In this document: in pieces, positions 1-64,000 of the stretch
Position numbering within the stretch: the first letter of the stretch is position 1
Layout of the letters: each line of letters starts with the position of its first letter
Assembly (NCBI RefSeq): GCF_001982635.1
Contig: NZ_MKFI01000002.1
Location: 981,313 to 1,045,312 of the forward strand
DNA length: 64,000 nt
DNA from: Bradyrhizobium mercantei
GTDB lineage: Bacteria > Pseudomonadota > Alphaproteobacteria > Rhizobiales > Xanthobacteraceae
Reading direction: 5' to 3'
Notes under the pieces: model-generated
What the model was told of the DNA's origin: nothing
Seen by the model: only the letters and a program-made list of their open reading frames with translations
Databases searched by the model: none
Position numbers and translations under genes: made by a program

Positions 1-1443
1 TATTATCAGCCCAAGGTCGGCGCCGACGCCGCAGTGCTGAAGGGCGTCATGAAGGCGCTGATCGAGAAGGACGACGCGAGCCACGACGTGCTCGATCACG
101 CCTTCATCGCCGAACACACCAACGGCTTTGATGCGTTCGCGGCCGATCTGCGCGCGACGCCGTGGGAACAGATCGAGGCGGTGTCCGGCTTCAGCCGCGC
201 CCAGCTCGGCGAGGTCGCAACAGCCTACGCGAAATCCAACGCCACTATCGTCACTTACGGCATGGGCATCACCCAGCACATGCGCGGCACCGACAACGTC
301 CAGCAGATCGCAAACCTGCTGCTGTTGAAGGGCAATTACGGCAAGCCCGGCGCCGGCATCTGCCCGCTGCGCGGTCACTCCAACGTGCAGGGCAACCGCA
401 CCGTCGGCATCACCGAGAAGCCCAACATCCCGATGTTCGAGGGCATCGAGCGCACCTTCGGCTTCAAGCCGCCGCGCCATCACGGCCACGACGCGGTCGC
501 CGCGATGGAGGCGATCGACGACGGAAGGTCCAAGGTGCTGGTCTGCCTCGGCGGCAATTTTGCCATCGCCCTGCCCGACCCCGAACGCTGCGCGGCCGCG
601 ATGCGCAAGCTCGAGCTTGCCGTCCATCTCGGCACCAAGCTCAACCGCTCGCATCTCTTGATCGGCAAGCAGTCGATCATCCTGCCGGTGCTGGGGCGCA
701 CCGAGCGCGACATCCAGGCTTCCGGCCCGCAGGTCATCACCGTCGAGGATTCGATGTCGATGGTGCATGCCTCGCGCGGCAAGCTCAATCCGGCCTCCGA
801 ATTTCTGCTGTCGGAATCGGCGATCATTGCCGGCGTGGCGATGGCGACGCTGCCTTCGAGCAAGGTGCCGTGGGCCGAGCTGGTCGCCGATTACGACCGC
901 ATCCGCGACGCCATCGAGGGCGTCTTCCCGGAGTTCAAGGATTACAACGCGCGGATCCGGATTCCCGGCGGCTTCCGCCTGCCGCTGCCGCCGACCGAGC
1001 GCAAATGGACCACCGCATCCGGCAAGGCCGAATTCCTGATCTTCGACGGCCTCGAAGAAGACCCGGTGCTGTCGGACAAGTCCGTCCTCAAGCTCACCAC
1101 CATCCGCAGCCACGACCAGTACAACACCACGATCTACGGCTTGAACGACCGCTATCGCGGCGTGTTCGGCCGGCGCGACGTGCTGTTCGCCAACGAGGCG
1201 GACTTGACCGCACGCGGCCTCGCCCATGGCGATCTCGTCGAGATCGAGACCGCGCTGCCCTCCGGCGAGCCGCGCCGTCTGACCCTCACCGCAATCGTCT
1301 ACGACATCGCCCGCGGCTCGGTCGCTGCCTATTATCCCGAAGCCAACGGCCTGGTGCCGCTCGACTACCAGGACAAGGAAAGCGGCACGCCGTCGTACAA
1401 ATCGGTGCCGGTGCACATTCGCCGCGCTGCGCAGGCGGCGTGA
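1..1443 (+). CDS. Molybdopterin oxidoreductase, FdhF/YdeP family, 3' portion
   Basis: The frame is open from base 1, so the gene begins upstream; the first in-window start, GTG at 34, is internal. The product resembles the C-terminal part of the FdhF/YdeP formate-dehydrogenase-like molybdoenzymes. A segment reading LLLKGNYGKPGAGICPLRGH is typical of the cofactor-binding domain. A C-terminal MopB_CT-type beta-barrel follows from about 1100, with TTIRSHDQYNTTIYGLNDRY. The physiological substrate of this family is poorly known, so only the molybdenum-cofactor oxidoreductase call is firm. The N-terminus, where any iron-sulfur cysteines would lie, is outside the window. Palindromic repeats follow the stop and the next gene is convergent. 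Confidence 0.88.
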   Translation, partial: YYQPKVGADAAVLKGVMKALIEKDDASHDVLDHAFIAEHTNGFDAFAADLRATPWEQIEAVSGFSRAQLGEVATAYAKSNATIVTYGMGITQHMRGTDNVQQIANLLLLKGNYGKPGAGICPLRGHSNVQGNRTVGITEKPNIPMFEGIERTFGFKPPRHHGHDAVAAMEAIDDGRSKVLVCLGGNFAIALPDPERCAAAMRKLELAVHLGTKLNRSHLLIGKQSIILPVLGRTERDIQASGPQVITVEDSMSMVHASRGKLNPASEFLLSESAIIAGVAMATLPSSKVPWAELVADYDRIRDAIEGVFPEFKDYNARIRIPGGFRLPLPPTERKWTTASGKAEFLIFDGLEEDPVLSDKSVLKLTTIRSHDQYNTTIYGLNDRYRGVFGRRDVLFANEADLTARGLAHGDLVEIETALPSGEPRRLTLTAIVYDIARGSVAAYYPEANGLVPLDYQDKESGTPSYKSVPVHIRRAAQAA

Positions 1444-1458
1444 TTTGGCTTTCGGTTC

Positions 1459-1530
1459 GTAGCCCGCATGAGCACAGCGATATGCGGGATATGCCTATCC
1501 CAGGATATCGCTTCGCTCATCCCGGCTACG
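1459..1530. repeat. Bradyrhizobium-type intergenic palindromic repeat, copy 1
   Basis: The element begins GTAGCCCGCATGAGC and ends GCTCATCCCGGCTAC, so its ends are inverted repeats, with GCTTCGCTCATC inside the right arm. It resembles a second copy at 1572 and a more distant one at 60229. It lies between two convergent genes, where a hairpin could help end transcription from both sides. No coding potential is seen. Confidence 0.75.
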
Positions 1531-1571
1531 CGCTTCATCCGGGCCCGCAAGTCGCCGTAACGACAGAGCTT

Positions 1572-1640
1572 GTAGCCCGCATGAGCGCAGCGACATGCGG
1601 GACCGTTCACCCCGGATATCGCTTCGCTCATCCGGGCTAC
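1572..1640. repeat. Bradyrhizobium-type intergenic palindromic repeat, copy 2
   Basis: This is a second copy in the same orientation as the one at 1459. It starts GTAGCCCGCATGAGCGCAGC and ends GCTCATCCGGGCTAC. Only about 40 bases separate the copies, suggesting local duplication or paired insertion in the convergent intergenic space. Confidence 0.75.
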
Positions 1641-1647
1641 GCGGACA

Positions 1648-2907
1648 TCACCTTGCATTGGCCGGCGCATGCACCGGCCAGAGATCGGCGCGCCAGTGCA
1701 GCGCGATCGCGAGCATGGCGATGAAGCCGGCGGCGGCGAGCAGTGTGCCGGTCGCGGTGTAGCCGATCAGGTCGATCAGGCTGCCGGCGGCGAGCAGGCC
1801 GAGCGGCAGGCCGTAGATCACCATCATGCGGACGCCCATCACGCGGCCGCGCAGATGCGCGCTGGCATTGCGCATCAGCATCACCGCGGCCGAGATCATC
1901 GACATGCTCTGCGCGATGCCGGCCAGCACCAGGCAGGCCATCGCCACCGGCATGGTCCGGAGTTCGACGAACACCAAAAGCATCGCGTACCAGGCGAGCG
2001 TCGCGCCGATCAGGAGCCGCGCGATGCGCACGCCGCCGGCCATGCTGAGCGTGATCGAGCCGATCAGCGATCCCACAGCAAAGCTCGCGGAGAGATAGCC
2101 GAGCCCGGTCTGGTCGGTGTGGAAGATGTCGCGCGCGACGTAGGGCAATAGCCCGTTGGTGAGCGGAAACGCGGTGAGATTGGCGAGGAACGCGACGCAG
2201 AGCGCGGCGCGCATGCCGGGGCCGCTCCAGGCATAGACGATGCCCTCCTTGAGATCGCGCAGCAGCTTTGAACCCGGCAGGTCGATATCAGACTGATCGG
2301 CGACGCCGTGCGATTTCGGCCGGCTCATGCAGAGCATCAGGATGGCGGCGATGAAATAGAAGCTGGCGATTCCGACATAGACATAGCCGATGCCGAGCGC
2401 CGCAAACAATCCCGCCCCGGTCAGCGCCCCCGCGATCCGCGCCGAGTCCTGCGTGGTGCGCGCCAGGCTGATGGCGCCGACCAGCTGCTCCGGCGGCATG
2501 ATGTCGGCGAGCAGCGCGCCGCGCACGCCGAGATCTGACGGCCGGATCAGCCCCATGATCGCGACGATGATCATGACGTTCAACGGCGCAAGGTGGCCGG
2601 TCGTCGCCAGCGTCATGATGGTCCCGGCCAGCGCCGTATAGGCAAAGCGCATCACGGCCAGCAGATCGCGATGCCCCATCCGGTCGCCGATCATGCCGAC
2701 CACAGGCGCGACCAGCGTGCCGACATATTGCAGCGAGGCGAGCACGGTCAGCAGCAGCACCGAGCCGGTCTCGACCATGATGTACCAGCCGAGCACCAGC
2801 GTCTCGACCTCGAACGCCCAGGAGGTGAGCAGATCGGACGGCCACTGGAAGCGATAGCTGCGGATGCGAAACGGTGCGAGCGCGGAGGTCCGCGTGGTCC
2901 CGCTCAC
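1648..2907 (-). CDS. MFS transporter, EntS-like (MFS_3) type
   Basis: A 419-residue hydrophobic protein with about twelve membrane segments. It opens with a short basic N-terminus (APFRIRSYRFQWPSDLLTSWAFEVETLVLGWYI read in parts), as in the MFS_3 group of proton-driven exporters. The GDRMGHRD motif between helices 2 and 3 is the classic MFS loop signature. The C-terminal half again has regular helix spacing and ends in a basic tail. The cargo cannot be told from sequence; relatives export siderophores, drugs or macrolides. It stands alone and is convergent with the molybdoenzyme, separated by two palindromic repeats. Confidence 0.85.
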   Translation of the reverse strand: MSGTTRTSALAPFRIRSYRFQWPSDLLTSWAFEVETLVLGWYIMVETGSVLLLTVLASLQYVGTLVAPVVGMIGDRMGHRDLLAVMRFAYTALAGTIMTLATTGHLAPLNVMIIVAIMGLIRPSDLGVRGALLADIMPPEQLVGAISLARTTQDSARIAGALTGAGLFAALGIGYVYVGIASFYFIAAILMLCMSRPKSHGVADQSDIDLPGSKLLRDLKEGIVYAWSGPGMRAALCVAFLANLTAFPLTNGLLPYVARDIFHTDQTGLGYLSASFAVGSLIGSITLSMAGGVRIARLLIGATLAWYAMLLVFVELRTMPVAMACLVLAGIAQSMSMISAAVMLMRNASAHLRGRVMGVRMMVIYGLPLGLLAAGSLIDLIGYTATGTLLAAAGFIAMLAIALHWRADLWPVHAPANAR

Positions 2908-3185
2908 GACGCGATGACGCGTGTCACGGCGTGTCCTGCCCTTTTCTTGGTTCTTCTGGGTCTTGGCTTCGGATGTTGATTCTCTTGGGAAAACGTTCCG
3001 TTCCGGCAGCGTAGCGCCGAGGCAGGACGTGTCAATCGAAGCCGCCGCATGCGGCCATGCGCGATGACATCGGCGGCACGTGCTGCACTGCCCGCTCGGA
3101 TGCGCCCGGCGCGCCCCCCGGATCGGCCCCTCCGCCCCACCAGACGATTGTGCTACAATGCCCTTTCGAGACCGCGGAGGACCCC

Positions 3186-3353
3186 ATGACAGCCTTCGAA
3201 GTTTTCGCGATCTACGTGACGCCCTTTGTGATCATCGGGATCGCAATCAAGCTCGTGATGAAGCGCTATGCCGTCGATCTGCCCGATGTGCAGAAACAGG
3301 CCGGCTCCGCACCGAAGCGGCGGTTCCTGCTCGGCGCCTGGCGGTCTGATTAG
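3186..3353 (+). CDS. Small single-pass membrane protein (55 aa), unknown function
   Basis: The ATG at 3186 is preceded by GCGGAGGACCCC, a good ribosome binding site. The 55-residue product begins MTAFEVFAIYVTPFVIIGIA, one hydrophobic segment of about 20 residues, followed by a basic and polar tail with KLVMKRYAVDLPDV and RRFLLGAWRSD. This is the look of small inner-membrane proteins common in Bradyrhizobium. No family is recognised. An in-frame extension upstream to about 3057 is possible, but it is low-complexity and lacks a ribosome binding site, so the shorter start was chosen. Confidence 0.6.
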   Translation: MTAFEVFAIYVTPFVIIGIAIKLVMKRYAVDLPDVQKQAGSAPKRRFLLGAWRSD

Positions 3354-3462
3354 GGCATGAAGTCGAGCGCTTGAGCCCCGCTCCGATTTACAAGGTGCCA
3401 GCCACGGCGTAGCGCTGCATCCTTGAACATGTTTTGGATCGCCCCTGAGGAGAAGTGACAGC

Positions 3463-3972
3463 GTGCCTGGCCCGGAAAGCCTTCCAATCGACCAGATCTA
3501 CGTTCCCTTGAAGAAGCGGAAGACCCTTAGGCTCGAGGTCGTTCAAGAGATCGCGGCCAGCATTCTGGAAATTGGACAACAAGTCCCGATTCTGGTTCGA
3601 CCAGATGAGAGCCGGCTCGTCTTGCTCGAGGGACTGCATCGGCTCGAGGCCTGCAAGGCGCTGGGCGAGACCACGATTATCGGAGTGTTGGGTTCGGCGG
3701 AGGCTGCTCACCACAAGGCTCTGCTATCAGACACAGCTGAAACCGAGGCAGAGCGGGACAAGATGGCGCGATTGAAAAAGCTGCGCCTCGAAAGGGAAGC
3801 TGCGGATAGATCGACCGCATCCGTGGCTGCAACCATGGGAACATCGGCCGAGCCTCGGTCAATGCGTTCCGGCAAGAGTATCAGACAAGGATCGTCGGGC
3901 GATCCAGCGCCGAAAACCAAAACCCTTTCGGAATGGCTCACCCAGCAAAAGCGCGATGGTGGCCGCTATTGA
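3463..3972 (+). CDS. ParB N-terminal-domain (ParB/Srx-like) protein, orphan
   Basis: Starts at GTG 3463 behind TGAGGAGAAGTGA. Residues 1 to about 90 match the ParB/sulfiredoxin-like fold: a DQIYVPLKKRKTLRLE entry strand, LRLEVVQEIAASILEIGQQV, then PILVRP and LVLLEGLHRLEACKALG, which resembles the ParB box. The rest is polar and ends TLSEWLTQQKRDGGRY. It lacks the helix-turn-helix and dimer domain of chromosomal ParB and has no ParA neighbour, so a role in DNA partition is unlikely. Base composition looks less GC-rich than its neighbours, which fits acquired DNA, though no integrase is present. The function, perhaps DNA binding or nucleotide hydrolysis, is inferred from the fold only. Confidence 0.7.
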   Translation: MPGPESLPIDQIYVPLKKRKTLRLEVVQEIAASILEIGQQVPILVRPDESRLVLLEGLHRLEACKALGETTIIGVLGSAEAAHHKALLSDTAETEAERDKMARLKKLRLEREAADRSTASVAATMGTSAEPRSMRSGKSIRQGSSGDPAPKTKTLSEWLTQQKRDGGRY

Positions 3973-4023
3973 TGGCCGGCCCGTGCGCCGGCCATGCGCT
4001 GCTGCGTCTAGGCGCCCCTGCGC

Positions 4024-4107
4024 TCATTCAGGCAGCCCAGCCCGCCGCAGCGCGCCCTTCATCATCGTCTCGATGTATTCTGGCTGGAAGCAATACATGC
4101 GGTAAAG
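4024..4107 (-). pseudogene. Possible decayed C-terminal gene fragment
   Basis: On the minus strand a reading frame ends at TGA 4024-4026 with a protein-like tail, ETMMKGALRRAGLPE, preceded by LYRMYCFQPEYI. Upstream it is closed by a stop at 4120-4122 after only about 30 codons, with no start. The mixed composition, with Tyr, Met, Cys, Phe and Gln, is unlike the Arg/Ala-rich noise frames common here, so it may be the end of a lost gene. The family is not recognised. Confidence 0.35.
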
Positions 4108-4144
4108 GCTGTTAACCTCTCACAGCGCGTGCAACACATTCGGT

Positions 4145-4265
4145 GTCGTCCCTGCGAAAGCAGGGACCCATAACCACCGGCCTTGGTTGTCGGAAGGATC
4201 GTTGCCCCGCCGTCGCACAACAATTCGCATTTGGGGTAATAGGTCCTGGCTTTCGCCAGGACGAC
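4145..4265. repeat. Intergenic inverted repeat (GTCGTCCCTGCGAAAGC family)
   Basis: The left end GTCGTCCCTGCGAAAGCAGG and the right end CCTGGCTTTCGCCAGGACGAC are imperfect inverted copies, each with its own internal hairpin. This is typical of palindromic units scattered between genes in Bradyrhizobium. It contains no coding region. Confidence 0.7.
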
Positions 4266-4351
4266 AGTAGTGATTGCGGAACCATCCCGGCCTCCGCAAC
4301 TCATGCGAACACGACATTTTGTCATGGAACACGCAGTTGCATTTTTTGCGC

Positions 4352-4376
4352 TGCATCATATGATGCATATAATGCA
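4352..4376. promoter_or_regulatory. Palindromic operator upstream of thiolase
   Basis: TGCATCATATGATGCA at 4352-4367 is a perfect 16-base palindrome. It overlaps a second inverted repeat, TGCAT-ATA-ATGCA, at 4364-4376, and TTGCAT lies just upstream. The cluster sits about 35 bases before the thiolase start and is AT-rich against a GC-rich background. It is probably the binding site of a dimeric repressor of TetR, GntR or MarR type. The regulator is not encoded next to it. Confidence 0.6.
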
Positions 4377-4408
4377 ATCAAATCCCCGGCATTGAAGGGA
4401 ATCCTGCC

Positions 4409-5605
<1,197 letters not shown>

Positions 5606-5615
5606 TTCAACGCAC

Positions 5616-5702
5616 CGTCATTGCGAGGAGCGATAGCGACGAAGCAATCCATGCATCCGCAGGCGCGGATCGATGGATTGCTTCGCTTTGCTCGCAATGA
5701 CG
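5616..5702. repeat. Intergenic inverted repeat (CGTCATTGCGAGG family)
   Basis: Begins CGTCATTGCGAGGAGCG and ends CTTTGCTCGCAATGACG, with GAAGCAATCCAT and ATGGATTGCTTC as an inner inverted pair. It forms one long imperfect hairpin directly after the thiolase gene, so it may also act as a transcription end or mRNA 3' stabiliser. This repeat type is widespread in alphaproteobacteria. Confidence 0.8.
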
Positions 5703-5820
5703 CGGCGAGACCGTTCGTGCCCATGTCCGAAAACGAGGGAACTTCGCCATTTTAGACATAGCGCCGTCGTGCCATATTGCGCATCACGAATAGAACCTCA
5801 TTGCATTGATCCGGAACCCA

Positions 5821-7125
5821 ATGATCTCGAACTGGCTTGCTTCCGCCCTCGCCCGCCGCAACATCCACTACGGCTGGGTGATGGTCGCCGTGACTTTCCT
5901 GGCCGCGCTGATCTCCGCCGGCACCGTTGGCGCGCCCGGCGTCTTCATCGTGCCCTTGCAGAAGGAATTCGGCTGGTCCACCGCCGAGATCTCCTCGGCG
6001 CTGTCGATCCGCTTCATCCTGTTCGGACTGATGGCGCCGTTCGCCGCCGCGCTGATGAACCGCTACGGCCTGCGCAACGTGACGCTGGCGGCGCAATTGA
6101 TCGTGGTCTCCGGCCTCGTCACCTCGCTGGCGATGACGCAGGTCTGGCAACTCATCCTGCTGTGGGGTGTCGTGATCGGGATCGGCACCGGTATGACCGC
6201 GCTGGTGCTCGGCGCGACCATTGCGGCGCGCTGGTTCGTGGCGCGGCGCGGCCTCGTGATCGGCATGCTCACCGCGAGTGTCGCGACCGGGCAGCTCGCC
6301 TTCCTGCCGCTGCTTGCGACCATCACCGAACGCTACGGCTGGCGCCCCGCGCTCGGGCTGGTCTGCATCCTGCTCGGCATCGCCGCCTTTGCCGTGCTGA
6401 TGCTGCTGCGCGACCGGCCGAGCGACGTCGGCCTGCGCCCGTTCGGCGATGAAGGCACCGCGCCGCTCCCCGCCCCGCCGCCGGCCAACGCGCCGATCAT
6501 GGCGGTCGCGCTCGGCACGCTGCGCGACTCCTCGAAATCGTCGGTGTTCTGGATCCTGTTCGCGACGTTCTTCGTCTGCGGCGCCTCGACCAACGGCCTG
6601 GTCCAGGTTCACCTGATCCCGATGTGCCTCGATTTCGGCATCCCGCAGGTGCAGGCCGCGAGCCTGCTCGCCGCGATGGGCATCTTCGACTTCTTCGGCA
6701 CCATCATTTCGGGCTGGCTGTCCGACCGGTACGACAACCGCTATCTGCTGTTCTGGTATTACGGCCTGCGCGGCCTCTCGCTGCTGTATTTGCCGTACTC
6801 CGATTTCACCTTCTACGGGCTGTCGCTGTTTGCGATGTTCTACGGGCTCGACTGGATCGCGACCGTGCCGCCGACGGTGCGGCTCACCGCGCAGCGCTTC
6901 GGCGCCGAGCGCGCCAATCTGGTGTTCGGCTGGATCTTCGCCGGCCACCAGCTCGGCGCCGGTGCCGCGGCATTCGGCGCCGGCCTGTCGCGCACGATAT
7001 ATTCGAGCTATCTGCCGGCGTTCTTCATTGCCGGCGCGCTCTGTGTGTTCGCGGCGCTGATCACGCTGGCGATCACTCGGCCGCAGCCGAAACCGGTGGC
7101 GGAGCCGAAGCCAGCGGCGGCTTGA
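5821..7125 (+). CDS. MFS transporter, OFA (oxalate/formate antiporter-like) type
   Basis: A 434-residue protein with about twelve membrane helices. The N-terminus, NIHYGWVMVAVTFLAALISA, and the phrase VFIVPLQKEFGWSTAEISSA are characteristic of the OFA branch, which carries monocarboxylates. A central hydrophilic loop near residues 205-235 is Pro/Ala-rich. The ATG at 5821 was chosen; an in-frame TTG lies 15 bases upstream and would add five residues. The substrate is unknown, but a small organic acid is likely by family. It is convergent with the OprB porin gene, 28 bases away. Confidence 0.87.
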   Translation: MISNWLASALARRNIHYGWVMVAVTFLAALISAGTVGAPGVFIVPLQKEFGWSTAEISSALSIRFILFGLMAPFAAALMNRYGLRNVTLAAQLIVVSGLVTSLAMTQVWQLILLWGVVIGIGTGMTALVLGATIAARWFVARRGLVIGMLTASVATGQLAFLPLLATITERYGWRPALGLVCILLGIAAFAVLMLLRDRPSDVGLRPFGDEGTAPLPAPPPANAPIMAVALGTLRDSSKSSVFWILFATFFVCGASTNGLVQVHLIPMCLDFGIPQVQAASLLAAMGIFDFFGTIISGWLSDRYDNRYLLFWYYGLRGLSLLYLPYSDFTFYGLSLFAMFYGLDWIATVPPTVRLTAQRFGAERANLVFGWIFAGHQLGAGAAAFGAGLSRTIYSSYLPAFFIAGALCVFAALITLAITRPQPKPVAEPKPAAA

Positions 7126-7153
7126 GGCCCTGGCACGCGCGGCGATGCGCCGG

Positions 7154-8494
7154 TCAGTACGAGAGTATCGTGCGGATCCCGAACACCAGGCTGTCCTTGA
7201 TCCGATGCGTCTGCGTCGGATCGTTGGGATCGACGGCGCCGCCGCCCGGATGGGCGATGTATTGAAACATCGGCTGCATCGTGAAGTTGGCATTCACGAC
7301 GTGCTGGTAGGTGATCTCCAGGATCGCCTCATAGTCGCGGATCGGATACGGCGTGCCGGTGAAGATCTGGGTGTCGCGGTCGAGTGCGCGGGCGGCGTCG
7401 GAGATCCTGGCATAAATCGCCGCGATCCCGAGCCGGTCGTCAGGATACGTCTCGCTGAAGCCGGTGAACAGAAAACCTCCGTCGACATAAGTGCTGATGA
7501 GATTGCGATCCGACGGGCTCACCGAGGCGCGCGCGAAGAACGCAACGCCCTTGTCGGAATCCGGCTTGGCGCACGCAACCAGCTGCTCGTAGACCATGAA
7601 GATGCCGTTGTCCCGCCGCAGCCATCGAGTGTCGCCGGAGCTGTTGGGATCGGCGAGTGACAGCCCGTCGGCGGAGAAGCGCTGATCGGCGAACGAGCCC
7701 ATGTGATACCAGGCGCCGCCGGTGATGGTTGCCGGCAGCTTGCTCTCGCCGATCTCGAACTTGTATTTGAGCTGGCCGATCCACCACGGCGGATCGTTGA
7801 CGCGGAAATTGAGCCCGTGGCTGTTCAGGACCTGCGGATCGTCGGTGCCCTGCGGCGGCGAGGCCGAGCCGTCGAACACCGCCAGATAGGCGGTGATGCG
7901 GTCGGACAGATTGGCCTTGAAGCGGATGCCGGGCACGGCAAGCGGCGGCGACGGCCCGCCGGCCGGCAGAATGGTGCCGACAATGCCGGGCCAGCCCAGC
8001 GCCGAATTGATGAAGATGTCGTCGTACTGGCTGTCGATGAACTCGACGTCCGAGCCTTGCTGGCCGACGCGCACCGAGAGCTTGCCGCCGAGCAGCTTCT
8101 GCTCGATCCAGAACTCGTAGAGCCGCGTCGCCGGCAGTGACTCGACGCCGGACACCAGGAACAGGTTGCCGACATAGCTCCGCGACAGCCCGTCGCCGTG
8201 GATCTGGTACATGTTGGCGTGGAAGGTCGCGCCGGTCCAGCCCGTTACCTTCTCAAGGTCGATCGTGGTGCCGAGATCGAGACGGCCGGTATAGGCCGCG
8301 CCATTGCTGACGCCGCCGGAGACGTTGGCGAATCCCTCGCCGATATAGGTGACGCTGAACTGGTAGCCGGCATCCTCGAGTGCGGCGCGCGCATCCGCGA
8401 TCCGATCGGCGACGGGCTTGTCATCCGCCTGCGCCGGCGCGCCGAGCGCGAGGGCCGCGGCCACCAATGTCGCGCGGGAAAGAACTCTGCCCAT
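7154..8494 (-). CDS. Carbohydrate porin, OprB family
   Basis: A 446-residue outer-membrane protein. It has a signal peptide (VLSRATLVAAALALGAPAQA, cleavage near residue 23) followed by a beta-rich chain and a C-terminal aromatic ending (LVFGIRTILSY) as expected for outer-membrane barrels. Phrases such as GATFHANMYQIHGDGLS and FWIEQKLLGGKLSVRVGQQ match OprB porins, which let sugars diffuse through the outer membrane. The start lies 24 bases after the end of the zntB-like gene on the same strand, so both may be on one transcript. Confidence 0.85.
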   Translation of the reverse strand: MGRVLSRATLVAAALALGAPAQADDKPVADRIADARAALEDAGYQFSVTYIGEGFANVSGGVSNGAAYTGRLDLGTTIDLEKVTGWTGATFHANMYQIHGDGLSRSYVGNLFLVSGVESLPATRLYEFWIEQKLLGGKLSVRVGQQGSDVEFIDSQYDDIFINSALGWPGIVGTILPAGGPSPPLAVPGIRFKANLSDRITAYLAVFDGSASPPQGTDDPQVLNSHGLNFRVNDPPWWIGQLKYKFEIGESKLPATITGGAWYHMGSFADQRFSADGLSLADPNSSGDTRWLRRDNGIFMVYEQLVACAKPDSDKGVAFFARASVSPSDRNLISTYVDGGFLFTGFSETYPDDRLGIAAIYARISDAARALDRDTQIFTGTPYPIRDYEAILEITYQHVVNANFTMQPMFQYIAHPGGGAVDPNDPTQTHRIKDSLVFGIRTILSY

Positions 8495-8518
8495 GGGGAG
8501 TGCCGCGGTGCGATCGCG

Positions 8519-9538
8519 CTATTTGACGATGCCGAGCCGCCGCATCAGCAGATAGGCCAGCAGCGCCGATCCGATCAGCAGGCCCGCCGCGACCAGAAAC
8601 CCACTGTCGACATCGGTCAGCGGCAATCCCTTGGTGTTCATGCCGAAGATGCCGGTGACCAGCGTCGGCGGCAGCAGCATCATGGTGACGACGGACAACG
8701 CGTGGAGATGCTTGTTGCTCTCCTCCTCGAGCTTGAAGCGCAGCTCCTCCTCCAGCAGGCGGCTGCGCTCGTGCAGTTCGACGATGTCGTGGTCGAGGCC
8801 GTCGAGCCGTTGCGCAAGCTTGCCGGCTTGCAGCCGCAGCGCCGGGCTGAGATTGTCGGTGTTCTTCTGCTCGAGCCGGTGAAACAGCACGCGCAAGCCG
8901 GTGAGCTGGCGGTGCAGGCGCAGGCAGGTGCGGCGCATCTTGCTCAGATTCTTGCGCAGCTCCGATCCGGTATCCTCGGCGAGCACCCGCTCCTCGATCG
9001 CGTCGATATCGGTGCCGATCTTGTCCGCCATGCGGTCCATGGTGTCGGCGATCTCGTCGACGATCTTCTCCAGCAGCGCCGCGACGCTGCCGACGCGATG
9101 CCCGCCTTCGAGCACGCGGCGCGTCGCATCGGCCGAGCACAGCGCCTGATGGCGGCCGCTGACCAGCAGGCGCTCGGTCATCGCAAAGCGGAGAAAGCCG
9201 GTCTCGCGGGTGGCGGCTTCGACATCGCGCACCAGATCGGAGAACACGCCGTAGACGCAATTGTCGACGACGTGGATCTGCTGGAAATTGTCGTTCGACA
9301 GCAGCAAATCCCGCGCGAGTTGCGGGATGTGCATGTTGGCGAGCCACGCCCGGGTGCGGACGTCGGTCAGGTTGAAGTGCAGCCACAACCTTCCGTCGTG
9401 GCTCGGCTCGATCGGCGCATCGATCGGAAGCGGCTCGGCGCGGCCGTCATGGTGCAGGCGAAACGCCCAGACCAGGCCGGGGACCGCCTCGCGGCTCAGC
9501 AGCGAGCCGACGGGAGCAGGAGGAGGATCAGCGAGCAT
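8519..9538 (-). CDS. zntB: ZntB/CorA-family divalent cation transporter
   Basis: A 339-residue 2-TM-GxN family protein. The N-terminal two thirds form the cytoplasmic funnel with a long helix near residues 190-260 (RSRLLEEELRFKLEEESNKH). Two membrane helices at the C-terminus are joined by a loop containing the pore motif GMN in FGMNTKGLPLTD. Length and context fit ZntB (zinc transport) better than classical CorA, but the ion is not certain. A start 15 codons upstream is possible; MLADPPPAP at 9538 was preferred because the extension is not family-like. The OprB gene follows at once. Confidence 0.85.
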   Translation of the reverse strand: MLADPPPAPVGSLLSREAVPGLVWAFRLHHDGRAEPLPIDAPIEPSHDGRLWLHFNLTDVRTRAWLANMHIPQLARDLLLSNDNFQQIHVVDNCVYGVFSDLVRDVEAATRETGFLRFAMTERLLVSGRHQALCSADATRRVLEGGHRVGSVAALLEKIVDEIADTMDRMADKIGTDIDAIEERVLAEDTGSELRKNLSKMRRTCLRLHRQLTGLRVLFHRLEQKNTDNLSPALRLQAGKLAQRLDGLDHDIVELHERSRLLEEELRFKLEEESNKHLHALSVVTMMLLPPTLVTGIFGMNTKGLPLTDVDSGFLVAAGLLIGSALLAYLLMRRLGIVK

Positions 9539-9692
9539 GACCGCTCTCCAAGGCAATCTCTTGCAAGACAACTTCCAGAACAAGCGCGCGAAATGACATC
9601 TTCAAAGCCTCGCCCACGCGCAAAGCCGAGCAGGCGCGCCTTCGTCGCAACATCAGATGACGCGCCTGTTACAGTTTTATGTCAGCAACAGC

Positions 9693-10478
9693 CTACTCGG
9701 CCGCAAGGCCGGTCGGCGCCGCCGCTTCCACGGTTTCCTTGTTGTAGTCGTGCACGACGCGGCCGAACGGCAGCGTCAGGTCGGCGATGTAGTGATGCGC
9801 GCCGACGACGCGCTTGACCGGGAAATCGGCGACCGGCGCGTTGACATGCGGCACCAGGTGCAGCCGGCCGGGTCCGATCCAGGAGCCCTTGACGTTGATG
9901 TCGGTCAGGTTGATCGCGACCAGCTGGCAGATCTCGAGATGGCCGTCGACACCGGGGATCATCTTCAGATTGATCTGGGTCTTCGACAGCGTGGCGCGGG
10001 TGACGTCGCCATTGCCCGCCATGCTCTCGTGCTTGTAGCCCATGGTGCCCATCGCGACGAGCTGGCCGGCATATTCCAGCGTGCCGGTCAGCGTGTCCTT
10101 GACGATCTCGAGTTTCGGATGGGCGTACTTCTTCGGGAAGCCCCAGATCTCGCGGCCGGCCGCGATCGGCGGATCATCGTCGAGATACATCTGGCAGACG
10201 AAGTTGACGTCCTCGCCGTGCAGGCGCGCGGGGATCACCAGGCCGGACTCGGTGTAGCTGCCGAAGCCGGAGCTGTCCGGCATCTTGATCCATTCGTAGT
10301 GCACGATCGCCTGCTCGATCGGCTCCAGCGGCTCAGGCAGGCCGGCGCGGATCAATTCCGGATCGGTCTCATAGGTGATGACAAGGAATTCGCGATCGAT
10401 GAAGCGATACGGACCGGCGGGATAGCTCGGGCCGGCGGCCGGCATGGATGGAAGCTTGAGCAGATCTTCCCTGCGCAT
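9693..10478 (-). CDS. adc: Acetoacetate decarboxylase
   Basis: A 261-residue protein of the usual Adc length. The motif GREIWGFPKKYAHP holds the Schiff-base Lys (about 116) and the adjacent Lys (about 117) that lowers its pKa. The enzyme would decarboxylate acetoacetate to acetone and CO2. It has its own upstream region with a 20-base tandem repeat and a perfect palindrome. No CoA-transferase (ctfAB) lies beside it, so supply of free acetoacetate must come from elsewhere. Some Adc-like proteins have drifted to other substrates, but the active-site motif here is intact. Confidence 0.9.
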   Translation of the reverse strand: MRREDLLKLPSMPAAGPSYPAGPYRFIDREFLVITYETDPELIRAGLPEPLEPIEQAIVHYEWIKMPDSSGFGSYTESGLVIPARLHGEDVNFVCQMYLDDDPPIAAGREIWGFPKKYAHPKLEIVKDTLTGTLEYAGQLVAMGTMGYKHESMAGNGDVTRATLSKTQINLKMIPGVDGHLEICQLVAINLTDINVKGSWIGPGRLHLVPHVNAPVADFPVKRVVGAHHYIADLTLPFGRVVHDYNKETVEAAAPTGLAAE

Positions 10479-10562
10479 CGCAATAACCCCCTGTTTGCAA
10501 AGTTTGCGCGGAAGCTAGCGGCCGAGATTGACAGCGATATGAGGGATTTCCTTCAGCAACAT

Positions 10563-10622
10563 GACCTCGGGCGCGCTTGCGTGACACCGGGCACGCTTGT
10601 GTGACCTCGGTTGCGCTTGCGC
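10563..10622. repeat. Three tandem 20-base repeats in the adc/patatin intergenic region
   Basis: Units start at 10563 (GACCTCGGGCGCGCTTGCGT), 10583 (GACACCGGGCACGCTTGTGT) and 10603 (GACCTCGGTTGCGCTTGCGC). They keep exact 20-base spacing, close to two helical turns, between two divergent genes. Confidence 0.75.
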
Positions 10623-10626
10623 AACC
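10609..10626. promoter_or_regulatory. Perfect palindrome, putative operator for adc and/or patatin gene
   Basis: GGTTGCGCTTGCGCAACC is an 8-2-8 perfect inverted repeat at the end of the third tandem unit. It lies 131 bases before the adc start and 135 bases before the patatin gene start, so a dimeric regulator bound here could act on both. No regulator gene is adjacent. Confidence 0.55.
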
Positions 10627-10760
10627 TGCGTTTCGCTGACGGAGGCCAATGCTAACCATGCAGGCAGGCATGCCGGACGCGCCATGCGCGAGCGCCGCAC
10701 TTGTCATCACGGCGTCATCGGCGGCCTGAATTCTCGCCGCAAAATTTTGGAGTGTTTGAT

Positions 10761-11924
10761 ATGGACGCGCGAGCCCCTCATCTTGACGACATCGAGCATG
10801 CAACGCCCGGCTGGCGTCCCGCGGGATGCGATCGCGTGGCTTTGGTGCTGCAAGGCGGCGGCGCACTCGGTGCCTATCAGGCCGGCGTCTATCAGGCGCT
10901 GCACGAATCCAACATCGAACCCGACTGGGTCTGCGGCGTCTCGATCGGCGCGATCAACTCGGCGATCATCGCAGGCAATCCTCCGGAGAAGCGGCTGGAG
11001 CGGCTGCACACGTTCTGGGACCGCATCACCAGCCGCAAGATCTGGCACTACACGCCGGATGGCGACATCTTCCGCAAGGCGCGCAACCTCACGAGCTCAT
11101 GGCTGACGACGACGCTCGGGCAACCCGGCTTCTTCACCCCGCATCAGACCAATCCGTGGCTGAGCCCGGCCGGCGCGCGCACCGCCACCAGCTATTACGA
11201 CACCACGCCGTTGCGTGAATCGCTGCTCGAGCTGGTCGATTTCGACCGCATCAACTCCAAGAAGATGCGCTTTGCGGTCGGCGCGGTGAACGTGCTCTCC
11301 GGCAACTTCATCTATTTCGACAACGCCCATGACGAGATCATCCCCGAGCACATCATGGCGAGCGGCGCGCTGCCGCCGGCGCTGCCGATGGTGAAGGTCG
11401 GCACCGATCATTTCTGGGACGGCGGCATCGTCTCAAATACGCCGCTGCAGCATTTGCTCGACCAGGAGGACAACGCCAACTCGCTGGTGTTCCAGGTCGA
11501 CCTGTTCTCGGCGCGCGGCGTGCTGCCGCGCGATATCCAGGACGTGATGGCCCGCCACAAGGACATCATGTATTCGTCGCGCACCCGCTACAACACCGAC
11601 GTCTACCGCAAGACCTACAATCTGCGCACCGCCCTGCACAACGCGCTCGGAAAAATCCCCGACGACCAGCTCTCGGACGAGGAGCGCCAGCTCAAGAAGG
11701 CGAACAGCCGGCTGCCCGGGATCACGCTGCTGCAGCTGATCTATCAGCAGAAGGCCTACGAGGGCGACGCCAAGGACCACGAGTTCTCCGGCACCTCGAT
11801 GCGCGAGCACTGGGCGAGCGGACACGAGGACACCAAGCGCTCGCTCAAGCGGCGCGAATGGATCAAGATGCCCGAGAACGGCATGGGCATCGTGATCCAC
11901 GACGTACATCGGGAAGCGGAGTAG
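10761..11924 (+). CDS. Patatin-like phospholipase with DUF3734-type C-terminus
   Basis: A 387-residue cytoplasmic lipase-like protein. It has the oxyanion motif LQGGGALGAYQAGVY (about residues 32-46), the nucleophile elbow GVSIGA with Ser in GxSxG, and the Asp of the catalytic dyad in WDGGIVSNTPL. The C-terminal third (SSRTRYNTDVYRKTYNLR onward) matches the DUF3734 extension of rhizobial patatins, some of which are linked to PHB granules. ATG 10761 was chosen for its TTGGAGTGTTTGAT leader; an in-frame start 20 codons upstream is less likely. It is divergent from adc, which would suit a link to ketone-body or PHB metabolism. Confidence 0.9.
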   Translation: MDARAPHLDDIEHATPGWRPAGCDRVALVLQGGGALGAYQAGVYQALHESNIEPDWVCGVSIGAINSAIIAGNPPEKRLERLHTFWDRITSRKIWHYTPDGDIFRKARNLTSSWLTTTLGQPGFFTPHQTNPWLSPAGARTATSYYDTTPLRESLLELVDFDRINSKKMRFAVGAVNVLSGNFIYFDNAHDEIIPEHIMASGALPPALPMVKVGTDHFWDGGIVSNTPLQHLLDQEDNANSLVFQVDLFSARGVLPRDIQDVMARHKDIMYSSRTRYNTDVYRKTYNLRTALHNALGKIPDDQLSDEERQLKKANSRLPGITLLQLIYQQKAYEGDAKDHEFSGTSMREHWASGHEDTKRSLKRREWIKMPENGMGIVIHDVHREAE

Positions 11925-11932
11925 GACGGATT

Positions 11933-12021
11933 GTCATTGCCGGGCTTGCCCCGGCAATCCATCCCGCTTCGTAAGAATCTCTCGAAGAATGATGGATGCG
12001 CGGGTCAAGCCCGCGCATGAC
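11933..12021. repeat. Intergenic inverted repeat (GTCATTGCCGGGCTTG family)
   Basis: Starts GTCATTGCCGGGCTTGCC and ends GGTCAAGCCCGCGCATGAC. It has an inner ATCCATC/GATGGAT pair and lies between convergent genes. The same family occurs at 17025, 24265 and 36104. Confidence 0.8.
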
Positions 12022-12040
12022 GCGTTGGGTTCGCGGAGCC

Positions 12041-13600
12041 CTACGGCCGCGTCGACATGTTGCTCGGCGGCCCGACCTTGCGGATCGGCTCGGCCAGGCG
12101 CGCGAACTCGCAGAGCAGCGAGCGCGTCTTGCGCGGATCGATCACCTCCTCGACCCAGAATTTTTCGGCCGAGCGGAACGGCGAGCGCAGCTTGTTGAGG
12201 CGATCCTCGATCTCGCGCAGCTTGGCGGCGGGATCTTCGGCCGCATCGATCTCGGCGCGATAGGCCGCCTCGATGCCGCCCTCCAGCGGCAGCGAGCCCC
12301 AATAGGCCGACGGCCACGCATAGCGCATCGAGAAGCGGTTGGCCGGCTGATGCACCACGCCGGCAACGCCAAAGGCGTTGCGGATGATGATCGTGCACCA
12401 CGGCACCGTGCTCTGGTTGACCGCCGCCATCGCCCGTACGCCGTGGCGGATGGTCGCCGACTTCTCCGCCTCGAGCCCGATCATGAAGCCGGGGCAATCC
12501 ATCAGATAGACCACCGGCAGATGGAAGGTCTCGGCGAAGTCGACCCAGCGCACCACCTTCTGGCACGCATCCGCGGTCCACGAGCCGCCATAGTGGAACG
12601 GGTCGCTGGCGAGCAGCAGCACCGCCCTGCCCTCGATCCGCGCCAGTCCCGTGATGACAGGCCGGCCGAAATTGGCGGCGACCTCGAAGAACGAACCCTT
12701 GTCGACGACGGCCTCGATGATCGGCCGCATCTTGTAGACCTGCCGGCGGTTGCGCGGCACGGCCTTGAGCAGCGACTCCTCGGCGCGCTCGGGATCATCG
12801 GTGCAGGGAATGGTCGGCGGCAGATCGTAGACCGACGCTGGCAGATAGGACAGGAAGCGCCGCGCGTAGTCGAACGCCTCCTCCTCCGTCTCGACCGCCT
12901 GATCGATCGCGCCGGCGCGGGTCTGGATGTCCGCGCCGCCGAGCTCCTGCTTGGTCAGATCCTGGCCGAGGCGCTTCACCACCGGCGGGCCGGCGACGAA
13001 CATCGCCGAATTCTTGGTCATGACCGAGTAATGCGTGGCCGCCAGCCGCGCAGCACCGAGGCCTGCGACCGAGCCGAGGCCGAGGCCGACCACCGGCACC
13101 CGCGCCAGATTGGCGGTCGTGTACCAGTACCAGCGCGTGCCGCCGACGCCGCCGGGCAGATTGGCCGCGCCCCTGGTCTCGATGGTCTTCACCGAGCCGC
13201 CGCCGCCGGAGCCTTCGATCACACGCACGATCGGCAGGCGGAAATCATGCGCCATCTCCTCCGCCATCAGCGGCTTGGCGGAAATCGATGCATCCGCCGA
13301 GCCGCCGCGCACGGTGAAGTCGTCGCCGACCACGACCACGGTGCGGCCGTCGACCTTGGCGCGGCCGAACACGCAGTTCGCAGGTGTCAGATGCTTGAGT
13401 TCGTTGCTCTCGTCGTATTCGGCGATGCCGGAGATGGCGCCGACCTCGTGGAAGCTGTTCTGGTCGACGAGCTTGTCGATGCGCTCACGAACCGTGAGCC
13501 GGCCCTGGTCGCGTTGCCGCTTGACCTTGTCAACGCCTCCCATCTCCCGCGCGAATGCTTCGCGCCGGGCGAGGTCGTCGAGTTCCGGCTTCCAGTTCAT
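12041..13600 (-). CDS. Acyl-CoA carboxylase, carboxyltransferase (beta) subunit
   Basis: A 519-residue protein with both N- and C-terminal crotonase-like halves of a biotin-dependent carboxyltransferase. Diagnostic pieces are KRQRDQGRLTVRERIDKLVD, VVVVGDDFTVRGGSADAS, an oxyanion-type GLGSVAGLGAA, VYLMDCPGFMIG and AFGVAGVVHQPANRFSMRYAWPSA. It would move CO2 from carboxybiotin to an acyl-CoA. The substrate (propionyl, methylcrotonyl, geranyl or other) is not determinable. Its ribosome binding site, GGGAGTAGTGA, lies inside the upstream IclR gene, whose last 71 bases overlap. A free biotinyl carrier sits on the other side of the regulator, but no biotin carboxylase is nearby. Confidence 0.9.
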   Translation of the reverse strand: MNWKPELDDLARREAFAREMGGVDKVKRQRDQGRLTVRERIDKLVDQNSFHEVGAISGIAEYDESNELKHLTPANCVFGRAKVDGRTVVVVGDDFTVRGGSADASISAKPLMAEEMAHDFRLPIVRVIEGSGGGGSVKTIETRGAANLPGGVGGTRWYWYTTANLARVPVVGLGLGSVAGLGAARLAATHYSVMTKNSAMFVAGPPVVKRLGQDLTKQELGGADIQTRAGAIDQAVETEEEAFDYARRFLSYLPASVYDLPPTIPCTDDPERAEESLLKAVPRNRRQVYKMRPIIEAVVDKGSFFEVAANFGRPVITGLARIEGRAVLLLASDPFHYGGSWTADACQKVVRWVDFAETFHLPVVYLMDCPGFMIGLEAEKSATIRHGVRAMAAVNQSTVPWCTIIIRNAFGVAGVVHQPANRFSMRYAWPSAYWGSLPLEGGIEAAYRAEIDAAEDPAAKLREIEDRLNKLRSPFRSAEKFWVEEVIDPRKTRSLLCEFARLAEPIRKVGPPSNMSTRP

Positions 13601-14519
13601 TCACTACTCCCGTCTTGATGATTTTGTTGTTGTTATGGGTGGTCACCGGAAGCGATTTGCGTTCGATCCGATTGCTGAAGATGTCGCCGTCGGCGCCTTC
13701 GAGCAGGCTGCCGAGCGCGGCGGCGAGTTCGACCATCTGCGGCGCGACCTCGCGATGCAGCCTCGCCTCGTCATACATCGCCGAGAGCAGGCCGATCGTG
13801 GTGACCACATAGGTCTGATACTGCGGCGACCACAGCGGCACCGCGACGCCGTTGATGTGCGGGCTCCACAGGCCGCAGGCGACGACGTAGCCGTGCTCCT
13901 GCAAATGACGGCGGTTGGCCTCGATGCGCGGCGTCAGCATTTTGGCGCCTTCAGGCAACTCGCCCTCCATCTCCGCGATCAGCGCGTCGCCGATCGCAGG
14001 ATCGAGCGCGGCCGTGTAGGCGTGGCCGGCGGCGGTGGTCGCCATCGAGATGCGGCTGCCGGTCGCCTCATGCAGGCCGAGCGCGTTGGCGGCGCGGGCG
14101 AACTCCAGATAGACCAGATGAAAGCGGTCGGGGATCACGAAGCCGACGGTGCCGGGCAACTGATCGGCGACATCCTGCAAACGCAGCCGGATCAGATTGC
14201 GCAGCTGCAACCCCTTCATCATCGTGGTGCTCATCGCGACCGCGCTCGGACCGATCCGATATTTCTGGTCGCGCGGCAGATAGACGAGCTGTCCCATCCG
14301 CGTCAGCGTGTGCGTCAGCCGCGACACCGTCGAACGCGGCAGACCGCAGCGGTTCGAGATTTCGAGATTGCCGAGCCGCGCCTCGTGCCCCTCGAAGCAC
14401 CGCAACACATCGAAGGCGCGCGACACCACCTGGATGACATCGCCATCGCCTGTCTCGCTGGCGAGCATTCCCTGCCTGCTAAGCCGTTCCGAGCGCCGTC
14501 CCATTTGTTTTGGCTCCAT
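13530..14519 (-). CDS. IclR-family transcriptional regulator
   Basis: A 329-residue regulator. The N-terminal winged helix (residues about 25-90) contains LGNLEISNRCGLPRSTVSRL and a wing with YLPRDQKYRIG. The effector domain follows with GFVIPDRFHLVYLEFAR and MATTAAGHAYTAAL. The C-terminus runs about 40-50 residues past the usual IclR end, in a low-complexity basic tail (RRPRPARSIRAGDGRR) that is also the overlap with the carboxyltransferase. This suggests loss of an older stop codon. It faces the biotinyl carrier gene, and the shared intergenic region has a clear inverted repeat, so it probably controls both sides. Confidence 0.9.
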   Translation of the reverse strand: MEPKQMGRRSERLSRQGMLASETGDGDVIQVVSRAFDVLRCFEGHEARLGNLEISNRCGLPRSTVSRLTHTLTRMGQLVYLPRDQKYRIGPSAVAMSTTMMKGLQLRNLIRLRLQDVADQLPGTVGFVIPDRFHLVYLEFARAANALGLHEATGSRISMATTAAGHAYTAALDPAIGDALIAEMEGELPEGAKMLTPRIEANRRHLQEHGYVVACGLWSPHINGVAVPLWSPQYQTYVVTTIGLLSAMYDEARLHREVAPQMVELAAALGSLLEGADGDIFSNRIERKSLPVTTHNNNKIIKTGVVNELEAGTRRPRPARSIRAGDGRR

Positions 14520-14542
14520 TCCGTCATGCGGAATAAAATTCC
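14518..14542. promoter_or_regulatory. Putative IclR operator
   Basis: ATTCCG-N5-CGGAAT (14518-14534) is a perfect inverted repeat overlapping the IclR start codon. It shares its right half with GGAAT-AAA-ATTCC (14530-14542). Overlapping GGAAT half-sites at a divergent promoter fit an IclR dimer or tetramer that represses itself and controls the biotinyl carrier gene at 14635. Confidence 0.6.
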
Positions 14543-14634
14543 ACTTGCAGATGAAGCTACCTCAGGCAATCTGCCACCACAACAAAAAGCCGTTCGCCGG
14601 ATGAAATTTCCGCAAGACGGTAGCGGAGAGTGGA

Positions 14635-14856
14635 ATGCCAGAGATCAAGGTTGTGACCGAAGTTGCCGGCCGCGTTTGCGCGCTTCCTGTTGAAGCCGGC
14701 AACAGCATCGGCGATGGCGACGAGATTGCGTTCGTCGAGGCGATGAAGATGGAGATACCGGTCACATCGACGACAGCAGGCAAAATCAAGTCGATTTTGG
14801 TCAAGATCGACGATGTCATCGCCGAGGGCCAGGCGATCGCGATCGTCGAGACCTGA
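14635..14856 (+). CDS. Free-standing biotinyl carrier protein (73 aa)
   Basis: A complete 73-residue biotinyl/lipoyl domain. It has the biotinylation motif EAMKMEIP with the target Lys about residue 42, and the paired hairpins KVVTEVAGRV and VTSTTAGKIK that fold around it. Start ATG 14635 follows GGAGAGTGGA. It would shuttle CO2 between a biotin carboxylase and a carboxyltransferase. The nearest partner is the carboxyltransferase beyond the divergent IclR gene. No biotin carboxylase is in the window, so that subunit must be shared from elsewhere or the carrier serves another complex. Confidence 0.9.
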   Translation: MPEIKVVTEVAGRVCALPVEAGNSIGDGDEIAFVEAMKMEIPVTSTTAGKIKSILVKIDDVIAEGQAIAIVET

Positions 14857-14948
14857 CGGCGGGTTGTCCATCCGCGCCGCACGGACCAAATTCCCAGGCG
14901 TCGCGTGTCGGTGGCGGCTCCCCTTGGAGCCGCGCGGGGCCGGACGCT

Positions 14949-14996
14949 GTTTCGCTTTCGAAACGTTTTCGACCCAGAAGTTTCGCATAACGAAAC
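14949..14996. promoter_or_regulatory. Cluster of GTTTCG/CGAAAC inverted repeats upstream of the glutaminase
   Basis: GTTTCG (14949-14954) pairs with CGAAAC (14959-14964). GTTTTCG follows at 14965, then GTTTCG (14980-14985) pairs with CGAAAC (14991-14996). The centres of the two inverted repeats are about 31 bases apart, three helical turns. They lie 130-180 bases before the glutaminase start. This looks like a two-site operator; the cognate regulator is unknown. Confidence 0.45.
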
Positions 14997-15129
14997 AAAT
15001 ACCGAGCAACCGCTCGCTTTGTGAACATCTGTTCGAAAGCCGGCGGCTCGTCCGATGCAGCCGCCTCCCGTCTGACGTCGAGGCGCGCTCGGTTGCGCGC
15101 GCCCTGATTGCGATGCACAACAGAAGGCG

Positions 15130-16989
15130 ATGAAACAATCGCCTCCTCCCGTCACTGCCTCTACCGTCAACTGGGCCCGCTCGCAGCCGCCGCTGCTGCG
15201 GTTTCTGCACACTTGTTACGCAGACTTCCTGCCGGAGGACGCCGGTGCGGTGGCCGACTACATCCCCGAGCTCGGCAAGGCCGACCCTGCCCATTTCGGC
15301 ATCAGCCTCGCGACGCTCGACGGCCATGTCTACGAGGTCGGCGATACCCGGGTGCCCTTCACCATCCAGTCGATGTCGAAGCCGTTCGTGTTTGCCCTCG
15401 CGCTGGACACGCTGGGTGCCGAGCGGGTGGAGAGCGTGATCGGCGTCGAACCGTCCGGCGACCCCTTCAATTCGATCCGGCTCAACGCCGAGAACCACCC
15501 GTTCAATGCGATGGTCAACGCCGGCGCGATCGCCTGCTCCGGCCTGCTGCATGCCGAGAAGGGCGACGGCGCGTTCGACTATATCCGCCAGGCGCTCGGC
15601 CGCTTCGCCGGCCGCGAGCTCGACGTCGACCATGCGGTCTACACCTCCGAGAGCGCGACCGGCGACCGCAACCGGGCGATCGGCTATCTCCTGCGCACCA
15701 ACAGCGTGATCACCGAGAACGTGCCTGCGGTGCTCGACGTCTATTTCCGGCAATGCGCCATCCTGGTCACCGCGCGCGACACCGCCGTGATGGCAGCGAC
15801 GCTGGCCAACCGCGGCATCAATCCCTTGACCGGCGAGCAGGTGGTGACGCCCTATGCGATCGCGCGCACGCTGTCGGTGATGACCTCGTCGGGCATGTAC
15901 GACTACGCCGGCGAATGGATCTACCGTGTCGGCATCCCCGCCAAGAGCGGCGTCGGCGGCGGCATTCTGGCGGCGCTGCCGGCGCGGCTCGGGCTCGGCA
16001 GCTATTCGCCGAAGCTCGACAAGCACGGCAACAGCGTGCGCGGCATCAAGGTGTGCGAGACGCTGTCGGCACATTACGACCTGCACATGCTGAACCGCAG
16101 CGACGATGCCCGCCACAGCATCATCGCCGACTACAATATCGGCAAGAACCCGTCGCGGCGGGTGCGCCGGCCGCAGGAGCAGGAGATCCTGGCCAGGCAC
16201 TTCCAGGAAGTCCGCGTGATCGAACTGGTCGGCACGCTGTCGCTCTCCAATGTCGACTATGTCTCGCGCCGCCTCGCCGGCAGCCCGCGGCCGGAGTTCG
16301 TGATCTTCGACCTGCGCCGCGTCACCGCGACCACCCGCGCCGGCGCCCGGCTGGTCGCGGAAGCCTTCCAGGAACTGGCAGAACTCGGCGTCACCGTGGT
16401 CCTGTCAGGCATCAAGCGGACCTCGCGCGAATGGGACACGATCAGCGAGTGGACCAGGCGGCTCGGCAACATCAGGGATTTCTATCTGCTCGATACCGCG
16501 ATCGAATGGGCCGAGGACCAGATCGTCTACCGGTATGGCGGCTCGATCGACTTCCTCGAGACGACAGAACTTGCCGAGCAGCCGCTGCTCGCCGGACTGA
16601 ACGACTCTGAGATCGCCGACCTCGCCACGCTGTGTACGGTCAGGACGTACCAGCCGAACCAGAAGATCATCGCCGCGGGCAGCGAGGCGGCCTCGCTGTT
16701 TTTCCTGCGCAGCGGCGTGGTCCACGTCACCCTCCCCGACGGCATCCGGCTCGCGACGCTGACCGCCGGCATGGCGTTCGGCGAGATGGCGCTGCTGGAG
16801 CCGAACCGCTCGGCGGACGTGGTCGCCGACTTGTCGGCCACCGCCTACGAGGTCGCGATCAAGGACTTCGAGCGCTTCCGCGAGCAGCATCCGCGCGCCG
16901 GCGAGCGGATCATGCGCAACCTCGCACAGATCCTCGCCGAGCGGCTGATCGTGGCCAATGCGAAGGTGGACTTGCTGACGTCGGGGTAG
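15130..16989 (+). CDS. glsA: Glutaminase fused to STAS and cyclic-nucleotide-binding domains
   Basis: A 619-residue protein, about twice the length of a plain glutaminase. Residues about 20-315 are a serine-dependent glutaminase with the SxxK motif in QSMSKPF (Ser about 81, Lys about 84), plus NPFNSIRLNAENHPFNAM-type and SGVGGGILA segments, converting glutamine to glutamate and ammonia. About 355-460 is a STAS domain (VIELVGTLSLSN, FVIFDLRRVTATTRAGARL). About 480-605 is a cNMP-binding domain (GSEAASLFFLRSGVVHV, GMAFGEMALLEPNRSADVVA), where FGEMALL and the R-S pair fit the phosphate cassette. STAS and cNMP domains suggest allosteric control by partner proteins and cAMP or cGMP. It is monocistronic, with an inverted-repeat cluster upstream. 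The fusion is visible; the regulation is inferred. Confidence 0.93.
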   Translation: MKQSPPPVTASTVNWARSQPPLLRFLHTCYADFLPEDAGAVADYIPELGKADPAHFGISLATLDGHVYEVGDTRVPFTIQSMSKPFVFALALDTLGAERVESVIGVEPSGDPFNSIRLNAENHPFNAMVNAGAIACSGLLHAEKGDGAFDYIRQALGRFAGRELDVDHAVYTSESATGDRNRAIGYLLRTNSVITENVPAVLDVYFRQCAILVTARDTAVMAATLANRGINPLTGEQVVTPYAIARTLSVMTSSGMYDYAGEWIYRVGIPAKSGVGGGILAALPARLGLGSYSPKLDKHGNSVRGIKVCETLSAHYDLHMLNRSDDARHSIIADYNIGKNPSRRVRRPQEQEILARHFQEVRVIELVGTLSLSNVDYVSRRLAGSPRPEFVIFDLRRVTATTRAGARLVAEAFQELAELGVTVVLSGIKRTSREWDTISEWTRRLGNIRDFYLLDTAIEWAEDQIVYRYGGSIDFLETTELAEQPLLAGLNDSEIADLATLCTVRTYQPNQKIIAAGSEAASLFFLRSGVVHVTLPDGIRLATLTAGMAFGEMALLEPNRSADVVADLSATAYEVAIKDFERFREQHPRAGERIMRNLAQILAERLIVANAKVDLLTSG

Positions 16990-17024
16990 GTTTCTGTCAC
17001 GCTGCGCGAGGGTATGTGCAACTC

Positions 17025-17112
17025 GTCATGCCCGCGCTTGACCCGGGCATCCACGTCTTGGCGCTGACCGCGAAGAAAGACGTGGATGGCCGGGTCAAGC
17101 CCGGCCATGACG
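17025..17112. repeat. Intergenic inverted repeat (GTCATGCCCGCGCTTGACC family)
   Basis: Starts GTCATGCCCGCGCTTGACCC and ends GGGTCAAGCCCGGCCATGAC. Inner arms carry CCACGTCTT and AAGACGTGG. It lies between the convergent glutaminase and CMD-like genes and belongs to the same family as 24265. Confidence 0.8.
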
Positions 17113-17161
17113 TCAGAGGGTGCATGCACTCCGGCCTCTCCCCGCATCCGCGGAGAAAGGA

Positions 17162-17689
17162 TCAGCTCACCACTTCCGTCACCGGCTGCATGTCGATCTC
17201 GAACGTCTCGAGGAATTTCGACGTCATGATGTAGAAGCCGACCGAGAGCTGCAGCTCGATCAGCGCGGCCGGTGTCAACAGCGCCGCGATCGCCTTGAAG
17301 GTCGCGTCGGTCGGCTTTTTCAGCTTGACGATCTCGTCGGTGAAGGTCAGCGCCGCGCGCTGCACCTCGTTGAAGCAGGTCGCGGGCTGCCAGTTCTCGA
17401 GCGCAGCGTTCTGCTCGTCGGTGACGCCGACATTCTTGCCGATGCGCTTGTGCGCGACGATCTCGTAAGGCGCCTCGCAGAGAATGCCGGTGCGCGTGAT
17501 CGCAAGCTCGCGCACGATCGGATCGAGTTCGCCCTTGTGGCGGATCGCGCCGCCGAGCCGGCAGTACTGCTCAAAGTAGCTCGGCGAATGCGCCATCATG
17601 CGGAAGATATTGGCGTTGCGGTTCTTGTCGAGGATCTCGCGGGTGCGCGGGCTTGCCTTCGCGGGATCGGAGTAGTCGATACGGGCCAT
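17162..17689 (-). CDS. Carboxymuconolactone decarboxylase (CMD/AhpD-like) family protein
   Basis: A 175-residue all-helical protein. The CMD core is at ILCEAPYEIVAHKRIGKNVGV, with the Glu-x-x-x-x-x-His pattern of the family but only one Cys in place of the CxxC of peroxidase-active AhpD. A redox role is therefore doubtful. Proteins of this type (MARIDYSDPAKAS start) are often found in bacterial CoA-thioester degradation clusters, as here at the edge of the 18-25 kb cluster. The catalytic role is unknown. Confidence 0.8.
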   Translation of the reverse strand: MARIDYSDPAKASPRTREILDKNRNANIFRMMAHSPSYFEQYCRLGGAIRHKGELDPIVRELAITRTGILCEAPYEIVAHKRIGKNVGVTDEQNAALENWQPATCFNEVQRAALTFTDEIVKLKKPTDATFKAIAALLTPAALIELQLSVGFYIMTSKFLETFEIDMQPVTEVVS

Positions 17690-17932
17690 TTCCTAACCTT
17701 GATCTTGTGTCGTTTCTGTCGGGTTCCAAACAGTATCGGTCGGCCGTCGCAGGAGCAACACGCGCGAGTCAAATTGCCGCCGCATTCAAAGACAACCCTG
17801 TCACAGTCGATATTCGCTGAGTGGGGACTCGTCAAAGCGAATGCTCGACGCGGGGTGTTCCGAGTAGAAAATCTGGCCGTCGCGCGCTCTTCGAGCGCAA
17901 CGATGAGTCACGCCCAAGTCTAGGGGAAACGC

Positions 17933-18034
17933 ATGAAGGAAGCCACCAAGAGGGCGGCCTCGGAAGCGCTTGCGCAAATGCTGGCGGTGACGGCGATGCT
18001 CGTCATCGCCAGCGTCATTTTCTACTGGCACTGA
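17933..18034 (+). CDS. Tiny single-pass membrane protein (33 aa)
   Basis: ATG at 17933 follows TAGGGGAAACGC, a good ribosome binding site. The 33 codons begin MKEATKRAASEALAQ, an amphipathic basic stretch, and then run into one hydrophobic helix, MLAVTAMLVIASVIFYWH, ending at TGA 18032-18034. The hydrophobic segment plus leader make a real microprotein plausible, but no family is known. A palindromic repeat starts directly after the stop. Confidence 0.5.
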   Translation: MKEATKRAASEALAQMLAVTAMLVIASVIFYWH

Positions 18035-18035
18035 G

Positions 18036-18079
18036 GCATGATCCCGAAAAGTGTGTAGCGGTTTTTCGGAAAGATCATG
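18036..18079. repeat. Rhizobial palindromic element (GCATGATCCCGAAAAGTG type)
   Basis: GCATGATC at the left pairs with GATCATG at the right, and CCGAAAA pairs with TTTTTCGG inside. It begins right after the stop codon of the 33-codon gene and could serve as its terminator-like hairpin. Similar elements are common between rhizobial genes. Confidence 0.65.
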
Positions 18080-18164
18080 TCTAAACAAGTTATTCGTAAA
18101 CTATGAGGGGCGAGAGCGAACCAGTTCAGCCTGGTGTTGCGTTCTGACCGGATCGTTCAGCCCC

Positions 18165-18524
18165 TCATTTCGCCTTTGCGAAATACGGAACCAGCCGTCC
18201 CGCGAATTGCGTGAAGCGCGCCGAAACCTTGTCGCCGATGGCAAGGTCGTTGTCGCCATGGGCCATCATGCGAAAGCCCTCGTCGGCATCCACGAGCACG
18301 ATGTTATAGGGCACATGCGCCCGCGTTTCCGGCGTCGCGGCACGGCAGACCAGCGACGTCGCATACACCGTCCCTGCCCCGCTCGCGCGATGCTCGGCGA
18401 GGTCAGGCGAGCCGCAGGGGGCGCAGAAGCTGCGGCGGAAATATTGCCGCGCGCCGCAGCCGTTGCAGGTCTGGTAGACGATGGCCTCACTGCCCTTGGT
18501 CCAGTCGGCGATCGGTCCGCTCAT
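18165..18524 (-). CDS. Zn-ribbon / OB-fold protein (DUF35 family)
   Basis: A 119-residue DUF35 protein. The N-terminal rubredoxin-like zinc ribbon has two Cys pairs (CNGCGARQYF and FCAPCGSPD, about residues 20-40). An acyl-CoA-binding OB-fold follows, with GAGTVYATSLV and HVPYNIVLVDADEG. Its start overlaps the end of the thiolase-like gene by four bases (ATGA), so the two are translationally coupled and probably form a complex, as DUF35 proteins do with thiolase-like partners. Confidence 0.88.
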   Translation of the reverse strand: MSGPIADWTKGSEAIVYQTCNGCGARQYFRRSFCAPCGSPDLAEHRASGAGTVYATSLVCRAATPETRAHVPYNIVLVDADEGFRMMAHGDNDLAIGDKVSARFTQFAGRLVPYFAKAK

Positions 18525-19657
18525 CGCACGCGCTCCAGGAACATGCTGACATGCGACGACAGCACGCCGCCGTCACCGTGCAGCAGCGCGACCGAGGCGT
18601 CGCGCACCTGACGATTGTCGGCGCGGCCTGTCATCTGCAGGTGGGTTTCGACCAGATGCGCCATCGCACCGCCGACGCCGCAATGACCGTAGCTGAGCAG
18701 GCCGCCATGGGTGTTGAGCGGCATCTCGCCATCCCGATTGAAATAGCCGGCGCGCACCCGCGCCGCCGCCTCGCCACGCCCGGCGAGACCGAGGTCTTCC
18801 AGCAGCATCGCGAGCGTGATGGTGAAGCTGTCGTAGACCGCGGCGTAACGCACGTCCGGGATCGCGATGCCCGACGCCGCCTTCGCCTTCGCGATCGAAA
18901 TCTCGGCGCCGAGTTCGCTCAGCGCGGGCGCCGCCGTGACGTGCTGATGGGTATGCGCCTGGGCGCAGCCGCGGACGCGCACCCGCTGCTCTCCGGTCGG
19001 CTCGCGGCTGATCACGCAGGCCGCGCCGCCATCGGACACCGGGCAGCAGTCGAGCAGTTTTAGGGGCATCGCCACCGGCTTCGAAGCCATCACGTCGGCC
19101 ACCGTGATCGGATCGTGGAATTGCGCGCCGGGATGCGTCAGTGCGTGCTTGCGCATCAGCACCGCGAACTCGGCGAGGTCCTCCTGCGTGAGCCCGTATT
19201 CATGCATGTAGCGCGTCGCGACCAGGCCGTAATAGGCCGGAATCGTCGGCCCCAGCGTCACCTCGTAATCGGGATGGCCGACCTGGGCCAGCGCCTGGAT
19301 CGAGGCGTCGCGGCTCTGCCCGGTCAGCCGGTTCTCGCCGCCAACCACCAGCACGTGCTTCGCGACGCCGGCATCGACCAGGTGATGCGCCAACATGGTC
19401 ATCGCAAGCCCGGTGGCGCCGCCGACCTGCACGGCATGGGCATAGGACGGGCGGATGCCAAAGTGTTCGGCGAACACGGTCGCCAGCATGATGTGCGGCG
19501 ACACCGTGGAGTAGCCGCACAGGATGCCGTCGATATCGGAGCGCTTCAGCCCGGCATCTGTAATCGCAAGCTCGGCCGCCTTGCTCATCAGGTCGAGCGA
19601 GGACAGGCCGTCATGCTTGCCGTAGGATGTGAGGCCGACGCCGGTGACGAAGCTCAT
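18521..19657 (-). CDS. Thiolase-like protein lacking the nucleophilic Cys (lipid-transfer/aldolase-like)
   Basis: A 378-residue thiolase-fold protein, MSFVTGVGLTSYGKHDGLSS onward. Where true thiolases have the Cys of NxxCxSG, this one reads HAVQVGGATGLAM, so the nucleophile is absent. The C-terminal motif is LSYGHCGVGGAM and retains a His. This pattern, with a coupled DUF35 gene, recalls SCP-x/Ltp-type proteins such as the steroid side-chain aldolase Ltp2 that works with a DUF35 partner. A retro-aldol or Claisen-type cleavage is possible, not shown. Start 19657 has GGGGAGGTGAACAG in front; a start 15 codons upstream is less likely. Confidence 0.82.
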   Translation of the reverse strand: MSFVTGVGLTSYGKHDGLSSLDLMSKAAELAITDAGLKRSDIDGILCGYSTVSPHIMLATVFAEHFGIRPSYAHAVQVGGATGLAMTMLAHHLVDAGVAKHVLVVGGENRLTGQSRDASIQALAQVGHPDYEVTLGPTIPAYYGLVATRYMHEYGLTQEDLAEFAVLMRKHALTHPGAQFHDPITVADVMASKPVAMPLKLLDCCPVSDGGAACVISREPTGEQRVRVRGCAQAHTHQHVTAAPALSELGAEISIAKAKAASGIAIPDVRYAAVYDSFTITLAMLLEDLGLAGRGEAAARVRAGYFNRDGEMPLNTHGGLLSYGHCGVGGAMAHLVETHLQMTGRADNRQVRDASVALLHGDGGVLSSHVSMFLERVR

Positions 19658-19666
19658 CTGTTCACC

Positions 19667-19784
<118 letters not shown>

Positions 19785-19820
19785 AAAAGACAACGATGTG
19801 GCTGCGCGGGCCCATTCTCA

Positions 19821-20987
19821 TCAATACGACTTCGGAAGGCCGAGCACCTTCTCGCCGATGAAGCTGAGGATGAGCTGAGGGCTGATCGGCGCGATGCGCG
19901 GGATCAGCGATTCCCGCAAGTAGCGCTCGACGTGATACTCCTTGGCGTATCCGAAGCCGCCATGGGTCATCACCGCCTGCTCGCAGGCATGGAAGCCGGC
20001 TTCCGCCGCGAGATATTTTGCCGCGTTCGCGGCCGGGCCGCACGGCAGGTTCTGGTCGTATTGCCAGCCGGCGCGCAGCACCATCAGCCAGGCCGCCTCG
20101 AGCTCCATCCAGCACTTCGCCAGCGGATGCTGGATCGCCTGGTTCATGCCGATCGGGCGGTTGAACACGATGCGGCCCTTGGCGTATTCCGACGCCCGCT
20201 TCAGCGCGATCTGGCCGAGGCCGACGGCTTCGGCCGCGATCAGGATGCGCTCCGGGTTCATGCCGTGCAGGATGTATTCGAAGCCGCGGCCCTCCTCGCC
20301 GATCCGGTCCTCGACCGGAATTTCAAAGTTCTCGAAGAACAGCTCGTTGGAGTCGACGGGCTTGCGGCCCATCTTCTCGATCTCGTGCACGGTGACGCGC
20401 TTGCGATCGAAATCGGTGTAGAACAGGCTGAGGCCGTGGGTCGGGCTCTTCACCTCCTCCAGCGGTGTGGTGCGCGCGAGCAGCAGGATCTTGTTGGCGA
20501 CCTGCGCAGTCGAGATCCACACCTTCTGGCCGTTGACGATGTATTTGTCGCCCTGGCGCACCGCGCGGGTCTTGAGCTGCGTGGTGTTGAGGCCGGTGTT
20601 CGGCTCGGTCACCGCGAAGCAGGACTTGTCGCGGCCGTCGATGATCGGCGGCAGCATGCGCTGGCACTGCTGCTTGGTGCCGAACACCACCACCGGGTTG
20701 AGCCCGAACACGTTCATATGCACGGCGGAGGCGCCGGACATGCCGGCGCCGGATTCCGAGATCGTGCGCATCATGATCGCAGCATCGGTGATGCCGAGCC
20801 CGGAGCCGCCATATTCCTCGGGGATGCAGATGCCGAGCCAGCCGGCATCCGCCAGCGCGCGGTGGAAGTCGGCCGGATAGCCGCCCTCCTTGTCCTTCTT
20901 CAGCCAGTAGGCCTCGTCAAAGCGCGAGCAGATTTTTGCCACCGCATCGCGGATCGATTCCTGGTTGGCGGAGAGTGCGAAATCCAT
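19821..20987 (-). CDS. Acyl-CoA dehydrogenase family protein
   Basis: A 388-residue flavoprotein of the acyl-CoA dehydrogenase fold. The N-terminal helices (MDFALSANQESIRDAVAKIC) lead to the middle-domain FAD/substrate strand CFAVTEPNTGLNTTQLKTRA and KVWISTAQVA. The C-terminal helices end HGGFGYAKEYHVERYLRES. The segment that usually carries the catalytic Glu (IYEGTSEIQ-like) reads RIAPISPQLIL, so the base must lie elsewhere or the reaction differs. It would oxidise an acyl-CoA at the alpha-beta bond with electrons to ETF. It lies 10 bases downstream of the CoA-transferase gene on the same strand and is probably co-transcribed with it. Confidence 0.9.
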   Translation of the reverse strand: MDFALSANQESIRDAVAKICSRFDEAYWLKKDKEGGYPADFHRALADAGWLGICIPEEYGGSGLGITDAAIMMRTISESGAGMSGASAVHMNVFGLNPVVVFGTKQQCQRMLPPIIDGRDKSCFAVTEPNTGLNTTQLKTRAVRQGDKYIVNGQKVWISTAQVANKILLLARTTPLEEVKSPTHGLSLFYTDFDRKRVTVHEIEKMGRKPVDSNELFFENFEIPVEDRIGEEGRGFEYILHGMNPERILIAAEAVGLGQIALKRASEYAKGRIVFNRPIGMNQAIQHPLAKCWMELEAAWLMVLRAGWQYDQNLPCGPAANAAKYLAAEAGFHACEQAVMTHGGFGYAKEYHVERYLRESLIPRIAPISPQLILSFIGEKVLGLPKSY

Positions 20988-20997
20988 CTGTCGTCTC

Positions 20998-22197
20998 CTA
21001 TGCCTTCAGCGCCTTGGCCGCGCCGTCGCGCACCATCGCCGCGATCTCGTCCGCCGAGAAACCGGCCTCGCGCAAGATCGCTTCACTGTGCTCGCCGAGC
21101 CGCGGCGCCAGCCGGTTCGGCTCGACCTTGGTCTCCGACCACCGCGCCGACGGCGTCATGCTGCGGATACGGCCTTCGGTCGGATGCTCGACCACCGGGA
21201 AGACGCCGGTCGCGACCATATGCGGGTCTTCCAGCAGGCTCTCGAGATCGTGCATCGGCATGACAGGCACGTCGGCCTTCTCGAGGATCTCGTTCCACTC
21301 GGCCGTGGTTTTGGTCAGCAGGATGCGCGCCAGCTCGGCATAGACCACATCGATGTTGGTGGCGCGGCCGGCGAAGGTCGCGAATTTCGGATCGCTGCGC
21401 AGATCGTCGCGCCCGGTCGCTTTGAAGAAATTCTCCCACTGCTTGTCGTTGTAGACGATCACGCAGATATAGCCGTCCTGTGTCTTGTACGGCCGCCGGT
21501 CCGGCGAAAGGTGGCGCGCATAGCCGCCCTTGTCGAGCGGCGGATCGTAGGTCAACCCGCCCATGTGATCGCCCATGACGAAGCCGGCCATGGTCTCGAA
21601 CATCGGAATGTCGACGCGCTGCCCCTGCCCGGTGCGGTCGCGGTGCACCAGGCTCGCGCAGATCGCACCGACCGCGGTGAGGCCGACGATGCGATCGACC
21701 AGCGCATTCGGCACGTAGCGCGGCACGCCGTCCGAGGTCTGCGCCATCAGCGCCGGCAGCGCGGTCGCGCCCTGGATCAGGTCGTCATAGGCGGGCTTGG
21801 CGGCATACGGCCCTTCCTGGCCGAAGCCGAACACGCCGGCATAGATCAGCCGCGGATTGACCTCGGCGACGACGTCGTAACCGAGCTGCAGCCGCGCCAT
21901 CGCCTGCGGGCGCACATTGTAGACCAGCACGTCGGCTTTCGCGATCAGCCGCAGCACGGCTTCGCGCCCGGCCGGCTTCTTCAGATCGAGGCAGATCGAG
22001 CGCTTGCTGCGGTTGGTGTTGAGGAATACCGGTCCCATGCCGGGATGCCGGGTCGGACCGATCTGCCGCGTGACGTCGCCGTCGGGCGATTCCACCTTGA
22101 TGACGTCGGCGCCGTAGTCGCCAAGCATCTGCGTGGCATAGGGGCCCATCAGCACGGTCGTCATGTCCACGACCTTGATGCCCTGCAACGGTCCCAT
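20998..22197 (-). CDS. CaiB/BaiF (class III) CoA-transferase
   Basis: A 399-residue class III CoA-transferase with the interlocked-dimer fold. It starts MGPLQGIKVVDMTTVLMGPYATQ and has YGADVIKVESPDGD, FLNTNRSKRSICLDLKK and GFGQEGPYAAKPAYDDLIQG. An Asp in NALVDRIVGLTAVG fits the catalytic aspartate. It moves CoA between carboxylic acids, possibly activating the substrate of the cluster. It is the first gene of a close pair with the acyl-CoA dehydrogenase. The acid is unknown. Confidence 0.9.
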   Translation of the reverse strand: MGPLQGIKVVDMTTVLMGPYATQMLGDYGADVIKVESPDGDVTRQIGPTRHPGMGPVFLNTNRSKRSICLDLKKPAGREAVLRLIAKADVLVYNVRPQAMARLQLGYDVVAEVNPRLIYAGVFGFGQEGPYAAKPAYDDLIQGATALPALMAQTSDGVPRYVPNALVDRIVGLTAVGAICASLVHRDRTGQGQRVDIPMFETMAGFVMGDHMGGLTYDPPLDKGGYARHLSPDRRPYKTQDGYICVIVYNDKQWENFFKATGRDDLRSDPKFATFAGRATNIDVVYAELARILLTKTTAEWNEILEKADVPVMPMHDLESLLEDPHMVATGVFPVVEHPTEGRIRSMTPSARWSETKVEPNRLAPRLGEHSEAILREAGFSADEIAAMVRDGAAKALKA

Positions 22198-22360
22198 CGT
22201 CCTGCTCGCTCCCCGGCTGTTCTGGATTGAAGCCTAGTAACGGGAGGTCTTTGCCGAGATCAAGCTGCGCCGGGCGTATGGGCGTATGCGCGCCGGCGGC
22301 CGGGCCGTTTCCGCGCGGCGGAACGCGGGCTAAGCGCACCCGCCGCCGTTCGAACTCCAG

Positions 22361-22561
22361 TCACTGCCCGGTCATCGCCTCGCGCGCCTTCAGGAGCTTT
22401 TCCAGTTCCGCGTTCTGCTGCTCGAGCCGCTCGGCGATGCGTTCCTCGACTTCGGCACCCGCGGCGCCTGCGGCCTGCTCGATCAGCTGCCTGATGTTGT
22501 CCCGGAGGATCGCGATGCGATCGTTCACTTCCGACAGCGACAGCGACGTCTCGATTCCCAT
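22361..22561 (-). CDS. Small coiled-coil protein (66 aa), unknown function
   Basis: ATG 22561 follows GGGAGAACGGACC. The 66 residues, MGIETSLSLSEVNDRIAILR then a charged heptad-rich helix EVEERIAERLEQQNAELEKL, predict a parallel coiled coil. The composition is non-random and the start well placed. No family is recognised. It lies between the acyl-CoA synthetase and the CoA-transferase on the same strand, so it may be transcribed with them, but it need not be functionally linked. Confidence 0.65.
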   Translation of the reverse strand: MGIETSLSLSEVNDRIAILRDNIRQLIEQAAGAAGAEVEERIAERLEQQNAELEKLLKAREAMTGQ

Positions 22562-22704
22562 GGTCCGTTCTCCCGGTGGCGGGCGCGGACAGCTTAGCGC
22601 GACGGAAGGCGGCGGCCTATCCCTTAACCGCTCTGGTGACCCCAATCCCTCCGTTGCATGGAGTTGTTTTCGATGTTTTCGATTCAACCCGGCCTCATCG
22701 CGCC

Positions 22705-24243
22705 TTAGCCCACGCCTTTGGCCATCATTTCCCGCAACGCGGTCTTCAGCACCTTGCCGTAATTGTTCTTCGGCAGGGCCTCGAGATAGACGTAGCGCTT
22801 CGGCCGCTTGAAGCGGGCGATCGCGGCGAGGCAATGCGCGTCGAGCTTGCCGTCATCGGCGCTGGCGCCGTCCTCCAGCACGACGCAGGCGACGACGATC
22901 TCGCCCCACTCCGGATCGGGCACACCGATCGCCGAGACTTCACGGACGTCCGGATGGGTCAACAGGGCTTCCTCGACCTCGCGCGGATAGATGTTGGTGC
23001 CGCCGGAGATGATCACGTCCTTGGAGCGGTCCGACAGCGTCAGGAAGCCGTCGGCATCGAGCCGGCCGACATCGCCGGTGTGCAGCCAGCCATCCCTGAG
23101 CGTCTCGGCATTGGCCTTCGGATTGTTCCAGTAGCCGAGCATCACGGTTAAGCCCTTGACCTCGATCTCGCCGGTCTCGCCTGCGGGCAGTGGCGTGCCG
23201 TCCTTGCCGGTGATGCGCACGGTGACCACGCTCTGCGCGGTGCCGACCGAGGCCAGCCGCTCCAGATAGCGCGGATGATCGCTTGCGCGGTGCCAGTCGC
23301 GCGACAGCGCCGTGATCGTCATCGGCGACTCGCCCTGGCCGTAGATCTGCACGAAGCGCTGGCCCATGGTCGCCATGGCGTCGCGGATGTCGGCGGTGTA
23401 CATCGGACCGCCGCCATAGATGATGGTGCGCAGGCCATCGCCGTTCTCGCCGCGCTTCCTGGCGGCATCGACCAGGCGGCGCACCATGGTCGGAGCCGCG
23501 AACATCACGACATTGTCGAGTTGGCGGCCGAGATTGAGCACCTCGTCCGGATCGAAGCCGCCGGACTCGGGAATGACATGCCGGCCGCCCATGCGGACAT
23601 GCGGGAAGTTGTAGAGCCCTGCGCCATGCGAGATCGGCGCCGCGTAGAGCGAGGCATCGTTGGGCGTCGCCGGGTCGACGTCGGCGAGATAGCACAGCGA
23701 CATCGCCAGCAGATTGCCGTGGCTCAGCATCACGCCCTTGGGACGGCCTGTCGTGCCTGATGTGTAGAACAGCCACGCCAGATCATTGGTTTCGCGCGGC
23801 AACGGTGCTGGCGCGCCCTCGCCGCTTCGCATCGCCTTGTAGGCGGCGCTGTCGAGCGACAGCATGGTCATGCCGGCGGGGCAGTCGTCCTTCGCTTCGC
23901 TCAATGCTGCAATCGTGTCATCGGAGACGAAAGCGAGCTTGGCACCGCCATTGCCGCAGATCCACGCCGCCTCGCGGCCATGCAGCTTGGCATTGATCGG
24001 GATCGCGGCGGCGCCGATCCACCAGATGCCGTAGAGGCATTCGAGATACTGCGTGCAATTGGTGGCAAACAGCGCGATCCGGTCGCCGGCGGCGACCCCG
24101 TGATCGCGCGCCAGCGCCGCCCCGATCGAGGCGGCGCGGCGGGCAAAGGTCGCGTAGTCGGCGTCGAGGTCGAAGCCGGTCAGCAGCGCCGGCGCGTCGG
24201 GTCGCGCCCGCGCCGTCGCCGCCAGCCATTCGGCAATGTTCAT
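22705..24243 (-). CDS. Acyl-CoA synthetase (class I AMP-forming)
   Basis: A 512-residue adenylate-forming enzyme. The phosphate loop is YTSGTTGRPKGVMLSHGN and the A5-like motif is QIYGQGESPMT. DGWLHTGDVGRLDADGFL and the hinge DRSKDVIISGGTNIYP-EVE follow, and the C-terminal Lys is in LPKNNYGKVLKTALRE. It activates a carboxylic acid to its acyl-CoA with ATP. Start MNIAEWLAATARARP at 24243 was preferred over an upstream ATG six codons earlier because a GGGG-type binding site precedes it. It probably supplies the CoA ester for the cluster; the substrate is unknown. Confidence 0.92.
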   Translation of the reverse strand: MNIAEWLAATARARPDAPALLTGFDLDADYATFARRAASIGAALARDHGVAAGDRIALFATNCTQYLECLYGIWWIGAAAIPINAKLHGREAAWICGNGGAKLAFVSDDTIAALSEAKDDCPAGMTMLSLDSAAYKAMRSGEGAPAPLPRETNDLAWLFYTSGTTGRPKGVMLSHGNLLAMSLCYLADVDPATPNDASLYAAPISHGAGLYNFPHVRMGGRHVIPESGGFDPDEVLNLGRQLDNVVMFAAPTMVRRLVDAARKRGENGDGLRTIIYGGGPMYTADIRDAMATMGQRFVQIYGQGESPMTITALSRDWHRASDHPRYLERLASVGTAQSVVTVRITGKDGTPLPAGETGEIEVKGLTVMLGYWNNPKANAETLRDGWLHTGDVGRLDADGFLTLSDRSKDVIISGGTNIYPREVEEALLTHPDVREVSAIGVPDPEWGEIVVACVVLEDGASADDGKLDAHCLAAIARFKRPKRYVYLEALPKNNYGKVLKTALREMMAKGVG

Positions 24244-24264
24244 CGCGGTAGCCCCAAGCAAACT

Positions 24265-24353
24265 GTCATGCCCGGGCTTGACCCGGGCATCTACGTCTTT
24301 GGTGCCACATAAGGAAGAAAGACGTGGATGGCCGGGTCAAGCCCGGCCATGAC
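24265..24353. repeat. Intergenic inverted repeat (GTCATGCCCGGGCTTGACC family)
   Basis: Starts GTCATGCCCGGGCTTGACCC and ends GGGTCAAGCCCGGCCATGAC, with inner TACGTCTT/AAGACGT arms. It is close to the copy at 17025 and lies between two same-strand genes, so it interrupts rather than ends the cluster. Confidence 0.8.
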
Positions 24354-24371
24354 GAACGGAGAGAATGTCGC

Positions 24372-25541
24372 CTACTTCGCCGGCTCGAGGATCGAGACGT
24401 AGTTGGCGACCGCAGCGCCGCCCATGTTGAAGATGCCGCCGATCTGCGGGTTCTTGAGCTGCATGCCCTCGGGCGCCTGCCCGGTGAGCTGCATCGCGGT
24501 CATCACATGCATCGAGACGCCGGTGGCGCCGATCGGATGGCCCTTGGCCTTGAGGCCACCGGACGGATTGACCGGCAGCTTGCCGTCCTTCTGGGTCCAG
24601 CCTTCCATGATCGCGCGTGCGCCCTGGCCCTTCGGCGTCAGGCCCATCGCTTCATATTCGATCAGCTCGGCCACCGTGAAGCAGTCGTGGGTCTCGACGA
24701 AGGAGAGATCGGAGAGTTTGAGGCCGGCCTTGTCCAGCGCGCGCTGCCAGGCGGTGGTGCAGCCTTCGAACTGCAGGATGTCGCGCTTCGACATCGGCAG
24801 GAAATCCTGCGCATGCGCAGTGGCGCGGATGTTCACCGCCTTGCCCATGGATTTGGCGGTCTCGGCATCGGTCAGTACCAGCGCCGCGGCGCCGTCGGAC
24901 ACCAGCGAGCAATCGGTGCGCTTCAGGGGACCGGCGACAAACGGGTTCTTGTCACTCTCGGCGCGGCAGAACTCGAAGCCGAAATCCTTGCGCATCTGCG
25001 CGTAGGGATTGGCGACGCCGTTCTTGTGGTTCTTGGCGGCGATCATCGCCAGCGCATCCGACTGGTCGCCGTATTTCTGGAAATAGGCCTGCGCGATCTT
25101 GCCGAACACGCCGGCGAAGCCGCCGACCGTGTCGCCGTCCTCGGGCAGATACGACGCCTTCAGGAGGTTCTTGCCGATCTCCGGGCCCGGCGTCTTGGTC
25201 ATTTGCTCGACGCCGACCACCAGCACGATCTTCGCGGCACCGGCCTCGATGGCGCGGATGCCCTGGTGCACGGCGGCCGATCCGGTGGCGCAGGCGTTCT
25301 CGACGCGGGTCGTCGGTTTGAAGCGCAGCGCGGGATTGGCCTGCAGCACCAGCGAAGCCGTGAAATCCTGCGGCGAGAAGCCGGCGTTGAAATGGCCGAG
25401 CATGATCTCGTCGACGTCGGATGCGGTGATGCCGGCGTCAGCCAGCGCCTCGTTGGCGACCTTGACCACGAGACCTTCAACGGTCTCTGCGTCGAATTTT
25501 CCGAATGGCGTGTGCGCCCAACCCACGATGCTGGCGGTCAT
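24372..25541 (-). CDS. Thiolase family protein (acetyl-CoA acetyltransferase-like)
   Basis: A 389-residue thiolase of the SCP2/Ltp-like branch. The nucleophile motif ENACATGSAAVHQG (Cys about 84), FVETHDCFTVAELIEYEAMG and KAKGHPIGATGVSMH with the catalytic His are all intact. It could release acetyl-CoA or propionyl-CoA at the end of the pathway encoded by the cluster. It is the most upstream gene of the minus-strand CoA cluster. The repeat at 25584 separates it from the sugar-acid operon. Confidence 0.9.
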   Translation of the reverse strand: MTASIVGWAHTPFGKFDAETVEGLVVKVANEALADAGITASDVDEIMLGHFNAGFSPQDFTASLVLQANPALRFKPTTRVENACATGSAAVHQGIRAIEAGAAKIVLVVGVEQMTKTPGPEIGKNLLKASYLPEDGDTVGGFAGVFGKIAQAYFQKYGDQSDALAMIAAKNHKNGVANPYAQMRKDFGFEFCRAESDKNPFVAGPLKRTDCSLVSDGAAALVLTDAETAKSMGKAVNIRATAHAQDFLPMSKRDILQFEGCTTAWQRALDKAGLKLSDLSFVETHDCFTVAELIEYEAMGLTPKGQGARAIMEGWTQKDGKLPVNPSGGLKAKGHPIGATGVSMHVMTAMQLTGQAPEGMQLKNPQIGGIFNMGGAAVANYVSILEPAK

Positions 25542-25583
25542 GGCCGTATCTCCCTGTTCCTGTTCAGGGAGTTATGTAGCGTA

Positions 25584-25658
25584 TCTTCGTAGCGTTTTCG
25601 AGCGAAGTGGATACCGGTTCGCGTCAAGAAAACGCGTCAAAATGAGAATCTAGAACCC
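25584..25658. repeat. Rhizobial palindromic element (RIME-like)
   Basis: The stretch GCGTTTTCGAGCGAAGTGGA and AAGAAAACGCGTCAAAA, then GAATCTAGA, is typical of RIME-type mosaic repeats of rhizobia, with GCGTTTTC and GAAAACGC as inverted arms. It marks the boundary between the CoA cluster and the sugar-acid operon, and it lies just past the end of the KDPG aldolase gene. Confidence 0.65.
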
Positions 25659-25670
25659 CGGTGCGGGATT

Positions 25671-26321
25671 CTAGACGCCTTTCAGCGTTTTCATCGCCTT
25701 CGCGCACATGGCCGTTATGCCGGCCCAGTTGCCGGCGCGGATATCGGCCGCCGGGCACAGCCAGGAGCCGCCGACCGCCAGCACATTGGGCTCGGCGAGC
25801 CAGGTCGCCGCATTGGCCTCGCCGATCCCACCGGTCGGGCAGACCCTGACCTGCGGGAACGGACCGGCCAGCGCGCGCAGTGCCTTGATACCGCCGGCCT
25901 GCTCGGCGGGGAAGAATTTGACGACGTCGAAGCCGTGCGCCAGCGCCTGCATCAACTCGGATGCGGTCGCGATCCCCGGCGCGAAGGGCAGCCGGCTGGC
26001 GGCGACCGCCTTCAGCAGCTCGGGGGTCGCGCCCGGGCTGATGCCGAACCGCGCACCGAGCGCCTCGGCGCGCGCCAGATCGCCGGCATTGAGGATCGTG
26101 CCGATCCCGACCACCGCATCGGGCACCTCGGCGATGATGGCCTTTGCGGCATCGACCGCGACCGGCGTCCGCAGCGTCACCTCGAGCGTGCGCACGCCGC
26201 CGGCGACGAGCGCTTTGGCCAGCGGCACCGCGTCGGCAAGCCGCTCGATGGTCAGCACCGGGATCACGGTGGCCTGGCGGATCAGCTCGGCGATCTGGTC
26301 CTGCTTTGATGTCGTGGTCAT
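25671..26321 (-). CDS. eda: 2-dehydro-3-deoxy-phosphogluconate (KDPG) aldolase
   Basis: A 216-residue class I aldolase, standard length for KDPG/KHG aldolases. It has VIPVLTIERLADAVPLAKAL near the N-terminus, VGIGTILNAGDLARAEALGA, and the Schiff-base Lys in FDVVKFFPAEQAGG, followed by VCPTGGIGEAN. It splits 2-keto-3-deoxy-6-phosphosugar acids into pyruvate and an aldehyde such as glyceraldehyde-3-phosphate. Start 26321 overlaps the stop of the upstream kinase gene by four bases, so the two steps are translationally coupled. It is the last gene of the seven-gene operon. Confidence 0.93.
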   Translation of the reverse strand: MTTTSKQDQIAELIRQATVIPVLTIERLADAVPLAKALVAGGVRTLEVTLRTPVAVDAAKAIIAEVPDAVVGIGTILNAGDLARAEALGARFGISPGATPELLKAVAASRLPFAPGIATASELMQALAHGFDVVKFFPAEQAGGIKALRALAGPFPQVRVCPTGGIGEANAATWLAEPNVLAVGGSWLCPAADIRAGNWAGITAMCAKAMKTLKGV

Positions 26322-27274
26322 TGCGAGGCCTTGCGGGATGGTGGGGGACGAGGCGCCTTCTTCGGCGGCATGGCGTAGCGCGGAATGATCGCGCCGGGAT
26401 AGCACACCACGACACCGGCCAGCCGATGGCCCGCGCGCGCCGCCTCCTCGGGCTCGGCGCCGTTGAGCCGCGCAGCAAGATAGGCCGCGGCATAACTATC
26501 GCCGGCCGCCGTGGTATCGACCACCGGTTTCGGCAACGGCTCCGCCCTGACCTCGCGCGTCCCACCCGCAGAGCGCACGATGCAGGCCGGCTCGGCAAGC
26601 TTCAGCACGACTTCGGGGCTCGAGATGCCGGCAAGCAGTGCCGTGTTGCTCTCCCCCGGATAGAGCGGCGCCAGATCCTCGGTCGAGGCCAGCACGATAT
26701 CGGCCGTCTCGAACGCATTGCTGAAAGCCTGGCGCGCGACGTTGAGGTCGGGCCAGCCGCGGGCGCGGAAATTGGTATCGAACGCGAACCGGGTGCCGAG
26801 CAGCCGCGCGCGCTTCAGCGCCAACATCAACCGCTCGCGCCCGTCCTCGCGCAGGATCGAGAGCGTGATCGCCGAGAGATAGACGAGGTCGTACGTCGCG
26901 AGCGAGTTCAACAGATCTTCCGTATCGGGCAGGTCCATCAGCTCGCGCGCGGCGGCGCCATCACGCCAGTGGAAGAAGCGCCGCTCGCCCTTGTCGTCGG
27001 TCTGGATCATGTAAAGGCCCGGCAGCTTGCCGGGCAGCCGCGCGACATGCTTGGTGCCGATTCCTTCCGCCGCCCAGCCGGCGATCATCTCATCGCTGAG
27101 CGCATCGTCGCCGAGCGCCGTGATGTAATCGATGTGGACACCGAGCCGGGACAGATAGACCGCGGTGTTGAGCGTGTCGCCGCCATAGAAGCGCGAATAC
27201 AAGCCACCGATCTGCCCGCCAGGGGCCTGGCGCAGCTCGATCATGCATTCGCCGATGCTGGCAACCCTGGTCAT
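26318..27274 (-). CDS. kdgK: 2-keto-3-deoxygluconate (KDG) kinase, PfkB family
   Basis: A 318-residue PfkB-family sugar kinase. It has the N-terminal GGDTLNTAVYLSRLG signature and the C-terminal DTTAAGDSYAAAYLA motif, which holds the catalytic Asp and anion hole (usual DTxGAGD; here DTTAAGD). MIELRQAP and FHWRDGAAARELM are typical of KDG kinases. It phosphorylates 2-keto-3-deoxy sugar acids, feeding the aldolase gene that overlaps its end. A Pro/Lys-rich tail of about 20 residues is unusual but harmless-looking. Confidence 0.92.
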   Translation of the reverse strand: MTRVASIGECMIELRQAPGGQIGGLYSRFYGGDTLNTAVYLSRLGVHIDYITALGDDALSDEMIAGWAAEGIGTKHVARLPGKLPGLYMIQTDDKGERRFFHWRDGAAARELMDLPDTEDLLNSLATYDLVYLSAITLSILREDGRERLMLALKRARLLGTRFAFDTNFRARGWPDLNVARQAFSNAFETADIVLASTEDLAPLYPGESNTALLAGISSPEVVLKLAEPACIVRSAGGTREVRAEPLPKPVVDTTAAGDSYAAAYLAARLNGAEPEEAARAGHRLAGVVVCYPGAIIPRYAMPPKKAPRPPPSRKASQ

Positions 27275-27301
27275 CTCAAGAGCCGCGCTAGCCCGATGAG
27301 C

Positions 27302-28288
27302 TCAGGCGGCGAACTTGCCGCCGAGCTCGTCCTCGATATGGATGCGGATGATGTCGTCGAAGGTCTTCTCGGCGGTGGTGAAGCCGAGCTTCAGCGCGCG
27401 GTCGGTGGCGAAATCGCGCGGCCAGCCCGAGACGATGCCGATGATGGTCGGATCGGGCACCCGCTTGATCCGCGCGGTGACGTTCTTGCCGGCGACGCGC
27501 TCCAGCGCCGCGATCTGCTCACCGACGGTGACCGACATCCCGGGCATGCTGAGATTGCGCCGCGGCCCCATCGCGTTCAGGTCCATGGTGCCGGCATGAA
27601 CCAGGAAACCGACAGCCGACTTCGGCGAGGCGTGCCAATGCCGCACGTCCTCGGAGACCGGCAGCACCGCCTCCTCGCCCGCCAGCGGCTCGCGGATGAT
27701 GTTGGAGAAGAATCCGGACGCCGCCTTGTTCGGCTTGCCCGGGCGCACGCAGATCGTCGGCAGGCGAATCGAGATCCCGTCGAGCAGACCCTTGCGGGTG
27801 TAATCGTTGATCAGGAGCTCGCAGATCGACTTCTGCGTGCCGTAGCTGGTCAGCGGCGTGTGGAAGAACTCATCGCCGATCTTCTCGGGGAACGGTGCGC
27901 CGAATACCGCGATCGAGGACGTGAACACCAGCCGCGGCTTGTAACCGCCGCCGGCCGCACGGATCGCCTCGATCAGATAGCGGGTGCCGTCGAGATTGAT
28001 CCGGTAACCCTTGTCGAACTCCGCCTCCGCCTCGCCCGAGACGATCGCGGCAAGGTGGAAGATCACGTCCGGCCGCTCGGCGATCAGGGGCGCGGCGGCG
28101 CCGGAATCGGCGAAGTCCGACGCGATCACCTTGAGCGGAATGTTCGCGCCCGCGGGCTTCTGCGGCTCGACCACGTCCTGCAGCGTCATCTTGGCGATGT
28201 CGCGATTGCCGAGACGGCCCTCGCGCAGCAAACGCTCGGTCAGCTTGCGGCCGACCATGCCGGCGGCGCCCAGAATCAGAATGTGCAC
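27302..28288 (-). CDS. denD: NAD-dependent epimerase/dehydratase, D-erythronate dehydrogenase (DenD)-like
   Basis: A 328-residue extended SDR. It has the Rossmann motif ILGAAGMVGRKL, the NAD-contact DVIFHLAAIVSGEAEAEFD, and the catalytic Tyr-x-x-x-Lys in SYGTQKSICE. The whole pattern, including RHWHASPKSAVGFL, matches DenD-type proteins, which oxidise four-carbon aldonates or related sugar acids. In this operon it sits between the importer and the KDG kinase, so its substrate may instead be another sugar acid. The family call is firm; the substrate is inferred. Confidence 0.85.
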   Translation of the reverse strand: MHILILGAAGMVGRKLTERLLREGRLGNRDIAKMTLQDVVEPQKPAGANIPLKVIASDFADSGAAAPLIAERPDVIFHLAAIVSGEAEAEFDKGYRINLDGTRYLIEAIRAAGGGYKPRLVFTSSIAVFGAPFPEKIGDEFFHTPLTSYGTQKSICELLINDYTRKGLLDGISIRLPTICVRPGKPNKAASGFFSNIIREPLAGEEAVLPVSEDVRHWHASPKSAVGFLVHAGTMDLNAMGPRRNLSMPGMSVTVGEQIAALERVAGKNVTARIKRVPDPTIIGIVSGWPRDFATDRALKLGFTTAEKTFDDIIRIHIEDELGGKFAA

Positions 28289-28334
28289 GACCCTGCTCCT
28301 TTTCTTGTTCTTCCACGGTCCAAGGCGCGCGCGC

Positions 28335-29243
28335 CTATTCCTTCACGGCGCCGGTCATGGCCGACACATAATGCTCGACGAAGAAGGCGTAAAGAATGAC
28401 CAGCGGCAGCGAGCCGACCAGCGCGCCCGCCATCAACGAGCCCCATTTGTAGATGTCGCCGTCGACGAACTCGTTGACGATCGCAACCGGCACCGTCTTG
28501 TTCGGCGTCGATTGCAGGAACGTCAGCGCATAGATGAACTCGTTCCAGCACAGCGTGAACGAGAAGATGAAGGCGGAGATCAGGCCCGGAATCGCCAGCG
28601 GCACGATGATCTTGACCAGGATCTGCCAGCGCGACGCGCCGTCGATCAGCGCGCATTCCTCGAGCTCATAGGGAATGGTCTTGAAATATCCCATCAGGAG
28701 CCAGGTCGAGAACGGGATCAGCAGCGTCGGGTACACCAGGATCAGCGACAGCGGCGAATCGAAGAGCCCGTAGGCCTGGATCACCGAAGCCAGCGGAATG
28801 AACAGGATCGACGGCGGCACCAGATAGGCGAAGAAGATCAGGACGCCGACAGTCTCCGCACCCTTGAAGCGCAGCCGCGTGATCGCATAGGCCGACAGCA
28901 CGCTGGCGGCGATCGACAGAAACGTGGCGCCGACCGCGACATACATCGTGTTCCAGAGCCAGCGCGGATACTGGGTCTCGAACAGCAGCTTGCTGATGTG
29001 CTTGAAGGTCGGATGGATCACCCAGAACGGGTTGAACTTCTCCATGTCGATGAGCTGCTCGTCCGGTTTGATGGACGTCAGCACCATCCAGTAGAACGGG
29101 AACAGCAGCACCACGAGGATGACGAACAGCGGCAGATACAGCGTGACCACGCGCCGCGGCAGCGACTCCAGGTAGCTCATGCCCTCGGAGGCGTCGCTTG
29201 CGTTCACGGCTGCGGCTTTGGTTTGCAAGGTTGAATCAGTCAT
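28335..29243 (-). CDS. Sugar ABC transporter permease, MalG type
   Basis: A 302-residue inner-membrane permease with six helices. It has the EAA loop PYELEECALIDGASRWQILV (EAA---G pattern with DGAS) and a C-terminal ...TGAVKE tail. An N-terminal cytoplasmic extension precedes VTLYLPLFVILVVLLFPFYW. It overlaps the partner permease gene by eight bases, showing translational coupling. It forms the membrane channel with the MalF-type partner. Confidence 0.92.
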   Translation of the reverse strand: MTDSTLQTKAAAVNASDASEGMSYLESLPRRVVTLYLPLFVILVVLLFPFYWMVLTSIKPDEQLIDMEKFNPFWVIHPTFKHISKLLFETQYPRWLWNTMYVAVGATFLSIAASVLSAYAITRLRFKGAETVGVLIFFAYLVPPSILFIPLASVIQAYGLFDSPLSLILVYPTLLIPFSTWLLMGYFKTIPYELEECALIDGASRWQILVKIIVPLAIPGLISAFIFSFTLCWNEFIYALTFLQSTPNKTVPVAIVNEFVDGDIYKWGSLMAGALVGSLPLVILYAFFVEHYVSAMTGAVKE

Positions 29244-30195
29244 TGCTCGATCCTTGCTGCCACTTGCGGCGTTGCATGCCGAACCAGGAAATGGCGATCG
29301 CCGCGAGCAGGAACGGGATCATCGCGGTAGCGATGGCCGCGCCCTCGCCCAGTCGCCCGCTGATGATGCCGCGCTGATAGCTCAGCGTCGCCATCAGATG
29401 CGTGGCGTTGACCGGACCGCCGCGGGTCAGCGCCCAGATCAACTGGAAGTCGGTGAAGGTGAACAGCACCGAGAACGTCATCACGACGGCGATGATCGGG
29501 GTCAAGAGCGGATAGGTGATGAAGCGGAACCGCTGCCAGTTGGTCGCTCCGTCGAGCGTGGCGGCCTCATAAAGCGACGGCGACACCGTCTGCAGGCCGG
29601 CCAACAGCGTGATCGCGACGAACGGAACGCCGCGCCAGACGTTGGCGAAGATCACGCTCGCCCGCGCCCACTCCGTGTCGCCGAGGAAGTTGATGTTGCT
29701 ATGGATGATGCCGAGTTTGATCAGCGACCAGGAGATGATCGAGAACTGCGAATCGTAAATCCACCAGAACGCGATCGCCGAGAGCACGGTCGGTACGATG
29801 AACGGGATCAGCACGATCGAACGGATGATCGCCTTGAACGGCATGTGCCGGTTCAGGAGCAATGCGAGGTAAAGCCCGATCGCGAATTTGATGGCGCTCG
29901 CGATAAGCGTGTAGAGCAAGGTGTTGAACACCGACAGCCAGAAGATCGAATCGTCCCACAGCCACTGGTAATTCTCGAGACCGATGAAGGCCCCGGCGCG
30001 CCCGATGCGCTCGTCGGTGAAGCTCATCCAGACGCCGAGCCCCAGCGGATAGGCCAGGAACAGGATCAGGAATGCCGCCGTCGGCAGCATGAACCAGAAC
30101 GCCGCCCAATTGCGGTTTCCCTGGAGGCGCGACCACGCCGACGGCTCGCCCGTCGCGGCCGCGCGTGCCGGCATCGATGTCTGGACAGTGCTCAT
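29236..30195 (-). CDS. Sugar ABC transporter permease, MalF type
   Basis: A 319-residue permease with the first helix at FMLPTAAFLILFLAYPLGLG and WMSFTDE typical of this group. The EAA loop is SPSLYEAATLDGATNWQRFR. It pairs with the MalG-type permease, whose start overlaps its end. The substrate is a sugar or sugar derivative, by family and operon. Confidence 0.92.
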   Translation of the reverse strand: MSTVQTSMPARAAATGEPSAWSRLQGNRNWAAFWFMLPTAAFLILFLAYPLGLGVWMSFTDERIGRAGAFIGLENYQWLWDDSIFWLSVFNTLLYTLIASAIKFAIGLYLALLLNRHMPFKAIIRSIVLIPFIVPTVLSAIAFWWIYDSQFSIISWSLIKLGIIHSNINFLGDTEWARASVIFANVWRGVPFVAITLLAGLQTVSPSLYEAATLDGATNWQRFRFITYPLLTPIIAVVMTFSVLFTFTDFQLIWALTRGGPVNATHLMATLSYQRGIISGRLGEGAAIATAMIPFLLAAIAISWFGMQRRKWQQGSSND

Positions 30196-30302
30196 TCGCT
30201 CTCAGCTCCAAACCGGACGACGACACCCGACCAGTCCTGGCCGGGCGCCGCCCCGATTGCTTCAATCTCGACAGCCGGCGCCATTGCCGCGCCGGCCCTC
30301 GC

Positions 30303-31625
30303 TCAGCGGAAGATGCGCTTGGCCGCGCGCTCGGCCGAGGCCATCGCGGTCTTCACATCCTCGCGGCCAGTGCAGTAGTTCGCAAACATGTCGACGACGA
30401 CGAAGTCGGCGATCGCGGCCGCCGCGTTCTCGCTCATCTGCGCCTCGCCTGCCGGGGTCGACGCGGTCTGGGCCACGCTCTGATACGGCGTCGTCTTCGG
30501 ATCCGCAGTCCAGACCGGGTTCTTGTCGTAGCCGAGCAGGAAGTGCGACAGGTAGCCCTGCGCCGCCTCGATCCAGGGATTGAACTGATCAGGCTCCAGC
30601 ATGAAGGCGGTGAACGCCTTGCAGGTCTGCGGATATTTCGAGAAGTTGAAGATCAGGATCGGGAAGCCGAGATGCAGCTCGCGCGTCTTGCCGTCGAGAC
30701 CGGCGGGCAGATGGGCGTGGTTCATGTCCTCGGCGATCTGCGGATTTTCCTTCTTCGCCGTGACATAGATCGAAATGCCGTTCACGGTGAGATGCAGCTG
30801 GCCGGCGAGGAACGCCTTGTTGTTGGAGCTGTCGTTCCACGACGCGGTGCCCGGCACGAAATTATCGTACAGGCCCTTGACGTATTCGAGCGACTTCGCC
30901 GTCTCCGGCGAATTGACGACAACCTTGTTGTCCTTGTCGATCAGCTTGCCGCCATGGGCCCACAGCGCCCAGTGCAGCCAGCCGTTGGCGTCGCCCGAGG
31001 CGTGGCCGAGCGCCATGCCGGCCGGGGTGCCGTTCTTGTTCATGCCCTTCACAAGATCCGCGAAGCCGCCGAGATCCTTCGGGAACGTCTTGTGGCCCGC
31101 CTTCTCGGCGGCCGCGACACGATAATTGACCAACCCGCCGGTGGCCGCGACCGGAATGCCGATCCACTTGCCGTTCAGCATGCCGTAGGCCTTGCCGGAA
31201 TCGGCCCAGCCGCCGCACTTCTTGCCGAGATAATCGGCGACGTCGGTGACGTCGACGCACTTGCTCGGGAACAGGAAGGGCAGCGAATAGAGGCCCCAGA
31301 CCATGTCGAGGCCCTGCCCCGTGTTGGCCGCGACCGACGCCTTCGGCTGGATGTCGTCGTAGGATTCGTTGGAGACGTTGATCGTGACGTTGTTGGCCTT
31401 CTGGAAGGCGTCGACGATCTTCATGAACGCGACGTCTTCGGCCTCCACGAAGCGCTTCCAGCGCAGCAGATTGATCTTGGCGCCCGGCTCCGGCTTCCAT
31501 TGCGCGGTCTGGGCCCAGGCCTTGGCATAGCCGAGCAGCTGATCGCTCGACATCGTTGCCGCGGCGGCCAGCATCGTGGCGCCACCCTTGAGCAGCGAAC
31601 GGCGGTCAGTGTTGAAGATGGACAT
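30303..31625 (-). CDS. Sugar ABC transporter substrate-binding protein, Tat-type signal
   Basis: A 440-residue extracellular solute-binding protein of cluster B type. The N-terminus, FNTDRRSLLKGGATMLAAAA, has the twin-arginine pattern RRSLLKG, so export in folded form by Tat is likely, with cleavage near residues 35-40. The mature part holds DMVWGLYSLPFLF and GKWIGIPVAATGGLVNY, typical sugar-binding folds. ATG 31625 was chosen for its GGGAGAG site; a TTG two codons upstream is too close. It lies between the ATPase and permease genes. The bound sugar is not predictable by eye. Confidence 0.9.
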   Translation of the reverse strand: MSIFNTDRRSLLKGGATMLAAAATMSSDQLLGYAKAWAQTAQWKPEPGAKINLLRWKRFVEAEDVAFMKIVDAFQKANNVTINVSNESYDDIQPKASVAANTGQGLDMVWGLYSLPFLFPSKCVDVTDVADYLGKKCGGWADSGKAYGMLNGKWIGIPVAATGGLVNYRVAAAEKAGHKTFPKDLGGFADLVKGMNKNGTPAGMALGHASGDANGWLHWALWAHGGKLIDKDNKVVVNSPETAKSLEYVKGLYDNFVPGTASWNDSSNNKAFLAGQLHLTVNGISIYVTAKKENPQIAEDMNHAHLPAGLDGKTRELHLGFPILIFNFSKYPQTCKAFTAFMLEPDQFNPWIEAAQGYLSHFLLGYDKNPVWTADPKTTPYQSVAQTASTPAGEAQMSENAAAAIADFVVVDMFANYCTGREDVKTAMASAERAAKRIFR

Positions 31626-31738
31626 TGGCAATTCTCTCCCGATTTTTGGTTGTTGTTCAGAAATGATTCCTGCCGTCTGCTACGCCACGGCCGAAATCCC
31701 GGTCGAAATGATGCACTGACGAAACGTGCGGGCCGCGG

Positions 31739-32806
<1,068 letters not shown>

Positions 32807-32954
32807 CCACTTCCCTCCTCAAGTTCCCGACAGCGTACGACGAGTGCCGTCACCGCTCTGTTTTGTTCTGACCGCGCTGGGTGCGCCGCACTGTTGGACT
32901 GACGTTATTGTCCGCAGTTTATCCGGTTTTGGCAATCGTTCGATTAGCAATCGC

Positions 32955-32970
32955 TTGGTAGCGCTGTCAA
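32955..32970. promoter_or_regulatory. Putative LacI-family operator 1
   Basis: TTGGTAGCGCTGTCAA is a near-palindrome centred on AGCGCT, the layout of LacI-family operators. It lies between the divergent ABC importer operon and the regulator gene at 33012, so binding could repress both. A second match occurs at 34089. Confidence 0.65.
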
Positions 32971-33011
32971 TATCGGTTTGTCTGCGACCATCGTCGTGAT
33001 ATGAGCGCTAA

Positions 33012-34040
33012 ATGGCCCGAAAACGCATCACGCCAGGCAAGATCCGGCTCGCCGAAGTCGCAAAACTCGCCGGCGTCAGCCCGATTACGGCCTCGCGCTT
33101 CTTCAGGAATCCGGAAGCGCTCTCGGCCGGCAAACGCGCCAGGGTCGAAAGTGCGGCAAAAGAGCTCGGTTACGTGCCCAATCTCGCGGCACGCGCGCTT
33201 GCGTCGCAGCGTACCGAGGTGATCGGTGTCCTGATCCCGTCGCTGACCAACAATGTGTTCTCCGATGTGCTGCGCGGCATCTATGACGCGCTCGACGGCA
33301 GCCGCTACAGCATCCAGCTCGCCAACACCCGCTACAGCATCCTGCAGGAAGAGCGGCTGTTGCGTCTTTTTCTGGCACAGAAGCCGGCAGGCCTGATCGT
33401 CACCGGGATCAATCAGACCCCCGATTCACGCGCCATCATGGAGACGGTCGATTGCCCGATCGTCCAGATCATGGAGGTCGGCCCTTCGCCGATCGACATG
33501 ATGATCGGATTCTCGCATTTTGACGCGGCAAAAGCCGCGATCGGCCATCTGCTCGCGCAGGGCTACCGCCGGATCGGCTTCCTCGGCGCGCGGATGGATC
33601 CGCGGGTGCAGCGCCGGCTCGACGGTTATCGCGCTGCGATGACGGACGCCGCGCTATTCGATCCCCAGCTCATTGTCACCACGGCGATCCCGACCTCGGT
33701 GACGCTGGGCGGAACGTTGTTTGCCGACCTGCTCGCCAAGGCACCGGACATCGACGCGGTGTTCTGCGTCAATGACGACCTCGCGCTCGGCGCGCTGTTC
33801 GAATGCAAGCGGCGCCACATGGCGGTGCCGGGGCAGATGGCCATCGTCGGCTTCAACGACCTCGAATTCATGGCGTCGAGCGAGCCGACCCTGAGCAGCG
33901 TGCGCACCAATCGCTACGAAATGGGCAGAAACGCTGCCACGATGGTGATCGAGACGCTGGAAGGCCACCGGCCGGCGGAGGCCGTCGTCGATCTCGGCTT
34001 CAGCGTCATGGAACGGCAAAGCTCGGCGCGACGCGGCTGA
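33012..34040 (+). CDS. LacI-family transcriptional regulator
   Basis: A 342-residue LacI/GntR-like regulator. The N-terminal helix-turn-helix is RLAEVAKLAGVSPITASRFF, with the hinge helix NLAARALASQRTEVIG. The periplasmic-binding-like effector domain follows, from VLIPSLTNNVFSDVLRGIYD onward. It is divergent from the importer operon and about 210 bases before the dehydratase. Matching operators lie on both sides, so it is the likely local regulator, released by a sugar acid or its breakdown product. Confidence 0.93.
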   Translation: MARKRITPGKIRLAEVAKLAGVSPITASRFFRNPEALSAGKRARVESAAKELGYVPNLAARALASQRTEVIGVLIPSLTNNVFSDVLRGIYDALDGSRYSIQLANTRYSILQEERLLRLFLAQKPAGLIVTGINQTPDSRAIMETVDCPIVQIMEVGPSPIDMMIGFSHFDAAKAAIGHLLAQGYRRIGFLGARMDPRVQRRLDGYRAAMTDAALFDPQLIVTTAIPTSVTLGGTLFADLLAKAPDIDAVFCVNDDLALGALFECKRRHMAVPGQMAIVGFNDLEFMASSEPTLSSVRTNRYEMGRNAATMVIETLEGHRPAEAVVDLGFSVMERQSSARRG

Positions 34041-34088
34041 CATCCGTCCGACACCAACCTGTCACAAGGGACGCGAAAAATGACAAAA

Positions 34089-34102
34089 TGGTAGCGCAAC
34101 CA
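34089..34102. promoter_or_regulatory. Putative LacI-family operator 2
   Basis: TGGTAGCGCAACCA is a near-perfect palindrome (TGGTAGC against TGGTTGC read from the other strand). It shares TGGTAGCGC with operator 1 and lies 150 bases upstream of the dehydratase start, tying the plus-strand genes to the same regulator. Confidence 0.65.
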
Positions 34103-34252
34103 AGTGCCTTCAACTAAGGTCCAATCCATCAAGCGAAACACCTGTGCGTGATCGTCGAGGTTTGTAATGCGCGACGATTTGCGCGAGGTAGAACAACGTT
34201 GAACCAGAGCCCTTGAATGGGCCCATCAAGAATTGCATTGCGGGAGAAACCA

Positions 34253-36091
34253 ATGACAAAACCCCACACCAACGGGCACGGCGCCGCAGGCGAGGCCACC
34301 AAGGGCAAGGGCCGCAGGCTCCGCTCCCAGGAATGGTTCGACAACCCGCATAATCCGGGCATGACCGCGCTCTATCTCGAGCGCTATCTCAATTACGGCC
34401 TGACGCGCGAGGAATTGCAGTCCGGCAAGCCGATCATCGGCATCGCGCAAACCGGCAACGATCTGTCGCCCTGCAACCGGCATCACCTCGAGCTTGCGGA
34501 CCGCGTCCGCGAGGGTATCCGCGCCGCCGGCGGCATTGCGATGGAGTTTCCGACCCATCCGATCCAGGAAACCGGCAAGCGCCCGACCGCGGCGCTCGAC
34601 CGCAACCTCGCCTATCTCGGCCTCGTCGAGGTGCTGTTCGGCTACCCGCTCGATGGCGTGGTGCTGACCACCGGCTGCGACAAGACCACCCCGGCCTGCA
34701 TGATGGCGGCGGCAACCGTCAATCTGCCGTCGATCGTGCTGTCGGGCGGGCCGATGCTGAACGGCTGGCACGAGGGCCAGCGCACCGGCTCTGGCACCGT
34801 GGTATGGAAGGCGCGTGAGCGGCTCGCCGCGGGCGAGATCGACTATGAGCAGTTCATCGAGATCGTGGCCTCCTCGGCGCCGTCGGTCGGCCATTGCAAC
34901 ACGATGGGCACCGCCTCCACGATGAACTCGCTCGCGGAAGCGCTCGGCTTCTCGCTGCCGGGCTGCGCGGCGATCCCGGCGCCCTATCGCGAGCGCGGCC
35001 AGATCGCCTACGAGACCGGCAAGCGCATCGTCGACATGGTCTGGGAAGACCTCAAGCCATCGGATTTCCTGACCCGCGAGGCGTTCGAGAACTGCATCGT
35101 GGTCAACTCCGCGATCGGCGGCTCGACCAACGCGCCGATCCACATCAACGCGCTGGCGCGCCATGTCGGCGTCGAGCTGTCGATCGACGACTGGCAGAAA
35201 TATGGCCACGACGTGCCACTTTTGGTGAATATGCAGCCGGCCGGTTTCTACCTCGGCGAGGAGTATCACCGGGCCGGCGGCGTGCCCTCGGTGGTGCGCG
35301 AGCTGATCAAGCACAAGCGCATCCATGAAGGCGCCCTCACCGTTAACGGCCGCACCATGGGCGAGAACTGCAAGGAAGCACCGCAGCCCGACAACGACGT
35401 GATCTGGGGCTACGACAAGCCGCTGGTGAAGGATGCCGGCTTTCTGGTCTTGCGCGGCAATCTCTTCGATTCCGCGATCATGAAGACCAGCGTGATCTCG
35501 AAGGAATTCCGCGATCGCTACCTGTCCAACCCGAAGGACCTCAACGCCTTCGAGGGCCGCGCCATCGTGTTCGAGGGCCCGGAGGACTATCACGCACGGA
35601 TCGAGGATCCCGCGCTCGACATCGACGAGCACTGCGTCCTGTTCGTCCGCGGCACCGGCCCGATCGGCTATCCCGGCGGCGCCGAGGTCGTGAACATGCA
35701 GCCGCCGGCGGCGCTGATCAAACGCGGCATCCTGTCCCTGCCCTGCATCGGCGACGGGCGGCAGTCCGGTACCTCGGGCTCGCCCTCGATCCTCAACGCC
35801 TCGCCGGAAGCCGCCGCCGATGGCGGGCTTGCGATCCTCAAGACCGACGACAAGGTGCGCATCGACCTCAACAAGGGCAGCGCCAACATCATGATCTCGG
35901 AGGACGAGCTGCGCACCCGCCGCGCCGAGCTGAAGGCCAAGGGCGGCTTCCCGCACCCGGCCAACCAGACGCCGTGGCAGGAGCTCTACCGGCAGACCGT
36001 CGGTCAGCACGCGACCGGCGCCTGTCTCGAGCTCGCAACGCGCTACCACGACATTGCCGGCAAGGTCGGCGTGGCGCGGGATAACCACTAG
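34253..36091 (+). CDS. IlvD/Edd-family aldonate dehydratase, D-xylonate dehydratase-like
   Basis: A 612-residue iron-sulfur dehydratase. The cluster cysteines are in [18 protein letters not shown] and [14 protein letters not shown]. Phrases [18 protein letters not shown] and [12 protein letters not shown] match the Caulobacter XylD (D-xylonate dehydratase) branch, as recalled from memory, more than arabonate or gluconate dehydratases. It converts an aldonate to a 2-keto-3-deoxy acid. ATG 34253 follows CGGGAGAAACCA; a start 12 codons upstream lacks a site. KDG kinase and KDPG aldolase in the divergent operon would use a six-carbon product, so the true substrate may be a hexonate. It probably belongs to the same LacI regulon. 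Confidence 0.9.
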
Positions 36092-36103
36092 AGCATCGAA
36101 GCT

Positions 36104-36176
36104 GTCATTGCCGGGCTTGACCCGGCAATCCATCGCTCTTCGCAAGATGGATGCGCGGGTCAAGCCCGCGCATGAC
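36104..36176. repeat. Intergenic inverted repeat (GTCATTGCCGGGCTTG family) inside an operon
   Basis: Begins GTCATTGCCGGGCTTGACCC and ends GGGTCAAGCCCGCGCATGAC, with an ATCCATC/GATGGAT inner pair. It sits between the dehydratase and the first SDR gene, a place where a hairpin may lower downstream expression. Confidence 0.8.
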
Positions 36177-36212
36177 GCCGGAAAAACCTGCCAGAGCTAA
36201 AGGAAGAAACGC

Positions 36213-36944
36213 ATGTCAGACAGACTGAAGGGAAAGCGCGCCGTCGTCACCGCCGCAGCGGCCGGCATCGGGCGCGCATGCGCGATCGCATTCGCCCATG
36301 AAGGCGCGACCGTGATTGCCACCGACATCAACGAGAGCGGCATCGCCACGCTGGGCAAGGACGGCATCGCCGAGACCGCCCGGCTCGACGTTCGCAGCAC
36401 CGCTGACGTCAACAGCTTCGCCAAGCGCGTCGGCAAGATCGACGTCCTGCTCAATGCGGCGGGCTTCGTGCATCACGGCACCATTCTGGAGTGCTCCGAC
36501 GAAGACTTCGACTTCTCGTTCGATCTCAACGTCAAATCCATGCATCGGACCATCAAGGCATTTCTGCCCGCAATGCTGGCAGGCGGCGGCGGCAGCATCG
36601 TCAACATTTCGTCCTGCGCAGCGTTGCGGCCGCCGGCCAATCGCTACGTCTACAGTGCGTCGAAGGCCGCGGTTTCGCTGCTGACGCGCGCGGTCGCGCT
36701 CGACTTCATCACCCAGGGCATCCGCTGCAACGCGATCTGCCCCGGCACCGTCGAGACGCCCTCGATGCTGGAGCGCGCAGCTGCCGCGGGTCCGGACGGG
36801 CGCGAGAAGTTCGTCGCCCGCCAGAAGATGGGCCGGCTCGGCACCGCCGAGGAGATCGCGGCCATGGCTGTGTATCTTGCAAGCGACGAAGCCGCATTCA
36901 CCACCGGCGTCGACATGGTCGTCGACGGCGGGTTCATGCTCTGA
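36213..36944 (+). CDS. SDR oxidoreductase, 2-keto-3-deoxy-L-fuconate dehydrogenase/DHRS6-like
   Basis: A 243-residue classical SDR. The cofactor motif reads VTAAAAGIGRA (Ala for the first Gly), as in DHRS6-like enzymes, and NAAGFVHHG stands for the NNAG strand. The active site has NISSCAALRPPANRYVYSASKAA, with Ser and Tyr-x-x-x-Lys. Relatives oxidise 2-keto-3-deoxy acids such as L-KDF, or hydroxybutyrate. Placed after an aldonate dehydratase, oxidation of the 2-keto-3-deoxy product is plausible and would give a non-phosphorylative branch next to the kinase/aldolase route. This is inference from position. Confidence 0.82.
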   Translation: MSDRLKGKRAVVTAAAAGIGRACAIAFAHEGATVIATDINESGIATLGKDGIAETARLDVRSTADVNSFAKRVGKIDVLLNAAGFVHHGTILECSDEDFDFSFDLNVKSMHRTIKAFLPAMLAGGGGSIVNISSCAALRPPANRYVYSASKAAVSLLTRAVALDFITQGIRCNAICPGTVETPSMLERAAAAGPDGREKFVARQKMGRLGTAEEIAAMAVYLASDEAAFTTGVDMVVDGGFML

Positions 36945-36969
36945 CGTCCCCGATCAAAAGGCATTCAGC

Positions 36970-37716
36970 ATGAACAAGATCGATCTCAACGGCCGCGCCG
37001 CTGTCGTCACCGGAGGCGCGCAGGGGTTTGGCCGCGCCATCACCGAGCGCTTCGTCGCATCCGGCGCCAAGGTCGCGATCTGGGATTTCGATCAGCCGCT
37101 GGCGGAGAAGACCGCCAGGGCGATCGGCGAGAACGTAATCGCGATCAAGACCGACGTCACCGATCCCGACGCGGTCGACGCCGCGCGCGATCAGACGCTC
37201 AGGGCATTCGGCAGGATCGACATTCTCGTCAACAACGCCGGCATCACCGGCGCCAACAAGCCGGTATGGGAAACCGATCTCGACGACTGGCGCAGGGTGA
37301 TGCGCCTCAATCTCGAGGGGCCCTTCATCTGCTGCAAGGCGATCGTGCCGACCATGATCGGCCAGAAGTATGGCCGCATCGTCAACATCGCCTCGATCGC
37401 CGGCAAGGAAGGCAATCCGAACGCCGCGCATTATTCGTCGTCGAAGGCCGGCCTGATCGCGCTGACAAAATCGCTCGGCAAGGAGCTCGCGCAGCACGAC
37501 ATCCTGGTCAATGCGGTGACGCCGGCGGCGGCCAAGACCGCGATCTTCGACCAGATGACGCAGCAGCACATCGACTTCATGCTGTCGAAGATTCCAAAGG
37601 CCCGCTTCGTGCTGGTCGAGGAGCTGGCCGCGATGGTGGCGTGGCTGGCTTCGGAGGATTGCGCCTTTTCGACCGGCGCGGTGTTCGACATCTCCGGCGG
37701 CCGGGCGACGTACTAG
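36970..37716 (+). CDS. SDR oxidoreductase, classical type
   Basis: A 248-residue classical SDR with TGGAQGFGRA (cofactor loop), NNAGITGAN, NIASIAG and YSSSKAG (Tyr-x-x-x-Lys). It starts MNKIDLNGRAAVV at 36970, behind an AAAAGG site, 25 bases after the previous SDR. The substrate is unknown; in this locus it may be the sugar dehydrogenase that makes the aldonolactone. It ends with a four-base tail-to-tail overlap with the LysR gene. Confidence 0.87.
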   Translation: MNKIDLNGRAAVVTGGAQGFGRAITERFVASGAKVAIWDFDQPLAEKTARAIGENVIAIKTDVTDPDAVDAARDQTLRAFGRIDILVNNAGITGANKPVWETDLDDWRRVMRLNLEGPFICCKAIVPTMIGQKYGRIVNIASIAGKEGNPNAAHYSSSKAGLIALTKSLGKELAQHDILVNAVTPAAAKTAIFDQMTQQHIDFMLSKIPKARFVLVEELAAMVAWLASEDCAFSTGAVFDISGGRATY

Positions 37717-38582
37717 CTCGCGCGCCTCGCCGGCTGCCGCAGCGCGGCGACGAGATGATCAGCAAGCAATGATGCCGCGTGCGACAGATTTTGCGCGCGG
37801 TGCAACCGGATCTCCGCCCGTGGTAGTCGCGGCATGCCGTCGCGCGCGGTCAAGCGTCGCAGCGCCGGCGGAAAGGTGCCCGACTTGACCACGGTGATGG
37901 CGAGCCCCTGCGCCGCGATTGCCTCGACGGCGGACAGGCTATGGCTGACAAAGGCGAGCCGCCATGGCCGGTTCGCCTCATCGAGCGCCTGCATCGCCCA
38001 GCTCCGGAACAGGCAGCCCTGCGGATAGAGCGCGACCGGCAGCGGATCGAGCTCCTCGATGCGATGCGATGCGCTGGCGGCCCAGACCGCCTGCTCGGTG
38101 CGCAGCAGCTCGCCCTCGCCGCGCCCCTCGGGATGCATCGCGATCACGAGGTCATAGGCCTCGCCGAGCCGGTCCGTCATCGACGACGTCAGCCCCGTCT
38201 CCATCTCGACATGGATCAGCGGATAGTTGGCGACAAACTCCTTGAGCAGCGGCGGGACGATCAACGTCCCGTAGTCGTCCATCACGCCAAGGCGAACCCG
38301 CCCGTCGGTGCCGTGCGCGCGCACCCGGCCGACCGCCTCCGCGTTCAGGCTCAGGATGCGGCGGGCGTAACCGAGCAATCCCTCTCCGGCGGCGCTCAGA
38401 TCGACGCTGGACGTGCTGCGGTGAAACAGCTCGGCCTGTAGCCGCTCCTCCAGCCGCTTCACCTGCATGCTGACGGCGGATTGGGTCCGGTTCAGCGCGG
38501 AAGCGGCGCGGGTGAAGGAGCGATGGTCGGCAACTGCGACAAAGGCCTGTAGCAGATCGGGGTCAAGGACGGGCGCACTCAT
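37713..38582 (-). CDS. LysR-family transcriptional regulator
   Basis: A 289-residue LysR regulator. The N-terminal helix-turn-helix is HRSFTRAASALNRTQSAVSMQVKRLE, and the effector domain has GRVRLGVMDDYGTLIVPPLL. It is divergent from the EamA transporter gene with a LysR-type box between, so it probably regulates that exporter and itself. Its end overlaps the sugar-acid SDR gene by four bases from the opposite strand. Confidence 0.93.
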   Translation of the reverse strand: MSAPVLDPDLLQAFVAVADHRSFTRAASALNRTQSAVSMQVKRLEERLQAELFHRSTSSVDLSAAGEGLLGYARRILSLNAEAVGRVRAHGTDGRVRLGVMDDYGTLIVPPLLKEFVANYPLIHVEMETGLTSSMTDRLGEAYDLVIAMHPEGRGEGELLRTEQAVWAASASHRIEELDPLPVALYPQGCLFRSWAMQALDEANRPWRLAFVSHSLSAVEAIAAQGLAITVVKSGTFPPALRRLTARDGMPRLPRAEIRLHRAQNLSHAASLLADHLVAALRQPARRAS

Positions 38583-38592
38583 AACGATCCGT

Positions 38593-38610
38593 GATTTGTT
38601 CGATCAAATC
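38593..38610. promoter_or_regulatory. LysR-type box between lysR and eamA genes
   Basis: GATTTGTTCGATCAAATC is a perfect 6-6-6 inverted repeat containing T-N11-A, the LysR recognition pattern. It begins 11 bases upstream of the LysR start and lies about 67 bases before the EamA gene. Confidence 0.65.
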
Positions 38611-38676
38611 TATTCCATTCCCTGATTATGTCGCTGTCCCTAGATTGCGCAAGCGAAACAAACGGCTGGAAGCGGG

Positions 38677-39591
38677 ATGGGCGAGATCTGGGGGGTATTG
38701 GCGGCGGTGACGTCGAGCGCGCTCGGCGGAACCTCGATCGGGGCGACGCGGTATCTCGCCGGCACCATCGATCCGCTGGCGATCGGCGCGTTCCGTTTCG
38801 GGATCGGCGTCCTGCTGCTGCTGCCGCTGGCGCTGCTGCAACGCCGGAGCTGGCCGCAGCAGCGCGACTGGCTCGGCGTCACCGGCCTCGGCCTGCTGTT
38901 CTTTGCGGCGTTTCCGATCCTGTTCAATGCCTCGCTGATCTTTACGACCGCAGCGCGCGGCGCGCTCGCGCTTTCGACCCTCCCGCTGCTGACCATGCTG
39001 GTCGGCGCCGCGCTCGGTGCCGAGCCACTCACCGCGCGCAAGACTAAGGGCGTGCTGGTCACGATCCTCGGTGTCTCGATGGCGCTGCTCTCCGGCCTCG
39101 CCACGGCGCCGCCGGGCGCCTGGCGCGGCGACCTCCTGATGGTGGCGGCTGCGCTGTGCATGGCGCTCTACAGCATCTGGTCGAGACCGTTCATCCGCCG
39201 CTCCGGCCCGATCCCCTTCACCACGCTCGCGATGGCGGCCGGGGCCGTGGTCCTGATCACGGCCTCGCTGCTGCGCGGCAGTTTTGCGCCGGTCGCGGAT
39301 TTCGGTGTGCCGCAATGGTTCGGCGCGACCTATCTTGGCGCCTTCGGCGCAGCGCTCACCTTCTATCTCTGGGCCTTCGCGCTGGAGCGGACCACGCCGA
39401 CCCGGGTGGCGATCTCGGTCACCGTCAATCCGATCGCGGCATCGCTGGTCGGCGCAGCCCTGCTCGGCGAACCGCTGAGCTGGAATCTGGTGGCCGGCAT
39501 CGTCACCGTGTTTGCCGGCATCTGGATCGCGACCACCCAGCCGCAACATGCCCATGCGGCGGAGCCCGCCGTCGCACCGGACGCGCGCTGA
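38677..39591 (+). CDS. EamA/DMT-family exporter
   Basis: A 304-residue protein with ten hydrophobic helices in two EamA halves. The first half has GEIWGVLAAVTSSALGGTSI, the second LLMVAAALCMALYSIWSRPF. The second-half motif FYLWAFALERTTPTRVAISV is typical of RhaT/EamA carriers that export amino acids or metabolites. It is divergent from the LysR regulator, a common exporter/regulator pairing. The cargo is unknown. Confidence 0.9.
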   Translation: MGEIWGVLAAVTSSALGGTSIGATRYLAGTIDPLAIGAFRFGIGVLLLLPLALLQRRSWPQQRDWLGVTGLGLLFFAAFPILFNASLIFTTAARGALALSTLPLLTMLVGAALGAEPLTARKTKGVLVTILGVSMALLSGLATAPPGAWRGDLLMVAAALCMALYSIWSRPFIRRSGPIPFTTLAMAAGAVVLITASLLRGSFAPVADFGVPQWFGATYLGAFGAALTFYLWAFALERTTPTRVAISVTVNPIAASLVGAALLGEPLSWNLVAGIVTVFAGIWIATTQPQHAHAAEPAVAPDAR

Positions 39592-39673
39592 GCCGCAGCG
39601 CCACCAGCCAAGCCGTTACCGAATCCGTGCTAGCCTGACGCTCCGGTCCAAGCGAGCCTGAGGCGACACGCCA

Positions 39674-40354
39674 TTGAACATTTCCCTCTACGACGTCTCC
39701 GTCTGGGTGCTGCCGCTGGTCATCGCCATCACCTTCCACGAAGCGGCGCACGGCTTCCTCGCGCACCGGCTCGGCGACGACACCGCCTGGAAGCTCGGCC
39801 GCGTCAGCTTCAACCCGCTAAAACACATCGACCCGTTCGGCACGCTGATCCTGCCCGCGATGCTGCTGTTTGCGCATTCGCCGTTCCTGTTCGGCTACGC
39901 CAAGCCGGTGCCGGTGAACTTCCGCAAGCTCAACCATCCCAAGCTCGACATGGTCTGGGTGGCGCTGGCCGGCCCGGTCACCAACATCATTCTGGCGACC
40001 GCGGCGGCGCTGGCATTCCACGCGCTGCCATTGGTTCCGGCCGATGCGGCAAAATGGACCGCGGACAATCTGAAAAACGCCTTCCTGATCAACATCGTGC
40101 TCGCGATCTTCAACATGATGCCGATCCCGCCGCTGGATGGCGGCCGGGTCGCGGTCGGGCTTTTGCCGCGGCCGCTGGCGAGCCCGCTGGCCCGGCTGGA
40201 GCCCTTCGGCATGCTGATCCTGATCGGGCTGTTGATCCTGCTGCCCGTGATTGGCACGCAGATCGGCCTAAATCTTGATGTTATTTCAACGATACTGCGA
40301 ACTCTGACCGGCTATGTAATCAACGCCCTTCTCCTCATTACCGGAAACACATAG
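39674..40354 (+). CDS. Site-2 protease (M50) family intramembrane metalloprotease
   Basis: A 226-residue M50B protease with four to six helices. The zinc motif is HEAAH in AITFHEAAHGFLAHRLGD, and the second metal ligand is in NMMPIPPLDGGR (NxxPxPxLDGG). Starts at TTG 39674, after a GAGG. Relatives cut membrane anchors of regulatory proteins. It has no PDZ domain, so it belongs to the compact S2P group. The next gene encodes a protein with one C-terminal membrane helix, a possible substrate. Confidence 0.9.
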   Translation: MNISLYDVSVWVLPLVIAITFHEAAHGFLAHRLGDDTAWKLGRVSFNPLKHIDPFGTLILPAMLLFAHSPFLFGYAKPVPVNFRKLNHPKLDMVWVALAGPVTNIILATAAALAFHALPLVPADAAKWTADNLKNAFLINIVLAIFNMMPIPPLDGGRVAVGLLPRPLASPLARLEPFGMLILIGLLILLPVIGTQIGLNLDVISTILRTLTGYVINALLLITGNT

Positions 40355-40365
40355 CCTTGATTTGC

Positions 40366-40410
40366 GCATGACCTGATCGGAAAATCGGTACCCAATTTCC
40401 GGGTCGTGCG
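40366..40410. repeat. Rhizobial palindromic element (GCATGACC...GGGTCGTGC)
   Basis: GCATGACC and GGGTCGTGC are inverted ends, and GGAAAATCGG with CCAATTTCC makes the inner arms. It lies between the protease gene and the next gene and resembles the element at 18036. Confidence 0.6.
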
Positions 40411-40434
40411 TGGGGACAGGAACGCTTCGAGGCC

Positions 40435-40863
40435 ATGGTGATCAAAGCTGCCGATATGCTGATTGCGCGACGCGCCGACACCCGCGCGCGGGCTGACTTT
40501 GCGACCTGGAAAATGATGGCCAAGCTGAACGGCGCCTCCGCGCTGCCGCCCGAGGCGCAGAATTTCCTGGCCATCTACAAGCGGCTGCTGGAGCAGATGA
40601 ACGACGCCGAGGCCAGCGAGGCGACGATCCAGGAGATGTATCGCACCTACTATGCGGAGATGGGCGGCGCCGGCAAGGCGCCGGAGGTTCCGGCGCGCAC
40701 GCGCGAACCGGTCGCCGACACCGGCAACGTCACCGCATTCCGCCGCCTGCCGGCCAAGAAGGCGACCGCCTCCGATCCGAACGCCAAGCGTCCGATGCCG
40801 GTGGCGCTGATCTTCGCCTGCCTCGTCGTGGTCTACGTCGCGATCCGTTACTACTGGAAATAG
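40435..40863 (+). CDS. Tail-anchored membrane protein of unknown function (142 aa)
   Basis: ATG 40435 begins MVIKAADMLIARRADTRARA. About 115 mostly soluble, helical residues follow (TWKMMAKLNGASALPPEAQNF), then a single hydrophobic segment VALIFACLVVVYVAIRYYW at the very end. This is tail-anchor topology with the N-terminus inside. The family is not recognised. It lies 80 bases after the site-2 protease gene on the same strand with only a palindromic element between, so co-transcription is possible. Confidence 0.75.
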   Translation: MVIKAADMLIARRADTRARADFATWKMMAKLNGASALPPEAQNFLAIYKRLLEQMNDAEASEATIQEMYRTYYAEMGGAGKAPEVPARTREPVADTGNVTAFRRLPAKKATASDPNAKRPMPVALIFACLVVVYVAIRYYWK

Positions 40864-41060
40864 CGCCGTCGGCGCGTCACCTCAGCCCAGCTTTCATGAT
40901 CGATGCACGGATGCCGCGGCATCCCGTCGCGCGTCGCCGGCCACCCGATCGCCGCCGCGTGGAATATCGCGCGCGATCGATCGCAGCGGTGCCCTAGGCG
41001 ATGCGCCCGATGCCGGGCATAATGCGGAACTCAAAAAAACAAAATCATACTGGAGGGAAG

Positions 41061-42296
41061 ATGAAGCGTTCCATTGCAGCCTCGGTCGCGACAGCCTTGG
41101 TCATGACGACGAGTCTTGTGCTCGTCACCGGCGCGTCGGCGCAGACGATGGACAAGGTCGCCAAGGTCGGCGCGCTCGGCGATCAATCCGGGCTCTACCA
41201 GGATATCGGCGGTCCCGGCTCGACGGTGGCCGCGCAGATGGCGATCGAGGATTCCGGACTGCTGGCCAAGGGCTGGAAGATCGACCTGATCTCGGCCGAT
41301 CACCAGAACAAGCCCGATGTCGCCGTCAACATCGGCAAGCAGTGGATCGATGTCGAGAAGGTCGACGTGTTCGTCGACCTCGCCGCCTCCAATGTCGGGC
41401 TCGCGATTGCCAACCTCGCCAAGGAGAAGAACGTCGTCAATTTGAACTCGGGCTCGGCTTCGTCGGACCTCACGGGCGCGCAGTGCTCGCCGAACACGGT
41501 GCACTGGGTCTACGACACCTACATGCTCGCCAACGGCACCGGCAAGGCGCTGGTGAAATCCGGCGGCGACACCTGGTTCTTCCTCACCGCAGACTACGCG
41601 TTCGGCCAGGCGCTCGAACGCGACACCTCGAACGTCGTCATCGCGAATGGCGGCAAGGTGCTCGGCAGCGTCAAGCATCCGCTCAACAACGCGGACTTCT
41701 CGTCCTTCCTGCTGCAGGCGCAAAGCTCGAAGGCCAAGATCGTCGGCCTTGCCAATGCCGGCGGCGACACCACCAACGCGATCAAGCAGGCCGCCGAATT
41801 CGGCATCGTCTCGGGTGGCCAACGGCTCGCGGGCATGCTGCTGTTCATCACCGACATCAATGCGCTCGGTCTCAACGTCGCGCAGGGCCTGAACTTCACC
41901 GAGACGTTCTACTGGGACATGAACGACCAGACCCGCGCCTTCACCAAGCGCTTCATGGAGCGCTTCAAGAAGAACCCGCCGACCATGGTGCAGGCCGGCG
42001 TCTATTCGTCGCTGATCCACTATTTCAAGGCGCTGGAGGCGCTCGGCGGCAATCCGCATGACGGCCGCGCCGTGGTCGCCAAGATGAAGGAGATGCCGAC
42101 CGACGATCCACTGTTCGGAAAGGGCTCGATCCGCGTCGACGGCCGCAAGATCCACCCCGCCTATCTGTTCGAGGTCAAGAAGCCGTCGGAGTCGAAATAT
42201 CCGTGGGACTACTACAAGCTGATCGCCACCATCCCCGCGGATGAAGCCTTCCTGCCGCTCGAGAAGAGCGTCTGCCCGCTGGTGAAGAAGAGCTGA
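41061..42296 (+). CDS. Branched-chain-amino-acid-type ABC substrate-binding protein (orphan)
   Basis: A 411-residue periplasmic-binding protein with a Sec signal peptide (MKRSIAASVATALVMTTSLV, cleavage near ASAQ). The type I fold is shown by VGALGDQSGLYQDIGGPGST and NVVNLNSGSASSDLTG. It starts at ATG 41061 behind TGGAGGGAAG; an in-frame start 20 codons upstream is less credible. No permease or ATPase is nearby, so it must feed a transporter elsewhere. Ligands of this group include amino acids, amides, urea and aromatic acids. Confidence 0.9.
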   Translation: MKRSIAASVATALVMTTSLVLVTGASAQTMDKVAKVGALGDQSGLYQDIGGPGSTVAAQMAIEDSGLLAKGWKIDLISADHQNKPDVAVNIGKQWIDVEKVDVFVDLAASNVGLAIANLAKEKNVVNLNSGSASSDLTGAQCSPNTVHWVYDTYMLANGTGKALVKSGGDTWFFLTADYAFGQALERDTSNVVIANGGKVLGSVKHPLNNADFSSFLLQAQSSKAKIVGLANAGGDTTNAIKQAAEFGIVSGGQRLAGMLLFITDINALGLNVAQGLNFTETFYWDMNDQTRAFTKRFMERFKKNPPTMVQAGVYSSLIHYFKALEALGGNPHDGRAVVAKMKEMPTDDPLFGKGSIRVDGRKIHPAYLFEVKKPSESKYPWDYYKLIATIPADEAFLPLEKSVCPLVKKS

Positions 42297-42376
42297 CCCT
42301 CGTTATTCCGGGCTCGCCGACGCGTCCGCGCAAAGCGCGGCCCGATGATATCGACGCTTGCGGCCAAACTCTCGGT

Positions 42377-42478
42377 GTCATCACCCGCGAAAGCCGGTGA
42401 TCCAGTATTCCAGAGACAGTCGTTATTGAGCCGATGGGCCGCGGCGTACTGGATCGCCCGATCGAGCCGGGCGATGAC
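42377..42478. repeat. Intergenic inverted repeat (GTCATCACCCGCGAAAGCCGG family)
   Basis: GTCATCACCCGCGAAAGCCG at the left and CCGGGCGATGAC at the right are inverted, with CCAGTAT and TACTGG inside. It separates convergent genes. Confidence 0.7.
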
Positions 42479-42558
42479 AGCGAGGATGGGGACGCAGCTT
42501 CATCGTCTCGCGACATGAATCGTCCGAGTACTGCGTTTCGAATTGCGCGCGTTGCGCG

Positions 42559-43353
42559 CTACTTCTTCGGCTTGTTGTAGTTGACGTCGAGGCTGAAGGA
42601 GAACTGATCCTGGGTCAGGTCGGCGGGCGGCGCCGGGACCGGATCGGAACGGTGGACCATCGAGAGCGCCGCGTCGTCGAAGGCGGCGTCGCCGGACGAT
42701 TCCATCACCGCGACCGACAACACCTTGCCGACGCGGTTGAGCACGAGAGCGATCTTCACCTTGGCCGTCTTGGCCTTGCCGTTCTCGGGGAATTTCTTGT
42801 GTAGGTCGAGATAGGCGCTGATCTTCTTGCCCCATTTGGCGGTCAGCAGGAGCTTGTCCTTGCCGATGCCGGGGTTGGGTGCCTTGGTGGTCTCCGACTG
42901 ACGCGCATCTTCCAGCTTGGTCGGCGCGGCCGCTTCCGAGGCCTGCACCGCTTCCTGCGCGTTGGTCTCGACCTTCGCGACCTTGGCCTCCTCCTCCTTC
43001 TGCTTCTTGGTGGTGTCTTCCGTCACGATGCGGTCGGGGTCGTCGGCCTCATCCGGCTTGGCCTGAGGCAGGTCGGTATCCTTCACCTCGGCCTTCTGCT
43101 GCGCCATTTCCTGCACGGCCTGCTGGTCGTCAGCCGGCGCGCCGGGCGGTGCCGCATCATCAGGCGCGTCCGCGGAGGCAAGCTCGACGGCATATTCCGC
43201 ACCTGCAGCGCCGAGACCCTCGTCGCCATCGTCGCCGCGCAAATTGGTCAGCGCCAGCGCCGCACCGCCCAGATGCAACGCAACCGCCGTCACCGCGGCA
43301 ATCACCCAAAGCCGTTTCGACGTCCGCAGATCGAGATCGGGGTTGGTGGACAT
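42559..43353 (-). CDS. tonB: TonB-family energy transducer
   Basis: A 264-residue protein with one N-terminal membrane helix (LWVIAAVTAVALHLGGAALAL), a long acidic/Pro/Lys-rich periplasmic spacer (about 45-170), and the C-terminal TonB domain (KIALVLNRVGKVLSVAVMES and a beta-strand end FSFSLDVNYN). It carries ion-motive energy from ExbB/ExbD to outer-membrane receptors. It is the last gene of the receptor-piuC-exbB-exbD-tonB operon, with 12 bases between it and exbD. Confidence 0.92.
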   Translation of the reverse strand: MSTNPDLDLRTSKRLWVIAAVTAVALHLGGAALALTNLRGDDGDEGLGAAGAEYAVELASADAPDDAAPPGAPADDQQAVQEMAQQKAEVKDTDLPQAKPDEADDPDRIVTEDTTKKQKEEEAKVAKVETNAQEAVQASEAAAPTKLEDARQSETTKAPNPGIGKDKLLLTAKWGKKISAYLDLHKKFPENGKAKTAKVKIALVLNRVGKVLSVAVMESSGDAAFDDAALSMVHRSDPVPAPPADLTQDQFSFSLDVNYNKPKK

Positions 43354-43365
43354 CGCACTTCGCCG

Positions 43366-43830
<465 letters not shown>

Positions 43831-43833
43831 CGC

Positions 43834-44871
43834 CTACTCCGCCGCCGCGGCGCGCGGATGCGCGCTGCGCGGAACGTCACCATGGGTACGGTCGAGATCG
43901 CGCGACAGCAGCCGCCCTGCCGCACCCGAGGCGCGGTTGACGAGCTCGAGATAGACCTTCGTGACGCGCGAGAAGTGGTTGTAGATGATCACCGCTGGGA
44001 TCGCCGCGACGAGACCGATCGCGGTTGCGAGCAGCGCTTCCGCGATACCCGGCGCCACCACGGCGAGGTTCGTCGTCTGCGATTTCGAAATGCCGATGAA
44101 GCTGTTCATGATGCCCCAGACGGTGCCGAACAGGCCGACGAACGGCGACGTCGCGCCGATGGTCGCAAGCAGGCCCATGCCGACGCGGATCTTGCGGGCT
44201 TCGGCGCGCACGATCTCGGCGAAGCTCGACGCCGCGCGCTCCTTGATGCCGCTGTCGCTCGATATGCCCGCCGATAGGCGTCCCTCGCGCATCGCAGCCG
44301 CAATGAACGACGACAGCACGCTGCCCTTGGCGCCGAGCGCGAACTGCGCTTCCGCCAGGGAACGCGATTCAGCGATCTTGGCGAGCGCCCCGCGCAGCTT
44401 GCTCTGCGCGACGGTCAGCTCGACCATCTTGGCGATGAACACCGTCCAGGTGACGAGCGAGGCGAAGGCGAGACCGAGCATCACCGCCTTCACGATGATG
44501 TCGGCGTTCAGGAACATATTCCACGGCGACAATTCGTGCAGGCCGGTGGAGGTCGACTTCAGTGACTTGGCATCGCCGCTCGCGGGCACGGCCGCTGACG
44601 CATCGAGCGCCGTCGGTGCCGGAGCCGCCGCGGCAGGCGCCGGCGCGGCCTGCGCTTGCGGCGCCGGCTGGGCCACCGGCGCGGCCTGGGCGGCCGCCGC
44701 AGGCTGGGCAGCCGGAGCTTGCGCCGCCGGTGCGGGCTGAGGCCGGGTCACGGGCGCGGGCTGCGCGGCAGGCGCCGCTTGCTGCTGCGCCGAAGACGGC
44801 GCGGCCAGCATCAGTATCGCCAGCGAGGCGATCACGGCGGATGCAGCGGGGAACAACTTGGATGTCATCAT
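43834..44871 (-). CDS. exbB: TonB-system motor protein ExbB with long Ala/Pro-rich N-terminus
   Basis: A 345-residue ExbB. It starts with a signal-like helix (FPAASAVIASLAILMLAAPSSA) and a low-complexity Gln/Ala/Pro linker (residues about 28-95). The MotA/TolQ/ExbB core follows, with LSPWNMFLNADIIVKAVMLG, then IGATSPFVGLFGTVWGIMNSF and a third helix, VAPGIAEALLATAIGLVAAI. The extended N-terminus occurs in ExbB proteins of several proteobacteria. It is three bases from exbD. Confidence 0.95.
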   Translation of the reverse strand: MMTSKLFPAASAVIASLAILMLAAPSSAQQQAAPAAQPAPVTRPQPAPAAQAPAAQPAAAAQAAPVAQPAPQAQAAPAPAAAAPAPTALDASAAVPASGDAKSLKSTSTGLHELSPWNMFLNADIIVKAVMLGLAFASLVTWTVFIAKMVELTVAQSKLRGALAKIAESRSLAEAQFALGAKGSVLSSFIAAAMREGRLSAGISSDSGIKERAASSFAEIVRAEARKIRVGMGLLATIGATSPFVGLFGTVWGIMNSFIGISKSQTTNLAVVAPGIAEALLATAIGLVAAIPAVIIYNHFSRVTKVYLELVNRASGAAGRLLSRDLDRTHGDVPRSAHPRAAAAE

Positions 44872-44874
44872 CAG

Positions 44875-45564
44875 TTACACTTCAGCCCAGTGACGGATCA
44901 GGTTGTGATAAATCCCGGTCAATTTGACCGTTTCAGGGTCATCGCGCCCCAGCCGCTCCACCAGAGCCTGGATCGCAGTATCGAGATCAAAGATCAGGCT
45001 GCGCGCGTGGGCATCCCGTACCATGCTCTGCAGCCAGAAAAAAGACGCTACCCTGGTCCCCCGCGTGACCGGCGTGACCAGATGCAAGCTGGAAGCAGGA
45101 TAAAGTACCAGATCGCCTGCCGGCAGCTTGATTTCATGGGATCCGTAGAGGTCTTCGATGACGAGCTCGCCGCCATCGTACTCCCCCGGCTCAGATAAAA
45201 ACAGCGTGACCGAGAGGTCGGTGCGGATCCTCAGGCCCGTCAGCTTGTCGCCGCGCACCGCATTGTCGACATGCAGACCGAAATGGTGCCCGTCGCTGGC
45301 GGCGTAGCGGTTGAACAAGGGTGGAAAGATTCTAAGTGGGATCGCCGCCGAGATGAAGCTCGGGCTCGCCGACAGCGCCGACAGAATCCGGTTGCCGAGC
45401 TGCCGCGCGACCTCGCTGTCGGGCGGCAGCTGCTCGTTGCGCTTGACCATCGCGGATGCAGCACCCGCGGTCGAGCGGCCGTCCTCCCAGTCGCTGGCGT
45501 CCATGATGCGGCGGAAGTCCGCCACATCAGCCTTGCTCAATACGTTGGGAACACAGACCAGCAT
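44875..45564 (-). CDS. piuC: Fe(II)/2-oxoglutarate dioxygenase, PKHD-type (PiuC-like)
   Basis: A 229-residue PKHD hydroxylase, matching the family's usual length. The iron-binding His-x-Asp is in [13 protein letters not shown], the distal His is in [17 protein letters not shown] with the Arg that holds 2-oxoglutarate, and [20 protein letters not shown] is typical. ATG 45564 ([13 protein letters not shown]) was chosen over an upstream frame that overlaps the receptor gene. It sits between receptor and exbB in an iron operon, as PiuC genes often do. The substrate is unknown. Confidence 0.9.
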
Positions 45565-45584
45565 CTCGTGCCGCGAAGCCTCCG

Positions 45585-48149
45585 TCAGTAACGCGCAGAA
45601 ACAACCAGATACGCGGCGCGTCCCGGTGCTTCGAGCACGAACGGCGCCGCGCTCTGGTACAGCGCGTCGTAGTAGCGCTTGTCGAAGATGTTGTTGACGA
45701 ACAGCTTCATGGTCCAGTGCTTGTCGATCTTCGCTTCGGCAAAGGCATCGAAGCGCCAGTAGCTCGGGAGCGACGTGCCCTGGTTGGCCGCAAGGAAAGT
45801 GCCGCCATACACCTTGGAGCGATACACCGCCTGCCCGCCGAGCTCCCACATGTCGGTCAGCTGGTATTTCGAGAGCATGCTGAACGACTGATGCGCGACG
45901 TTGGCGAGCGGCAAGCCGACGTTCGAGGTGTACAAAAGCGTGTTCGCCGGCGGAATATTCGATTTAGTCACTTCAGACTGCATCAACACGAGGCCACCGA
46001 ACACGCTCCACTTGTCGGTGATCTTGCCACCCACTCCGAGATCGATGCCGCGGATGCGATAGGCTGCGCCAGCGCTAATGCAGGAGACTGTCCCGGTCGT
46101 TCCGGCCGGATAAGGACAGGCGGCGGTTGCGGTCGCCGCGGTGACGTTCATCGATTCGCGCGCGTTCTCCTTCTCGGTCTGGAACAGCGCGGCCGTCACC
46201 AGCAAGTGGCGCTCGAACAATTCCCACTTGGTCCCGACTTCAATCGCCTTGTTCTTTTCCGGCCCAAAGATCTGGTTTGAATTGGCATTGAGAACCGGCG
46301 CGAGGCCACCATACTGAATGCTCGAGCCGTCAAACTCCGCACCGACCGGGTTGGAGGACGTGGCATAGGCAGCATAGACGCTTCCGTTCGGCAACGGTTT
46401 AAGTGTCAGGCCGAGGTTGAAGTTCGGCATGCCGTAGTCTTGCTGCTGCTGACCGAAGACGTTGGCGACACCATTGACCGTACCATAGCCGCTGGTCTTG
46501 ATGTTGTAATCGTCATAGCGGACACCGCCATTGAGGATGACGAAGTCGTTGTAGTTGGCGGAGTCCATCACGTATCCGCTCACGGTCTCGATGCTGAGCT
46601 TGGTTGGCCTGCCGCTAAGGCTCGGGGTGCTCGTGAACGGGATGTTGGTGTATTGCGGGTTGAAGACGCTGACACCGGAGAGCGAGCCGCTGCCCGTGAA
46701 AGACGATGTGCCGGTCGTGATTTCGGAGGCCAGGCCGGTGTAGCTGTCGATTGAAGAACGCTCGTTGTCGTATTCGATACCGGCCGTCGTCGTGTGCTTG
46801 AACCCGAGGCCGTCGACCGACTTGTAGGTCGCCTCGGTCTGGTTGGCGAACACGTCGGTGACCTGATAGCGGCTCTGCGGATTGGCGCTGAGCGTATACG
46901 CCGTGAACGGGGCGCCGGCTGCCAGCGTCGGCGATTCCGGCAGCGTACCGATGTAGTTCTGGGTCGAGCGTGATTCCCGGATCTTGTTGCTGATCACGAG
47001 GTCCGGCGTGACCTGCACCTCGGCGTTGATCGTGCCGATGTCCTGCCCGGTCCTGAAGAAGTCGCGGTTGACGAAGCCGTAGAAATTGTTGCGGTTGACG
47101 CCGAAGTCCGGGAACGGGCCGCCGGCGGTCGTCGCGGTGCTCGGCCGGTAGTAAGGCACGCCGAAATCCGGGATGCCGGTGAGCTCGGTGTGGATATAGT
47201 TGCCGGTGATCTTCACCGCATCGACCGGCTTCCATGTGCCGGCGACGAACGCGCCGTCGCGATTGTCGGTGACGTAGCTGCGGCCGGCGACGCCGGCATC
47301 CTGGAACAGGCCGCCGGCGCGGATCGCCAGCGTCGGGCTGATCACCTGGTTGACATCGAGCGTCACCCGCTTGGTGCGATCGGTGCCGAACGAGGTGTCC
47401 ATGTTGTAGAAGCTGTTCTGCGTCGTCGCCTGCTTGGTGACGATGTTGATCGCGCCACCGGTGGTGCCGCGGCCGGCGAAGGTCGAACCGGGGCCGCGCA
47501 GGATCTCGACCTGCTCGGTGAAGAAGTTCTCGCGGACGCTGACGCCGGCGTCGCGGACGCCGTCGATGAAGATATCGTTGCGCGCGTCGAAGCCGCGGAT
47601 GAAGAAGCGGTCGCCGAACGCATTGCCGCCCTCGCCGGTGCCGAGCGTCACGCCGGCGGTGCTGAGGATCGCGGATTTCAGCGAGGTGGCGTTCTTGTCC
47701 TCGAGCACGTCCTTGGTCAGCACCGTGATTGACTTTGGCGTGTTCAGGATCGGCTCGGGAAACTTTCCGGATGCCTGCACGCGGTCGCCCTTGTACGGCG
47801 CGGCCGGGTCCGCATAGGGGTCGCGGTCAGCGGGAAGACCGCCGGCGTTGGGAAACGGCACCGGCGCCTGCTGCGCCTGCTGGTTGGTGCGCCGCGCAGC
47901 GCGGCGCAGCCCGTTGCGGGCCCGGACCTGGTCCGACGTGGGCTTTGACGAGACGGGCCGCGGGCGCGCGACCGGCGCATCGACATTCACCGGCGGCAGG
48001 TTGGATTGCTGCGCTTCGGCCCCCGAAAACGACGCCACCGCGATCAGGCTCGCAACCGCGGAGACCTTCGTGGCGGAATAGCCCGTATCATCAGCCGAAC
48101 CAATCGCTGCATCGAAGCGCAGCGATCTCGGCGCCTTCACATTGCTCAT
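45585..48149 (-). CDS. TonB-dependent siderophore receptor (Fiu-like)
   Basis: An 854-residue outer-membrane receptor. A long signal region ends near [12 protein letters not shown]. The plug domain follows, with [35 protein letters not shown] and [20 protein letters not shown] 22-strand barrel ends with the aromatic C-terminus YLVVSARY. The [10 protein letters not shown] and RGPGS motifs match catecholate siderophore receptors of the Fiu/CirA group. It starts at 48149 ([10 protein letters not shown]) and leads the iron operon; four TTCTAA elements lie upstream. The ligand is unknown. Confidence 0.93.
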
Positions 48150-48284
48150 TTCTTCACGCCCCCAGAAAAGCAAGTTCGTCGCGAATTCACGGTGCGACGA
48201 ACTGTCTCCATCGGTTATCGAGCGTGACTTTTTTTATCAATGCGATCAGCGCCACAGTTCGCTTGAATCGCCCCAGTTCAAAGG

Positions 48285-48353
48285 GATTCTAATCTACGAT
48301 TTGAAATCGTTCTAAACTCTAGTTTTTAAGCGTTCTAATAATCGTTCTAAACT
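48285..48353. promoter_or_regulatory. Four phased TTCTAA elements, putative Irr/ICE or Fur-type iron control region
   Basis: TTCTAA occurs at 48287, 48310, 48333 and 48345, the last three as CGTTCTAA. Spacings are 23, 23 and 12 bases. All face the same way; on the receptor gene's strand they read TTAGAA(CG). The AT-rich half-sites recall the iron control elements bound by Irr in rhizobia. They lie 136 to 204 bases upstream of the receptor start. Confidence 0.6.
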
Positions 48354-48407
48354 GGTGCGCGCGCGCCGTTTGCTACTCTTGCGCGCGCCGGTCGATGTAT
48401 CCGCCGA

Positions 48408-48647
48408 TCACTCGGCGCTTGGCGGCTTCATCAGCGAAAACAGCTCGTCGATGGTCCGCTGCGCGACCTGCCGCACGCGGTCGCTGTTCTCGAGGCCAGC
48501 GATATTGACGCCGTTGACGACCGCTTTGATCTCGTCGCGGAAGTCGGTGAGAAAACGCAGCGGATCACGCTGCTCGTTGGCGACGCGCGCGATCAATCCA
48601 GTGACCAGGATTTGGCATGCCATCATGCGCCCGTTCAACTCGTCCAT
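48408..48647 (-). CDS. Small conserved-looking protein (79 aa), unknown function
   Basis: The ATG at 48647 follows a CGAGGGTTGCG leader. The 79 residues (MDELNGRMMACQILVTGLIA... then NEQRDPLRFLTDFRDEIKAV) look like a compact helical protein with an acidic C-terminus. The family is not recognised. It lies 129 bases downstream of the MarR gene on the same strand and upstream of the iron operon. Confidence 0.65.
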   Translation of the reverse strand: MDELNGRMMACQILVTGLIARVANEQRDPLRFLTDFRDEIKAVVNGVNIAGLENSDRVRQVAQRTIDELFSLMKPPSAE

Positions 48648-48776
48648 CGCAACCCTCGTCCTCTCGCATCGTCGCTTGCGCGATATGGACGACATCCCGC
48701 CGTGTTTCAACCGGGTCGCGCAAGCTGCAACAAGTGAACGGATGGAGAGCAAGTCTGCGCGTGTCGAGACGCGGGG

Positions 48777-49238
48777 CTACTTCGCAGCGAGGCGCTCCGC
48801 CTCCTCGCTGAGCGCCTTGATGCGATCCTTGACCTCGCGAAGCGTGGCGAGGCCGCTTTCGACATGCCTGTCCGAGACGTCGCGCAGCACGTCGCCGGCG
48901 ATCGCATCGCGCAGACTGTCGAGATCGTCGACGAGGCGGCGCCCGGTCCGGGTCAGGAACAGGCGATTGGCGCGGCGATCCCTCGGATCGGGACGGCGCT
49001 CGAGCAGGCCATGCTCGACGAGGCGGTCAAGCAGCCGCACCAGCGAGATCGGCTGCAGCTCGAGCACGTCGGCGAGATCGACCTGCGACAGCCCCTCCTG
49101 CTCGCGCAGGCGGAACAGCACGATCCACTGGGCGCGCGTGGTCCCTCGCGCCTTGGCGCGATGATCGATATAGTTGCGCAGCAGCCTCGAACTCTCGACG
49201 AGTTGTGCGATGAACTGGCGTTTGAGATCGAGCGACAT
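48777..49238 (-). CDS. MarR-family transcriptional regulator
   Basis: A 153-residue MarR protein. The winged helix is at about 30-100, with GTTRAQWIVLFRLREQEGLS, ADVLELQPISLVRLLDRLVE and the wing RRPDPRDRRANRLFLT. Start 49238 follows a GAGGACCCC leader; an earlier start 27 codons upstream would cross the operator. It is divergent from the RND efflux genes with a good inverted repeat between, so it probably represses the pump until a ligand binds. Confidence 0.9.
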   Translation of the reverse strand: MSLDLKRQFIAQLVESSRLLRNYIDHRAKARGTTRAQWIVLFRLREQEGLSQVDLADVLELQPISLVRLLDRLVEHGLLERRPDPRDRRANRLFLTRTGRRLVDDLDSLRDAIAGDVLRDVSDRHVESGLATLREVKDRIKALSEEAERLAAK

Positions 49239-49287
49239 AGGGGTCCTCGGTGCGTTTCCCAGACGGAATGTTTCCGCTCGTTTCTGA

Positions 49288-49311
49288 CCTAAACCTTTCC
49301 GAATGTTTAGG
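49288..49311. promoter_or_regulatory. Putative MarR operator
   Basis: CCTAAAC (49288-49294) and GTTTAGG (49305-49311) form a perfect 7-10-7 inverted repeat. It lies 50 bases before the MarR start and 110 bases before the efflux adaptor, which suits control of both divergent genes. Confidence 0.65.
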
Positions 49312-49420
49312 ATTCTCAAGCCTTGGTGTGTTTACACATTAAGTGCACGCATATTATATCCGCAAGCTCTGTGAACCGTTTCGATCACCCTTTATTGTTA
49401 CGTCGAACCCAAGAGTCCGC

Positions 49421-50590
49421 ATGTCAAAGTCACGCACCATCGGTTGGGTTTTAGTGATCGCTGCGGTCGGCGCGGCCGGCTATTTCGGCTGGCAAAAATA
49501 CTCCGACAACAAGCTGGCCGCCGAGGCCGCGCAGAAGCGTTCCGCCCAGCGCCCGGCAGTTCCGGTCAGGATCTCGCCGGTCGAGAAGGCCGACTTCCCG
49601 GTGTACCTCACCGGTCTCGGCACGGTGCAGGCGTTCAACACCGTCCAGGTCCGCACCCGGGTCGACGGCCAGATCACCAAGATCGCCTTCAAGGAAGGCC
49701 AGTTCGTCAAGGCGGGCGACACGCTGGTCGAGATCGATCCGCGGCCCTATCAGGCGACGCTCGACCAGGCCAAGGCAAAGAAGGCCCAGGACGAGGCCAA
49801 CCTCGCCAACGCCAATCTGGACCTGCAGCGCTACACCAAGCTCGGCGAGTTCGCGACGCGCCAGCAGCTCGACACCCAGCGTTCCACCGTGGCGCAGCTC
49901 ACGGCGCAGATCGCCGCCGACGACGCCGCCATCTTCAACGCCCAGACCCAGGTCGACTACACCACCGTGAAGTCGCCGATCGACGGGATCGTCGGCCTCC
50001 GACTGGTCGACATCGGCAACATCGTCAACGCCTCGGCCCAGACCGGCATCGTGACGATCACCCAGATCGAGCCGATCACGGTGATCTTCACCGCACCGGA
50101 AGACCAGTTGCCCGACATCAAGGCAGCGTTGGCGGTGGCACCGCCCAAGACCATTGCGCTGACCACCGACGGCAAGCGGGTGCTGTCCACGGGAACCCTG
50201 GCGCTGATCAACAATCAGGTCGACACCACGAGCGGGACTGTCCGGCTGAAAGCGGTGTTTGATAACAAGGACCATGCGCTGTGGCCGGGCCAGTCGGTCT
50301 CGACCCGGCTGCTGGTCCGAACCTTGAAGGATGCCACCGTCGTTCCGGATGACGCGGTGCAGCATGGCACCGACGGCCTCTACGCCTACTCAGTCAATCA
50401 GGAGAACAAGGCCGAGCTTCGCAAGATCAAGGTCAGCCAGTCGATCGACGGCCGGTCGGTGATCGACGAGGGCCTGTCACCGGGACAGCAGGTGATCACC
50501 GCGGGCCAGTACAAGGTCTCGCCGGGAACCCTGGTGACGACGGCGGTGGCGAGCTCGGATCCATCCCAGTCGAAGGTTACGCAGGAATGA
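49421..50590 (+). CDS. RND efflux periplasmic adaptor (MdtA/AcrA-like)
   Basis: A 389-residue membrane-fusion protein with one N-terminal helix (SRTIGWVLVIAAVGAAGYFG), a lipoyl domain split by a coiled-coil hairpin (GTVQAFNTVQVRTRVDGQI... AKAKKAQDEANLANANLDLQ), and the beta-barrel FTAPEDQLPDIKAAL. It bridges the RND pump to an outer-membrane channel. ATG 49421 was chosen because the upstream 26 codons overlap the promoter. The pump gene follows with a four-base overlap. No outer-membrane factor is nearby. Confidence 0.93.
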   Translation: MSKSRTIGWVLVIAAVGAAGYFGWQKYSDNKLAAEAAQKRSAQRPAVPVRISPVEKADFPVYLTGLGTVQAFNTVQVRTRVDGQITKIAFKEGQFVKAGDTLVEIDPRPYQATLDQAKAKKAQDEANLANANLDLQRYTKLGEFATRQQLDTQRSTVAQLTAQIAADDAAIFNAQTQVDYTTVKSPIDGIVGLRLVDIGNIVNASAQTGIVTITQIEPITVIFTAPEDQLPDIKAALAVAPPKTIALTTDGKRVLSTGTLALINNQVDTTSGTVRLKAVFDNKDHALWPGQSVSTRLLVRTLKDATVVPDDAVQHGTDGLYAYSVNQENKAELRKIKVSQSIDGRSVIDEGLSPGQQVITAGQYKVSPGTLVTTAVASSDPSQSKVTQE

Positions 50591-53500
50591 GCGACGGAAT
50601 TTCCGCACCATTCATTCGCTTCCCGATCGGCACCTCGCTGCTGATGGCGGGCATCCTGTTCGTCGGCCTCGTCGCCTACCCGCTGCTGCCGGTTGCACCG
50701 CTGCCGCAGGTCGACTTCCCGACCATCCAGATCACCGCGACACTGCCGGGCGGCAGCCCGGAGACGATGGCGACCTCGGTCGCCCAGCCGCTGGAGCGCC
50801 AGTTCGCGCAGATCCCCGGCATCGCGCAGATGACCTCGACGAGCTATCTCGGCACCGCGTCGGTCACCATCCAGTTCGACCTCAACCGCTCCATTGACGG
50901 CGCCGCCAACGACGTGCAGGCCGCCATCAACGCCGCCAGCGGCCAGTTGCCGAAGAGCCTGCCCTCGCCGCCGACCTATCGCAAGGTCAACCCGGCCGAC
51001 GCACCGATCATGCTGCTGTCGGCGACCTCGGACACGCTGCCGCTGACGACGGTCAGCGATTCCGTCGACGCCCAGCTCGCCCAGCAGATCAGCCAGATTT
51101 CCGGCGTCGCGCAGGTCATCATCGGCGGCCAGCAGAAGCCGTCGGTCCGGGTCCAGATCGACCCGGCCAAGCTCGTCGCCAAGGGCCTGTCGCTGGAAGA
51201 CGTCCGCGCCGCGATCAACATCGCCACCGTCGACAGCCCGAAGGGCAACATCGACGGCGCCACCCGCGCCTACACCATCTATGCCAACGACCAGCTGCTG
51301 ACGGCGGATCCCTGGAACGACGTCATCATCGCCTACCGCAATGGCGGGCCGCTGCGGATCCGCGATATCGGCCAGGCCGTCACCGGACCGGAGGACGCCA
51401 AGCAGGCGGCCTGGGCCAACGGCAAGCGCGGCGTGTTCCTCGTCATCTTCAAGCAGCCCGGCGCCAACGTCATCGACACCGTCGACAAGATCAAGGCGGC
51501 GCTGCCGCGGCTGGTCGCGGCCATTCCGCCGGCGGTCAAGATCGAGGTCATCTCGGACCGCACCACCACGATCCGCGCCGCGGTGGAGGACGTCCAGTTC
51601 ACCCTGCTCCTGACCATTTTCCTGGTCGTGATGGTGATCTTCGCCTTCCTGCGCAGCTTCTGGGCCACCGTAATCCCTGCCGTGACGGTGCCGCTGGCGC
51701 TGCTCGGCGCCTGCGCGCTGATGTGGATCTTCGGCTACACCCTCGACAACCTGTCGCTGATGGCGCTCACGATCGCGGTCGGCTTCGTAGTCGACGACGC
51801 CATCGTGATGCTGGAGAACATCAGCCGCTACATCGAAGAGGGCGAGCGGCCGATGGCCGCCGCCTTCAAGGGTTCCAAGGAAATCGGCTTCACCATCGTC
51901 TCGATCAGCATCTCGCTGGTCGCGGTCTTGATCCCGCTGCTCTTGATGGGCGGCATCATCGGCCGCCTGTTCCGCGAGTTCGCGGTGGTGCTGGCGATGA
52001 CGATCTTCGTCTCGATGTTCGTGTCGCTGACGCTGACGCCGATGATGGCCTCGCGCTTCCTGCGCGCCCACAACGAGGAGAAGCACGGCCGCTTCTATCA
52101 GCTCAGCGAACGTGGCTTCGACGCGATGCTGCGCGGCTATCAGAGCGTGCTCGACCTCGCGCTGCGCTGGAAGTTCACGACCCTGATGATCTTCTTCGCG
52201 ACGCTGGCGCTGTCGGTCTACATGTTCGTCATCATCCCGAAGGGCTTCTTCCCGCAGCAGGACGTCGGCCTGATCACCGCGACCTCGGAGGCCAACCAGG
52301 ACATTTCGTTCGCCGAGATGAAGGGGAAGCAGGAGGAACTCAGCAAGATCGTCATGCAGGATCCAGGCGTGGCGACGGTGGCGATGGCGATCGGCGGCAG
52401 CGGCCGGGCCGGCAACAACGGCAACATGTTCATCACGCTGAAGCCGCTGAGCGAGCGCGACGCCAACGCGCAGCAGATCATTGCCCGCCTGCGGCCGAAG
52501 CTGGAGAAGGTGCTCGGGGCCCGGCTGTTCATGCAGGCCGCGCAGGACGTTCGCCTCGGCGGCCGCCCGACCCGTACCCAGTTCGAGTTCACGTTGCAGG
52601 ACGCCAACCTCGCCGAACTGAACGAATGGGCGCCGAAGATTCTCGGCAAGATGCAGACACTGCCGCAGCTGCGCGACGTCGCGACCGACCAGCAGACCAA
52701 TGGAACCACGGTCGAGTTGAAGATCAACCGCGACACCGCCTCGCGCTATGGCATCCAGCCGCAGCTGATCGACGACACGCTGTATGACGCGTTCGGCCAG
52801 CGCCAGGTGACGCAGTACTTCACCCAGCTCAACAGCTACCACGTCATCCTCGAGGTGCTGCCGGAGCTGCAGGGTTCGATCGACACGCTGAACAACATCT
52901 ACGTCAAGTCGCCGCTGACCGGCGAACAGGTGCCGCTGTCGACCTTTGCGAAATGGACCAGCGCGCCGGTGCGGCCGCTCTCGATCAGCCACCAGGGCCA
53001 GTTCCCGGCGATCACCATCTCGTTCAACCTGGCGCAGGGCGTCGCTCTCGGCCAGGCCACGGAAGCGGTGCAGAAGGCAATGGTCGACCTCGGCGCGCCG
53101 CCGACCCTGAGCTCGAGCTTCCAGGGCACTGCGCAGGCGTTCCAGCAATCGCTGTCGACCGTGCCGCTACTGATCCTCGCAGCGCTCGTGGTGGTCTATC
53201 TGATCCTCGGCATTCTCTACGAAAGCTACATCCACCCGATCACCATTCTATCGACGCTGCCCTCGGCCGGCGTCGGCGCGCTGGCGATCCTGATGGCGGC
53301 CGGCTTCGACTTCTCGCTGATCGCGCTGATCGGCATCATCCTCTTGATCGGCATCGTGAAGAAGAACGGCATCATGATGGTCGACTTCGCGATCGCCGCC
53401 GAGCGCGATCAGCACATGGAGCCGGTGGCGGCGATCCGGCAGGCCGCCCTGCTCCGCTTCCGCCCGATCATGATGACGACGATGGCAGCATTGCTCGGCG

Positions 53501-53733
53501 GCGTGCCGCTGATGCTCGGCACCGGCACTGGCTCCGAGATCCGCCAGCCGCTCGGTTACGCCATGGTCGGCGGCCTGATCGTCAGCCAGGCACTGACGCT
53601 GTTCACGACGCCGGTCGTCTATCTCTATCTCGACAGGTTCTCCAACGCGTTCGCGAACTGGGGCCGCTCGCCGCGCGCCGACCACGATGCCGACGACGGC
53701 GACGACGGATCGGTCAAGCAGGCCGCCGAGTGA
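50587..53733 (+). CDS. RND efflux permease (HAE1, MdtB/MdtC-like)
   Basis: A 1048-residue, twelve-helix RND pump. It starts MSDGISAPFIRFPIGTSLLM, as in the MdtB/C group. The proton-relay helix is ALTIAVGFVVDDAIVMLENI, and FRPIMMTTMAALLGGVPLML is the C-terminal conserved motif. It exports hydrophobic compounds by proton antiport. Its GTG/ATG-type coupling with the adaptor (ATGA) and the divergent MarR regulator show a drug- or plant-phenolic-responsive pump. An outer-membrane partner such as a TolC homologue must be encoded elsewhere. Confidence 0.94.
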   Translation: MSDGISAPFIRFPIGTSLLMAGILFVGLVAYPLLPVAPLPQVDFPTIQITATLPGGSPETMATSVAQPLERQFAQIPGIAQMTSTSYLGTASVTIQFDLNRSIDGAANDVQAAINAASGQLPKSLPSPPTYRKVNPADAPIMLLSATSDTLPLTTVSDSVDAQLAQQISQISGVAQVIIGGQQKPSVRVQIDPAKLVAKGLSLEDVRAAINIATVDSPKGNIDGATRAYTIYANDQLLTADPWNDVIIAYRNGGPLRIRDIGQAVTGPEDAKQAAWANGKRGVFLVIFKQPGANVIDTVDKIKAALPRLVAAIPPAVKIEVISDRTTTIRAAVEDVQFTLLLTIFLVVMVIFAFLRSFWATVIPAVTVPLALLGACALMWIFGYTLDNLSLMALTIAVGFVVDDAIVMLENISRYIEEGERPMAAAFKGSKEIGFTIVSISISLVAVLIPLLLMGGIIGRLFREFAVVLAMTIFVSMFVSLTLTPMMASRFLRAHNEEKHGRFYQLSERGFDAMLRGYQSVLDLALRWKFTTLMIFFATLALSVYMFVIIPKGFFPQQDVGLITATSEANQDISFAEMKGKQEELSKIVMQDPGVATVAMAIGGSGRAGNNGNMFITLKPLSERDANAQQIIARLRPKLEKVLGARLFMQAAQDVRLGGRPTRTQFEFTLQDANLAELNEWAPKILGKMQTLPQLRDVATDQQTNGTTVELKINRDTASRYGIQPQLIDDTLYDAFGQRQVTQYFTQLNSYHVILEVLPELQGSIDTLNNIYVKSPLTGEQVPLSTFAKWTSAPVRPLSISHQGQFPAITISFNLAQGVALGQATEAVQKAMVDLGAPPTLSSSFQGTAQAFQQSLSTVPLLILAALVVVYLILGILYESYIHPITILSTLPSAGVGALAILMAAGFDFSLIALIGIILLIGIVKKNGIMMVDFAIAAERDQHMEPVAAIRQAALLRFRPIMMTTMAALLGGVPLMLGTGTGSEIRQPLGYAMVGGLIVSQALTLFTTPVVYLYLDRFSNAFANWGRSPRADHDADDGDDGSVKQAAE

Positions 53734-53789
53734 CTTGACATTGCCCGGCGACCGGCACATCCGAAGATATTCATTTCGGAGCCGGTCCC

Positions 53790-54350
53790 GTGAAGATTGT
53801 CACAACGTCGCTTCTCGTCCTGTTCACCATATTCGGCCTGGCTGGCCTCGGCCACGCCCAGGCGCCCAAGGGCAAGAATGCGCCCGCACCGGCTGCGGCA
53901 GCTGCTCCCGCCGCGCCTCCAGGTGATGCCGCCTCGCCCAACAATTCCGGCTGGGTCGCGCGCTGCACCAGCGCGAGCCGCGAGGCGCCGCTCGAATGTG
54001 CGATGGAACAGACCGCGGTGCTGAGCAAGACCGGCCAGCTCATCGTGCTGGTCAATATCCGCGTCCCCGGCGACACCCGCGCGCCGATGGCGCTGATCCA
54101 GCTGCCGCTCGGGCTGAACCTGCCGGTCGGCGCCAAGCTGCAGGTCGACGACGGCAAGGCCGTCGACGTGCCGATCCAGACCTGCGAAGCGCGCGGCTGC
54201 TACATCAATGCGCCGATCGCCGCGGACGTCCTGAGCCAGCTGAAGTCGGGCAAGCAGCTCAAGGTGTCGTTCCAGAATCTCGGCAAGGAAACCATCAGCA
54301 TCCCGATGCCGCTCGGCGACTTCGCGACGGTGTACGACAAGATCAAGTAG
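53790..54350 (+). CDS. Invasion-associated locus B (IalB) family protein
   Basis: A 186-residue secreted protein starting at GTG 53790. The signal peptide KIVTTSLLVLFTIFGLAGLG (cleavage near HAQA) is followed by a Pro/Ala-rich linker. The IalB domain follows, with GWVARCTSASREAPLECAME and TCEARGCYINAPIAADVLSQ and its conserved Cys pairs. IalB proteins are periplasmic and of uncertain role in rhizobia, despite the name from Bartonella. It lies downstream of the RND pump but after a gap, so it is probably independent. Confidence 0.9.
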   Translation: MKIVTTSLLVLFTIFGLAGLGHAQAPKGKNAPAPAAAAAPAAPPGDAASPNNSGWVARCTSASREAPLECAMEQTAVLSKTGQLIVLVNIRVPGDTRAPMALIQLPLGLNLPVGAKLQVDDGKAVDVPIQTCEARGCYINAPIAADVLSQLKSGKQLKVSFQNLGKETISIPMPLGDFATVYDKIK

Positions 54351-54359
54351 CCGGCATCA

Positions 54360-55496
54360 TCACTGCCCGAAATAGGTGTCCTCGACCGACCGCCATTCCG
54401 GGCTCGCGGTGACGATGGTCAGGGCGCGATCCAGCGGCCGCTTGAGATCCGAGTTCATCGGCAACGCAAACGCCATATAGGCCGGCGCCAGCACACCGTG
54501 CGGCGGCGCGATCGTGTCGGCAAAGCGCGTTCGCGTCAGATACTGCAACGCGCCGATGCTGTTGACGACGGCATCCGCCTTCCCCGACGCAACGGCCTCG
54601 AACGTATCGGCGAGCGTCTCGTATTTCTGGTAGGCAAGCCGCTGGGTGTCGAGATATTCCGCGCCCGACGAACCCGACACGGCGCCGAGCCGCTTGCCTG
54701 AGAGGTCGCTGGTGCGATTGGCCACGATGCCCTCGACACGGCTGACCGTCATGCGTGCGATCAGGCTGGTGGTCAGCAGCGACACCAGCACCAGGCTTCC
54801 GACCATCCAGAGCACGGCAAGCCCGCGGCCGAGATGCGTCTTCGGCGTCTTGTCGCCATAACCGACCGTGGTCATGGTGACGACGGCCCAGTACATGCCC
54901 TCATGCCATGAGGTCACGGATGATGCGGTCTCGGTCGTGCCGTCCTTGCTCAGGTGCGGCCGCTCGAACCACCACATCAGCACGCCGATCACCGCCAGCA
55001 GAACGAGGATGGCGCCGATCAACTCGCCGAGCTCTCCCGCCGCCATCACATAGTCATGAAACGCGGATGCGGCCCCGGTCTTCCTTGCGAACACCGCGGC
55101 AACGCCCGATCGGTGCGTCGGATACGAAAAGTCCACGCGCGCCATGCGCTCGGGCGTGATGGTGATGGCACCGATCCCGACGTCGTAGGTGTGCGCCTCC
55201 AGCCCCGACAACAAATCGTCCAGCCGCGCCACCAGCGTCAGCTGGTACTGCCAGTGACGATCTTCCGCGACGCGCCGCCAGAGGTCGACGCTTGCGCCAT
55301 CGAACAGCCCGTCACGCCCCTTCCCGCCATATGGCTCGACATCATAGACCGCGACGCGCAGCGGCATCGTCGCGCCGGACTGCGCTGCGATCCCGGCGCT
55401 GACCGAGACGATCACCAACAGCCAGCAAAGGCCGGCCCGTACGACAACGAAGCGACAGGCAATGCAATGGATAAAAATGAAACGCGCAAAATTCAT
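54360..55496 (-). CDS. GluR0-like ligand-gated channel with potassium-type filter
   Basis: A 378-residue protein that joins a split periplasmic-binding domain to a two-helix pore. S1 (about residues 45-140) reads PLRVAVYDVEPYGGKG and ends ITITPERMARVDFSYP, the Arg-containing amino-acid-binding pattern. A first membrane helix, LIGAILVLLAVIGVLMWW, and the pore loop MTTVGYGDKTP, the potassium selectivity signature, follow. After a second helix, LAVLWMVGSLVLVSLLTTSL, S2 completes the ligand site (KRLGAVSGSSGAEYL, KADAVVNSIGALQYL). The architecture is that of bacterial ionotropic glutamate receptors such as Synechocystis GluR0. The ligand is unknown. The start codon overlaps an inverted repeat. 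Confidence 0.9.
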   Translation of the reverse strand: MNFARFIFIHCIACRFVVVRAGLCWLLVIVSVSAGIAAQSGATMPLRVAVYDVEPYGGKGRDGLFDGASVDLWRRVAEDRHWQYQLTLVARLDDLLSGLEAHTYDVGIGAITITPERMARVDFSYPTHRSGVAAVFARKTGAASAFHDYVMAAGELGELIGAILVLLAVIGVLMWWFERPHLSKDGTTETASSVTSWHEGMYWAVVTMTTVGYGDKTPKTHLGRGLAVLWMVGSLVLVSLLTTSLIARMTVSRVEGIVANRTSDLSGKRLGAVSGSSGAEYLDTQRLAYQKYETLADTFEAVASGKADAVVNSIGALQYLTRTRFADTIAPPHGVLAPAYMAFALPMNSDLKRPLDRALTIVTASPEWRSVEDTYFGQ

Positions 55497-55516
55497 GCGG
55501 CACGGTAGCGCCGCAT
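55495..55516. promoter_or_regulatory. Inverted repeat at the start of the GluR0-like gene
   Basis: ATGCGGC (55495-55501) and GCCGCAT (55510-55516) form a 7-8-7 inverted repeat touching the start codon on the minus strand. It may be an operator or an mRNA hairpin that limits translation. It could also be chance in GC-rich DNA. Confidence 0.4.
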
Positions 55517-55553
55517 GATGACGGATATGCCGTCTAGCGCAGCACGACCGGCG

Positions 55554-55961
55554 CTATCGCTCGCGCTTGTAGAGGAACGCGTTGTCCGGCTGCGGCATGC
55601 CGATGGTCTTGTAGAATCCGATCGAGTCAGGCGCCGACAGCAACAGGCACATCGATTCAGGTCCGGCGAGCCGCCGCGTTTCCGCGATCAGGCGCTTGCC
55701 GATGCCATGCCCCTGATAGTCGCGATCGACCGCGAGATCGGACAAATAGCAGCAATAGGCGAAATCGGTCAGCGCGCGCGAGACGCCGATAAGCTTGCCC
55801 GCCTTCCGCGCCGTCACGATCAGATTCGCATTGGCGATCATGCGCTCCATCCGATCGGTGTCCGCCAGCGGACGCCGCTCGCCGAGGCCCGACTGCCGCA
55901 GCACCTCGATGAATTCGTCGACGCCGATCGACGCTTCGCGGGCATAGAGAATTTCGTCCAT
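55554..55961 (-). CDS. GNAT-family N-acetyltransferase
   Basis: A 135-residue GNAT. The acetyl-CoA motif A is in LSDLAVDRDYQGHGIGKRLI (RDYQGHGIG), and LSAPDSIGFYKTIGM is motif B with the general-acid Tyr. Start 55961 (MDEILYAREASIG) was chosen over 16 extra codons upstream. It would acetylate an amine substrate; nothing in context identifies it. Confidence 0.88.
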   Translation of the reverse strand: MDEILYAREASIGVDEFIEVLRQSGLGERRPLADTDRMERMIANANLIVTARKAGKLIGVSRALTDFAYCCYLSDLAVDRDYQGHGIGKRLIAETRRLAGPESMCLLLSAPDSIGFYKTIGMPQPDNAFLYKRER

Positions 55962-56138
55962 CAACCTAAACCTCTGTCGCAACACACAGGACCACGCGCG
56001 CGAGACCATGGTGGATTACGCCGGGCTAATCCAGCCTCGATGCTGCGATAGCGCATGCCGCGTGCCCGCATCAGGCGCGGGGCCGCGCCACGCAATCTCA
56101 CCGGAATTTCGGAGGATGATCGCGCCACCGAGGCGGAC

Positions 56139-56212
56139 TGGCTGGGGAACCTGGATTCGAACCAAGACAAACAGAGTCAGAGTCTGTTGTGCTACCGTTA
56201 CACCATTCCCCA
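56139..56212 (-). tRNA. tRNA-Gln (anticodon CTG)
   Basis: On the minus strand the 74 bases fold into a full cloverleaf. The acceptor arm is TGGGGAA/TTCCCCA, the D-arm GTGT/GCAC, and the anticodon stem ACAGA/TCTGT with loop CTCTGAC, giving anticodon CTG for glutamine codon CAG. The T-arm is CTTGG/CCAGG with loop TTCGAAT. The discriminator is G, and CCA is encoded. Confidence 0.95.
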
Positions 56213-56423
56213 AGAATAGTCCGTGGTATCAACAGCTTAGCTGGATGACTGGACATCTCGGTGCAGCGGGTTCGCCTGCCAAATCAGCGCCCGCGCGAGT
56301 GCGACCTTCTACCTGCTTGGTCCTACGCTTGGCAAGCATTGTTGGCGGCAAATGGGCGCGAAAATCTCGGCCAGTATGGGGACGGCCACAGGTGACCGCT
56401 TCCTGTCCGGTGGCGTCAATGGC

Positions 56424-56624
56424 TCAGCCAAGCAGTTCAAGCGCCGTCTCGGGAAAGGCAGCGAAGAGCGCCCCGACGCCAAAGCCAATGGTGCCCAGCA
56501 CGATGGCGCCGAGCCAGCCGTGATGCACCCATCCATAGCTCGTACCAATCAGCGTTCCGAGCCCGATTGTGAAAATCGCCCACACGGCGTGAGCAACGAC
56601 CTTCAGCACTTTGATCACGGGCAC
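56424..56624 (-). CDS. Small two-helix membrane protein (66 aa)
   Basis: A GTG-started frame of 66 residues: VVAHAVWAIFTIGLGTLIGT, then HHGWLGAIVLGTIGFGVGAL, two hydrophobic helices, and a short acidic end. The start is weak (a later in-frame GTG is also possible). The composition and helix pair suggest a real membrane protein, but no family is recognised and neighbours are unrelated. Confidence 0.5.
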   Translation of the reverse strand: MPVIKVLKVVAHAVWAIFTIGLGTLIGTSYGWVHHGWLGAIVLGTIGFGVGALFAAFPETALELLG

Positions 56625-56806
56625 TCACCGCGGAACGCGCGCCATCGGCAGCAGACGTCCTCGCCCCTGCAATCCGGCGTCTCTCCATAAGGTCGATCTG
56701 GCAAGGAGCGCGTTCAACCGCGGCGGCCTGACAAAGCGCCGCACCGCCGCGCTGCCAGGGCGGTGCAAGGGATCGAGCGGATGCAGTCGGCTGATGCCGG
56801 CGGGCG

Positions 56807-59299
56807 TCAGTACAGCCCGCCCGTCCCCGACCGCATCACGGCCCGATCCGCATCCGGCGGGATCGGCTGCTGGGTCCCGTCGATCACATCAGTGCCGGCG
56901 ACCATTCCGGCGTCATACACCGGCGGCGCCTGGCCCGGCTTGAAGGCTTCCAGCACCACGCCCTTCTGGCCAGGCGCGGCGCGCAGGCCGGTCTTGGCAT
57001 CGACAAGCACCAGGCGGATACCGACCGGCTGCTTGAACGGGGTTGCCGGCTTGTCGGCCAGCGCAAGCTTCAGGAAGTCGCGCGCGATCGGCGCCGCGGT
57101 GTGGCCGGCCTGCGCGTTGCGGCCGAGCGAGCGCGGCTTGTCGTAGCCGACATAGAGACCGACCACGAGATCCGGCGAGAAGCCGACGAACCAGAGATCC
57201 TTGGCCTCGTTCGAGGTGCCGGTCTTGCCGGCGAGCGGCTTGCCGACATCCTTCAGCGCGGTGCCGGTGCCGGCCTGAATCACGCCCTCCATCAGCGAGG
57301 TGATCTGGTAGGCGGACATCGCGTCGAGCACCCGCTCGCGACGGTCGACGAGCTGCGGCTCCGGCTGGTTCTTCCAGCCTTCCGGCGCGTCGCAGCCGCG
57401 GCATTCGCGCTGGTCGTGTCTGAAGATGGTGTGGCCGTAGCGATCCTGGATGCGGTCGATCAGGGTCGGCTTCACGCGGATGCCGCCATTGGCGATCATC
57501 GAATAGGCCGTGGCCATCCGCATCACCGTGGTCTCGCCGGCGCCGAGTGCGTAGGCGAGATAGTTCGGCAGCTCGTCATAGACGCCGAAGCGCTTGGCAT
57601 ACTCGCCGATCAACGGCATGCCGATTTCCTGCGCCAGCCGCACCGTCACGGTGTTGAGCGACAGCCGCAGCGCGTTGCGCAGCGTGACCTGCCCCTGGTA
57701 CTTGCCGGTCGAGAAGTTCTCCGGGCGCCAGACGTTGCCCTGCCCCTGGTCGATCTCGATTGGCGCGTCGATCATGACGGTCGATCCGGTATAGCCATTG
57801 TCGAGCGCCGACGAATAGACGATCGGCTTGAAGGTCGAGCCGGGCTGCCGGTAGGCCTGCGTCGCGCGGTTGAACTGGCTCTGGTCGAACGAGAAACCGC
57901 CGACCATCGCGAGCACGCGGCCGGTGTGCGGATCCATCGCCACCATGGCGCCCGACAGTTCGGGGACCTGGCGCAGCCGGTACTGGCCTTCGACGGGCTT
58001 GCCGTCCTTGGTGAACAGCGGATCGGCGTAGATCACGTCGCCGGGCTGCAACACCTGCGCCACCGAGGTCGGCGTCTTGCCCTTGTACGGGCCGGACACT
58101 GTTCGCGCCCATCGCACGCCTTCGAGCGTGATGATGCCGGTCTCGCGCTGCTTGCTGATGGCGCCGCCGAGCTCGCGGCCCGGCTGGAAGCCGATCCGTG
58201 CCGACTGGTCGTTGCTCTCCAGCACCACGGCCATGCGCCACGGCGAAATGTCGGAGAGCGACTTGATCTCGGCGAGCGGCACGCCCCAGTCACTGGTGAG
58301 GTCGAGCTTCTGGATCGGGCCGCGATAGCCCTGCTGCTCGTCATAGTTCACGAGCCCGGCCACCATGGTCTTGCGCGCCATCACCTGGATCTTGGGATCG
58401 AGCGTGGTGCGCACCGACAGGCCGCCTTCATAGAGCTTCTTCTCGCCGTAGCGCTCGAAGATGTCGCGGCGGACTTCCTCGGAGAAATATTCGCCGGCGA
58501 AGGTGTGCGCGCCGTTGCTGCGGTTGGTGACGGTGAGCGGATCCTTGCGCGCCTTGTCGGCGTCGGCGGCCGTGATCCAGCCGTTCTCCTGCAGGCGGTC
58601 GATCACGTAGTTGCGCCGCTCGATGGCGCGCGCACGGTTGCGCACCGGATGCAGGCTGGCCGGCATTTTCGGCAGCGCCGCCAGATAGGCCGCTTCGGAG
58701 ACCGTCAGTTCGTTGACGGACTTGTCGAAATACACCAGCGAGGCCGCGGCGATGCCGTAGGCGCCGAGGCCGAGATAGATTTCGTTGAGATAGAGCTCGA
58801 GAATCTTGTCTTTGGAGTAGGTCCGCTCGATTCGCATCGCCAGCAAGGCTTCCTTGATCTTGCGGGTGAACGACACCTCGTTGGTCAAAAGGAAGTTCTT
58901 GGCGACCTGCTGGGTGATCGTGGAGGCACCCTGCGGACGACGGTTGGAGCCGAAATTCTGGATGTAGGCGACGCCGGCGCGCGCCATGCCGGTGTAATCG
59001 ACGCCGCCATGCTCGTAGAAGTTCTTGTCCTCGGCCGCGAGGAAGGCGTTGATCACGAGCTTCGGCACCGCCTGGATCGGCAGATAGAGCCTGCGCTCCT
59101 TGGCGTATTCGCCGAGCAGCGAGCCATCCGCCGCGTGCACGCGGGTCATCACCGGCGGCTCGTAGTTCTGAAGCTGCGAGTAGTCGGGCAGGTCCTTGGA
59201 AAAATGCCAGAACAGCCCTGCGACCGCGGCCAGACCAGCCAGGAACAGGATGGTTCCCGCGGTGAACAGGAACCCGAAGAACCGCAACAGAAATTTCAT
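56807..59299 (-). CDS. mrcA: Penicillin-binding protein 1A (class A PBP)
   Basis: An 830-residue bifunctional murein synthase with an N-terminal membrane anchor (LRFFGFLFTAGTILFLAGLA). The glycosyltransferase domain has EDKNFYEHGGVD, GASTITQQVAKN and KIKEALLAMRIE. The transpeptidase domain has the nucleophile in GSTFKPIVYSS (SxxK), SLNT (SxN) and KTGTSN (KTGT). It builds and cross-links peptidoglycan. MKFLLRFF at 59299 was chosen over an 18-codon extension. It stands alone here. Confidence 0.95.
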   Translation of the reverse strand: MKFLLRFFGFLFTAGTILFLAGLAAVAGLFWHFSKDLPDYSQLQNYEPPVMTRVHAADGSLLGEYAKERRLYLPIQAVPKLVINAFLAAEDKNFYEHGGVDYTGMARAGVAYIQNFGSNRRPQGASTITQQVAKNFLLTNEVSFTRKIKEALLAMRIERTYSKDKILELYLNEIYLGLGAYGIAAASLVYFDKSVNELTVSEAAYLAALPKMPASLHPVRNRARAIERRNYVIDRLQENGWITAADADKARKDPLTVTNRSNGAHTFAGEYFSEEVRRDIFERYGEKKLYEGGLSVRTTLDPKIQVMARKTMVAGLVNYDEQQGYRGPIQKLDLTSDWGVPLAEIKSLSDISPWRMAVVLESNDQSARIGFQPGRELGGAISKQRETGIITLEGVRWARTVSGPYKGKTPTSVAQVLQPGDVIYADPLFTKDGKPVEGQYRLRQVPELSGAMVAMDPHTGRVLAMVGGFSFDQSQFNRATQAYRQPGSTFKPIVYSSALDNGYTGSTVMIDAPIEIDQGQGNVWRPENFSTGKYQGQVTLRNALRLSLNTVTVRLAQEIGMPLIGEYAKRFGVYDELPNYLAYALGAGETTVMRMATAYSMIANGGIRVKPTLIDRIQDRYGHTIFRHDQRECRGCDAPEGWKNQPEPQLVDRRERVLDAMSAYQITSLMEGVIQAGTGTALKDVGKPLAGKTGTSNEAKDLWFVGFSPDLVVGLYVGYDKPRSLGRNAQAGHTAAPIARDFLKLALADKPATPFKQPVGIRLVLVDAKTGLRAAPGQKGVVLEAFKPGQAPPVYDAGMVAGTDVIDGTQQPIPPDADRAVMRSGTGGLY

Positions 59300-59769
59300 C
59301 GACCAGATTTCCGTGGCGAATACGTCGCTCGTTCTGAGCGCGCTGCGTGCCACTTAGGCCGCCCGGTATATCGGTCGCACCCTGGACCTGCAATTCAACA
59401 CCGGAGAATTTAACCGTGCCAGGCGTCAAACTTATGCCATAGAGCCCGGTTCGCGCGCGCCGCCAAATCAGCGGACCCCGTCGCCGTCCGGCTTTTTACG
59501 GGCAAGTTCAATTCCAAACTCTGCTCACCGCGATTCGCCCGCCTGGCCGAAGCTTACTCCGATGTTCAGTCGCTGCGCTTGCGCAGATTGCGAGTCGCGA
59601 AAGCAAAGCGCAGGCCGAGACCGTTGCCTTCCCTACCCGGTTGCCGTTTTGGATGCTGCGACATCAGAAACCGGTGGACAGTGCCGGCAGCTCCGCCGGA
59701 TTAACGATCTGTTAACTATAACTACCCCAAGTTGTTCATATACACGCGACTCGCGAGGGGCTGATTTCG
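59300..59769. other. 470-base intergenic region with CtrA box
   Basis: Between the divergent PBP1A and coiled-coil genes no further coding frame is convincing. The right end (59701-59716) holds a consensus CtrA box, and CGCGACTCGCG (59745-59755) is a short inverted repeat just before the coiled-coil gene. The left two thirds show no feature I can name. Confidence 0.6.
59701..59716. promoter_or_regulatory. Consensus CtrA box
   Basis: TTAACGATCTGTTAAC fits the cell-cycle regulator consensus TTAA-N7-TTAAC exactly. It lies 54 bases upstream of the gene at 59770 and over 400 bases from PBP1A, so the coiled-coil gene is the likely target. Confidence 0.65.
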
Positions 59770-60198
59770 ATGGCACTGCGCGGATTTAGACGGCCTTTTG
59801 CGGCCGACCCGAACGTCTTGGGATTTCCAAGACCACCGACATCGGCGATGGGCACCGAAGCGCTGGACCTGGTCTATCAGGCAGCGGACCTGTTCCGAAG
59901 CATCGAGGACAGGGCCCGCGCCGGCGAAGCGCGCGCCGAGGCCGCCGAACAGGCACAGCTCGAAATCATCGCCGCCACCGAGCGCAAGCTGAGGGACGCA
60001 TCTCGGGCCCTCGAGGAAGCGCGGCGACGCATCGAGTCCCAACAGGAGCAGCTCGATGCGGCCGAATTCCGCGCCCAGGCCGCCGAGGCCGAGGCGCGTG
60101 AAGCCAAGCAATCGCTGGCTCTGGTCGAGGATGCGATCCGCCGGCGCTTGCTGCTCACGAGCGGACACGACGACGGCAGGTCAACGGCCGTCGCCTGA
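59770..60198 (+). CDS. Coiled-coil protein of unknown function (142 aa), CtrA-boxed
   Basis: Starts at ATG 59770 after GAGGGG. Residues 1-30 are basic and Pro-rich (MALRGFRRPFAADPNV, FPRPPTSAMGTEALDLVYQA). From about 45 to 125 it is a charged Ala/Glu/Arg heptad-rich helix (RKLRDASRALEEARRRIESQ), a long coiled coil, with no membrane segment. The family is not recognised. A consensus CtrA box upstream suggests expression in the cell cycle, perhaps with a structural or polar role. Confidence 0.8.
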   Translation: MALRGFRRPFAADPNVLGFPRPPTSAMGTEALDLVYQAADLFRSIEDRARAGEARAEAAEQAQLEIIAATERKLRDASRALEEARRRIESQQEQLDAAEFRAQAAEAEAREAKQSLALVEDAIRRRLLLTSGHDDGRSTAVA

Positions 60199-60228
60199 CG
60201 CCTGGATTCGTTTTCTAATGCGGTCCTT

Positions 60229-60328
60229 GTGGCCCGGATGAGCCAAACGGGTCGCGCGAACGCGCGCCCGATGACAGGCTCCGCGACATCCGGGAACCCC
60301 GCATATCGCTGCGCTCATGCGGGCTACC
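60229..60328. repeat. Bradyrhizobium-type palindromic repeat (divergent copy)
   Basis: Starts GTGGCCCGGATGAGCC and ends GCGCTCATGCGGGCTAC, with GCATATCGCTGCGCTCATGC in the right arm, resembling the copies at 1459 and 1572. It lies between convergent genes. Confidence 0.7.
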
Positions 60329-60336
60329 GATTACTA

Positions 60337-62073
60337 TCAATAGCCGGCAGCGAGCCCCGAATTGCGGCGCGGATCGTTGGCGCCGTAGAAGCGGTTGTTG
60401 CCGACCGGCTCGCCGCCCAGCGACGGCGCGCCGATGATGATCACCGCGAGGTGGTTGGCCGGCTGGGGCGGACCGAATTTGTGGCCCATGCCTTCCAGGA
60501 TCTTCCGCGTATCCGGCGACAGCGTGTAGTCCTCGAGGTTGGTGGCCTCGGGAAGCCATTGCTGGTGGAAGCGCGGCATGTCCACGGCCTCCTGCGCGTT
60601 CATGCCGTAGTCGATGGCGTTGATCATCGTCAGCAGCACGGCCGTGATGATGCGGCTACCGCCGGGTGTCCCCACCACCATCGCCGGCTTGCCGTCCCTG
60701 GTCACGATGGTCGGGCTCATCGAGGACAACGGGCGCTTACCCGGGACGATCGCATTGGCCTCGCCCTGCACCAGACCGTACAGATTCGGCACGCCGACCT
60801 TGGCCGTGAAGTCGTCCATCTCGTCATTCAGCAGCACGCCGGTCTTGGCCGCCGTCACCTTGGCGCCGAACCAGTCGTTCAGCGTGTAGGTCACCGACAC
60901 CGCGTTGCCGTCCTTGTCGGCGATCGAATAATGCGTGGTGTTGCTGCCCTCATGCGGCGGCACGCCGGGCTTGATTTCCCTGGACACACCGGCCTTGGCC
61001 GGATCGATCACGGCGCGGATCTTCGCGGCGTAATTCTTGTCGAGCAGCCGCTCGAGCGGATTCTTCACAAAATCAGGATCGCCGAGATAGCTGTTGCGAT
61101 CGACATAGGCGTGACGCATCGCCTCGATCTGGTAGTGCACCGCCTGCGCCGAATGGTAGCCGAGCTCCTTCAGCGGATAGCCCTCGAGGACGTTCAGCAT
61201 CTCGCAGATCACCACACCACCCGAACTCGGCGGCGGCGCCGAGATCACGTGGTAGCCACGATAGTCGCATTCCACCGGCGCGAGTTCGCGTACCTTGTAG
61301 TTGTCGAGGTCCTCCTGTGTGAGCAGCCCCTTGCCGGCCTGGCTCGAGGCGACGATCGCCGCCCCGACCCAGCCCTTGTAGAAGCCGTCGGTGCCGCGCT
61401 TGCTGATCTCGCGCAGCGTCTCGGCGAGTTCATGCTGCGTCAGCCGCTCGCCGACCTGGAACGGCTTGCCGTTGTTGAGGAAGATCGCGGCCGAGGCCGG
61501 ATCGTCCTGAAAGTCCTTGGTCGAGGTCTGCAGCATGCTGACGTCGCCCTGGTCGAGCACGAAGCCGTCCTCGGCGAGTTGCAGCGCCGGCGCGATCAGA
61601 TCCGCACGCTTCATCGTGCCGTATTTCTCGCGCGCATATTCCATCCCGGCCACCGAGCCCGGCACGCCGACGGCGAGATGCCCCTTGGTCGACAGGCCGG
61701 GGATCACGTTGCCGTCCTTGTCGAGATACATGTTGGCGGTGGCGCCCTTCGGCGCAGTCTCGCGGAAATCCAGGAAGGTCTTGCGGCCGTCGGCAAGCTG
61801 GATGGTCATGAACCCGCCGCCACCGAGATTGCCGGCGGCGGGATAGGCCACCGCGAGCGCATAACCAACGGCGACGGCCGCATCGACCGCGTTGCCGCCC
61901 CGCTTCAACACCTCGACGCCGACCTGGGTCGCAAGATGCTGCGCGGATACCACCATGCCGTTCTCGGCGGCGACCGGTGCGACCGAGGCCGCGCGACCCG
62001 GCGCGGTGGCCGTAACGCCGATCGAGACAATCGCAGCGACGATCCATCGCGCGCGCGTCGTAGGATTTTGCAT
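60337..62073 (-). CDS. ggt: Gamma-glutamyltransferase
   Basis: A 578-residue Ntn-hydrolase precursor. The signal peptide (ARWIVAAIVSIGVTATAPG) leads to the large subunit, with GGNAVDAAVAVGYALAVAYP and GNLGGGGFM. The autocatalytic cleavage point with the nucleophilic Thr is in EGSNTTHYSIADKDGN, followed by the small-subunit motifs SSMSPTIVTRDGKP and GTPGGSRIIT. It hydrolyses or transfers gamma-glutamyl groups, such as from glutathione, in the periplasm. The neighbouring APC permease on the same strand could take up freed amino acids. Confidence 0.95.
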   Translation of the reverse strand: MQNPTTRARWIVAAIVSIGVTATAPGRAASVAPVAAENGMVVSAQHLATQVGVEVLKRGGNAVDAAVAVGYALAVAYPAAGNLGGGGFMTIQLADGRKTFLDFRETAPKGATANMYLDKDGNVIPGLSTKGHLAVGVPGSVAGMEYAREKYGTMKRADLIAPALQLAEDGFVLDQGDVSMLQTSTKDFQDDPASAAIFLNNGKPFQVGERLTQHELAETLREISKRGTDGFYKGWVGAAIVASSQAGKGLLTQEDLDNYKVRELAPVECDYRGYHVISAPPPSSGGVVICEMLNVLEGYPLKELGYHSAQAVHYQIEAMRHAYVDRNSYLGDPDFVKNPLERLLDKNYAAKIRAVIDPAKAGVSREIKPGVPPHEGSNTTHYSIADKDGNAVSVTYTLNDWFGAKVTAAKTGVLLNDEMDDFTAKVGVPNLYGLVQGEANAIVPGKRPLSSMSPTIVTRDGKPAMVVGTPGGSRIITAVLLTMINAIDYGMNAQEAVDMPRFHQQWLPEATNLEDYTLSPDTRKILEGMGHKFGPPQPANHLAVIIIGAPSLGGEPVGNNRFYGANDPRRNSGLAAGY

Positions 62074-62157
62074 GGACGTCTCCCCGGGGAATGCCGACTT
62101 GTCGCGGCTTGCCGTGCCATCTCAACGGGCAAATCTAGCAGGCCGCACGCGTGCGCA

Positions 62158-63669
<1,512 letters not shown>

Positions 63670-63803
63670 GGCACGTGCCCTCCGCCGCTCGGGTCCGGCG
63701 GGACCCGACACGATCGGCAGACTATAACGCGCTCGACACGTTGGCGTTCGAGCGGCCGACAAGCTCCAGCGCGCTTATCCACCGCCAAGCAAGGGCTTGG
63801 GCC

Positions 63804-64000
63804 CTATTGGCAAGGATGGCGTCGGCCGTCGCGGCCAAGGAAGCTGCCCGACGCCGGATCGAATGAACGGTAGCGAGCGCAGGAAGACAATGGCGCGGGC
63901 GCCGGCATCGCGCCATAGGCGTTCGCCGGGTTGCCGCCATGTCGCGCCGCCTCCTGGGCTTCACCCCACGGCGTCAAGGCGCCGCCGTTGATGGCGCTGC
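63804..64000 (-). CDS. BA14K-family-like protein, C-terminal part
   Basis: The frame runs from the window end to TAG at 63804-63806. The readable tail has ARHGGNPANAYGAMPAPAP, then CARYRSFDPASGSFLGRDGR followed by RHPCQ. The Cys-x-x-x-(Y/F)-x-S-(Y/F)-DP-x-(S/T)-G pattern and HPC end are typical of the BA14K-type lectin-like proteins of Rhizobiales. The start lies beyond the window. It is followed on the same strand by the amino-acid permease gene, but a gap of about 135 bases makes linkage uncertain. Confidence 0.6.
   Translation of the reverse strand, partial: SAINGGALTPWGEAQEAARHGGNPANAYGAMPAPAPLSSCARYRSFDPASGSFLGRDGRRHPCQ

Follow-up and report, generated by a model that had tools for sequence, protein, structure and literature searches.

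The window, i.e. the whole 64,000-nucleotide stretch of Bradyrhizobium mercantei DNA that was analysed, contains on its forward strand one open frame of 619 aa in which a glutaminase domain is followed by a STAS domain and a cyclic-nucleotide-binding (CNB) domain. The gene and its parts are located as follows (positions in the window).

15130..16989, + strand: three-domain glutaminase gene (glutaminase-STAS-CNB), one open frame (Pfam and model)
15244..16089, + strand: Glutaminase domain, residues 39-320 (Pfam; active-site residues from alignment)
16189..16428, + strand: STAS domain, residues 354-433, Pfam bounds (Pfam and models)
16642..16890, + strand: CNB domain, residues 505-587 (Pfam and fold search)
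16777..16818, + strand: phosphate-binding cassette, residues 550-563, FGEMALLEPNRSAD (conservation counts)
16891..16983, + strand: C-terminal helix, residues 588-618, where the CRP-type C-helix sits (AlphaFold2 model)

All three domains scored over their Pfam cut-offs, with E-values of 1.2e-111 for Glutaminase (PF04960, 373 bits against a cut-off of 27), 1.3e-7 for STAS (31.7 bits against 22.6) and 8.7e-15 for cNMP_binding (54.9 bits against 27.5). The full-length AlphaFold2 model, computed from an alignment of 38 rows (the window protein and 37 relatives), reached a mean pLDDT of 88.8 and a pTM of 0.84, and its secondary structure fits the three domains in the same order. A reading of the sequence alone had named this succession of domains and had proposed a domain search with HMMs as its check; the search bore it out, the confident model agrees, and the FGEMALL motif that had been cited for the cassette is present at residues 550-556.

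Domain architecture and ligand site

The glutaminase domain also passed the NCBIfam glutaminase A model TIGR03814 (329.6 bits, cut-off 255.4), and in the model it superposed on human GLS with an rmsd of 1.6 over 306 residues at 43% identity. The nine expected active-site residues were all present (Y44, S81, K84, N130, E174, N181, Y205, Y257, V275); we take their catalytic roles from human GLS, the positions being set by alignment. Seven of these positions were invariant across 38 three-domain proteins (38/38), and the other two were kept in 37/38. By profile and active-site residues, the window protein is thus a serine glutaminase of predicted activity. The sole deviant at the two variable positions was L146 of Chthoniobacter flavus (L146:2957-4855), in which the expected catalytic Ser is replaced by Ala and the residue corresponding to Tyr44 by His; the genome of this species encodes a second glutaminase, and L146 is possibly a catalytically dead regulator that retained the tail.

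The three-domain protein was the single glutaminase found in the genome of the window, as it was in eight of nine further genomes picked from the relatives. Many genomes of the genus hold extra glutaminases, with up to four matches per genome at E 1e-60, so the three-domain enzyme can have others beside it. As a separate observation, two glutaminases of small-genome Alphaproteobacteria (L011, L012) carry long N- and C-terminal extensions, and their C-terminal repeats resemble, by eye, the ankyrin repeats of human KGA.

Since structure searches with the whole model were filled by matches to the glutaminase domain, the tail (residues 341-619) was folded alone, with a pLDDT of 92.7. The searches with this tail were in turn filled by CNB chains, and the STAS assignment is based on Pfam and on the alignment with the Micrococcus luteus glutaminase Mglu discussed below. 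The strand-helix order of a STAS domain was seen in the tail model, with strands and helices extending to about residue 468. The phosphorylated Ser of SpoIIAA corresponds, as we assume, to the column occupied here by Ala404, which precedes the conserved Gly405; of 118 distinct glutaminase tails, 90 have Ala in this column and 13 have Ser. An alanine at this position, with Ser in few relatives, speaks against the presence, in the window protein, of a phospho-switch such as anti-sigma antagonists have, and the sequence-only reading, which had described the STAS domain as a module of that type, did not hold in this respect.

In the CNB domain, the cassette residues Gly551-Glu552 were conserved in 118/118 distinct glutaminase tails and Arg560 in 113/118; 84 of these tails belong to the close family, so the count leans on kin, and among the 34 tails outside it Gly-Glu was kept in 34/34 and Arg in 29/34. 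The Gly529 of the beta2-beta3 loop was found in 120/120 tails, a count which takes in two duplicate sequences. As a control, 27 CNB domains of the window's genome were compared, of which 14 (the window protein included) keep Gly-Glu and Arg and 12 do not, one (L191) being aligned too short. According to the main text of PMC2246266, which prints the canonical CNB motif, the cassette Arg coordinates the cAMP phosphate and has co-evolved with the beta2-beta3 Gly. The window cassette departs from the canonical motif printed there at Met553, Asn559 and Ser561, and at two of the three the "other bacterial" consensus of the same text likewise shows Met and Ser. With G551, E552, R560 and G529 in place, the phosphate-binding cassette is intact and binding of a cyclic nucleotide is predicted. 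The cassette Arg was replaced by His, Tyr or Phe in five proteins, all of Actinomycetota (L099, L123, L128, L136, L141), and the tail can thus exist without the canonical site; these proteins form a natural test set for loss or change of ligand.

The closest solved fold for the tail was cAMP-bound GlxR (Z 19.1; rmsd 1.9 over 138 residues), followed by Clr-cAMP (Z 18.9). By sequence, the CNB domain was closest to cGMP-dependent kinases and HCN channels, for which reason cGMP remains a candidate ligand. The genome of the window gave 30 matches to class III cyclases, all over the family cut-off, and no cyclase was seen among the recurrent neighbours in clustered flanking frames of 40 loci. The Pfam search gave no match to a C-terminal DNA-binding domain, and the protein ends at residue 619, just past the helix 588-618; identity as a CRP/FNR transcription factor was ruled out on the lack of this domain.

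Flanking DNA and neighbouring genes

The surroundings of the gene comprise the following features.

13530-14519, - strand: IclR regulator gene, upstream side
14635-14856, + strand: biotin-carrier protein gene, ending 273 nt upstream, the nearest same-strand gene seen
14980..14996, no strand given: palindrome GTTTCG-N5-CGAAAC on the 5' side (repeat search)
15092..15120, + strand: 29-bp block; in relatives it coincides with the 3' end of a DctM gene (final codons and stop) and the ribosome-binding region
17024..17112, no strand given: dispersed palindromic (REP-like) element with two 36-nt arms, 3' of the gene
17162-17689, - strand: carboxymuconolactone decarboxylase-family gene, downstream side

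The gene had been described as encoded alone with its own operator-like repeats. With a gap of 273 nt to the nearest same-strand gene the first part is correct for the window, but it is not the norm of the genus: among the 66 orthologues with 70% identity or more, 47 are preceded on the same strand by a gene for a DctM-type TRAP permease, which ends ca. 9-41 nt ahead of them (the gap was taken between alignment ends and is hence approximate), and 19, the window included, do not. The upstream frame was confirmed as DctM by Pfam in both tested loci (L115 and L111), and this neighbour was seen in 0/54 relatives under 70% identity, three of which have short flanks.

The repeats exist as sequences, but their reading as operators is not supported. 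The 29-bp block was found with up to three mismatches in 58/66 orthologues with 70% identity or more, in 0/54 more distant relatives, and has one site in the genome. It was rejected as an operator because the DctM frame stops inside it in L115 and L111, and because a stop codon stands at the same position in 57 of the 63 distinct block-bearing sequences (up to five mismatches). On the best reading, the block consists of the end of the permease gene and the ribosome-binding region; where DctM is missing from this place, as in the window's genome, it may be a remnant, and it may have a regulatory role in such genomes. The 5' palindrome, allowing one mismatch, had one match in the window against 0.20 expected, and 20 of 100 shuffled sequences held one; its 15-base core was intact in just the window region and L043 among 44 distinct upstream regions (45 entries were scanned, L001 and L002 being the same place); a few close relatives, e.g. 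L042 and L046, carry imperfect copies. The 3' palindrome is a dispersed element, with 71 sites in the genome (up to two mismatches, both arms of some counted), whereas the reversed pattern had no site.

When the flanking frames of 40 loci were clustered by blastp, four clusters besides glutaminase and overlapping antisense frames occurred in three loci and 14 in two; no neighbour was common to more than three of the 40 loci once overlapping frames were set aside. Two of the three-locus clusters cross lineages, i.e. class I/II aminotransferases (L087, L099, L120) and ABC-transporter ATPases (L088, L128, L136), which is likely due to chance, since both families are very large; an aminotransferase beside a glutaminase could nevertheless be meaningful.

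Distribution and origin of the three-domain form

The three-domain form is standard in the genus and occurs only sparsely outside it; in all, it spans four phyla. Matches were obtained in 93 of 98 genomes of the genus, in 91 of them in one frame reaching from residue 14 or before to at least residue 617; two genomes had the match split over two frames (G797, G818) and five had none. The protein is accordingly not rare. Full-length proteins were found in 15/119 genomes of the family (5 of those of the same genus), 5/385 of the class (2 of the same genus) and 12/398 of the phylum (10 of the same genus), as well as in 5/194 genomes of the phylum of a Verrucomicrobium genome; the samples of genus, family, class and own phylum overlap, and in each of these only the first candidates were scored.

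When genome contigs were searched with an alignment of 14 tail sequences, the best 80 of 445 relatives included 76 with a glutaminase ahead of the tail and four with a SulP permease. The 76 glutaminase loci, counting L119, whose frame holds just the last part of the glutaminase, were distributed over Pseudomonadota (54), Verrucomicrobiota (13), Actinomycetota (7) and Planctomycetota (1), with one unassigned, and 41 of them were from Bradyrhizobium. Among plasmids, 219 records matched, none of which covered over 80% of the protein, and in viral contigs 72 stretches fit the search patterns, but kinship with the tail could be confirmed for none of them.

Twenty-five of the 98 genus genomes have, complete or almost complete, a second copy of the three-domain protein at 60-62% identity, and two more (G767 and G794) have it as fragments; genes for MFS transporters lie upstream of second copies in L081 and L109. 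In G797 (C2:1114378-1116209) the frame shifts at the junction of glutaminase and tail (query 322/321), a change which would make the two parts separate, and the paralogue of G767 breaks near the same place; the break in G797 may be a real split or a sequencing error.

The search of genomes of the same class gave one match to residues 342-611 only, which lies in a 737-aa frame encoding a SulP-type permease with STAS and CNB. The window's own genome also encodes such a protein (L167, stop-to-stop frame C45:357151-360165), in which PF00916 was found; the Pfam search gave no PF00916 match in the window protein, which is by this mark no SulP-STAS-CNB permease. The STAS domain of L167 has Ser-Ser in the phosphosite region, and its cassette retains Glu and Arg. 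The tail profile matched nearly end to end in six SulP proteins (L076, L107, L131, L140, L154 and L167), with 132-213 bits; the permease identity of the five besides L167 was assigned by similarity to L076.

One branch (support 86) divided a tree built from 55 tails into the 49 of glutaminases and the six of SulP proteins. The tree of the glutaminase domain (74 rows) required two changes of the three-domain label, and a tree in which all 49 three-domain rows were held together was not rejected (p-AU 0.557); the trees are therefore most simply explained by a single fusion, after which the three-domain form spread. The tail may have passed from permease to enzyme or the reverse. In the free tree, four tail-less single-domain relatives (L007, L008, L071, L072; 50-53% identical) branched within the three-domain group (fork support 81, surrounding fork 87). 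Loss of the tail in this clade was considered and is not established, since the joint three-domain tree has the p-AU value given above.

Control of the enzyme and comparison with known systems

The best-supported reading of these data, which we consider probably correct, though by no means securely so, is direct control of the glutaminase by a cyclic nucleotide. The protein would be a serine glutaminase with built-in allosteric control, in which a cyclic mononucleotide, most likely cAMP, binds to the CRP-like C-terminal domain via the intact cassette. Binding would shift the long C-helix, and the STAS domain, acting as a docking or transmission piece and not as a phospho-switch, would relay the change to the glutaminase core and thereby alter oligomeric state and activity. 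In PKA, HCN and CRP the ligand-free state is restrained and the ligand relieves the inhibition; by analogy, our guess is that without ligand the tail probably holds the enzyme back and that binding lifts this restraint. The occurrence of the whole tail on SulP permeases is as expected of a regulatory cassette.

The same tail could instead be a module for assembly or stability, in which STAS and C-helix hold the glutaminase in its dimer or tetramer while the CNB domain is permanently bound or empty and exerts no control within physiological times. The solved Mglu has a STAS-like second domain without any CNB, five relatives keep the tail without the cassette Arg, and relatives as close as 50-53% identity (L007, L008, L071, L072) do without the tail, all of which would suit a structural part; the cassette Glu and Arg are, however, kept in nearly all other members, which pure structure would not need, and we regard this explanation as unlikely. 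A tail that docks the enzyme to a protein or membrane transporter, so that deamidation is coupled to transport and ligand shifts location rather than catalysis, would agree with the same tail on SulP permeases, with the DctM gene just upstream in 47 of the 66 orthologues and with the MFS transporter genes upstream of two paralogues. This proposal is rather improbable, as the DctM neighbour disappears below 70% identity (0/54, three with short flanks) and no neighbour, overlapping frames set aside, recurs in more than three of 40 loci.

CNB domains with altered cassettes can take other ligands, e.g. heme in CooA, according to the main text of PMC2246266, and altered cassettes do occur in the five actinobacterial members; sensing of another small ligand or of a redox signal in place of a cyclic mononucleotide, which is known from several CNB families, would nevertheless be quite improbable here, given that Gly, Glu and Arg are kept in the window protein and in 113 of the 118 distinct tails. 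It is highly implausible that the STAS domain is an anti-sigma-antagonist-type phospho-switch which, together with a local operator, gives tight transcriptional control, as the earlier mention of operator-like repeats had implied. The Pfam match to STAS and the palindrome and other repeats near the gene invite this idea, but the phosphoserine position holds Ala404 (Ser in 13/118), the 5' palindrome is intact in the window and L043 alone of 44 regions and is matched in 20 of 100 shuffles, the genome holds 71 sites similar to the 3' element, and the conserved 5' block is, in relatives, the place where a neighbouring gene ends.

Returning to direct control by a cyclic nucleotide, a wider proposal, which we advance tentatively, is that STAS-CNB is a portable cyclic-nucleotide control cassette mounted on two unrelated machines, a permease and a glutaminase, gating nitrogen release by a second messenger and kept since one fusion across four phyla. 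Bacterial effectors of cyclic nucleotides are mostly transcription factors and channels, and the genus Bradyrhizobium is known for nitrogen-fixing symbiosis. If this enzyme of central nitrogen metabolism is directly controlled through its CNB domain, cAMP or cGMP would act on metabolism in seconds and without new transcription, in the setting of such a genus and of a genome that gave 30 matches to class III cyclases. Because the same genome bears the tail on a permease too, it would allow a clean test of STAS-CNB as a transferable module.

Fusion of CNB domains to many partners is described in PMC2246266, in the main text of which the words "glutaminase" and "STAS" are both absent. Among the titles listed by a search of open-access full-text literature, none dealt with a glutaminase-STAS-CNB protein. 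The architecture itself is, we presume, very likely already displayed in public domain databases.

A glutaminase-STAS protein without CNB is already known and solved, namely the salt-tolerant glutaminase Mglu of Micrococcus luteus (PDB 3ih8, 3agd and others). Mglu was the top structural match (model residues 19-429, Z 47.3), and its glutaminase domain is followed by a domain that aligns with the STAS domain found here. The window protein shares the Mglu-type layout, with STAS directly after the glutaminase, but scored 415.3 bits with the corresponding NCBIfam model NF002134 (429 positions), below the cut-off of 557. Mglu differs in being 456 aa long and ending after the STAS-like domain, and the placement of STAS against glutaminase in our model is unlike that of Mglu (rmsd 11.2 over 388 residues).

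The SulP-STAS-CNB permeases are homologous over almost the full extent of the STAS-linker-CNB tail, but carry it on a sulfate-permease membrane domain instead of an enzyme, and lie on the opposite side of the branch in the tail tree. The cAMP receptors CRP, GlxR and Clr are alike in CNB fold, intact cassette and long C-helix; they possess in addition a DNA-binding domain, whereas the window protein stops at the C-helix. Human GLS (KGA, GAC) has a similar catalytic domain and neither STAS nor CNB; it is regulated through oligomers or filaments and has ankyrin and helical regulatory regions, and filament entries were among the matches of the structure search. If cyclic-nucleotide control is true of the window protein, it would represent a bacterial counterpart of the allostery of human glutaminase, achieved via other modules.
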